Shown: in pieces, positions 1-38,414 of the stretch
How positions within the stretch are numbered: position 1 is the first letter of the stretch
Layout of the letters: every line of letters begins with the position of its first letter
Assembly: GCA_913042205.1 (NCBI GenBank)
Contig: CAJWIY010000015.1
Coordinates: 1 to 38,414, forward strand
Reading direction: 5' to 3'
Length of the DNA: 38,414 nucleotides
From: an uncultured Gammaproteobacteria bacterium
Lineage (GTDB): Bacteria; Pseudomonadota; Gammaproteobacteria; Pseudomonadales; Litorivicinaceae
Translations under genes and position numbers: made by a program
The notes under the pieces: generated by a model
Database searches by the model: none
What the model was told of the DNA's origin: nothing
What the model saw: only the letters and a program-made list of their open reading frames with translations

Positions 1-140
1 TTTTCATTACGAGTCTGACATTGGCTGTGATTGCAAAGCAGAAGGCAGACGCAGCAGGAGCTTTTGGTCTCCCTGATTTACCGGCTCAGGATGTCGAATC
101 GGTGATACAGGAGCCGGTCGCCCCCAAAACTGTCGACTGA
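1..140 (+). CDS. secG: SecG C-terminal end (partial, 5' cut by window)
   Basis: The reading frame open from base 3 encodes 45 residues and ends with TGA at 138-140. It begins with a hydrophobic stretch (FITSLTLAVIA) followed by a polar, Pro/Ala-rich tail (LPAQ, QEPVAPK). This matches the second membrane helix and cytoplasmic tail of SecG, the small SecYEG translocon subunit that assists protein export across the inner membrane. Sequence alone is weak evidence for so short a piece. The call rests mainly on context: secG followed by tRNA-Leu(GAG) and then rimP-nusA is a standard gammaproteobacterial order. The start lies outside the window. Confidence 0.75.
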   Translation, partial: FITSLTLAVIAKQKADAAGAFGLPDLPAQDVESVIQEPVAPKTVD

Positions 141-144
141 TTTC

Positions 145-173
145 TTGATTTTTAAAGTGCAGATCATTAATCT
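145..173 (+). promoter_or_regulatory. Likely sigma-70 promoter for tRNA-Leu
   Basis: TTGATT at 145-150 and TAATCT at 168-173 are separated by exactly 17 bp, which fits a sigma-70 promoter. The predicted start near 180 is only about 5 nt before the mature tRNA. The segment between the -10 element and the tRNA is pyrimidine/C-rich, as in many stable-RNA promoters. This is read by eye with no transcript evidence. Confidence 0.5.
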
Positions 174-184
174 GCCAATCCCTC

Positions 185-270
185 GCCGAAGTGGTGGAAT
201 TGGTAGACACGCTATCTTGAGGGGGTAGTGAGCTTAGCTCGTGCCGGTTCAAGTCCGGCCTTCGGCACCA
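185..270 (+). tRNA. leuU: tRNA-Leu (anticodon GAG)
   Basis: The acceptor stem GCCGAAG (185-191) pairs perfectly with CTTCGGC (260-266), followed by discriminator A267 and an encoded CCA at 268-270. The anticodon stem CTATC/GGTAG encloses loop TTGAGGG, placing anticodon GAG at 219-221. A long variable arm and the T-loop GTTCAAGTC are present, as expected for a class II leucine tRNA. It reads CUC/CUU leucine codons. Placement after secG matches leuU in Escherichia coli. Confidence 0.97.
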
Positions 271-686
271 TTTTAAAATAGCGCACGCCCTAACTGCAGC
301 TTTTTAATAGCTAGCCCTTCCGTCAGGTATAGCACCGCGGTGTTATCAATAGCAAAAGATCAATTTTCAACATGGATTTTTAGTACGCTGCATTATTTGC
401 TCAAGGCTTTTGCTAAATTAAAACAATTAGCACGACTCCAGAAAGAAATAGTCGTCTTCATTTGTGGGGCCTTGGCATTGAACTCCTTGTTTACTCTGGC
501 AAGTAATAATACTTACTTATCTCCAGTGCGCAAAAAATTTAACATCTGTATCTGATTTGTTGTCATACTTGAACTTGTGAGTTGGATGATTGGATCGCTA
601 TTGCGACTGCGAACGTCTCTTCGACTACACAAATTTGAAAAATCTGGCACCACTCCTTATGGTAAAAGACAAAAAGGGATCGGATT

Positions 687-923
687 ATGCTTACGATAAG
701 ACGTATTGGGAAACGAAGTTTTGAGGTCTTCAGGTATGGCGTTCCTCTGGGCATTGTTCGTTTCCTTCGGGGCGCAAAAAAGTGGACCTTTCGCCCATAC
801 CCAACCCTTGATGAACATAATTCTCTGATTGAGAAGTCGGACACAGTGTTGCGTAACCTGCTTTGTCCGTCCGGAGAGCAATGTACGGTCGATCGCTCAA
901 ATAAGGACCTAGGATTGATTTAG
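687..923 (+). CDS. Possible small basic protein of unknown function
   Basis: I do not recognise this gene. It is a 78-codon ATG frame with a plausible ribosome binding site (AAAAAGGGA about 8 nt upstream). The product is strongly basic at its N-terminus. It contains a strand-turn-strand-like pattern, FEVFRYGVPLG then IVRFLRGAKKWTFRP, in which aromatic and aliphatic residues alternate with charged ones, then an acidic, more polar second half with two cysteines. There is no signal peptide or membrane segment. It lies alone between a tRNA and the rimP operon. It may be a real orphan gene or a chance frame. Confidence 0.3.
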   Translation: MLTIRRIGKRSFEVFRYGVPLGIVRFLRGAKKWTFRPYPTLDEHNSLIEKSDTVLRNLLCPSGEQCTVDRSNKDLGLI

Positions 924-945
924 AAAGATCTCTCCTTCATACTAT
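915..945 (+). promoter_or_regulatory. Candidate rimP operon promoter
   Basis: TTGATT at 915-920 is followed by TACTAT at 940-945 (19-bp spacer), or alternatively by CATACT at 938-943 (17 bp). Transcription would start near 950, giving a leader of about 110 nt that contains the rimP attenuator hairpin. The match is imperfect, and read-through from upstream is equally possible. Confidence 0.28.
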
Positions 946-1021
946 CGCGGCTTTTAACGAGGGGGCTTTGGGTGAAGTTGCGTTTCACCAAGAGCTGTGA
1001 AGAGTGAATACGCAGACCATG

Positions 1022-1048
1022 AACCCCGTTTGGGGTTTTTTCGTTTTT
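1022..1048 (+). terminator. Terminator-like hairpin in the rimP leader (attenuator candidate)
   Basis: AACCCC (1022-1027), loop GTTT and GGGGTT (1032-1037) form a perfect 6-bp stem followed by a T-rich run (TTTTCGTTTTT). It ends only about 11 nt before the rimP ATG, so it cannot simply be the end of an upstream gene. An upstream segment, AACG-A-GGG at 956-963, can pair with CCCCGTT (1024-1030) with one bulged A, which would break the terminator stem. That gives a mutually exclusive antiterminator/terminator pair. Attenuators ahead of rimP-nusA are known in gammaproteobacteria; the alternative pairing here is my inference. Confidence 0.6.
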
Positions 1049-1059
1049 GGCGGTTGAGA

Positions 1060-1551
1060 ATGACACCGAAGCAACAGCACTTAACAGAGCTTCTGCAGCC
1101 TAGTGTGGTTTCGCTGGGCTTGACTCTGTGGACTATTGAAATTACCGGTCGGGTCGATCGATCGACCTTACGGTTAGTGATTGATCATTCTGCACGCCCG
1201 GTGACTATTGAAGATTGTGAGGCAGTTAGTCGGCAAGTCTCGAGAATTCTCGACGTGAATGATGCTTTGCCAGAGCATTATACGCTCGAGGTTTCTTCGC
1301 CAGGCATTGAACGCACCTTGCATCGGTTAGAACATTTCGAGCCGTTTGTGGGCCATCAAGCGAAGGTTAAGTTAAAAGTTCCTTTTGAGGGAAGAAAGAA
1401 TTACTTGGGAGTAATTGTTGGAGTTGGGAATCAAGCAGTGCTGTTGCAGCAGGGCGGGATCGAGTATGAGTTCCCGGCGGAGCAAATTGAACGAGGTCAA
1501 TTAGTCGTGACTGATGTCGAACAGGTAGGCGGAATTAAACATGGGAAGTAA
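1060..1551 (+). CDS. rimP: Ribosome maturation factor RimP
   Basis: RimP acts in late assembly of the 30S ribosomal subunit in the cytoplasm. The 163-residue product is close to the usual 150-170. It contains the family core LGLTLWTIEI near residue 20, the SRQVSRILD and YTLEVSSPGIERTL signature (about residues 60-90), and a C-terminal SH3-like strand region ending in the QIERGQL segment. The ATG at 1060 is chosen because the longer frame from 997 would translate through the leader hairpin. It is the first gene of rimP-nusA-infB-rbfA-truB, and its end overlaps nusA by 11 nt, indicating translational coupling. Confidence 0.95.
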   Translation: MTPKQQHLTELLQPSVVSLGLTLWTIEITGRVDRSTLRLVIDHSARPVTIEDCEAVSRQVSRILDVNDALPEHYTLEVSSPGIERTLHRLEHFEPFVGHQAKVKLKVPFEGRKNYLGVIVGVGNQAVLLQQGGIEYEFPAEQIERGQLVVTDVEQVGGIKHGK

Positions 1552-3055
1552 GGACATTCTTCAAGTGGTGGAGCTGTTTTCGAACGAAAAAGGCATTCCT
1601 AAAGGGATAGTGTTCGAAGCAATTGAGCAGGCGTTGGCGACAGCAACTAGAAAACGTTACGAAGATGAAGAAGCAGATATCCGTGTAGCGATCGATCGAG
1701 CAACCGGAGAATATGAAACTTTTCGGCGCTGGATAGTCGTTCCTGATGATCATTTAGCAATTTTGGGTTCTGAATTAACGACAGAAGAAGCTGCCGAAAT
1801 TAGTACTGATCTGCAGATTGGTGATGAGTATGAGATTGAAGTTGAGTCTGCCGAATTTGGTCGGATTGAAGCTCAAACCGCAAAGCAAGTGATCGTGCAA
1901 AAGGTGCGGGAAGCTGAGCGTGAAAAGGTTGTCGCTGATTACGAAAGTCGATTATTGAGTCTGATCAACGGCACAGTAAAAAAAGTCACACGTGATTCTG
2001 TAATTGTGGATTTAGGCGGGGCTGCTGAAGCGCTTTTGCCACGAGAACACCTGATTGGTCGAGAAATATTTCGTGTGAATGACCGCGTGCGCGCAATTTT
2101 GCAAGAGATTCGTGCAGAGGGCAGAGGTCCGCAATTGATCCTATCTCGTACATCCTCCGAGTTCTTAATTGAACTGTTCAAGATTGAAGTCCCAGAGATT
2201 GCCGAAGAAACAATTGAAATCCGTGGTGCGGCTCGTGATCCGGGACAGCGTGCGAAGATTGCTGTGAAGACAAACGATGGGCGGATTGATCCGGTGGGTG
2301 CGTGCGTTGGCATGCGCGGTGCTCGAGTGCAAGCTGTCTCTAATGAACTGAACGGTGAACGTGTCGATATCGTGTTGTGGGACGACAATCCAGCGCAACT
2401 TGTAATAAACGCGATGGCACCGGCCGAAGTATCCTCTATCGTTATGGATGAAGATAATCGTGCGATGGACGTAGCTGTAACCGGCGATAATTTAGCGCAA
2501 GCGATTGGTCGCGGCGGTCAGAATGTCAGATTGGCCTCAGAACTGACGGGTTGGAAACTTAATGTGATGAGTGAGGAGCAGGCGGTTGAGCGACAAGAGG
2601 CAGAATCTGAGAAGCTTGTAAATATGTTTTTGGTACGTCTCGACGTCGATACTGAACTCGCGCAAATACTTGTCGAAGAGGGTTTTACCTCAATAGACGA
2701 GGTCGCTTACGTTCCCGTTGAAGAGATGCTCTCAATCGACGGATTTGATGAAAGCCTCGTCGAGACACTCAGAGCGCGCGCGAGAGATGTACTTTTGACT
2801 GCCGCGCTGACTGGAGACGAGTCACGTGAGCCAGCGGATGACTTATTGACGTTGGAAGGCATGACCCCTGGGCTTGCCTATCAATTAGCTGACCGTGGCA
2901 TTTGTACGATGGATGATTTAGCAGAATTGTCAGTTGATGAATTGATCGAGACTGAGGGCGTTGACCAAGCAGCTGCGGCAGCGCTGATCATGAAGGCACG
3001 TGAACCTTGGTTCGCAGAGACTGCTGATGAGACAACTGATGAAAGTAGCGAATAG
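1541..3055 (+). CDS. nusA: Transcription termination/antitermination protein NusA
   Basis: NusA binds RNA polymerase and nascent RNA and controls pausing, intrinsic termination and rrn antitermination. The 504-residue product matches E. coli NusA (495) along its length. It has an N-terminal polymerase-binding domain (to about 130), an S1 domain (about 135-200, starting near LINGTVKKV), and two KH domains containing RIDPVGACVGMRGARVQAV and LAQAIGRGGQNVRLAS. It ends with two acidic helix-hairpin-helix repeats (about 365-420 and 440-495), as in proteobacterial NusA that contacts the alpha subunit. It overlaps rimP by 11 nt and is followed 9 bp later by infB. Confidence 0.98.
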   Translation: MGSKDILQVVELFSNEKGIPKGIVFEAIEQALATATRKRYEDEEADIRVAIDRATGEYETFRRWIVVPDDHLAILGSELTTEEAAEISTDLQIGDEYEIEVESAEFGRIEAQTAKQVIVQKVREAEREKVVADYESRLLSLINGTVKKVTRDSVIVDLGGAAEALLPREHLIGREIFRVNDRVRAILQEIRAEGRGPQLILSRTSSEFLIELFKIEVPEIAEETIEIRGAARDPGQRAKIAVKTNDGRIDPVGACVGMRGARVQAVSNELNGERVDIVLWDDNPAQLVINAMAPAEVSSIVMDEDNRAMDVAVTGDNLAQAIGRGGQNVRLASELTGWKLNVMSEEQAVERQEAESEKLVNMFLVRLDVDTELAQILVEEGFTSIDEVAYVPVEEMLSIDGFDESLVETLRARARDVLLTAALTGDESREPADDLLTLEGMTPGLAYQLADRGICTMDDLAELSVDELIETEGVDQAAAAALIMKAREPWFAETADETTDESSE

Positions 3056-3064
3056 GAGTAAGTT

Positions 3065-5554
3065 TTGTCAGATACAACTGTGAAACAGCTAGCCGCATTA
3101 GTAGGCATATCAGCCGAACAATTGCTCTCTCAGATGACCAGCGCAGGTATCGAGAAATCGTCGTCCGATGATGTGGTTACCGATGAAGAGAAACAGAAAC
3201 TACTGGCCCATATTCGTTCAGGTCAGACGAAGGTAGCGGCAGAGCCGGCCAAGGTAACATTGCGACGCAAATCGACATCTACGATAAAAGGTGGAGCAGG
3301 CGCAGTAAATGTAGAGGTCCGAAAGAAACGTACCTATGTACACCGCGATTTGACTGCAGAAGCAGAGAAGCAGCGTGAGATCGAGGAAGAAAAATTACCT
3401 GAAAACCAAGAGGCTGAGGAATCCACGGGCCATACGAGTCAAGAAGTAAGTGGTGTAACAACTGCTGTGCCTGAAGTGGTTGGTGATGAGCTTTTAATTG
3501 ATGAACCTACGCCGGTAGAGGAGGTTGCTTTAATTGAGCCTGCCGCGATAGAGCCACCTCCACCACCTAAAGAAGACGATGGTCGTAGACATAAGAAAGA
3601 GGCGCATGCACGCCGCGACCGTTCAGACAATGATGAGCCACGTCGGCAAGGTAAAATATCTGGAAAACGTGATGAAAAAAGAGCAAAGCTAGTCGTAACT
3701 GACGACCAGCGTGTACCAAAGATGCGCGGTAAACGGAAGCCTGGAAAGGCCGCCGAAGAGCTCTCATCGCATAAATTCGAAATGCCTGCAGCGCCGATCA
3801 TTCGTGACGTAAAAATTTCTGGACCAGTCACGGTCGCCGAGTTAGCCAATCAGATGGCTGTTAAATCGGGAGAGCTCATCAAAGTTCTGATGAAGATGGG
3901 CGTTTTGGCGACTATTAACCAAGTGTTGGACGAAGATACTGCGGTCCTAGTCGTCGAGGAAATGGGTCATAAGATCGAGGTGGTTGCGGAAGATGCACTC
4001 GAACGGTCAGTATTTGACGACTATCAAGAGCTCAAGGGCGATCGATCGCCTCGTGCTCCGGTCGTAACTGTCATGGGGCATGTTGATCATGGCAAGACAT
4101 CATTGCTCGATCGTATTCGTAAGTCGCGGGTTGCAGCGGGTGAGGCTGGTGGTATCACGCAACATATTGGTGCCTACCATGTGGACACTGATAACGGGAT
4201 GATCACATTTGTTGATACTCCGGGCCATGCCGCTTTTACCAATATGAGAGCCCGTGGGGCGCAAGTGACTGACGTTGTGATTTTGGTTGTAGCTGCAGAT
4301 GATGGTGTGATGCCTCAGACCGAGGAAGCTGTTCAGCACGCGAGAGCGGCGAACGTTCCGATTGTTGTAGCAATGAATAAGATCGATAAAGAAGAAGCGG
4401 ATACAGACCGTGTTAAAACAGAATTAGCGAGTCGAGAAGTGATTCCGGAAGATTGGGGTGGAGATGTTCAATTCATCCCGGCCAGTGCACATACGGGGGA
4501 AGGGGTTGAGGAATTGCTTGAGGCAGTACTTTTGCAAGCTGAACTTCTTGAATTGACGGCGGTCCACGAAGGCCCGGCTCGAGGCACGGTTGTTGAATCA
4601 CGACTGGATCGGGGCCGCGGACCTGTTGCAACAGTTCTTGTACAAAACGGTTTGTTGAAAGTTGGTGATGCCATTTTGGCAGGTGAGCAAGTTGGTAAGG
4701 TGCGCGCTTTGGTTGATGAAAGCGGTAAGCATGTAGAGCAGGCTGGGCCGTCGATCCCGGTGGAGATATTGGGACTTTCTGGGACGCCTGATGCTGGTGA
4801 TGAGCTTTTGGTACTTGAGAGCGAGCGGAAAGCGAGAGAAGTCGCTGAATTTCGCGCGGAACGGACTCGTGATGCGGAGCACAAGCGGCAGCAAGCTCAA
4901 AAGCTGGATCAAATGTTTGCGAATATGGAAGCGGGCGAAGTTTCCAACCTCAATATTGTTTTAAAAACAGACGTTCGTGGGACGCTCGAAGCCTTGTCAG
5001 CTGCTTTGCAAAAATTGGCAACGGACGAGGTCCGAGTTAACCTAATCGCACAAGGCGTTGGTGGAATTACGGAATCCGATGCGACTCTAGCTTCCTCAGC
5101 GGACGCGATTATTCTTGGATTTAACGTCCGCGCTGATGCTGGTGCTAGGCAGGTTATTGAACGTGATGGAATTGAACTTCGTTACTACAGTGTTATTTAT
5201 GACATTGTTGATGACGTAAAAGCTGCAATGTCTGGTTTGCTCGCGCCTGAATTACGTGAAGAAATCGTTGGTGTGGCGGAGGTTCGAGACGTCTTTAACT
5301 CACCAAAATTTGGCCAGATTGCGGGCTGCATGGTTGTTGAAGGAATCGTGTATCGGAATAAAAAGATCCGGGTATTACGTGATAATGTAGTCGTCTACGA
5401 AGGAGAGCTTGAGTCTCTTCGTCGCTTCAAGGAGGATGTAATCGAGGTTCGTAATGGAACTGAGTGTGGTATTGGGGTAAAAAACTACACAGACGTAAAA
5501 TCAGGCGACAAGATCGAGGTCTTCGATGTTCGTGAGGTGGCTCGGAAGATCTGA
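3065..5554 (+). CDS. infB: Translation initiation factor IF-2
   Basis: IF-2 is the GTPase that delivers initiator fMet-tRNA to the 30S subunit and promotes 50S joining. The 829 residues comprise an N-terminal IF2_N domain (1-50), a long charged linker (about 60-230), a second IF2_N region (about 240-305), the G domain, and domains II-IV. The G1 motif GHVDHGKT is near residue 338, DTPGH near 383 and NKID near 438. The start is TTG at 3065, supported by AGGAG at 3054-3058 (6 nt spacing) and by alignment with the E. coli N-terminus. No ATG lies nearby. Its stop overlaps the rbfA ATG by 1 nt. Confidence 0.98.
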
Positions 5555-5925
5555 TGCCAGCCGAGTATAAACGTACAGAACGCTTGGGCGAGCAGATAAA
5601 GCGAGATCTGGCCTTGCTTATACAGCGTGGACTGAAAGATCCTCGTCTAGGCATGGTCACTGTCAACTTTTGTGATCTTTCCAGAGATCTCTCATATGCC
5701 GATGTGAACGTCACTGTGATGGTGCCAGATGATTCCGATGAAAACATTGTCCAGAGTCTCACGATTTTAAATGAAGCGGCTCCTTTCCTGCGCATGGAAC
5801 TCGGCCGTGGGCTGAACATTCGTAAAGTGCCGCATTTGAGGTTCCACTACGATGATTCATTGAAGCGCGGGGCGCAAATTAATGAACTAATCCACGAGGC
5901 TATGAAAAGTGACCGGCATAACTGA
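5554..5925 (+). CDS. rbfA: 30S ribosome-binding factor RbfA
   Basis: RbfA is a small KH-fold protein that binds immature 30S subunits and helps 16S rRNA 5'-end maturation, notably in the cold. At 123 residues it is slightly shorter than E. coli RbfA (133). Family features are RTERLGEQIKRDLALLIQ at the N-terminus, DPRLGMVTV (about 30), and RMELGRGLNIRKVPHLRFHYDDS (about 87-110). It starts within TGATG shared with infB and ends within TGATG shared with truB, so the three genes are translationally coupled. Confidence 0.97.
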   Translation: MPAEYKRTERLGEQIKRDLALLIQRGLKDPRLGMVTVNFCDLSRDLSYADVNVTVMVPDDSDENIVQSLTILNEAAPFLRMELGRGLNIRKVPHLRFHYDDSLKRGAQINELIHEAMKSDRHN

Positions 5926-6881
5926 TGGGTATGGCCAATAAGGGTTGTGATATCCATGGACTTCTAATTGTGGACAAGCCTAGCGGTCTGACATCGAGTA
6001 GTGTTGTTCGTAGACTCAAGCGGTGGTCTAAGGCAGAAAAAGTTGGGCACACAGGTGCACTCGATCCGATGGCCACAGGTGTTTTACCCATAGTGTTTGG
6101 CGAGGCGGCAAAATATAGCCAATATGGCCTCGACTCAAAAAAAGGTTATCTTGCGCGCGTCCAGCTCGGCACGGCAACTGACACATTGGACGCAGACGGT
6201 GTGGTGGTTGCTAAAAAGGCAATCCCCGTTATTAACAGGATCATTCTTTCGTCAGTATTGAATGGGTTAACGGGATCCTTGATGCAAGTCCCACCAATGG
6301 TTTCCGCACTCAAACATAGGGGGCAGCCACTTTATAAATTAGCTAGACAGGGCCTCGAGATCGAAAGGGCTCCAAGAGAGATAGAAATTTTTAGCAATGA
6401 GCTAATCGATTTTGAAGCGGGTGAGGGTTGGTTGGATATTCGTGTACGATGTTCAAAGGGAACTTATGTACGAAGCATAGCAGAATCAATCGGACAGTCT
6501 CTTGGGACCGTTGCACACTTGAGTAGGCTTCGTCGGGATCTAGCTGGAGGCTATTCAATAGATCAGGCGAATTCTTGGCACATAATTGAATCACTTAAAC
6601 ATAAGGGCACAAAGGCATTTGCTAGATTACTGCATTCGCCGGATGCACTTTTGAGTCATCTCCCTCGAATCAATTTATCTGAACACGAATGTATGATGTT
6701 GATTCAAGGACAAAAAGTTTCTGGTAAAGGACTAGGTGTCTGCGATACTATGCGCGCGTATTTTAAAGAGTCATCGTTCATTGGGCTTGTCACTGTTGAC
6801 TCCGACGGGAGCGTTTCTGCAAAACGAATGTTATCTCCGGCTGCTGCTGGCATGCGCGGCAATTCGGATTTTGGCCCCTAG
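5925..6881 (+). CDS. truB: tRNA pseudouridine-55 synthase TruB
   Basis: TruB converts U55 of the T-loop of most elongator tRNAs to pseudouridine and also acts as a tRNA chaperone. The 318-residue length matches E. coli (314). The N-terminus has GLLIVDKPSGLTSS, and the catalytic motif GALDPMATGVLPI places the nucleophilic aspartate at Asp47. VRCSKGTYVRSIAESIG (about 174) is the second family motif. A C-terminal PUA-like region with VTVDSDGSVSAKRML closes the protein. A second ATG at 5931 is an alternative start. It overlaps rbfA by 1 nt. Confidence 0.97.
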   Translation: MGMANKGCDIHGLLIVDKPSGLTSSSVVRRLKRWSKAEKVGHTGALDPMATGVLPIVFGEAAKYSQYGLDSKKGYLARVQLGTATDTLDADGVVVAKKAIPVINRIILSSVLNGLTGSLMQVPPMVSALKHRGQPLYKLARQGLEIERAPREIEIFSNELIDFEAGEGWLDIRVRCSKGTYVRSIAESIGQSLGTVAHLSRLRRDLAGGYSIDQANSWHIIESLKHKGTKAFARLLHSPDALLSHLPRINLSEHECMMLIQGQKVSGKGLGVCDTMRAYFKESSFIGLVTVDSDGSVSAKRMLSPAAAGMRGNSDFGP

Positions 6882-6909
6882 GGTCGGGCATGCCACATAG
6901 GAGAAAAGA

Positions 6910-7179
6910 ATGGCTTTAACAGTTGAGAAGAAAGCTGCAATCGTTGAAAAGTTTGGCAAGGACGGAAACGATACTGGTTCGCCGGAAGTTCAGGTTGCTT
7001 TGTTGACCGCCAATATCGAAGCTCTTCAGGACCACTTCAAGAAAAACATTCATGATCATCATAGTCGTCGTGGTCTCATCCGGATGGTTAACCAGCGTCG
7101 TAAGTTATTAGATTATCTTAAGTCGAAGGACTTAAGTCGGTATGCGGGGTTGATCAAGGAACTTGGTCTTCGCCGTTAA
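6910..7179 (+). CDS. rpsO: 30S ribosomal protein S15
   Basis: S15 is a primary 16S rRNA-binding protein that nucleates the platform of the 30S subunit. The 89-residue length equals the E. coli protein. Conserved segments are [13 protein letters not shown], the H[10 protein letters not shown] region and the [12 protein letters not shown] segment. The ribosome site is TAGGAGAAAAGA just before ATG 6910. It lies between truB and pnp, the same order as in E. coli, and is followed by an intrinsic terminator at 7196. Confidence 0.98.
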
Positions 7180-7195
7180 ACGGATTAAAACAGAG

Positions 7196-7224
7196 ACGGC
7201 CCTTCGGGGCCGTTTCCGTATTTT
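7196..7224 (+). terminator. Intrinsic terminator between rpsO and pnp
   Basis: ACGGCCC (7196-7202) pairs perfectly with GGGCCGT (7207-7213) around a stable C(TTCG)G tetraloop and is followed by TTCCGTATTTT. The T-tract is interrupted, so partial read-through into pnp is likely, as in the E. coli rpsO-pnp operon. Confidence 0.75.
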
Positions 7225-7225
7225 A

Positions 7226-7242
7226 GCCGGACGTTATCCGGC
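7226..7242 (+). promoter_or_regulatory. Leader hairpin immediately upstream of pnp
   Basis: GCCGGA (7226-7231) and TCCGGC (7237-7242) form a perfect 6-bp stem with loop CGTTA, ending 19 nt before the pnp ATG. With the rpsO terminator hairpin it makes a double stem-loop in the pnp leader. In E. coli, hairpins in this leader are cut by RNase III and PNPase then represses its own message. A similar role here is inference from position. Confidence 0.4.
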
Positions 7243-7261
7243 ATGTTGGAAGTAGGAAGTA

Positions 7262-9337
7262 ATGGAAAAGCAAGTAGTTCAATTTCAGTTCGGCGGCCAG
7301 GGCGTTACCCTGGAAACAGGTGCCGTTGCGCGTCAGGCAACAGGCGCTGTCGTTATTACCATGGGCGAGACTCAGATTCTTGCAACTGTTGTTGGTGCAA
7401 AAAACGTAAAATCCGGTCAGAAATTTTTCCCTCTCTCGGTGCATTATCAGGAAAAAACATATGCCGCAGGAAAGATCCCCGGTGGCTATTTTAAGCGTGA
7501 AGGTCGTCCGACCGAAAAAGAGACACTGACTTCGCGTTTGGTAGACCGCCCAATTCGGCCACTGTTCCCTGATGGATATATGAATGAGGTTCAGGTGGTG
7601 TTGACTGTTATGTCAGCCTCAAAAACACATGATTCAGATATCGCTGCGATGCTTGGTGCGTCAGCCGCACTTGCGATCTCGGGTATCCCATTTAATGGTC
7701 CAGTCGGTGCTGCCCGTGTCGGCTTCTCAGACGACGGCCAATACATGCTGAATCCATCATTCGACGAGTTGTCCGATTCACGACTTGATATGGTGGTCGC
7801 GGGAACCAAGGATGCGGTTTTGATGGTTGAATCTGAAGCCGATGAGCTGACAGAAGAACAAATGCTTGGTGCAGTTTTGTTTGCACACAAAGAATTCCAG
7901 GTCGCGGTTGACGCAATCAACGACTTTGGTGAGAAGTTCGGTGAGGAGGCTTGGGATTGGGACCCCCCAGCGATCGACGAAATGCTTCTTTCCCAAATCA
8001 CTGATAAGTATCAGCTACGTATCGGTGAAGCGTATCAGATTTCTGAAAAAATGGTTCGTTATAACGCGCTGAGTGAGATGCGATCTGAGGCAATTGCTGA
8101 AATGGGCGGCAAAGACGATGAAAATGTCGAAGCAGTTGGCGAGCTATTCAACAAGGTGGAAAAAAATGTTGTACGTAGTCGTGTGATTCAGGGCCTTCCA
8201 CGTATTGATGGTCGTGATCAAAAGACAGTTCGTCCAATCAGCTGTGAAGTTGGTGTGTTAAGTCGTACCCACGGCTCTGCTATTTTCACACGTGGCGAGA
8301 CACAGGCGATTGTTGTGACTACCTTAGGAGCGTTACGTGATGCCCAGATCGTTGATGGTCTTATGGGTGACGAAAAAGACACATTTATGCTGCACTACAA
8401 TTTCCCTCCATATTGCGTTGGTGAGGCTGGTATGATGACTGGTCCTAAACGTCGTGAGATTGGGCACGGACGATTAGCTCGCCGTGGCGTCTACGCAATG
8501 CTTCCTGACGAAGAATCATTCCCATATACGATACGCGTAGTTAGCGAAATTACGGAGTCAAACGGTTCGTCGTCCATGGCTTCTGTTTGTGGTGCGTCTT
8601 TGGCCTTAATGGATGCAGGTGTACCTCTTCGAGCCCCAGTTGCTGGTATTGCCATGGGCCTCGTTAAAGAAGAAGATGGTTACGCGGTGCTGACTGATAT
8701 TTTAGGCGATGAAGACCACCTTGGTGATATGGATTTCAAAGTCGCAGGATCGTCGGATGGTGTGACTGCACTCCAGATGGATATTAAGATTCAGGGCATT
8801 ACCGAAGAAATCATGCATGTTGCGTTGGGACAAGCACGGGAAGCTCGTTTGCACATTTTAGGCGAGATGAACAAAGTAATCGAGCGTGCGCGTGACGAGG
8901 TAGCTGACACAGCGCCACGCACCTATAGTTTCCGTATCGATCCGGACAAGATTCGTGAGGTTATTGGTAAAGGTGGGACTACTATCCGAAATATCTGTGA
9001 AACATCGGGCGCGACTGTCGATTTAGACGATGATGGTCTAGTTCGTGTGTATGCGGAAACTAAGGAAAAAGCACAGAAAGCAATTTCGATGATTGAGGCA
9101 ATAACCGCGGAAGCTGAGATCGGCGGCGTGTATAAGGGCAAAGTTGAGCGGGTGGTTGATTTTGGTGCATTTGTGAACATTCTTCCAGGTAAAGACGGCT
9201 TGGTTCATATCAGTCAGATTTCGGAAGAACGTGTTGAGAAAGTCGAAGACTATATGAAGGTCGGAGACGTAGTGAAAGTAAAAGTGCTCGACGTTGACGC
9301 GCGTGGTCGTATCAAACTGACTATGAAAGATCTGTAG
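7262..9337 (+). CDS. pnp: Polynucleotide phosphorylase (PNPase)
   Basis: PNPase is a trimeric 3'-5' phosphorolytic exoribonuclease in mRNA decay. The 691 residues hold two RNase PH-like domains joined by a helical linker, a KH domain (about 555-615, with [12 protein letters not shown]) and an S1 domain (about 620-690, beginning [18 protein letters not shown]). The active-site region in the second RNase PH domain is [14 protein letters not shown], with its conserved aspartates. It ends directly after the S1 domain, about 20 residues shorter than the E. coli enzyme, so the acidic C-terminal tail is absent. The start ATG has an AGGAAG site. Confidence 0.98.
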
Positions 9338-9376
9338 CGCTGGATTTAGCAGGTATCCGTTCTAACTGGGCTAGGT

Positions 9377-9402
9377 AAAAACCTCGCTAAGTCGGAGTTT
9401 TT
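9377..9402. terminator. Bidirectional terminator between pnp and panC
   Basis: AAAAAC at 9377-9382 and GTTTTT at 9397-9402 flank an imperfect stem (one mismatch, one wobble) around CTAAGT. The T-run on each strand lets the same hairpin end the pnp transcript (+) and the converging panC transcript (-). It abuts the panC stop codon at 9404. Confidence 0.6.
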
Positions 9403-9403
9403 G

Positions 9404-10294
9404 TTACTTGGATAAGTCTACTATTACGTTGTCGATTAGTCTCGCGTCCCCTAGTTTTGCAGCAACCAATACAACGGCAGTATCTGATTCCACATAGGTC
9501 ATTGACAAGTCCTCTGCATCTCGTATTTCAAGATAGTCGAGTACAAATCCAGCACTGATTAATCGCTCCTTTTGTTGCCTGAGCGTTGCCTTTATCTGGG
9601 TATTATCTTGCACCGCTTTTGCGACCTTTTTCAGTGCACAATACAGAATAGACGCGAGCTGCTTTTCGCATTCGAGAAGATACGCATTGCGACTACTCAT
9701 CGCCAAACCATTGGGTTCTCTTCTAGTGTCTGTGCCAATAATTTGGACAGGTAGCAGAAGGTCCTCAACCATGGTTTTGATTATCTGTAACTGCTGATAG
9801 TCTTTGTTTCCGAATACAGCAATATCTGGTTGCACGATATTCAACAGTTTGCAGACGACTGTTGCGACACCCTTGAAGTGGCCAGGTCTGTGATGCCCGC
9901 AAAGAATGGTTGAAAGCCTTGGGACATCAATTTCAGTACTTAGACCCTTTGGATAAATCTCCCTTACAGTTGGTGCAAAAACAGCGGCACAGTCATAACC
10001 TGCTAACGCGTGGCAGTCCAAGTTAAGTGTTTGTGGATATGTATCAAAATCCTCATGAGGACCGAATTGCATTGGATTGACAAATATACTTACGACGACG
10101 ATATCTGAGAGATCAGAAGCCCTCCGTACAAGATCTAAATGACCTTCATGAAGATTTCCCATCGTCGGAACAAATCCGATACGCTTACCCTGCTTACTGG
10201 CAATTGCCAAAAACTCACGCAGATCATTTACGGTATAAAATATGTTTGGCTGGTCATTCTTCAAAGCAATGCTCCGAGGCAGGGAATGATCCAT
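9404..10294 (-). CDS. panC: Pantothenate synthetase (pantoate-beta-alanine ligase)
   Basis: PanC joins D-pantoate and beta-alanine with ATP to make pantothenate, the CoA precursor. Family motifs are FVPTMGNLHEGHLDLV (HIGH-like ATP site), VSIFVNPMQF, FGNKDYQQLQII and GLAMSSRNAYL. From ATG 10294 it is 296 residues and overlaps panB by 41 nt, but that ATG has no spaced ribosome site. A TTG at 10264, preceded by GGAG at 7 nt, would give 286 residues and only a small overlap, and fits the family N-terminus better. It is the last gene of pcnB-folK-panB-panC. Confidence 0.96.
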   Translation of the reverse strand: MDHSLPRSIALKNDQPNIFYTVNDLREFLAIASKQGKRIGFVPTMGNLHEGHLDLVRRASDLSDIVVVSIFVNPMQFGPHEDFDTYPQTLNLDCHALAGYDCAAVFAPTVREIYPKGLSTEIDVPRLSTILCGHHRPGHFKGVATVVCKLLNIVQPDIAVFGNKDYQQLQIIKTMVEDLLLPVQIIGTDTRREPNGLAMSSRNAYLLECEKQLASILYCALKKVAKAVQDNTQIKATLRQQKERLISAGFVLDYLEIRDAEDLSMTYVESDTAVVLVAAKLGDARLIDNVIVDLSK

Positions 10295-11051
10295 CCTTTA
10301 CAGCGCGATCGAACAGTTCAAAGGCTTCTTGTATGGAACTGGCTTGGGGCATGAAGTTTTTTACAAACCTGGGACTTTTACCGCTAGTGATACCAAGCAG
10401 ATCGTGCATTACCAGCACTTGACCATTTGCAGATGGACCTGCGCCGATACCAACGACAGGTACCGCGGTTACCTTCATAATTTCTTCTGTTACGTGGTTT
10501 GGGACACATTCGAGCAAGATAATATCTGTGCCTGCCTGATCGAGTGAAGATGCTGCATCGATCAGATGTTTGGCAGCCTCGTTGGTTCGCCCCTGTACAC
10601 GATATCCACCAAATTGGTTGACGAATTGAGGCGTGAGCCCGAGGTGGCAGCATGTGGCTACACCCTGGTCTCGGAAGAGTTTGACCAAATTGGTTAAGTT
10701 ACTACCACCCTCAATTTTGACTACATTTGCTCCAGCTTGTATCAGAGCGCGAGCAGTATCGACGGCATCCTGGATGGTTGCCGAAGCTAAAAAGGGAACG
10801 TCACTGATAATAAGGCAATTTGAAGAGGCGGCAGAAACACATCGTGTGTGGTAAGAAATGTCATCCACGGTTACCGGAAGCGTACTAGAGTGTCCTTGGA
10901 GTACCATGCCAAGGGAATCACCCACCAAGAGCGCATCGATACCCGCCTTGGAAGCAAGGGATGCGAAACACTTGTCATAGGCGGTCACCATGCTGAACTT
11001 CGTATTGTCGGCCCGGTGCTTTTTGAGTGTATTGAGGGTTATTAGAGCCAC
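10254..11051 (-). CDS. panB: 3-methyl-2-oxobutanoate hydroxymethyltransferase
   Basis: PanB transfers a hydroxymethyl group from 5,10-methylene-THF to alpha-ketoisovalerate, the first step to pantothenate. The 265-residue product matches E. coli PanB (264) throughout, with VTAYDKCFA, LLVGDSLGMVLQGH, STLPVTVDDI, GANVVKIEGG and GIGAGPSANGQVLVMHDLLG. The start is GTG at 11051, with GGAAG upstream, and overlaps the end of folK by 10 nt. Its neighbour panC carries the next pathway step. Confidence 0.97.
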   Translation of the reverse strand: MALITLNTLKKHRADNTKFSMVTAYDKCFASLASKAGIDALLVGDSLGMVLQGHSSTLPVTVDDISYHTRCVSAASSNCLIISDVPFLASATIQDAVDTARALIQAGANVVKIEGGSNLTNLVKLFRDQGVATCCHLGLTPQFVNQFGGYRVQGRTNEAAKHLIDAASSLDQAGTDIILLECVPNHVTEEIMKVTAVPVVGIGAGPSANGQVLVMHDLLGITSGKSPRFVKNFMPQASSIQEAFELFDRAVKDGSFPASEHCFEE

Positions 11052-11536
11052 TGTTTTTCTTCCTGTGTATCGATTCGGACCAGTGTGGAGGCATCGTAGC
11101 GGTTTCGATCGATTCGGTCACCTGTTGGTGTGATCTCACTCTTTAATAAATCAAGTAATGGGATAGTGACGAATGAACGCTTTAGAACCTCTGGATGTGG
11201 AATCTTGAGTGATGAACTGGTGAAGTTTAAGTTTCCGAAGTACAGAATATCTATATCGATTGTTCGAGGGCCCCAAAGGACTGTTTCTACCCGTTTTTGA
11301 CACTTTTCAATCCGTTTTACAAATCCTAAAAGATCTTCTGGTGAAAGGTTCGTTTGTCCTTTAATGACGGTATTAACAAAATCTGGTTGGTCTTGTGGTC
11401 CCAATGGCTTAGACCGATACAGGGTTGCTCGCTCGATAGAATCAACGAAAGCGCCAAGTGACTCGATGGCGCAGTGAATTTGGCGAATTGGTTGATCGAG
11501 GTTAGATCCAAGTCCAAGAAATATGGTTTCACTCAC
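11042..11536 (-). CDS. folK: HPPK (hydroxymethyldihydropterin pyrophosphokinase)
   Basis: FolK transfers pyrophosphate from ATP to 6-hydroxymethyl-7,8-dihydropterin in folate synthesis. Motifs seen are IFLGLGSNL at the N-terminus, LYRSKPLGPQDQPDFVNTV, and the metal/ATP signature WGPRTIDIDILYFG followed by IPHPEVLKRSFVTIPLLDL. A longer ATG frame reaches 11659, but its first 41 residues lie inside pcnB and are not family-like. GTG at 11536 gives 164 residues (E. coli 159) and overlaps the pcnB stop by 8 nt. It sits in pcnB-folK-panB-panC as in Pseudomonas. Confidence 0.94.
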   Translation of the reverse strand: MSETIFLGLGSNLDQPIRQIHCAIESLGAFVDSIERATLYRSKPLGPQDQPDFVNTVIKGQTNLSPEDLLGFVKRIEKCQKRVETVLWGPRTIDIDILYFGNLNFTSSSLKIPHPEVLKRSFVTIPLLDLLKSEITPTGDRIDRNRYDASTLVRIDTQEEKQWL

Positions 11537-12857
11537 GGTATCTGTATTTTTTAAGAAGGTGTCGTTTTGGTACTTCCTCAAAATCTTCTTCGATGGATGC
11601 AACCAGTTCTCGCCTTTGCGATTCATCTGAAACTTGATAATTAGTCCACCATTCACCAAGACCGACCATTATTTCGCCGGCACTTTCTCGCAGTAGTAAA
11701 AAGTCGTAGCCAGCGCGAAACCTGGGGTGCTCAAGTGTTGAGTCAGGTCGTCGACCATGACGCTTTTCCAACTTGATTTGTAGACCCCAAATTTCTCGAA
11801 TAGTTGCGCAGAAGCGTTTAGGGATAGCGACGTATTGTTGATTCAAGTCTAAGGTTTCGGACGAGGCAATGGTGAGAGATTGTGTTCGACCATGACCTTC
11901 GGCTGCTAGTTCTTGCCATCGGTGATGAACCTGAGGCCAGTGCAGTGCTGCATATAAAAACGCAGGGGTGACGGACTTGCCCTCCGCCAAACGAGCATCA
12001 GTGTTGCGTAGCGCAAGATCAATCAATGATAGATAAATACCATTATCGCTAGATTCGAGTAAATCAAAAGTATGTGGAAATAGGGGCTTAAGTAGGCCAT
12101 GTTGCATAAGATGAGAAAATGTAACTCGTCCATATCCTGCTTGAAGTAGTTTTAGGATTTCATCAAAAAGTCTCGAAGCAGACACATCGCGGAGTAATGA
12201 AGTTAGTTGTCGGATGGGTTCTGACGTGTCATTTTCAAGGGAGAGACCAAGTTTGCCAGTAAAGCGAATTGCACGTAGCATCCGGACCGGGTCTTCTCGA
12301 TAGCGTGTTTCTGGATCACCAATAATACGAACGATCCCATCCTCCAGATCATCATATCCACCTACAAAATCCAAGACTTGATGGTTAGATGGATCGTAAT
12401 ACAGTGCGTTCATGGTGAAATCTCTGCGTACTGCGTCATCCTCCACAGACCCAAATACGTTATCACGAACAAGCATTCCCGATGCGTTGGTTCGTCGCAT
12501 TTCGCTATTGTTAGCTGATCCACGGAACGTTGTGACCTCAATCACCTCGGCACCGATTCTGACGTGGACAATTTGAAACCTACGACCTATGAGTCGTGAT
12601 CTTTTGAACAGTTTTTGTACCTCGATGGGCTTCGCACTGGTTGCGACGTCAAAATCTTTAGGATGTTTTCTGAGCAATAGATCACGGATTCCGCCGCCGA
12701 CTAGGTACGCCTCATATCCTGCGTGTTGTAGTACTCCAATTACTTTCAGGCTACCGGGAGATAAGTCCCTATGATTTATTCCGTGGTATTCCTGAGAAAT
12801 CACTTCTTTACAAACGTCGACGGGCTGGGGACCTTTCTTTTTAAACACCGAAAACAA
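11529..12857 (-). CDS. pcnB: Poly(A) polymerase I
   Basis: PcnB adds poly(A) tails to RNA 3' ends, which marks them for decay. The 442-residue product has the nucleotidyltransferase motif YLVGGGIRDLLLRKHPKDFDVAT (about 54-76, with the DFD metal site), RRDFTMNALYYD, EDPVRMLRAIRF, and a basic C-terminal region. The start is TTG at 12857, supported by GGAG 7 nt upstream, and family homology begins within the first 30 residues. It is the first gene of pcnB-folK-panB-panC and has its own candidate promoter at 12887. Confidence 0.96.
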   Translation of the reverse strand: MFSVFKKKGPQPVDVCKEVISQEYHGINHRDLSPGSLKVIGVLQHAGYEAYLVGGGIRDLLLRKHPKDFDVATSAKPIEVQKLFKRSRLIGRRFQIVHVRIGAEVIEVTTFRGSANNSEMRRTNASGMLVRDNVFGSVEDDAVRRDFTMNALYYDPSNHQVLDFVGGYDDLEDGIVRIIGDPETRYREDPVRMLRAIRFTGKLGLSLENDTSEPIRQLTSLLRDVSASRLFDEILKLLQAGYGRVTFSHLMQHGLLKPLFPHTFDLLESSDNGIYLSLIDLALRNTDARLAEGKSVTPAFLYAALHWPQVHHRWQELAAEGHGRTQSLTIASSETLDLNQQYVAIPKRFCATIREIWGLQIKLEKRHGRRPDSTLEHPRFRAGYDFLLLRESAGEIMVGLGEWWTNYQVSDESQRRELVASIEEDFEEVPKRHLLKKYRYRE

Positions 12858-12886
12858 TAGAAAACTCCGTAAAGAATGTGGGTCGT

Positions 12887-12895
12887 ATGATACCA
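12887..12895 (-). promoter_or_regulatory. Extended -10 promoter candidate for pcnB operon
   Basis: On the minus strand, TGG-TATCAT (TATCAT at 12892-12887) is an extended -10 element with no clear -35 hexamer. Initiation near 12880 would leave a leader of about 23 nt to the pcnB TTG. It lies just downstream of the minus-strand terminator at 12908-12931, as expected for a fresh promoter after a terminated transcript. Confidence 0.4.
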
Positions 12896-12907
12896 GAGCC
12901 GGACAAT

Positions 12908-12931
12908 AAAAAAGGGGCTTTCGCCCCCTTT
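12908..12931 (-). terminator. Intrinsic terminator upstream of pcnB
   Basis: Read on the minus strand, GGGGC (12927-12923), a GAAA tetraloop and GCCCC (12918-12914) are followed by six T (12913-12908) and ATTG. This strong Rho-independent terminator ends transcription coming from the cbrB-like gene or from an RNA gene in the 13283-12932 gap. It separates that transcript from the pcnB operon. Confidence 0.85.
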
Positions 12932-13237
12932 CATAATCGTACAGTTGTTATTGTTAACATTGTTTGCACGCTAAAATTACCTTCCAATATGCAATCTAAG
13001 TTTCAAATTATAGTCCCTATAACTAAGGCCTCAGCTTTCGCTTTATTATTTTTATCGGCCTAAGAGAACAACTTTGCCCCCTTGAAACTCAGTTCTCACA
13101 GTGAACCGTAATCTCACACAGCTATATTTTTATTTTTCTGCCGTAACCGTTCTTTTTATTGGTCTTATCTCGAACGCAGGCAAAGTAAAACATTTCTTGA
13201 GGAGATGAAATATTAGACCTAGGGATTAGAGAATTTT
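12908..13237 (-). ncRNA. Candidate CrcZ-like small RNA in the cbrB-pcnB gap
   Basis: There is no protein gene between the cbrB-like stop (13283) and pcnB (12857). In Pseudomonas this interval encodes CrcZ, an RNA that titrates Hfq/Crc through A-rich motifs. On the minus strand I see four segments matching AANAANAA: at 13164-13147, 13140-13122, 13056-13039 and 12955-12942. The third sits inside a stem formed by CTTAGGCC (13064-13057) and GGCCTTAG (13030-13023), with one mismatch. A strong terminator ends the region at 12908. A weak promoter, GTGACA (13273-13268), 18 bp, CATAAA (13249-13244), would start RNA near 13237, giving about 330 nt. I find no sigma-54 promoter. It could instead be only an AT-rich 3' untranslated region. 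Confidence 0.33.
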
Positions 13238-13282
13238 GAACGCTTTATGTTACTAATAGTTACTATGTGTCACTGAAAAGTG

Positions 13283-14608
13283 TTACGACTCGGACAAAGC
13301 TTCCTTGCGCTTAGGGATGCCCAGTCGATTGCGGCGTTCCCAAAGGCTTTTCCGACTTATACCAAGCTGTTTCGCAAGCTCGGTCTCACTCATTTGCTCT
13401 TGGTGTGACAAAACGAAGTATTGAAAATAATCTTCTAAGGACATTGTGGGTCTACTCTGTTTTATGTGATGCTGTTCACCTGCACTGAATTTTGGCAAAT
13501 CAGGACCTGTCATTTGGATATTGAGATCAATGGCCTCAATGATTGGACCTTCACAAAGAACAACGGCGCGTTGGACCACGTTACTGAGCTCTCGCACATT
13601 GCCCGGCCATCTATATTTTGATATTGCAGCTTTCGCAGCATCACTGAGTCGGATTTCGGGGCGTACCATCTCATTTTTGGCTTGTTTGAGAAATGCCTCC
13701 GCGAGAATTAGGATATCGTCTACGCGATCTCTTAGCGGTGGACATGTCAACTCGATGATATTGAGACGGTAGTACAAATCTGCTCGAAACTCACCTTTTG
13801 ATACCCTTTCCAGTAGATCGTGTTGTGTTGCCGCAATTAACCGAACATCCACATAGATTTGGTCGGTACCCCCGACTCGTCGAATCTTACCTTCCTTGAG
13901 AAACTGCAGAAGTCTCGTTTGTGCTCCTGTCGGGAGTTCACCGATCTCGTCTAGGAAAAGACTCGATTGGTCTGCGGATTCTATGAGGCCAGCATGATCA
14001 CTCGCTACGCTTGTTAATTCTTCGTTAACGTAACCAAATAGTTCGCGTTCTATTAAGGATTGGGGAATCGTTGCGCAGTTGATCGAAATCATTTCCAGCC
14101 CTGATCTTTTGGATTGGTCATGAATTGACTTGGCGACTAGTTCTTTGCCGGTCCCCAGTTCGCCACTAATTAAAATAGTTTTATCGAGTGGTGCTACCCG
14201 AGAGACTTGTCGCTTTAACTTCAGTATGGGCTCGCAATGGCCGATCATTGGGTCAACTTTTGCTGAGTAGGTTTTAGTGGCCCTGTCGATCGCTTTGCTA
14301 AGGTCCGTTTGATCAACCGGTTTAGTGAAACAGTCAAATGCACCTTTCCGCATTGCTAAGATACCAGCCTGCAGGGAGCTTTGGCCCACCAATAGAATTA
14401 GAGGTGTTGGTTTAAAGTTTGTGATCAGATCGATACCCGATCCATCGGATAGTCTATGTTCACAGATTACGCAGTCGATTTTTGAGGTAATTGATTTGGC
14501 ACCGTGGATAGATTCACTTACCAGGACTAAATGATTCTGTTGCTCAAGACTCATCTGGAGCGATTTACAGGTAATAACATCATCTGTAACGATAAGTAGC
14601 GTTGCCAT
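13283..14608 (-). CDS. CbrB-like NtrC-family regulator, degenerate receiver and no GAFTGA
   Basis: The 441-residue product has a receiver domain (1-115), an AAA+ domain (about 122-350) and a Fis-type helix-turn-helix (about 405-435, TELAKQLGISRKSLWERR). ATPase motifs are intact: Walker A GELGTGKE (149-156), Walker B LFLDEIG (217-223), arginine-finger segment FRADLYYRLN and sensor 2 WPGNVREL. Two signature sites are not. The phospho-accepting Asp is replaced by Glu50 (VICEHRLSDGSG), although Lys96 is kept. GAFTGA, which touches sigma-54, aligns with EELTSV (196-201). Position (dksA-gluQ-this-pcnB) and C-terminal sequence indicate a CbrB orthologue, whose Pseudomonas form controls carbon/nitrogen use with CbrA. 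CbrA is absent here. It may act on sigma-70 promoters, independently of phosphorylation. Confidence 0.9.
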   Translation of the reverse strand: MATLLIVTDDVITCKSLQMSLEQQNHLVLVSESIHGAKSITSKIDCVICEHRLSDGSGIDLITNFKPTPLILLVGQSSLQAGILAMRKGAFDCFTKPVDQTDLSKAIDRATKTYSAKVDPMIGHCEPILKLKRQVSRVAPLDKTILISGELGTGKELVAKSIHDQSKRSGLEMISINCATIPQSLIERELFGYVNEELTSVASDHAGLIESADQSSLFLDEIGELPTGAQTRLLQFLKEGKIRRVGGTDQIYVDVRLIAATQHDLLERVSKGEFRADLYYRLNIIELTCPPLRDRVDDILILAEAFLKQAKNEMVRPEIRLSDAAKAAISKYRWPGNVRELSNVVQRAVVLCEGPIIEAIDLNIQMTGPDLPKFSAGEQHHIKQSRPTMSLEDYFQYFVLSHQEQMSETELAKQLGISRKSLWERRNRLGIPKRKEALSES

Positions 14609-14641
14609 GATTATCCTTCTTTCGCTTAAGTTTACGATTTT

Positions 14642-15511
14642 CTAGACTGAAAGGGTATTAGTTACTCCGGCCATGGATTTGATAGCTGCTGGTGTTGTCA
14701 CTGATTGAAAAAAAGCCAGCCAGATAGACGCGGGATCCCTGTCTGACGGTGTGTCTTTTAGTAACATTAATTTCGCGAGTTTTGAGTAGGTTATGCCAGG
14801 AAATTTCCGGTTTACAGGGCTTGCAAATGTTTGTTTTGACAGTTTGCTGCCATTACTGTCGATGAGAACGGGAAAATGTCCATAGTTGGGACTTGCAAAT
14901 CCTAAACGTTCTGAGATGAAGCACTGCATGGGTGTAGATTCTAAAAGATCGACACCTCGAATTACGTCAGTGATTGAGTCTATATGCTCATCAACTGCAC
15001 AGGCTAATTGATAGGCAAATAACCCATCCCTTCTTTTTACAATGAAATCCCCGGGGCTACCTGTGATCTGAGGACCCAGTAGTAAGTCATTTACAGAAGT
15101 ACTTAATTTTTCTGTAGAAATTCGAATAGCACTGTCTGCTAGAAAAGGCTGTCCCAATCGGTTAGCACAGTTACCTGCATAAGGTCCTTTCGGTAGTGAC
15201 TTTCGCGAACACGTACAGCTATAGAGAATACCTTGGCGTTTTAATGTGCTAAGGGCGTCTGCATAGTCTTTTAGCCGGGTAGACTGATAAATAACGGCCC
15301 TGTCTGACTCCAGTCCAAACGCGTTGAGGCAATTAAGAATTTCATCTGAGTGCGACTGATTGCAACGTTTCTCATCTAGATCATCGATGCGAACTAACCA
15401 CTGCCCGTTTTGTTGCTTCGCATGAAGAAAGCTCAAAAGCGCAGCGAAAATTGAACCAAGGTGCAGTGAGCCGGTTGCTGATGGTGCAAATCGGCCGCGG
15501 TACACATTCAA
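14642..15511 (-). CDS. gluQ: Glutamyl-Q tRNA(Asp) synthetase
   Basis: GluQ-RS is a paralogue of the catalytic half of glutamyl-tRNA synthetase; it attaches glutamate to queuosine-34 of tRNA-Asp. The 289-residue length (no anticodon-binding domain) fits. It has GRFAPSATGSLHLGSI (HIGH-class motif), a zinc site CTCSRKSLPKGPYAGNC, a DEHIDSITDVIRGVDLL region, and SKLSKQ in place of KMSKS. It lies 3 bp after dksA, the usual gammaproteobacterial pair, and 33 bp before the cbrB-like gene. Confidence 0.96.
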   Translation of the reverse strand: MNVYRGRFAPSATGSLHLGSIFAALLSFLHAKQQNGQWLVRIDDLDEKRCNQSHSDEILNCLNAFGLESDRAVIYQSTRLKDYADALSTLKRQGILYSCTCSRKSLPKGPYAGNCANRLGQPFLADSAIRISTEKLSTSVNDLLLGPQITGSPGDFIVKRRDGLFAYQLACAVDEHIDSITDVIRGVDLLESTPMQCFISERLGFASPNYGHFPVLIDSNGSKLSKQTFASPVNRKFPGITYSKLAKLMLLKDTPSDRDPASIWLAFFQSVTTPAAIKSMAGVTNTLSV

Positions 15512-15514
15512 TTG

Positions 15515-15949
15515 TCAGGCACCTGTTTGTTTTTCGCGTAACTCATCTAGTGTTTTGCAGTCAACGCATTGTGTTGCTGTGGGGCGTGCCTCCAGTCGTC
15601 GCAAACCAATTTCTATTCCACAAGTTTCGCAGAATCCGTAGTCATCACTTTCAATTGATTCGAGGGTTTTATCGATCTTTTTTATGAGCTTACGTTCACG
15701 GTCACGCGTTCGTAGTTCTAAGCTGAACTCCTCTTCTTGCGTCGCGCGATCTGCAGGGTCTGCAAAATTCGCTGCCTCTTCTTTCATATGAGACACCGTG
15801 CGATCTACTTCTTCCATCAGATTCCGCTTCCATTGTTCGAGAATCCTTACGAAGTGTCCACGCATAGCCTCGCTCATGTACTCTTCATCTTTCGATGATT
15901 GGTACGGCTCGATGGAGCCTAAAAGTGATTCTTGTTTATTCGTTGCCAT
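15515..15949 (-). CDS. dksA: RNA polymerase-binding transcription factor DksA
   Basis: DksA enters the RNA polymerase secondary channel and, with ppGpp, represses rRNA promoters and activates amino-acid promoters. The coiled-coil tip DPADRATQEEEF keeps both functional aspartates, and the C-terminal zinc finger is CETCG...CVDCK. An ATG frame reaches 16027, but its first 26 residues are unlike DksA. ATG at 15949 gives 144 residues (E. coli 151), beginning MATNKQESLLGSIEPYQ and aligning with the E. coli N-terminus. It is divergent from the aminotransferase at 16040 and followed closely by gluQ. Confidence 0.97.
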   Translation of the reverse strand: MATNKQESLLGSIEPYQSSKDEEYMSEAMRGHFVRILEQWKRNLMEEVDRTVSHMKEEAANFADPADRATQEEEFSLELRTRDRERKLIKKIDKTLESIESDDYGFCETCGIEIGLRRLEARPTATQCVDCKTLDELREKQTGA

Positions 15950-16039
15950 CGTTGGCGAAACTCCACAATATAAAAATCTGACGCGAGAAAATATCAGAAC
16001 ATCGACGACAGTACCACTTTCTTTCATGGGGAGAATACA

Positions 16040-17212
16040 TTGAGATCAACAAAGGGACCTGCTTTAGCAAATAGACTCCAAGCAATACCTCCATTTCATG
16101 TGATGGAAGTGGTCAGGATAGCTGAGGAGCTGGAGTCACAGGGGGTGGATGTTATCCATCTTGAAGTTGGGGAGCCTGACTTCTCGACATCAGCATCGGT
16201 CATTGAGCATGCATGCGGCGCTTTACGGGCAGGGAAGACTCGATATACAGACGCTAGAGGCATCGAGCCTTTAAGGGATGCGTTGTCGAATTGGTATCAA
16301 TCAAAGGGGTTAGACGTTCCCTCGTACAGAATTCAAATTACCGTCGGAGCTTCCGGTGGGCTTTTGTTGGCTTTTGCAGCCACTACCGATCCCGGTAACC
16401 GTGTACTGATGGCAGATCCTGCATATCCATGCAACCCGAGATTCGTAGAAGCTGTCGGTGGAGATGTTCATTGGATAAAAACGGATGCTACAACGTACTT
16501 TCAACCGACCCTTTCTCAACTCATAGAGCAAGCAACAGACATCGACCGGACTTTGATACTCGCTCATCCAGCAAATCCAACAGGTCAGGCTGTTCCACAA
16601 GTAGAATTAGAGCAGATGAGTCAATGGTGTCAGCGCACTAATCGTCATTTGATTGTCGATGAGATTTATCAAAATTTACTATTTAACGATGCTCTGATAA
16701 GCAGTCTCGCAATCTCTGAACAGCATTTTGTTGTCGGCAGTTTTTCCAAATATTTCAATATGACGGGTTGGCGGCTGGGTTGGCTTGTTATTCCTGAATA
16801 TGCACTCGAGGCGACACAGCGCTTGGCTCAACATTTATTCATTTGTGCTCCATCATTCGCGCAGGAGGCAGCACTTGCCTGTTTCGAGCATAAAGCATTG
16901 CGAGATGCCGAGATGCATCGACTTGAACTTAAAGAGCGCCGCGATTTATTGATTCCTCGTTTGGAAGCAATGGGATTTAAGATTGCCGCAGAGCCTGATG
17001 GCGCTTTTTATGTTTTCGTTGACGTTGCAGATATTGCAGAAGACAGCCAGCAATTCTGCGCTGAGTTGATTTGTAAAACCGGTGTTGCTATTACACCCGG
17101 AATCGATTTTTCAAAGAGTCTTCCCCCAACCTGGATTCGGATTGCCTATACTCAACCCTCTGATCGATTACTTGAAGCGCTCGAGAGAATGGAGCGCTTT
17201 ATTAATGATTAA
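16040..17212 (+). CDS. PLP-dependent class I/II aminotransferase
   Basis: This is a fold-type I aminotransferase of 390 residues, aspartate-aminotransferase-like. Visible features are HLEVGEPDF (about 40), YTDARGIEPLR, HPANPTGQ, VDEIYQNLLF and the PLP lysine Lys237 in GSFSKYFNMTGWRLGW; the C-terminal Arg is in WIRIAYTQP. The exact substrate cannot be read from sequence. The start is TTG at 16040, supported by GGGGAG at 16028-16033 (6 nt spacing). It overlaps sfsA by 8 nt and diverges from dksA, the same arrangement as in Pseudomonas, where this gene is annotated only as a probable aminotransferase. Confidence 0.93.
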   Translation: MRSTKGPALANRLQAIPPFHVMEVVRIAEELESQGVDVIHLEVGEPDFSTSASVIEHACGALRAGKTRYTDARGIEPLRDALSNWYQSKGLDVPSYRIQITVGASGGLLLAFAATTDPGNRVLMADPAYPCNPRFVEAVGGDVHWIKTDATTYFQPTLSQLIEQATDIDRTLILAHPANPTGQAVPQVELEQMSQWCQRTNRHLIVDEIYQNLLFNDALISSLAISEQHFVVGSFSKYFNMTGWRLGWLVIPEYALEATQRLAQHLFICAPSFAQEAALACFEHKALRDAEMHRLELKERRDLLIPRLEAMGFKIAAEPDGAFYVFVDVADIAEDSQQFCAELICKTGVAITPGIDFSKSLPPTWIRIAYTQPSDRLLEALERMERFIND

Positions 17213-17891
17213 TTATCATGATGCTCTCATCGAAGGGCGGTTGATCCGTCGCTATAAACGATTTTTTGTAGATATTGATGTCGGTGAAGAGATCATAACC
17301 GCCCATTGTGGGAATACAGGCCGCATGACGGGGCTGCTTTGTGAGGGTTCAAAGGTCTGGTTTCGCAGACAACCGCCCGGACGAAAACTTGAGTTTGCTT
17401 GGGAATTGGTAGAGATTCAAAACGGTCTGGCCTGTATCAACACCTCACGCGCAAATGAACTGCTGGCTTCGACGGATCTCTCACTTTGGATTCCAGATGT
17501 CATGCTTGTCCGCCGCGAGCCAACGGTTGGAACGCATCGATTTGATCTTCAATTGTCTCGTGGGGATCAACTTGTGTATGTCGAGATCAAATCGGTTACA
17601 TTGTGCGAAGATGGGGGTCTCGGGTTATTTCCTGACGCCCCATCTCAACGTGCGATAAAGCATGTAAATCTACTCGCTGATATGGCTGCAAATGGACTCG
17701 AGACCCACTTAGTTTTTGTGGCGATGCACACCGGGATCCGCGAGATTGCGCCACATCGTACGCTTGATCCAGCCTTTGCTGATGCGTGCCTAAAGGCTCA
17801 TAATGCGGGTGTTGTTTTAGAAGCACTGGGAACAGAAATTACGCCACATAATATTCAGTTAGCGGAGTCGATTTCTCTGCGGCTTGAGTAA
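17205..17891 (+). CDS. sfsA: SfsA family protein (sugar fermentation stimulation protein)
   Basis: The 228-residue product matches E. coli SfsA (234): RLIRRYKRFFVDI, HCGNTGRMTGLL, VYVEIKSVTLCEDG and GLFPDAPSQRAIKHVNLL. SfsA was named for maltose-metabolism effects when overexpressed. The V-E-x-K-S-V core resembles nuclease folds, but its biochemical role is unsettled. A longer frame to 17082 is inside the aminotransferase; ATG 17205, with GGAG 10 nt upstream, is chosen. Its last 37 nt overlap the end of purD on the opposite strand. Confidence 0.94.
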   Translation: MINYHDALIEGRLIRRYKRFFVDIDVGEEIITAHCGNTGRMTGLLCEGSKVWFRRQPPGRKLEFAWELVEIQNGLACINTSRANELLASTDLSLWIPDVMLVRREPTVGTHRFDLQLSRGDQLVYVEIKSVTLCEDGGLGLFPDAPSQRAIKHVNLLADMAANGLETHLVFVAMHTGIREIAPHRTLDPAFADACLKAHNAGVVLEALGTEITPHNIQLAESISLRLE

Positions 17892-19168
17892 GAACTTTCA
17901 CGTTCCACGGCTCGGTATCCAATATCGGTACGATACTCGGCGCCCTCAAAATGCACGCTTTTTAAACGCTCGTAAGCTTTTACTTTAGCTTCTGAAACGT
18001 CTGATCCCAGGGCAGTAACGCAAAGTACGCGGCCGCCTGATGTGATAGGTTGGTCCCCGCTCATTGTTGTTCCTGCGTGGAATATCTTTGTGTCTTCAGT
18101 GTCCTGACCGAGGCTGATATCGGTTCCTCTCGGATAATCTCCGGGGTAGCCCGGTGCTGCCATAACAACACCCAAGGCAGCACGAGAGTCCCACACTGCG
18201 ATTTGCTCTCCGAGACCGCCATGGCAAGCAGCCTCAATTAGGTCGAGTAGATCACTCTTCAAACGGAATAGGATTGGCTGTGTTTCGGGATCGCCAAAAC
18301 GGCAGTTGTATTCGAGGACTTTGGGCGTGCCATCAACAGCAACCATAATTCCGGCATAGAGGAACCCCCGATACCTCAGTCCATCAGCGGCAAGGCCATG
18401 GATCGTTGGCTGGATGACCTCTGACATGATGCGGTCATGACATATTTGGTCAACGACTGGTGCCGGTGAATACGCTCCCATGCCACCTGTATTTGGACCC
18501 ATATCACTGTCATAGGCAGCTTTATGGTCTTGTGACGATGCAAGAGGGAGAACATCTGTGCCATCGACTATTACTATGAAGCTTGCCTCTTCACCAGTTA
18601 AGAACTCTTCGATGACGACACGACTCCCTGCTTCACCAAATTGATTACTTTGCAACATATCTTTGACGGCAGATTTCGCCTCATCAACCGTTTTAGCAAG
18701 TATGACGCCTTTACCTGCAGCCAAGCCATCGGCTTTTACAACAATTGGAGCGCCAACTTTGTCCAAGTAGGTCATTGCTTGGCTAACATCGGTAAAGGTT
18801 CCGTAGGCCGCTGTTGGAATATTGTGGCGTTTTAAGAATTCCTTAGTAAACGCCTTAGATCCCTCGAGCTGTGCACAATCAGCACGTGGCCCAAAACAGC
18901 GAAGGCCTTTTTCTTCGAAACGATCTACAACACCGTCAACGAGTGGAGCTTCAGGACCTATGACGGTGTAGTCAATAGCGTGACTCTCTGCGAATGCAAC
19001 TAAGCTATCCAAATCAGAAATGGAGAGCTCAATATTGGTAACGTTCTCCTCTAGGGCTGTACCAGCGTTCCCTGGTACGACAAATACTTCACTAACCCGA
19101 GGTGATTGTGAGAGTTTCCAAGCAAGAGCGTGCTCGCGGCCACCGCCCCCAATAATGAGAATCTTCAT
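17855..19168 (-). CDS. purD: Phosphoribosylamine-glycine ligase (GARS)
   Basis: PurD ligates glycine to phosphoribosylamine with ATP, the second step of purine synthesis. The 437 residues show the N-terminal MKILIIGGGGREHALAWKL, the ATP-grasp segments VVKADGLAAGKGVI and PNTGGMGAYSPAP, and the metal site EYNCRFGDPETQ. The C-terminus, after the usual EYRTDIGYRA, carries a short polar extension (about 15 residues) that coincides with the overlap with sfsA. It follows purH by 9 bp on the same strand and is probably cotranscribed. Confidence 0.97.
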   Translation of the reverse strand: MKILIIGGGGREHALAWKLSQSPRVSEVFVVPGNAGTALEENVTNIELSISDLDSLVAFAESHAIDYTVIGPEAPLVDGVVDRFEEKGLRCFGPRADCAQLEGSKAFTKEFLKRHNIPTAAYGTFTDVSQAMTYLDKVGAPIVVKADGLAAGKGVILAKTVDEAKSAVKDMLQSNQFGEAGSRVVIEEFLTGEEASFIVIVDGTDVLPLASSQDHKAAYDSDMGPNTGGMGAYSPAPVVDQICHDRIMSEVIQPTIHGLAADGLRYRGFLYAGIMVAVDGTPKVLEYNCRFGDPETQPILFRLKSDLLDLIEAACHGGLGEQIAVWDSRAALGVVMAAPGYPGDYPRGTDISLGQDTEDTKIFHAGTTMSGDQPITSGGRVLCVTALGSDVSEAKVKAYERLKSVHFEGAEYRTDIGYRAVERESSYSSRREIDSAN

Positions 19169-19177
19169 TATAAATTC

Positions 19178-20740
19178 CTAATGCCGGAAGTGACGCATTT
19201 CGGTGAAGACCATTGCGATACCATGCTCATTGGCTGCTGCGATGACCTCGTCATCACGAATTGAGCCACCGGGCTGAATGACTGCTACTATTCCGGAATC
19301 TGCCGCCGCATCAATGCCATCCCTAAAAGGAAAGAACGCGTCAGAGGCCATCACACTACCTGCGACGTTAAGATTGGCATCTTGCGCTTTGATGGCGGCA
19401 ATTCTTGCTGAATACACGCGACTCATCTGACCTGCTCCGATACCAATTGTTTGGCTGTTCTTGGCATAGATGATCGCATTTGATTTCACGAACTTCGCGA
19501 CTTTCCAAGCAAACAAAAGGTCTGCCATTTGCCCCGTGGTTGGTTTGATTTCTGTGACACAGGCGAGTTCGGATTCTATTCTCGATCCTGTATCAGTATC
19601 CTGGATCAGAAGTCCGCCTTGAACTCGTCGATAATCAGCCTGTACCCAAGTCTGGTCGAGCGCTCTAACGGTGAGTAAGCGAACAGATGGTTTTTTCTTA
19701 AATATTTCAACAACGCCCTGTTCAACACCCGGGGCGATCATTACTTCAACGAATTGGCGTTCTAAAATTCGACTTGTTGTTTTAGCGTCCAGAGGGCGGT
19801 TGAAGGCAATAACTCCCCCAAATGCGCTGGTGGGGTCTGTCTCAAATGCTTTTCCATAAGCATCGAGAGTCGAGCATTCGACCGCAACGCCACATGGGTT
19901 TGCATGCTTAACGATGACGCATGCAGGAGCATCAAACTGGCGAACGCATTCAAGCGCAGCATCCATGTCAGCAATATTATTAAATGACAATGCTTTACCG
20001 GTTAGTTGCAATGAAGAGCCCACACAAGATCCTTGGACATCTGGATCACGATAAAAGGCAGCTGTTTGATGCGGATTTTCACCATATCGCAATACTGAGT
20101 TACGTTCGAAGTGTACAAATAGTTTTTCCGGATATTGAGTGGCTTCAGCATCGCGTCCCAGATAATTGGCAATTGCTCCATCATACTCAGCAGTATGTTG
20201 GAAGGCAGCTTTGGCGAGTTGCTTCCGTGTCGCAAAAGAGAGACCTCCAGCTTTGAGCTCAGAAATCACCGGTTCATATTGAAGCGGTGACGTCACGATG
20301 CCGACAAATTGATGATTCTTGGCCGCAGAACGGACCATTGCTGGACCACCTATATCAATATTTTCGATAGCATCTTCATAAGTTTTATTGGGATTCATAA
20401 TCGTTTCACGAAAGGGATAGAGGTTCACACAAACCAGATCGATGCCGTCAATTCCATATTTGGCCATGACATCCTGATCTTGGTTGCGACGGCCGAGTAT
20501 TCCACCGTGGATTTGTGGATGTAAAGTTTTCACACGACCATCCATAATTTCAGGGAATTCAGTCACAGATGATACTTCAATTGCAGGTAAGCCAGCTCCC
20601 TGAAGCTCACGGAACGTGCCACCGGTGGATACCAACTGTACGCCAAGATCGTGAAGACTCCGAGCGAAGCCCAATAATTTTGTTTTATCCGAAACACTAA
20701 GAAGTGCTCGACGCACGTGAATCGAATCGGTGGCTGGCAT
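19178..20740 (-). CDS. purH: Bifunctional AICAR transformylase/IMP cyclohydrolase
   Basis: PurH carries out the last two steps of IMP synthesis: formyl transfer to AICAR and ring closure. The 520 residues (E. coli 529) start with [18 protein letters not shown] and [11 protein letters not shown] (cyclohydrolase domain, about 1-200). They continue with [24 protein letters not shown] (transformylase Lys-His motif) and the C-terminal [18 protein letters not shown] and [16 protein letters not shown] 20740 has GGAGG 10 nt upstream. An extended -10 promoter lies just ahead, so purH-purD likely has its own start beyond the fis terminus. Confidence 0.97.
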
Positions 20741-20773
20741 TCCTTTAAAACCTCCCCGAGAAAAAAGGCGGCA

Positions 20774-20782
20774 AGTATACCA
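20774..20782 (-). promoter_or_regulatory. Extended -10 promoter candidate for purHD
   Basis: On the minus strand TGG-TATACT (TATACT at 20779-20774) is an extended -10 element, with no good -35. Initiation near 20767 gives a leader of about 27 nt to purH. It lies in the 56-bp fis-purH gap. No PurR-like operator is evident. Confidence 0.38.
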
Positions 20783-20796
20783 GTGTCTTGAGCAGT

Positions 20797-21024
20797 CTAG
20801 GAAAGTAAACCGAATAGTTTCATGCGGGTACGTAAAGTTCCCCGACTGATGCCAAGCATCTCGGCTGCTTTCGATTGGTTGTTGTTGCTTTGATAAAGTG
20901 TAGCTTCGAGAAGAGCATGCTCAACCTCGCTTATGACGAGGTCGTATAGATCCTGTGGAATCTCACCATCGAGCTGTTCTAGATACTGGTCAATATGCTT
21001 TCTAACCAGTTCTTTCAGTCCCAT
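20797..21024 (-). CDS. fis: DNA-binding protein Fis, short form
   Basis: Fis is a nucleoid-associated dimer that bends DNA and regulates rRNA and many other promoters. The 75 residues correspond to E. coli Fis from about residue 24: LRxxVxxxLxxYxxQLxG core, [19 protein letters not shown], then the helix-turn-helix [25 protein letters not shown]. The N-terminal beta-hairpin arm, used by E. coli Fis in invertase activation, is absent. The ATG is well supported by GGAGG 8 nt upstream, so this is not a start-call error. It overlaps the dusB end by 23 nt, keeping the classical dusB-fis operon. Confidence 0.95.
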
Positions 21025-21991
21025 CGCGGAGTCCTCCTCCGTCTATTAGTTCTTTGAATCGATGATATTGCTCATCTGGGTCAACAATAGGGTGTAAATG
21101 TGACCACGCTTCGAGCCCATTTGCAAATCGTTTTAAGAACCATTGCATGTGTTTACGTGCCATTTTGACGCCTGTTTTTTCGCCATAGAATAATTGAATC
21201 TCTCGAATGAGTTTGGCCATGGTAGCGATTTGAACGTCGACGGGCGGTCGAGATAACGATCGACCTTTGAGTTGAGCGGCGATCATCCCTGGTAGCCACG
21301 GATCGCCTTGAGTTCCGCGGCCGATCATGACCGCATCCGCTCCAGTAGCAGAAAAAACTTCGCGAGCCTTTTGGATTGATGTGATATCGCCATTAGCGAT
21401 TAATGGAATTTGGATAATTTCTCGCGTACGCTGAATAGTGTCATATTCGGCATCGCCTTTGTACATATCGCAACGAGTTCTTCCATGCATTGTTACCGCT
21501 TGAAGGCCTAGGTCTTCAGCCATTTTTGCAATCAGTGGACCGTTCTTCGATAGATGATCCCAACCGGTTCTCATTTTAACGGTGACGGGAATCTGTACGG
21601 CCCTCACTACTTGGCGGAAAATCTCGGCGCAAAGTAATTCGTCACGCATCAGAGCAGATCCAGCCACCTTTTTTAGAACTTTCTTCGCAGGGCAGCCGAG
21701 ATTGATATCGATGATATCCGCTCCACGTTCCTCGTTTGCACGAGCAGCCGTCGCCATCATCTTAGGATCATAGCCTGCTATCTGAACACTGATCGGGCCA
21801 GGCTCATCTCGAATATCTAGTCTCCGATCGCTCTTTTTTGTATCCCAGAGGCTCGTATCGGAGTGAATCATTTCAGAAATTGCCATACCTGCCCCGAGTG
21901 CTCGGCACAAAACTCGAACAGGGCGATCGGTTACACCAGCCATAGGAGCTAACCAAATGGGATTATTAAATTGATGTGAACCGATACGCAA
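21002..21991 (-). CDS. dusB: tRNA-dihydrouridine synthase B
   Basis: DusB is an FMN enzyme that reduces U17 in the tRNA D-loop. Motifs are LAPMAGVTDRPVRVLC, SVQIAGYDP, DINLGCPAKKV (catalytic Cys), VTVKMRTGWD, TMHGRTRCDMYKG, IANGDI and GADAVMIGRGTQGDPW. A longer TTG frame reaches 22030 and would overlap prmA by 34 nt. The TTG at 21991 yields L/M-R-I-G-S-H-Q, aligning with the E. coli DusB start (MRIGQYQ), so it is preferred (329 residues). Both candidate starts are TTG. It is cotranscribed with fis. Confidence 0.95.
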   Translation of the reverse strand: MRIGSHQFNNPIWLAPMAGVTDRPVRVLCRALGAGMAISEMIHSDTSLWDTKKSDRRLDIRDEPGPISVQIAGYDPKMMATAARANEERGADIIDINLGCPAKKVLKKVAGSALMRDELLCAEIFRQVVRAVQIPVTVKMRTGWDHLSKNGPLIAKMAEDLGLQAVTMHGRTRCDMYKGDAEYDTIQRTREIIQIPLIANGDITSIQKAREVFSATGADAVMIGRGTQGDPWLPGMIAAQLKGRSLSRPPVDVQIATMAKLIREIQLFYGEKTGVKMARKHMQWFLKRFANGLEAWSHLHPIVDPDEQYHRFKELIDGGGLRDGTERTG

Positions 21992-21996
21992 AGCGA

Positions 21997-22881
21997 TTAG
22001 CCCACTTTGGTTCCGGAAAGCCGAGTCCAACCTTCTTTTGATACGTCGGTATCAAAGGTGATTGCATGATAAGCGGCTCTTACTTGGTCGGCTTGTTCAT
22101 CTAACAGACCGGATAAGACAATTTTCCCACCCGGCTTTGTGAGCCTATTTAGAGTATCCGTAAGCTTAATTAACGGGTTCGCAAGGATATTGGCAATAAC
22201 AACGTCATATCTGCGACTTGGTATCTGACTGGGTAACACTGTTTCGACTACTAGGTCATTCAGTTCCGCATTTTGCTTTGTGGCAATCAGGGCTTGGGGA
22301 TCAATGTCGAGCCCAGTCAATTGGTCTGCTCCGACGCAGCCGGCCGCGATCCCTAAAATTCCTGATCCGCAGCCAAAGTCCATGATAGTTTGACCTAAGG
22401 GAGGGTTTGCACTTAGCCATTCAAGACATAACTGGGTCGTTGGATGCATACCTGTTCCAAATGCGAGCCCTGGATCCAGATTCAGTAACGTAAGGTCCTC
22501 TGGGATTGGATCATCATTCCATGATGGTTTGACCCAGAAACCGCCGATTTTGACTGGTTTAAATGAGTCAAGGGATGCCCCTAACCAATCTTGATCGGGG
22601 AGCAGTGTAAGTTCATTGGGCAGCTGGATCTGAATGTTTGCGCGTTGAAAGTACATCGCAATATCTCTGAGGATTTCAGAGTGGGGTCTTTCATCATAGA
22701 ACAACGCTTTGACCTGAGTCTGCGGCCACACTGGATGGCTCCCAATCGGCGGCTCGAGAATGGGCGTATCGCCATTATCAACCAATGTTACTGCTTGCGC
22801 GTTTGCTAAAAATAGCAGTTCTTCAAGGAGCTCTACTTGATTGCCAGCGGCTAATACTGTGAGCTGCCGAAATTTGGTCAT
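21997..22881 (-). CDS. prmA: Ribosomal protein L11 methyltransferase
   Basis: PrmA trimethylates amino groups of ribosomal protein L11 using S-adenosylmethionine. The 294 residues match E. coli (293). The SAM-binding motif [19 protein letters not shown] and the acidic GLDIDPQA are in the C-terminal half. [10 protein letters not shown] replaces the usual NILA..L motif, and [24 protein letters not shown] is the family signature. The start ATG overlaps the accC stop as ATGA, indicating translational coupling. Confidence 0.96.
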
Positions 22882-24221
22882 GCTAGACCTAATTTTGTCT
22901 CAAGGTAGTGGATACTCACTGGACCGCTGAGAAATTTTCCATCCGTCACAATATCTTGCTGTAGCGGAATATTTGTCTGAATACCATCTATCAAAGATTC
23001 TGACAGAGCGATCTCCATCCGTCTCAACGCCTCTTCACGGGTCGCACCATGAGTGATGAATTTAGCGATCATCGAGTCGTAGTATGGTGGTACGGGGTAG
23101 CCCGAATAGATATGCGAGTCCACTCGAACGCCCGGCCCACCTGGCGGATGATACCTTGAAATTAATCCAGGGCTCGGCAGGAACGTATCTGGATTCTCTG
23201 CATTGATACGGCACTCAATCGCGTGTCCGTTGAGTTTGATTTCGTCTTGCTGGACTGACAAAGGGTTACCGGCAGCAACTGAAATTTGTTCATGAACGAT
23301 GTCGATTCCGGTGACCATTTCACTCACAGGATGCTCAACCTGCACGCGCGTATTCATTTCGATGAAGTAGAAACGGCCGTCTTCATACAAAAACTCAAAA
23401 GTGCCGGCACCGACGTAACCCATGTTTTTACAGGCTGTAACACAAGCCTCGAACACCTGTGCACGTGCCTTTGGATCGACTTTAGGAGCAGGTGCCTCCT
23501 CCAATACCTTTTGATGACGGCGTTGTAGTGAGCAATCGCGATCAAAGAGATGGATTGCATTACCGTGTTTATCTGCTAGGACTTGGACTTCAACATGGCG
23601 TGGCTTTTCAAGAAACTTTTCAAGATAAACGGTTGCGTCACCGAACGCCGCCTGAGCCTCGGACTTGGTGATTTGAATTGAGCTTAGAAAGTCGGACTCA
23701 GCGTGAACGACTCGCATACCGCGCCCACCGCCGCCCGCTGCTGCTTTCACAATGACAGGGAAACCGATGTCCCTTGCGATTTTTAGGTTTTTCGCATCAT
23801 CATCTCCTAAGGGGCCATTTGAGCCAGGAACTGTTGGTACATTTGCTGCTTGCATCGCTTCAATTGCAGCAACCTTGTTCCCCATTAACCGGATAGTCGC
23901 TGCGGATGGTCCAATGAATGTGAAGCCTGACTGTTCAATACGTTCAGCAAAATCTGCATTCTCGGCCAAAAACCCATAACCAGGATGGATTGCCTGTGCA
24001 TCAGTTACCTCAGCCGCTGCGATAATTGCTGGCACGTTAAGATAGCTTTGACTGGACGGGTTCGGTCCGATACATACAGCTTCGTCGGCAAGCTTAACGT
24101 GCTTCAGGTTGCGGTCACACACAGAATGTACAGCAACAGACTGAATGCCAAGTTGGCGACATGCTCGTAGTATTCGAAGCGCAATTTCACCTCGATTGGC
24201 TATTACGATTTTTTCAAACAT
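22878..24221 (-). CDS. accC: Acetyl-CoA carboxylase, biotin carboxylase subunit
   Basis: AccC carboxylates the biotin on AccB using ATP and bicarbonate, the first half-reaction of acetyl-CoA carboxylase. The 447 residues (E. coli 449) show [38 protein letters not shown], the ATP-grasp glycine loop [30 protein letters not shown] and [16 protein letters not shown]. It lies 4 bp after accB, the standard accBC pair. Confidence 0.98.
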
Positions 24222-24225
24222 TGGA

Positions 24226-24684
24226 TTATCCGATCACTACCAATGGCTGATCGAACTCAACGGGATCACCATCTTCGACAAGAATTGCAAGCACCTTACC
24301 AGACGCATCCGCTTCAATTTGATTCATCATTTTCATCGCTTCTACGATGCAAATGGTGTCACCCTGTTTTACTTCGCTTCCGACTTCGATGAAGGCAGCT
24401 GTATCTGGAGATGGAGAGCGGTAAAAGGTGCCTACCATAGGTGACTTTACGTGGTGTCCTAATGGAGCCGCCTTTGCTGGAGCTGCTTCCTCCGCAGTCA
24501 TCGACACAACGGGTTGTGGTGGGGCACTTGTCGATGGCCAGTTGGTCTGTGGGCTATGCACGACAACTTGATTAGTGCTACCACGCGTGATGCGCACGCT
24601 TTCCTCGCCCTCAGAGATTTCTATTTCAGCCACATCTGTGTCGTGGAGCAATTCGATCAGCTTTTTGATCTTACGAATATCCAT
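24226..24684 (-). CDS. accB: Biotin carboxyl carrier protein (BCCP)
   Basis: AccB carries the biotin of acetyl-CoA carboxylase. The 152-residue protein starts [13 protein letters not shown], has the [11 protein letters not shown] strand, a flexible Ala/Pro linker (about 50-75), and the biotinyl domain with [11 protein letters not shown], biotinylated at Lys118. A longer frame to 24900 is rejected because it runs through aroQ with no homology. It forms aroQ-accB-accC, with aroQ ending 8 bp upstream. Confidence 0.97.
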
Positions 24685-24692
24685 AATGTAGC

Positions 24693-25130
24693 CTAGCCTT
24701 TCAAGTGTTGATTCAATGTCTCGAGGGCGAATGCATAGCCCTGAATACCACAACCAGCGATAACCGCCAGCGCGATATCGGAAACGTAGGAGTGACGTCT
24801 GAATGCTTCGCGAGCGTGGATGTTTGAGATGTGGACCTCGACCAGAGGTGTATTTATAGCGATTAGGGCATCGCGGATCGCAACGCTGGTGTGTGTCCAT
24901 GCCGCGGGGTTGATAACGACTCCTTGGACTGGAGCCTCAATTAGTCGGTGAATGCGCTCGATCATTTCACCTTCATGGTTAGTTTGAAAGAAGCTAAGTT
25001 GCATCCCTGGGGGAATATTCGATCTTAGTATCGTTTCAAGATCGTCCAAGCTCGTCGAGCCATAAATATTTGGCTCACGACATCCGAGCAAATTCAGATT
25101 GGGGCCGTTCAGTATGAGCACCTTGGGCAT
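24693..25130 (-). CDS. aroQ: Type II 3-dehydroquinate dehydratase
   Basis: AroQ dehydrates 3-dehydroquinate to 3-dehydroshikimate in the shikimate pathway. The 145-residue protein has [20 protein letters not shown], with the catalytic Arg18 and Tyr23, the [17 protein letters not shown] loop, and [21 protein letters not shown] with catalytic His100. It lies between the DsbD-like gene and accB, matching the Pseudomonas dipZ-aroQ-accB-accC order. Confidence 0.97.
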
Positions 25131-25146
25131 AAAATTACCACAATTT

Positions 25147-25180
25147 CGTTAAATTTGACCCTATTTTGCGTGATTTAACG
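25147..25180. repeat. 8-bp inverted repeat upstream of aroQ
   Basis: CGTTAAAT at 25147-25154 and its exact complement ATTTAACG at 25173-25180 are separated by 18 bp. They occupy the 44-bp gap between the DsbD-like gene (whose stop codon lies in one arm) and aroQ. It could be a weak transcript-end hairpin or a protein-binding site ahead of aroQ-accBC. AT-rich repeats of this size can also arise by chance. Confidence 0.4.
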
Positions 25181-25591
25181 CGAAAATGACAGTTCTGTTT
25201 GTTGCGGCGGATAGCAGAATCCAATGTCTGCACACCCTTGGAAGGTAAGTATCATTAGACTTGGGGCATCAGTAACCACCATGTGCAACTTATTTCTGTG
25301 GACTGGTGTTGGGCCAAAAAGTGGGTCATCGTATATTTGTGTTTCTGAACGCGAGGTCTCAAGTATAGCTCCTGCGTCGTCTTGAACGATTGTTCGCTCG
25401 TCGTAGAGATAGGTACCGCCAGCGATACTGATTTCGATGAGATTGGCCTTAGGATGTGACACCGTAAATGCTTGTTCCACAGGTAACAAATCAGATCCAC
25501 CGAAACTCGAACCGAAAGGACCTTGGGCCTTCATAGTTGATACATAGAAAACGCTTGTTATTAAAAGGATACCTGATATAACGCGTTGCAC
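25175..25591 (-). CDS. Stand-alone DsbD N-terminal (alpha) domain, secreted
   Basis: The 138-residue product has a hydrophobic signal-like N-terminus (1-22) and then a DsbD alpha domain: LLPVEQAFTVSH, GTYLYDER, DPLFGPTPVHRNKL and GCADIGFCYPP with Cys120 and Cys126, the redox pair of E. coli DsbD-alpha (also six apart). The membrane beta domain and the thioredoxin-like gamma domain of DsbD are missing. Only 44 bp separate the stop from aroQ, so no remnant fits. A longer frame starts at GTG 25636, but GTG 25591 has GGAGG 6 nt upstream and yields the signal peptide. Relatives carry full-length dsbD here. It may receive electrons from a separate CcdA-like carrier. Confidence 0.85.
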   Translation of the reverse strand: MQRVISGILLITSVFYVSTMKAQGPFGSSFGGSDLLPVEQAFTVSHPKANLIEISIAGGTYLYDERTIVQDDAGAILETSRSETQIYDDPLFGPTPVHRNKLHMVVTDAPSLMILTFQGCADIGFCYPPQQTELSFSR

Positions 25592-25659
25592 TAGGATCCT
25601 CCGGACGTCATATTGATCTAGTGTACTCGTTGTCACGATTCAAGAGAACCGAATAAAGC

Positions 25660-26679
25660 ATGTTTGAATTACTCAAAACCCGTCTTATGAACCTTGGCAA
25701 TCAATCGACATGGCTGGCTGCTAGTGTCGGTGCGTTCTTATTGTATTTGTTGGGTGCAGTACTTCTGGGAATTCACTGGAGCCAACCCCCAGAGCAAAGT
25801 CCCGCAGATGATATTCTCGCTACCACGGCACCGCCTAATCAGAGACTAGTGATTGGGAATGCGACCGTTGGTGCGCTTATCTTTATCACTGAAACGTTGC
25901 TTGAAAAACCTGGTGGATACTTAACGAACGACGTTATCCCACCTGGGTTATGGCTGGACAACATGCCCAACTGGGAATTTGGTGTCTTAGTACAAGCCAG
26001 AGATATGGCTCGTGCGCTCCGTAAGGATCTGTCGAGAAGTCAATCACAATCGACAGAGGATCCGGACTTGGTTATTGCTGAGCCGGCATTAAATTATGAT
26101 AGTCAGAAGTGGTTCCCTTCAGCAGAGTCGAGTTACAAGAAAGCATTAAAGTCACTTCAGTCATATCAAATTCGACTAGCAACATCTGGGGAGAATGCTC
26201 AGGTATACGCTCGTGCCGATAATTTGCGTAATTACCTAGCTGATGTTGAGACACGTCTTGGTTCACTTAGTCAGAGGCTTTCAGCAAGCGTGGGTCAGGC
26301 ACGTTTTAATACAGACCTCGCGGGTGACCCGGCAGCCAGTCAATCGACTCTGGACGTATCGGAACGTGTGATTAAAACCCCTTGGATAAATATTGATGAT
26401 GTTTTCTTCGAGGCTCGTGGTTCCGCATGGGCATTACTTCATATTCTTCGTGCGGTAGAGAGAGATTTTGGCGCTGTGTTAGATAACAAGAATGCGCGGG
26501 TGTCCTTAAAACAAGTTGTCCGGGAACTCGAGGCTACGCAACAAACTGTCTGGTCACCGATGATTCTCAACGGATCTGGATTTGGTATTTTTGCCAACCA
26601 TTCACTAGTGATGGCAAGTTATATAGCACGAGCACACGCAGCCATTTCTGATCTGCGCGCTTTGCTTACACAAGGCTGA
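25660..26679 (+). CDS. DUF2333 family inner-membrane-anchored protein
   Basis: The function is unknown. The 339-residue protein has one N-terminal membrane helix (about 19-40, ASVGAFLLYLLGAVLLGI) and a large, probably periplasmic, helical region. It carries long stretches typical of the proteobacterial DUF2333 family: PPGLWLDNMPNWEFGVLVQ, SRSQSQSTEDPDL, RADNLRNYLADVETRLGSLS and TVWSPMILNGSGFGIFANHS. It diverges from the DsbD-like gene and converges on ppa, with the two stop codons directly adjacent. Confidence 0.9.
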   Translation: MFELLKTRLMNLGNQSTWLAASVGAFLLYLLGAVLLGIHWSQPPEQSPADDILATTAPPNQRLVIGNATVGALIFITETLLEKPGGYLTNDVIPPGLWLDNMPNWEFGVLVQARDMARALRKDLSRSQSQSTEDPDLVIAEPALNYDSQKWFPSAESSYKKALKSLQSYQIRLATSGENAQVYARADNLRNYLADVETRLGSLSQRLSASVGQARFNTDLAGDPAASQSTLDVSERVIKTPWINIDDVFFEARGSAWALLHILRAVERDFGAVLDNKNARVSLKQVVRELEATQQTVWSPMILNGSGFGIFANHSLVMASYIARAHAAISDLRALLTQG

Positions 26680-27207
26680 TTACTTTTTCGCGGCCTCTAC
26701 AGATGCAATTACAGCATCGCGTGCGGCGTCTGCTCCACGCCAGCCGTCAACCTTGACCCACTTACCAGCTTCAAGATCCTTGTAATTTTCGAAGAAGTGC
26801 GCAATTTGGTCCAGCAATAAAGAGCCTAGATCTTGAGGTTCTCTGACCTCTGTGTATAGGGTGGTTAGCTTATCATGTGGCACTGCAAGGACTTTTGAAT
26901 CACGGCCTCCCTCGTCACTCATATCAAGAATACCAATAGGACGAGAGCGGATCACTGAGCCTGGTTGCACTGGGTACGGCGTCACGACTAGTACATCCAA
27001 AGGATCGCCGTCATCAGACAGTGTATTTGGAATGTACCCGTAATTTGTAGGATAGAACATTGGAGTGGCCATAAAGCGATCCACAAAAATGGCATCGTAG
27101 TCTTTTTCGATCTCATATTTGACGGGGGTAGAATTGGAAGGAATTTCGATAGCGACAAAAATGTCGTTCGGGATGTCCTTTCCCGCGGGTATATCATTGA
27201 AGCTCAT
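26680..27207 (-). CDS. ppa: Inorganic pyrophosphatase
   Basis: Ppa hydrolyses pyrophosphate to phosphate, which drives nucleotide- and tRNA-charging reactions forward. The 175-residue family I enzyme (E. coli 176) has [29 protein letters not shown], the metal-binding signature DGDPLDVLV, and [11 protein letters not shown] near the second active-site region. It is monocistronic on the minus strand. Its TAA abuts the DUF2333 TGA with zero spacing and no terminator between them. Confidence 0.97.
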
Positions 27208-27357
27208 AGGGTCCCCAAATAATTAATGATTAAGTTGATGCGCTGACGGGCGCAAGTGTCCGGTTGTTTGCGAAGTATTTCAAGCAATACGAGCTCAAAT
27301 TGCTTACGTAGCATTATATGACGCCCAAAATTGCCGTTTTTATTGTGCGATGCCACT

Positions 27358-28710
27358 ATGAACGATCGACTACTAGTGAGAGCGCAAGCGTTGAAGATCC
27401 ATATCCTCGGTATTTGTGGCACCTTTATGGGTGGACTGGCACAAATTTGCAATCAACAGGGTTGGCAAGTGACTGGTTCAGATCAGCACGTGTATCCACC
27501 TATGTCTGATCAATTGCGAGACGCTGGGATCATTCTGCATGAGGGATATGACCCCGCTCTACTATCAAGCGATCTTGATTTGGCGGTGGTTGGGAATGCA
27601 ATGTCCCGCGGAAATCCCATGGTTGAGGCGATACTTGACGGTAAGATTCCTTTCATTTCTGGTCCCGAATTACTTGGGCGTTTGACCTCAGAGATGACAG
27701 TGCTTGCCGTATCTGGCACTCACGGTAAGACCACCACTACGAGTATGCTTGCTTGGATTTTAGAGCATGAGGGGTTGAATCCTGGTTTCTTGGTGGGAGG
27801 CGTGCCAGAGAACTTTGGTATTTCGGCCCGCAGAGGGGCGGGGGCGATTTTTGTTGTCGAAGCAGATGAGTATGACACTGCTTTTTTTGATAAGCGCTCG
27901 AAGTTTATCCATTACCATGCTGATGTTTTTGGTATCAACAATCTTGAATTTGATCACGCGGATATTTTTACGGACCTTGCTGACATTGAAACACAGTTTC
28001 ATCACGCTATTCGTCGTGTACCGCGCTCTGGTCTTATCGTCAGTAGAACAGGTATTGAGTCGATAAAGCGTGTTTTAAACAAAGGCTGTTGGTCGAATCA
28101 GATTTCAATCGGCGAAGGTACAGCGATTGATTTCACAAATGAAGGCGATCAATTGTCAGCCACCGGATTGGGTATGAAGATTGAGTGGCCATTGCGGGGA
28201 TCCCACAACGCGCAAAATGCAGAATTGGCTGTCGCGATGGCACACGCCGTTGATGTGCCTATGGATCGAGCATTTTCTGCTCTGGGCGAATTTCGGGGAG
28301 TGGCCCGGCGTCTGAATTTATTATTTGAGAATGGGTCGCTGAAGGTATGGGACGATTTCGCGCATCATCCGACTGCGATAGTAAACACCCTCGACGCCTT
28401 GACTCAAGAAGAGCCCCCCCTTGTTGCTGTGATTGAGCTAAGATCAAACACTATGAAGGCTGGCTTTCATGGTGAGGCCCTTGTGGCATCAGCGGCCTGT
28501 GCTGATTTTGTCTATTGGGTGTTGCCCGAAACCACAACTTGGGACACAAGTCTGTTGTTGCGGCCCGATGGAACATCGGTCGTGGTTCGAGATGTATTGG
28601 CGCTCGAACCCCAACTAGTTCAGCAGGCGACTGGTCAAATTATTTTTATGTCAAATGGGGGATTTTCTGGGATTCAAAGCCGTTTGGTAGCGCGGTTGAC
28701 TGAGCGTTGA
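27358..28710 (+). CDS. mpl: Murein tripeptide ligase Mpl
   Basis: Mpl re-attaches recycled L-Ala-gamma-D-Glu-meso-DAP to UDP-N-acetylmuramate. Motifs are IHILGICGTFMGGLA, GSDQHVYPPMS, the P-loop GTHGKTTTTSM, EADEYDTAFFDKRSKFIHYHA, NNLEFDHADIF and DDFAHHPTAI. The start is uncertain. ATG 27358 lacks a ribosome site. TTG 27394, 36 nt later, coincides with the E. coli start (MRIHILG) and has GAGAG upstream. A TTG at 27331 also exists. It stands alone ahead of the LON-domain gene. Confidence 0.95.
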   Translation: MNDRLLVRAQALKIHILGICGTFMGGLAQICNQQGWQVTGSDQHVYPPMSDQLRDAGIILHEGYDPALLSSDLDLAVVGNAMSRGNPMVEAILDGKIPFISGPELLGRLTSEMTVLAVSGTHGKTTTTSMLAWILEHEGLNPGFLVGGVPENFGISARRGAGAIFVVEADEYDTAFFDKRSKFIHYHADVFGINNLEFDHADIFTDLADIETQFHHAIRRVPRSGLIVSRTGIESIKRVLNKGCWSNQISIGEGTAIDFTNEGDQLSATGLGMKIEWPLRGSHNAQNAELAVAMAHAVDVPMDRAFSALGEFRGVARRLNLLFENGSLKVWDDFAHHPTAIVNTLDALTQEEPPLVAVIELRSNTMKAGFHGEALVASAACADFVYWVLPETTTWDTSLLLRPDGTSVVVRDVLALEPQLVQQATGQIIFMSNGGFSGIQSRLVARLTER

Positions 28711-28774
28711 AAAAATTAGAAACAACCGCAATGTCTGACACATGAATAGCCAATCGATTCAACCGGAGGTTACC

Positions 28775-29344
28775 GTGACTAAACCGCTGTTTCCCCTCCC
28801 CCTCGTACTGTTTCCAGGCGGCCGACTTCCGCTCCAAATTTTTGAGGCGCGTTACCTGGATATGGTGGGGCGATGCATGCGCGACGGTGAGTATTTTGTC
28901 GTAACGATGGCGCGGTCTGAGGGATTCGCAGATCTCGGATGCGAGGTGTCGATTCGTGACTTCGATCGTTTGGATAATGGACTGCTTGGGATTCTGGCTG
29001 TCGGCGAGCGAAAGCAGCAGCTATTTAACCCAAGGCAGCGTGAGGATGGATTATGGCTTGCTGACACCATGGATTTGCCTCTGGAGGCGTCTGAAGAGGT
29101 TTCGGTGCGGCACATGGGTCTCGTTGAACTTCTTAAAAGTTTGCAGATGCATCCAACGGTTCGTGGCTTGTATAGCGAAATTGACTATACAGATGCTAGC
29201 GAGGTAGGTGCTCGTTTGACTGAGTTGTTGCCTTTTGATAACGAAATGAAGCAGTCATTTTTTGAGATGCAGGACTCAAGCAAACGACTCTATGAGCTTG
29301 AATCTGAAGTCGCAAAACTTCAAATTCAGGGGCGAGACGCCTGA
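28775..29344 (+). CDS. LON substrate-binding-domain protein
   Basis: The 189-residue protein consists of the Lon N-terminal (substrate-binding) domain without AAA+ or protease parts. The signature is LFPLPLVLFPGGRLPLQIFEARYLDMV, followed by GCEVSIRDFDRLDNGLLGILAVGE and a C-terminal helical segment ending in a coiled-coil-like tail. Such stand-alone domains are common in gammaproteobacteria; their role is unsettled. An ATG at 28742 is possible, but GTG 28775 has a perfect GGAGG 5 nt upstream and begins right at the domain. Confidence 0.88.
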   Translation: MTKPLFPLPLVLFPGGRLPLQIFEARYLDMVGRCMRDGEYFVVTMARSEGFADLGCEVSIRDFDRLDNGLLGILAVGERKQQLFNPRQREDGLWLADTMDLPLEASEEVSVRHMGLVELLKSLQMHPTVRGLYSEIDYTDASEVGARLTELLPFDNEMKQSFFEMQDSSKRLYELESEVAKLQIQGRDA

Positions 29345-29358
29345 TTTCTAAAGTGGAG

Positions 29359-29386
29359 CCACTATATAATAGCGAGAGTATAGTGG
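29359..29386. promoter_or_regulatory. Promoter and operator-like palindrome ahead of proA
   Basis: A consensus -10 element, TATAAT (29365-29370), sits 24 nt before the proA ATG with no clear -35. It is flanked by a perfect inverted repeat, CCACTATA (29359-29366) and TATAGTGG (29379-29386), with a 12-bp spacer. The left arm overlaps the -10 box and the right arm the likely start site and ribosome-binding region. This geometry suits a repressor operator or a 5' mRNA hairpin controlling the following ten-gene run. Confidence 0.45.
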
Positions 29387-29393
29387 GGTCATC

Positions 29394-30641
29394 ATGGATT
29401 ATCGACACATAGCTGATCGAGCATCAGCAGCTAGAGCGGTCATAGCAACCGCTTCAACGAGTATAAAAAATTCTGCACTTATGGCTATTCGTGATTCGAT
29501 AATTACGAATCAGACAAGGATTCTCGCTGCCAACCTCCTAGATCTGGACGCTGGTCGAAATAATGGGCTAGATGAGGCACTAATTGACCGTCTGCAGCTA
29601 AATGACGAACGCATCGACGCGATGGTTCGCGGTGTTGAACAAATTGTTGCTCTTCCAGATCCCGTCGGAGAAATTTCGCGGGTTACCAAGAAACCTTCTG
29701 GCATTGAGGTTGGTCTTATGCGACAACCGCTTGGTACCATTGGGATTATTTACGAATCTCGACCAAATGTGACAATAGATGCCGCGGCCTTATGCCTGAA
29801 GTCAGGGAACGCGAGCGTACTAAGAGGCGGTAGCGAGGCTTTTCATTCTAATCAGGCTATTGCCGCGTGTATTGAGACAGGGTTACGAGCGGTAGGCTTA
29901 CCCGATGCATGTGTTCAGATTGCGCCAACAGCAGATAGAGATTTTGTTGGAGCGATGATTGGTGGCGCGGACCCGATGTGTGATGTGATTATTCCGCGCG
30001 GTGGTAAGGGGCTGATAGAGCGTGTCGCTAAGGAAGCATGTGTTCCAGTAATTAAACACCTTGATGGTAATTGTCATGTTTACATCGACGCAGAGAGTGA
30101 TACAGCTACTTCCCTGCGTATTTTGGAAAATTCGAAGACGCATCGATTTGGGGTGTGTAACGCAGCTGAATCGTTTCTGATTCATGAAGCTGTAGCGGAT
30201 GCATTACTACCAGAGTTAGATACACTATTGCAGCAGCATGCGGTGGAGATTCGGGGCTGTGAGACAGTTTGCTCAGTGATTTCTTCGGCGATAGAAGCTC
30301 TTGAAGAGGATTGGTATGAAGAGTATCTAGCACCAATTGTGGCGATCAAAGTAGTGCAGTCTGTTGAGGAGGCGATATCACATATTAATATCTACGGTTC
30401 CCATCACACGGATGCGATAGTTTCAAATAGCGATAAAACGATTAGGCAATTCATGCGAGCGGTAGATTCATCTTCCGTTATAGCTAATGCTTCGACGAGA
30501 TTTGCCGATGGATTTGAATATGGTCTCGGTGCTGAGATTGGTATCTCGACAGACCGAATTCATGTCCGAGGACCGGTTGGGTTAAAGGGATTGACTAACC
30601 AGAAGTGGATTGTGTTCGGAGAAGGCCAGGTGCGCATATAG
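29394..30641 (+). CDS. proA: Gamma-glutamyl phosphate reductase
   Basis: ProA reduces glutamyl-5-phosphate to the semialdehyde with NADPH in proline synthesis. The 415 residues (E. coli 417) contain [42 protein letters not shown], the catalytic Cys255 in GVCNAAES, and [32 protein letters not shown]. The kinase partner proB is not nearby. It is the first gene of the proA-nadD-rsfS-rlmH-mrdA-rodA-mltB-rlpA-dacA-dat run, as in Pseudomonas. Confidence 0.98.
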
Positions 30642-31264
30642 TGCAGGTTTTATTCGGAGGGACCTTTGATCCGGTGCACAATGGTCATGTTGCTATGGTA
30701 GATCAACTGCAGGTTACATTTCCGGGTGCTACTATCCACGTTATCCCCAATAATCGGCCGCCTCATCGTGACAGTGGAGTCTCGGCTACTCATAGGTTGG
30801 CAATGCTGCAACTTGCTATGAGTCATCTTGAGGGAATCAAGATTAATCGAATTGAATATGAACGACCCGGACCTAGCTATACGGTCGATACTTTGAATGG
30901 TTTAAGAGAGTTTTTTGGAAATGATGAATGCCTTGTACTTGTGCTTGGAGCCGATGCTATTCGTAAAATGGATTCTTGGTATAGGCCAAAGGCAGTTCCA
31001 TTGCTTTGTAATATCTGCATATTGAATCGTGCCGGTGAGCGAGTTGACATACCCTCTGTACTGGCAGAAATGAACGAAATTACTGATGGCGGTCTTCTGG
31101 ACAATCTATCAAGTGGTTATTTAATAAGGCTCCAGACGCCGGATCTTTTTGTTTCATCGACTTTGGTACGAAGCCTTATAGCGAAAGGCGCTGCACAACT
31201 TCCTGTTCCCCCAAATGTTGCTGATTATTTAGTTAAACATAATCTGTATCAGGATACTAAATGA
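30641..31264 (+). CDS. nadD: Nicotinate-nucleotide adenylyltransferase
   Basis: NadD adenylates nicotinate mononucleotide to deamido-NAD. The 207-residue protein begins at GTG 30641, directly ahead of the nucleotidyltransferase motif LFGGTFDPVHNGH. It continues with IPNNRPPHR, PSYTVDTL, LVLGADAI and the C-terminal FVSSTLVRSLIAKG (ISST-type motif). A longer frame back to 30605 lies within proA and is not family-like. It overlaps proA by 1 nt (TAGTG) and rsfS by 4 nt (ATGA). Confidence 0.96.
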   Translation: MQVLFGGTFDPVHNGHVAMVDQLQVTFPGATIHVIPNNRPPHRDSGVSATHRLAMLQLAMSHLEGIKINRIEYERPGPSYTVDTLNGLREFFGNDECLVLVLGADAIRKMDSWYRPKAVPLLCNICILNRAGERVDIPSVLAEMNEITDGGLLDNLSSGYLIRLQTPDLFVSSTLVRSLIAKGAAQLPVPPNVADYLVKHNLYQDTK

Positions 31265-31620
31265 TTGAAAACATCGAACTCAGCCACCTGATTGTTGACG
31301 CTTTAGAGGATCTCAAGGCACTTGAAATTCGAATTATCGATGTGCGAGGTCAAACATCCGTAACTGATTGGTTGGTAATTGCCAGCGGCACATCGAGTCG
31401 GCACGTTAAATCGTTGGCTAGTCATGTTGTTGATGAGATGAAAAAAAAATATGGTGTAGTCGCATTAGGAAGTGAGGGTGCCGATGTGGCGGAGTGGGTT
31501 TTGGTTGATTTTGATTCTGTCGTGCTTCATGTGATGCAACCACCTATTCGAGAGTTTTACGATCTCGAGCGATTATGGGAGCGTCGTATCCGAGGGCTCG
31601 AAGACAATGGCGAGGTTTAA
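31261..31620 (+). CDS. rsfS: Ribosomal silencing factor RsfS
   Basis: RsfS binds ribosomal protein L14 and blocks subunit joining when nutrients are scarce. The 119-residue protein (E. coli 105) has DVRGQTSVTDWLVIASGTSSRHVKSLA, GSEGADVAEWVLVDF and VVLHVMQPPIREFYDLERLW. It overlaps nadD by 4 nt and rlmH by 1 nt (TAATG), consistent with tight coupling. Confidence 0.97.
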   Translation: MIENIELSHLIVDALEDLKALEIRIIDVRGQTSVTDWLVIASGTSSRHVKSLASHVVDEMKKKYGVVALGSEGADVAEWVLVDFDSVVLHVMQPPIREFYDLERLWERRIRGLEDNGEV

Positions 31621-32081
31621 TGGCTGATGTGAGGCTTATTGCCATCGGGCAGAAAATGCCAGATTGGGTACAGACTGCATGTACCGAATACCTGGCCCGA
31701 TTTCGTCGTCAGTTCAAGCTAATCCTTGAAGAAATCCCAGCTTCTAAAAAAGCGCGAAATGAAGCCAAAGAAGAGCATCGAAAAAGAACGTTAGATCGAT
31801 TAAAACCGAGCGACTTCTTGGTGCTTCTTGACGAGAGGGGTCAATCATATTCTACAGTTGAGCTAGCAGAACAACTCACGCGGTGGGAACTAACTAGTCG
31901 CCCCTTGGTCTTTGCTTTAGGTGGTGCTGATGGCTGGTGTGAAGGAATGTGCGAGCGCGCGGATAGTCAGTGGAGCCTCTCTAGACTTGTTTTCCCGCAT
32001 CCACTAGCTCGAATTATTGTGGTCGAGCAATTGTACCGAGCTGATAGCGTCCGCCAAAGACACCCATATCATAGGAGTTGA
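31620..32081 (+). CDS. rlmH: 23S rRNA (pseudouridine-1915-N3)-methyltransferase
   Basis: RlmH is a SPOUT-class methyltransferase acting on m3-pseudouridine 1915 in helix 69 of 23S rRNA. The 153-residue product (E. coli 155) has the knot region LVFALGGADGW and the characteristic C-terminus EQLYRADSVRQRHPYHRS. An upstream in-frame start at 31575 lies inside rsfS; ATG 31620 begins MADVRLIAIGQKMPDWV, aligning with the family. It is followed 2 bp later by mrdA. Confidence 0.97.
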   Translation: MADVRLIAIGQKMPDWVQTACTEYLARFRRQFKLILEEIPASKKARNEAKEEHRKRTLDRLKPSDFLVLLDERGQSYSTVELAEQLTRWELTSRPLVFALGGADGWCEGMCERADSQWSLSRLVFPHPLARIIVVEQLYRADSVRQRHPYHRS

Positions 32082-32083
32082 AA

Positions 32084-33970
32084 TTGGAGCTTTCGACTGG
32101 AGTTCGTGAAAAGAATCTGATTCATGGAAGAGTGCTGGTTGCTTCATTTTTCGGTGCTTTTCTTCTATTGCTCCTGCTGAGTCGTCTAATTTGGCTTCAG
32201 CTGGTCGAAACAGAGCGATTTCAGACTGCATCTGAGGCTAATCGTTTACAAACTTTGCCTATAGGGCCCGCTCGAGGTCTGATTACTGATCGGAATGGCT
32301 TAGTGTTGGCAGAGAATCGACCTAATTTACAATTATTAGTTGTTCCTGAGGAATTCGATGACCTCGATGCAGCTATTGCTGAAGTGCGTGCGCGTATTGA
32401 TTTTTCAGATGGCGATGTGGAGCGATTCGCAAAAAATTTTAAATCTCGGCGGAGACCACGTGATCCTGTAGTAGTTAAGGACGATTTGTCGGACTCGGAT
32501 GCCGCTCGGATAGCCGTTGACCTATTTCGTTTCCCAGGGCTAAAAATTAAGGCGAGACCGACACGGCATTATCCCTATGGAGGCCTAACAGCTCATAGCC
32601 TTGGTTATGTGGGTCGTCTGTCTTTGAACGAACTCAAAAATATTGATGAGAGAAAGTATGCAGGCACAGACAGGATCGGAAAGTTAGGCGTAGAGAAAGC
32701 GTATGAAGATGTGTTGCTTGGGCAGGTTGGTGTCGAACGCGTTGAGACGAGCGCTAGGGGCCAAATTATGCGCTCTGTTGAACGAGAGGATCCCAAACCC
32801 GGTTCTAATATTCCGTTACATCTGGACATTGGTTTAACTGCAAAATTGTATGAGGTTCTCGGGAATAGGCGGGGCGCAATTGTTGCGATTGATCCACTAA
32901 ATGGTGGTATTTTGGGGCTCGCGAGTACCCCAACCTATGACGCAAACTCATTTATCGGCGGGATCGGTCAGGCTGAATACGAGGCACTTCAATCGAATCG
33001 TGATACTCCTTTGTTTAACCGAGCATTGCGTGGCCAATATCCCCCAGGATCAACGATAAAACCAATGCTTGGCTTGGTTGGATTGCACTACGGTGCCGTG
33101 AATTGGAAAACAGAATATTTTTCTCGAGGTTTTTTTCAGTTGCCCGGAAATGATCATAAATATCGGGATTGGAAAGAGTGGGGCCACGGCCGCGTGACAA
33201 TGAGCAAAGCAATTATTGAGTCAGTCGATACGTATTTCTATCAGATGGCGAACAAGCTAGGAATTGATCAGATGTCGGAAGGGATGAAATGGTTCGGTTT
33301 TGGGCGCCGTCAAGGTCGCGATATTCAAGACGACTCACCGGGAATCCTGCCTAGTCGCGCTTGGAAACGTGAAGCGAGAAATCAATCGTGGTATCAAGGA
33401 GAAACTGTCATTTCTGGCATTGGTCAGGGGTTCTGGGTAACCACCCCTCTTCAGTTAGCAGCTGCAACTACAGCAGTGGCGCGTCGTGGAAATTTCATTG
33501 ACCCCCATTTTTCTTTACTTGAGGATTTGGATGCCGGTGCGCCTGTGCCAATTGGTAAGCCGTTAGATTGGGAACGCATGATTGATGCCATGGAGGGTGT
33601 GCTGCATGACGAGAATGGAACCGCCCGAGGCGCTGGGCAGGGTCTCAATTATCGAATTGCGGGTAAGACAGGGACGGTACAGATTTTTAGTATCGGACAG
33701 GAAGAAGAGTATGAGGCGTCTGAAATTGACGAAAGGCTGCGTGATCATGCCTTATTTGTTGGATTTGCTCCAGCCGATGCCCCAAGTATTGTTATTGCGT
33801 TAATTATCGAAAATGGTGGCTCAGGTGGCACGACAGCGGCACCAGCAGCACGACAAATTTTCGATTACTGGCTACTCAAGCGAAAAAAGGGATCTATTTT
33901 TCCCGACGTTACATATGTTGCCCTTATGAATGATCAACTACTCGGATATAAAAATGCTAGCAGCAACTGA
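32084..33970 (+). CDS. mrdA: Penicillin-binding protein 2 (elongasome transpeptidase)
   Basis: PBP2 cross-links peptidoglycan in the rod-shape elongasome with RodA. The 628 residues have one N-terminal membrane helix (about 15-37), a dimerisation/pedestal region, and a transpeptidase domain. The active-site serine is Ser323 in PPGSTIKP, followed by SVD at 380-382 and KTG at 528-530. The TTG at 32084 is preferred over TTG 32078, because AGGAG at 32073-32077 is then spaced by 6 nt rather than abutting. It overlaps rodA by 17 nt. Confidence 0.97.
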   Translation: MELSTGVREKNLIHGRVLVASFFGAFLLLLLLSRLIWLQLVETERFQTASEANRLQTLPIGPARGLITDRNGLVLAENRPNLQLLVVPEEFDDLDAAIAEVRARIDFSDGDVERFAKNFKSRRRPRDPVVVKDDLSDSDAARIAVDLFRFPGLKIKARPTRHYPYGGLTAHSLGYVGRLSLNELKNIDERKYAGTDRIGKLGVEKAYEDVLLGQVGVERVETSARGQIMRSVEREDPKPGSNIPLHLDIGLTAKLYEVLGNRRGAIVAIDPLNGGILGLASTPTYDANSFIGGIGQAEYEALQSNRDTPLFNRALRGQYPPGSTIKPMLGLVGLHYGAVNWKTEYFSRGFFQLPGNDHKYRDWKEWGHGRVTMSKAIIESVDTYFYQMANKLGIDQMSEGMKWFGFGRRQGRDIQDDSPGILPSRAWKREARNQSWYQGETVISGIGQGFWVTTPLQLAAATTAVARRGNFIDPHFSLLEDLDAGAPVPIGKPLDWERMIDAMEGVLHDENGTARGAGQGLNYRIAGKTGTVQIFSIGQEEEYEASEIDERLRDHALFVGFAPADAPSIVIALIIENGGSGGTTAAPAARQIFDYWLLKRKKGSIFPDVTYVALMNDQLLGYKNASSN

Positions 33971-35090
33971 AATCGGACATATCGAATCTTTCCGTCCCAA
34001 GCGATTTGCCCAACGCTATGGAGTTGACCCTTTGTTAACGTTGGTAGTTGTAGTCACGGCGTTATATGGGCTGATTGTTCTCTACTCTGCGTCTGGTCAA
34101 AATATTTCGATGGTTGTTCGGCAGGCCGCTCACGTAATAGCTGGTTTAGGTATTATGATTGTCGTATCACAAGCGCGGCGAGACACAGTGATCCACATTA
34201 CGCCATTCTTTTTCGCGTTATCCGCAATGTTACTGGTTGCTGTTTTGTTAATAGGTGTTGATGTAAAGGGGGCACAGCGTTGGCTGGATCTTCCAGGCTT
34301 CCCGAGGTTTCAGCCATCTGAGTTAATGAAATTAGCCTTGCCGGCTATGGTTGCGTGGTGGTTGACGCGACAAAAACTCCCCCCGAAGCTATCTCAGTTA
34401 ATTATCGCCGCTGTTCTGATAGCGTTACCTGTTACATTGATCGCGAAGCAACCCGATCTGGGGACAAGTATCATTATTGCCGGATCCGGTTTTTTCGCGA
34501 TTTTTTTAGCTGGAATTTCTTGGCGACTTTTGGCCATGCTGGGAGGTTTAGGGGTTGCGTCATTACCAGTACTTTGGATGGTAATGCGTGATTATCAAAG
34601 AACACGAGTGATGACTCTTCTAGATCCTCAGAGTGACCCCCTTGGCGCCGGTTGGAATACTATTCAGGCGATGACAGCGATTGGTTCTGGCGGTTTGTTC
34701 GGTAAAGGTTATGCTTCTGGAACGCAGGCACAGCTCAAATTTCTACCAGAGTCTCATACAGATTTTATTGTCGCTGTTATTGGTGAGGAAATGGGATTCT
34801 TGGGGATAAGTGTGCTATTAATCTTGTACACCTTAATTTTGGGCCGTTGCCTAGCCTTGACCATGAGAGCGACGGGCAATTTTGGCCGGCTGTTGTCAGG
34901 TTCAATTACGTTAACTTTCTTTGTCTATGTATTCGTGAATTTGGGGATGGTTAGTGGAGTATTGCCAGTAGTAGGTGTGCCCTTACCATTAATTAGTTAT
35001 GGTGGTACATCGATTGTTTCATTATTGATCGGATTCGGTTTAATCATGTCAATGCAAAAGACGAACAGGGTGCTTTCAGGGGATTCGTAG
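33954..35090 (+). CDS. rodA: Peptidoglycan glycosyltransferase RodA
   Basis: RodA is the SEDS-family glycosyltransferase that polymerises glycan strands along the cell cylinder with PBP2. The 378-residue polytopic protein has about ten hydrophobic segments. SEDS motifs are GVDVKGAQRWL, FQPSELMKLALP, KQPDLGTSI, GAGWNTIQAMTAIGSGG, PESHTDFIVAVIGEEMGFLG and PLPLISYGGTS. ATG 33954 is chosen (an ATG at 33930 lacks a ribosome site). It overlaps mrdA by 17 nt and mltB by 1 nt (TAGTG). Confidence 0.97.
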   Translation: MLAATEIGHIESFRPKRFAQRYGVDPLLTLVVVVTALYGLIVLYSASGQNISMVVRQAAHVIAGLGIMIVVSQARRDTVIHITPFFFALSAMLLVAVLLIGVDVKGAQRWLDLPGFPRFQPSELMKLALPAMVAWWLTRQKLPPKLSQLIIAAVLIALPVTLIAKQPDLGTSIIIAGSGFFAIFLAGISWRLLAMLGGLGVASLPVLWMVMRDYQRTRVMTLLDPQSDPLGAGWNTIQAMTAIGSGGLFGKGYASGTQAQLKFLPESHTDFIVAVIGEEMGFLGISVLLILYTLILGRCLALTMRATGNFGRLLSGSITLTFFVYVFVNLGMVSGVLPVVGVPLPLISYGGTSIVSLLIGFGLIMSMQKTNRVLSGDS

Positions 35091-36067
35091 TGCGTATCAT
35101 TCAGACGATAATTGTTGTTGCCAGTATAATTGGGTCATCTATTCCTGTAGCAAACGCCAATTATGCTGAACGCTCTGAAGTGAAGACGATGGTTAAGCGT
35201 CTAGCGGCCAAGGGGCTTGATCCCCAAAAGGTACTGGCATTAATGTCGGAAGCGAAGCGATTAGATTCCGTGATAAACGCGATGAATCGTCCAGCAGAGA
35301 GGAAGAAGTGGAAGGATTATCGTTCTATCTTTTTGAAGCGACCGCGAGTGCTGGCGGCAAAAAGCTTTTACCATCGGCATAAAAAGACTCTTGCGCGGGC
35401 AGAGTTGGAGTTGGGTGTTCCAGTTGAAGTTATCCTGGCGATCATTGGCGTCGAAACCTACTTTGGCAAGAATAAAGGAAGTTTTCGAGCCCTTGATGCA
35501 TTGGCGACTCTGGGATTGGATTACCCTAAGCGGGCAAAATTTTTTTTGGGTGAGTTAGAGTCGCTGTTTCTTCTTGCCAAAGAAGAAAATTTAAGTGTGA
35601 CAGATTTGAAAGGTTCCTATGCTGGGGCTATGGGTTTTGGCCAGTTTATCCCATCCAGTTATTTGGCTTACGCGGTCGATTTTGATAATGATGGTCGACG
35701 CGATTTGATCAATAACCCAGTCGATGCGATAGGTTCGGTCGCAAATTATCTTATGAGGCATGGCTGGGATAAGACTTATGGAGTCGCGACCGCTGTTTCC
35801 AATGCCGCTTTTAATGTTAAGAAAATGGAATCTGCCATCGTCATTAAAGAAACAGGCTCTGAATTGGTGGAACAAGGCGTGCAAGGCATTCCCACTGAAT
35901 GGGCACAGCTCCCACTAGATGTGCTTGGTTTGCATGGTATAAAAGGTGACGAGTTCTGGGCTGTTACAAAAAATTTCTATGTCATCACCCGCTATAATCG
36001 ATCTCCGCTATACGCTATGGCGGTGACTCAATTGTCTGAAGAGATCGCCAAGGAACTGGCTCTGTGA
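35090..36067 (+). CDS. mltB: Lytic murein transglycosylase B (MltB-like)
   Basis: MltB cleaves the glycan backbone of peptidoglycan to leave 1,6-anhydro ends. The 325-residue product has a signal peptide (1-23, ending VANA), catalytic Glu122 in GVETYFGKNKG, and SYAGAMGFGQFIPSSYLAYAVDFDNDGRRDL, an EF-hand-like loop. No lipobox cysteine is present, so it should be a soluble periplasmic enzyme, unlike the E. coli MltB lipoprotein. The GTG start overlaps the rodA stop, and its stop overlaps rlpA as GTGA. Confidence 0.95.
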   Translation: MRIIQTIIVVASIIGSSIPVANANYAERSEVKTMVKRLAAKGLDPQKVLALMSEAKRLDSVINAMNRPAERKKWKDYRSIFLKRPRVLAAKSFYHRHKKTLARAELELGVPVEVILAIIGVETYFGKNKGSFRALDALATLGLDYPKRAKFFLGELESLFLLAKEENLSVTDLKGSYAGAMGFGQFIPSSYLAYAVDFDNDGRRDLINNPVDAIGSVANYLMRHGWDKTYGVATAVSNAAFNVKKMESAIVIKETGSELVEQGVQGIPTEWAQLPLDVLGLHGIKGDEFWAVTKNFYVITRYNRSPLYAMAVTQLSEEIAKELAL

Positions 36068-36894
36068 GTCGAACGCTATTGGTGCTTGGTTTAAGTTTTT
36101 TTTCTGGCTGCTCTACCGTCCAAGATTGGATGGGGAGTAATGAACCATCTGAAACGAGAGTATCGATTCAAGAGGTTCCAGACGGCCCGCCCCTGATAAG
36201 CTCGGTCGATATTACCGCATTGCCCGAACCCGAAGCAAAGCCAGAACCCTTGTCTCGGTATGGAAATCCTGAGAGCTATCTTGTGGACGGGGTTACATAC
36301 AAGGTCAAGCCGGTTAGGCTTGGATTCGAAGAGACCGGGATTGCAAGCTGGTACGGTCGTAAGTTCCACGGCCGCCTAACGTCGTCGGGCGAACCATTCG
36401 ATATGTTTCAGTTTACTGCCGCTCACAAAACAATGCCGATTCCGGCTTGGATCCGCGTAACTAATCTTGAAAATGGTAAATCTTTGGTCGTCCGCGTTAA
36501 CGATCGAGGTCCTTTCAAAGAAGGAAGAGTCCTTGATCTATCGTGGGCTGCAGCTGAACGGCTTGGTTTCTCAGAGAACGGAACAGTAGAGGTCAGTTAT
36601 GAAGTTTTGATGGTCCCGACCGCTAATTCCTCTCTAATTGCAAACCCGCTGGCCAAAGTACCCCAATCTGTCTTTCAGGTAGCGGCTGTGTCGACGGAAG
36701 ATCAGGCTCAAAAACTGGCTAGTCAAATCCGCAGTGCAATACCAAGAGAACAAGCGAGCGTGCGTGTAGAATCAAATGGATCCGGATTGTTCCGGGTACA
36801 GGTATTACCAAAACTCGATTTGAGTGTTGAAAACGCGATTTATGAAAAATTGGTGATGCTCGGTTGGTCACCGCAAAAATCGATCATGAAGTAA
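36064..36894 (+). CDS. rlpA: Septal-ring-type lytic transglycosylase RlpA (lipoprotein)
   Basis: RlpA is an outer-membrane lipoprotein that, in Pseudomonas, cleaves stripped glycan strands during cell separation. The 276 residues show a lipobox-like FFSGC with Cys16, a DPBB domain (about 95-185: GIASWYGRKFHGRLTSSGE, FTAAHKTMPIP, VRVNDRGPF, LDLSWAAAERLGF), and a C-terminal SPOR domain (about 200-275). The lipobox has Phe at -3, which is tolerated but unusual. GTG start overlaps mltB by 4 nt. Confidence 0.95.
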   Translation: MSRTLLVLGLSFFSGCSTVQDWMGSNEPSETRVSIQEVPDGPPLISSVDITALPEPEAKPEPLSRYGNPESYLVDGVTYKVKPVRLGFEETGIASWYGRKFHGRLTSSGEPFDMFQFTAAHKTMPIPAWIRVTNLENGKSLVVRVNDRGPFKEGRVLDLSWAAAERLGFSENGTVEVSYEVLMVPTANSSLIANPLAKVPQSVFQVAAVSTEDQAQKLASQIRSAIPREQASVRVESNGSGLFRVQVLPKLDLSVENAIYEKLVMLGWSPQKSIMK

Positions 36895-36916
36895 AAAGTT
36901 AAGGAAGGAGAGTAGA

Positions 36917-38080
36917 GTGCGTCTTTTTTGGATAGCTCTGACATATGTGTTCAGTTTGGCTGCTGGGGCCAATGTTCCGTTAACAGAAGTACTCGGAAAT
37001 GGTCCACCAATACCAGAAGCGCCTGAGTTGAAAGCATCTGGTTATCTTCTAATCGATGCCACCAATGGTGAGGTATTAGTAGAGCATAACGCTGACCAGC
37101 CACTCCCACCGGCTTCATTGACTAAAATGATGACAGCCTATATTGCAGAACGTGAAATCGCGGAAGGTCGAGCTAGCTTTTCAGATGAAGTGCCCATTAG
37201 TGTCAAAGCTTGGAAGACTGGCGGTTCCCGCATGTTTATTCGTGAAGGGACAAAGGTTCGCTTGGAGGATCTTTTGCGAGGAATCATCATCCAGTCGGGT
37301 AATGATGCAAGTGTCGCTGTAGCAGAATATATCGCAGGCTCTGAGGATGTCTTCGCTGACGTTATGAATAAAACAGCCAAAAGTATCGGCATGACTAATA
37401 CACAATTTAGAAATTCAACAGGCCTACCCCAAGAGGGTCACTATACAACTGCCAAAGACCTGGGAATCCTTGCCGCTCGAACTATTCGTGATTTTCCCAA
37501 GACTTATGCGATCTACAGTGAACGGAACTTTACCTATAACGGTATTAAACAAGCTAACAGAAATAATCTTTTATTTCGCGACCTTGGTGTGGACGGCCTA
37601 AAGACAGGCCATACTGCAGAGGCAGGCTATTGTTTGGTTGCTAGTGCAGAGAGAGACGGTTTTCGTCTAATTTCTGTGGTTATGGGCACGGTGAGTGAAA
37701 AATCCCGTGAGCAGGAAACGACTAAATTACTGCAATACGGATTTAGATATTTTAGCGGGCGGACTTTATTTGGGGCTGGTCAGCCGCTTCCTGAAAGTAC
37801 CCGTAAAGTATGGTTTGGCGAATCTGAGTCTGTTGATCTTGCCCCAACGCAAGCGTTATACGTGACATTGCCGCTTGGTCGCGAGCCATCGATTCAGGCG
37901 ATCCTCGACGCCCCAGATAGTCTTGATGCTCCGCTGGAATCAGGCACTGCAGTGGGGACCGTTAGGATAATGCTTGGGGAACGTATACTCGCGGAATCGC
38001 CTGTTGCTGTTGCAAACGCCGTTCCAGAGGGTGGGATTTTCAAACGCTTGATGGACTATGTGTTGAGACTTTTTGCATGA
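36917..38080 (+). CDS. dacA: D-alanyl-D-alanine carboxypeptidase (PBP5/6 type)
   Basis: DacA removes the terminal D-Ala of peptidoglycan pentapeptides. The 387-residue product has a signal peptide (to about residue 18), the serine motif SLTK at 67-70, SGN at 127-129 and KTG at 229-231. A C-terminal PBP5 domain follows, with a final amphipathic helix (GGIFKRLMDYVLRLFA) for membrane anchoring. The GTG start at 36917 has AAGGAAGGAG upstream. It overlaps the next gene as ATGA. Confidence 0.97.
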   Translation: MRLFWIALTYVFSLAAGANVPLTEVLGNGPPIPEAPELKASGYLLIDATNGEVLVEHNADQPLPPASLTKMMTAYIAEREIAEGRASFSDEVPISVKAWKTGGSRMFIREGTKVRLEDLLRGIIIQSGNDASVAVAEYIAGSEDVFADVMNKTAKSIGMTNTQFRNSTGLPQEGHYTTAKDLGILAARTIRDFPKTYAIYSERNFTYNGIKQANRNNLLFRDLGVDGLKTGHTAEAGYCLVASAERDGFRLISVVMGTVSEKSREQETTKLLQYGFRYFSGRTLFGAGQPLPESTRKVWFGESESVDLAPTQALYVTLPLGREPSIQAILDAPDSLDAPLESGTAVGTVRIMLGERILAESPVAVANAVPEGGIFKRLMDYVLRLFA

Positions 38081-38414
38081 ATTGGTGTTGCCTCAACGGG
38101 GTCCTAATGCCGCTCCACAAAGCGCAGATTTCTCCAATGGATCGAGGTTTTTTGTTTGGTGACGGTGTTTACGAAGTCATGGCACAGGTCGATGGTCGAA
38201 TTCGTGCGAAGTCACTTCACGCTCGGCGATTGCAATCAAGCCTCGATTCTATTGGTCTTGAGATGTCAATTGAGCAGGTATTTACTGACGTTGATCGGCT
38301 GATAAAAAAAGTCGGTTTTTCTAACGCGAAAATTTATATTCAGGTGACCCGTGGGTCCGCTGTCGCTCGAGATCATGCGTTTCCATCAATTGTCTCGCCA
38401 ACAATTTTCCTTAC
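38077..38414 (+). CDS. dat: D-amino-acid transaminase (class IV), 5' part
   Basis: The last 338 nt encode 112 residues of a class IV PLP aminotransferase. NGVLMPLHKAQISPMDRGFLFGDGVYEVM is the conserved N-terminal segment of D-alanine/branched-chain transaminases, and ARRLQSSLDSIG and IYIQVTRGSAVARDHAFP follow. Position after dacA matches the D-amino-acid transaminase seen in relatives, which links D-Ala and D-Glu pools to cell-wall synthesis. The PLP lysine and substrate-defining residues lie outside the window, so the branched-chain enzyme is not excluded. Confidence 0.85.
   Translation, partial: MNWCCLNGVLMPLHKAQISPMDRGFLFGDGVYEVMAQVDGRIRAKSLHARRLQSSLDSIGLEMSIEQVFTDVDRLIKKVGFSNAKIYIQVTRGSAVARDHAFPSIVSPTIFL

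Follow-up and report, generated by a model that had tools for sequence, protein, structure and literature searches.

A CbrB ortholog lacking kinase, phospho-acceptor and sigma-54 contact loop beside a CrcZ-like small RNA in the Litorivicinaceae

The cbrB locus and its gene product

The DNA analysed here (the window) is a stretch of 38,414 nucleotides from an uncultured Gammaproteobacteria bacterium (GCA_913042205.1, contig CAJWIY010000015.1, positions 1-38,414, forward strand) with the GTDB lineage Pseudomonadota; Gammaproteobacteria; Pseudomonadales; Litorivicinaceae. Its genome is referred to as G000 and a sister genome as G011. The genes and codons of interest are the following.

11529-12857, minus strand: pcnB, downstream neighbour, which served as synteny anchor and selection control
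13283-14608, minus strand: cbrB ortholog, 441 aa, ATG start, no frameshift
14006-14023, minus strand: cbrB codons 196-201, by alignment EELTSV replacing GAFTGA in loop L1 (KKLTAA in G011)
14459-14461, minus strand: Glu50 codon, corresponding to the phospho-acceptor residue of the receiver (Asp in outgroups)
14642-15511, minus strand: gluQ, upstream neighbour directly abutting cbrB

An earlier reading made from the letters alone (the sequence-only reading) had delimited cbrB exactly at 13283-14608; it is encoded on the minus strand, as the plus strand across this interval shows many stops in the reading-frame check. Gene order is dksA-gluQ-cbrB-pcnB-folK-panB-panC with cbrA missing between gluQ and cbrB, in agreement with the earlier comparison of the locus to a Pseudomonas cbrA-cbrB-pcnB arrangement devoid of cbrA, and the best cbrB matches in relatives occupy the equivalent position between gluQ and pcnB. 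Surveying the family, a recognisable cbrB was found in 18 genomes besides the window's own, while G005 held just a C-terminal piece of the gene, located via pcnB.

The deduced protein shows the CbrB architecture of receiver, sigma-54-type AAA+ and Fis-type HTH domains, with a pseudo-receiver at residues 1-104 (Pfam Response_reg, 5.6e-10), the AAA+ domain at 119-366 (Sigma54_activat, 7.5e-57) and the DNA-binding domain at 385-434. Alignment with relatives confirmed the earlier by-eye assignments, i.e., Asp in outgroups at the position of Glu50, GAFTGA in relatives at residues 196-201, and retention of Walker A (GELGTGKE), Walker B (LFLDEIGE), the arginine fingers (FRADLYYRL), sensor 2 (WPGNVREL) and the Fis-type HTH. 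In addition, receiver position 74 is Val where outgroups carry a conserved Thr. Thus, neither the acceptor Asp nor the conserved Thr/Ser of a phosphorylated response regulator was found in the window protein (Glu50, Val74), and the GAFTGA loop of a sigma-54-dependent activator (bEBP) was not found either. Of 75 AAA+ positions that are otherwise invariant, the window protein departs at 12 and that of G011 at 10, which exceeds chance and compares with 0-2 in other genus members except G014 (8/75). In the window protein 8 of the 12, and in that of G011 7 of the 10, lie within L1 or at the base of L2 (Fisher 0.0007 and 0.0012, for segments picked after inspection).

Order of losses across the genus

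Due to the missing cbrA, gluQ abuts cbrB with a gap of 33 nt in the window and of 33-40 nt at all 14 full-length genus loci. A cbrA gene next to cbrB was not found in the window or the genus, and querying the genus with the CbrA-type kinase of the sister genus resulted in generic kinase matches only, corroborating the absence of cbrA proposed in the sequence-only reading. Glu50 and the Val at the receiver Thr position are universal among full-length genus members. In the sister genus (G024), Asp, Thr and GAFTGA are all present and a CbrA-type kinase adjoins cbrB. The latter (L025:2-1108) has about 360 aa comprising PAS, HisKA and HATPase domains without the long N-terminus, possibly an intermediate preceding cbrA loss.

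GAFTGA is intact across most of the genus. It has been lost in the window (EELTSV), G011 (KKLTAA) and the G016 pseudogene (DEVTSA) and, as a separate event, in G014 (GAFTNA), i.e., only in the window's clade plus one other genome. Hence, of the two substitutions to be sought in relatives, Glu50 turned out to be genus-wide and loss of GAFTGA restricted to some genomes. As Glu50, Val74 and the absence of cbrA are all genus-wide, kinase and phospho-site were lost first, which refutes the joint loss of kinase, phospho-site and sigma-54 loop assumed previously: cbrA and Asp50 were already gone in the genus ancestor, and GAFTGA as well as the sigma-54 promoter described below outlasted them in most of the genus. 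Consequently, Glu50 marks an earlier stage that was phosphorylation-free and still sigma-54-dependent. It may mimic phosphorylation, although such mimicry is not needed, since CbrB from Pseudomonas is reported as barely phosphorylation-dependent (PMC6296734) and as 40% active without phosphorylation (PMC8871633).

Three amino acid changes (F198L, R205H, R263H) and a promoter deletion are common to the window and G011, indicating that these two lineages split after the loss of GAFTGA. The cbrB gene of G014 (L023:1486-2862) shows other changes, namely GAFTNA, a Walker B motif turned into FLDKIDEL with loss of its Glu, and YYQLN, and this genome groups elsewhere in the tree; the same event as in the window is therefore ruled out and its decay is independent. 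Also in G014, the -24 element upstream of the sRNA is degraded and the sRNA retained.

Searching for rpoN, as the sequence-only reading had suggested, revealed an intact gene of 475 aa in the window's genome; rpoN loss is thus ruled out. Six sigma-54-type activators are encoded in this genome, the other five of which keep GAFTGA or GSFTGA. A second CbrB elsewhere can be dismissed, as none of these five is a CbrB ortholog.

The CrcZ-like RNA and its upstream region

In Pseudomonas, the gap between cbrB and pcnB is occupied by crcZ (PMC8871633). The corresponding gap in the window amounts to 425 nt and contains the following features.

12908-13177, minus strand: CrcZ-like structured sRNA of about 270 nt, from folding, covariation and covariance-model search
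12908-12932, minus strand: predicted intrinsic terminator of the sRNA
13183-13196, minus strand: promoter-region block 2, GAAATGTTTTACTT, conserved throughout the four clade genomes and including TGTTTTACT, a weak match to an extended -10; candidate replacement promoter
13207-13229, minus strand: promoter-region block 1, CTAATCCCTAGGTCTAATATTTC, likewise conserved throughout these four genomes
13249-13273, minus strand: CbrB subsites by consensus match, degenerate F1 (GTGAC) and intact R1 and R2 (GTAACTATTAGTAAC), centred at -84/-74

The sRNA folds with a z-score of -6.0. When aligned across 19 genomes, 97.6% of cells pair, compared with 32-53% in slid structures, and 24 of 60 pairs show double-sided changes, a value reached by 0 of 500 shuffles. 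The Rfam model for CrcZ (RF01675) matches at the right place and strand at 14.5 bits, against a gathering score of 95, and matches in relatives (22.0 and 21.4 bits) likewise stay below threshold. A covariance model finds one strong copy in each genus genome with the locus assembled and weak syntenic matches in the sister genus. Besides the CrcZ-type location and the CbrB/sigma-54 control elements seen in relatives, the RNA carries four AAnAAnAA motifs in the window (3-5 per genome), and both Hfq and a Crc ortholog, the latter next to pyrE and rph, are encoded in the genome. Based on location, structure, A-rich motifs and the presence of Hfq/Crc, the RNA is best called CrcZ-like and would act as an Hfq/Crc decoy. 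It also contains a long near-invariant pairing between AGATTACGGTTCACTGTGAGAAC and GATTGCAnAnTGAAAGGTAATTT, without a counterpart in the sister genus, the conserved sequence of which may have a role beyond pairing. This putative target of CbrB had been missed by the earlier reading, as had the corresponding disappearance of its sigma-54 promoter.

At 13 genus loci, a -24/-12 element (e.g., TTGGCACAGCATATGCA) is present about 13 nt ahead of the first hairpin of the RNA. Upstream of this element, three subsites, F1-R1-R2, match the published CbrB consensus TGTTAC/GTAACA (PMC6296734), with the centres of R1 and R2 at a distance of 125-141 nt to the start in promoter-bearing loci. Within the genus, this triple pattern occurs essentially only upstream of the sRNA, other matches being at control level. 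At the window target, a -24/-12 promoter was not found. A deletion of about 53 nt in the window's clade has removed the element and shifted R1 and R2 from about -137/-127 in the ancestral state to -84/-74 relative to the inferred start. In the window and G011, F1 is degraded, and R1 and R2 are intact. An assembly artefact is ruled out, as the deletion is common to four genomes and G011 and G016 recur as public contigs L045 and L047.

The promoter is lost in all four GAFTGA-less genomes (window, G011, G016, G014) and in G007, where cbrB is deleted, and the sRNA is kept in each case. Loop and promoter are both present at 12 loci, loop without promoter at one (G019) and promoter without loop at none; these counts take no account of kinship, and on the tree they correspond to two loop losses, both in promoter-less lineages. 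G019, which like G014 lost the element separately, is a third lineage in which the sigma-54 promoter disappeared, by deletion (L020:2829-3206) and with GAFTGA intact, a state suggesting that promoter loss preceded loop loss. A TATGAT hexamer is found near -10 in G019.

Could the window CbrB still activate sigma-54 promoters with a divergent L1? Apart from the presence of rpoN, little would speak for this very improbable scenario, as the whole motif has been replaced differently in EELTSV, KKLTAA and DEVTSA, the target promoter is deleted, and changes of the central Phe/Thr of GAFTGA mostly abolished activity in a published survey (PMC3162934).

In the three promoter-loss lineages, the subsites are centred at -84/-74, -82/-72 and -90/-80. 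Any deletion removing the promoter shortens this distance, and the repeated spacing of -72 to -90 may therefore not be selected. The positions at -84/-74 may be compatible with regulation of a sigma-70-type promoter as by TyrR or NtrC of Rhodobacter capsulatus. As a tentative scenario, less probable than its alternatives taken together, three lineages of the genus would have lost the sigma-54 promoter independently, by deletion or decay, which would have put the CbrB site at -72 to -90 and turned the distant enhancer into a class I-type site at a sigma-70-type promoter, whereupon the phosphorylation-free activator would have lost its loop. Scanning the cbrB-pcnB gap for sigma-70 promoters found none, and the -10-like hexamer match in the clade was no better than in shuffles. 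Relative to the ancestral start, the element TGTTTTACT spans -15 to -7 and lacks the A at -11; conserved but weak, it is the best candidate for a replacement promoter.

The R1-R2 sequence GTAACTATTAGTAACATAA (GTAAC-N5-GTAAC) is identical in the window and G011 (0/19 changes), whereas its flanks differ at 10/19 and 5/15 positions; at the flank rate of 15/34, the probability that a 19-mer stays unchanged is about 2 in 100,000 (hand calculation). Compared with the window, 3/19 positions are changed in G016 and 5/19 in G007, both closer relatives without a working cbrB. Conservation of R1-R2 is the main sign that the window CbrB probably still binds there.

Selection on cbrB and the fate of the circuit

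In the pcnB tree, the window groups with G016 and G007, and G011 stands outside. The cbrB of G016 is a pseudogene with several stops and frameshifts, and in G007 an N-terminal stub is fused to the final codons at a short repeat, AATCGACT. Hence, part of the clade can do without the gene. The decay that was to be looked for is thus found in these sisters and not in the window copy.

Between window and G011, the AAA+ domain shows 64 nonsynonymous and 62 synonymous codon differences and the DNA-binding domain 3 and 14, respectively. On the branches following the loss of GAFTGA, omega is 0.26 for AAA+, 0.23 for the receiver and 0.06 for the DNA-binding domain, each far below 1 (p<1e-6). For AAA+, this is a significant rise over the background of 0.056. 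However, omega of pcnB increases fivefold in the window and G011 lineages as well (0.205 versus 0.039 background), so that the dN/dS rise anticipated for AAA+ was found but is, taken alone, not specific. Accordingly, dN/dS was set aside as proof of relaxed selection on AAA+; the pcnB rise hints at a lineage-wide relaxation. The signal that is specific to AAA+ is the loss of invariant positions (23/116 and 20/116 in window and G011 versus 0-3/179 in pcnB), most of all in the two loop segments named above.

With two sisters having lost the gene, the copies in the window and G011 might be incipient pseudogenes not yet inactivated after the sRNA had escaped to a sigma-54-independent promoter. The pseudogene of G016 and the internal deletion in G007 would fit, as would G014, which has lost both the Walker B Glu (FLDKIDEL) and GAFTGA, and the window protein's loss of 12 of 75 invariant AAA+ positions. 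Yet both reading frames are open although the lineages split after the GAFTGA loss, neutral drift to comparable divergence giving several stops; moreover, omega is far below 1 in all domains and R1-R2 is unchanged between the two genomes. Decay under way is thus considered rather unlikely, and purifying selection together with the unchanged site points to re-use rather than plain decay. Alternatively, CbrB might be kept for another role (other promoters or protein interactions), the link to the sRNA being a relic. Selection on receiver and AAA+ beyond DNA binding would be in line with this, but the confinement of the triple-subsite pattern to the sRNA and the conservation of R1-R2 in step with the gene make it improbable.

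Overall, it appears somewhat more probable than the other readings combined that the window CbrB is a regulator working independently of phosphorylation and sigma-54, which still occupies its site ahead of the sRNA and is dispensable in some sisters. From the re-purposing proposed in the sequence-only reading, the assignment as CbrB ortholog and a function independent of its kinase and, very probably, of sigma-54 are retained, while the simultaneous loss is not. Losing cbrA, the receiver Asp and Thr in the genus ancestor would have rendered CbrB constitutive, driving the sRNA from the -24/-12 promoter. In the window's clade, the deletion of about 53 nt would then have removed this promoter and brought the subsites to -84/-74, with the sRNA being transcribed from a sigma-54-independent promoter. 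Subsequently, the sigma-54-contact loops of CbrB would have lost constraint, DNA binding staying selected in G000 and G011, where CbrB would modulate the new promoter from its upstream site by class I-like activation or by repression, both being compatible with the sequence data. In G016 and G007, this role would have been dropped and the gene pseudogenised or deleted, the sRNA persisting.

With the CbrAB-CrcZ-Hfq-Crc system of Pseudomonas, the window shares the domain architecture of CbrB, the TGTTAC/GTAACA subsites, an sRNA between cbrB and pcnB, the matching gluQ-cbrA-cbrB-crcZ-pcnB order, Hfq, Crc and the A-rich motifs. It differs by the lack of cbrA, GAFTGA and the -24/-12 promoter, by Glu50, by subsites that have moved about 50 nt towards the start, and by a highly structured sRNA below the Rfam threshold. 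TyrR and DhaR have no receiver domain. Together with HupR and VpsR, they are GAFTGA-less relatives of sigma-54 activators that regulate sigma-70 promoters (PMC3162934), but these are old families, unlike the within-genus change described here. NtrC from Rhodobacter capsulatus and Caulobacter, also without GAFTGA and L1, acts at sigma-70 promoters (PMC10274813). In these NtrC proteins, L1 is deleted and phosphorylation still matters, whereas in the window CbrB the loop is substituted and the receiver dead, and relatives still display the former sigma-54 target promoter as well as its intermediates.

A 2022 review describes CbrAB, as carbon control circuit with CrcZ-Crc/Hfq, as unique to Pseudomonadaceae (PMC8871633). 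Arrangements of the type cbrA-cbrB-(sRNA promoter)-pcnB are also seen in Paraperlucidibaca as well as in further families of this order (L046:2062-6338, L025:2-2457). The present findings imply that the CbrB-CrcZ-Crc/Hfq circuit extends beyond Pseudomonadaceae and can run without its sensor. The strongest novel element, read from genome comparison, is the apparent co-loss of activator loop and promoter with sRNA and upstream site retained. How activators and promoters jointly leave sigma-54 control has mostly been deduced from old families, e.g., TyrR, while here a single genus presents the stages from the intact state via promoter lost with loop intact and both lost with the site kept to pseudogene and deletion, the target sRNA being kept at every stage. 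If the conversion of the enhancer to a class I-type site holds true, this series would document, step by step and in nature, how an enhancer-binding protein changes over to conventional activation. The sequence states and their distribution reveal a control circuit being rewired or dismantled stepwise within a genus.
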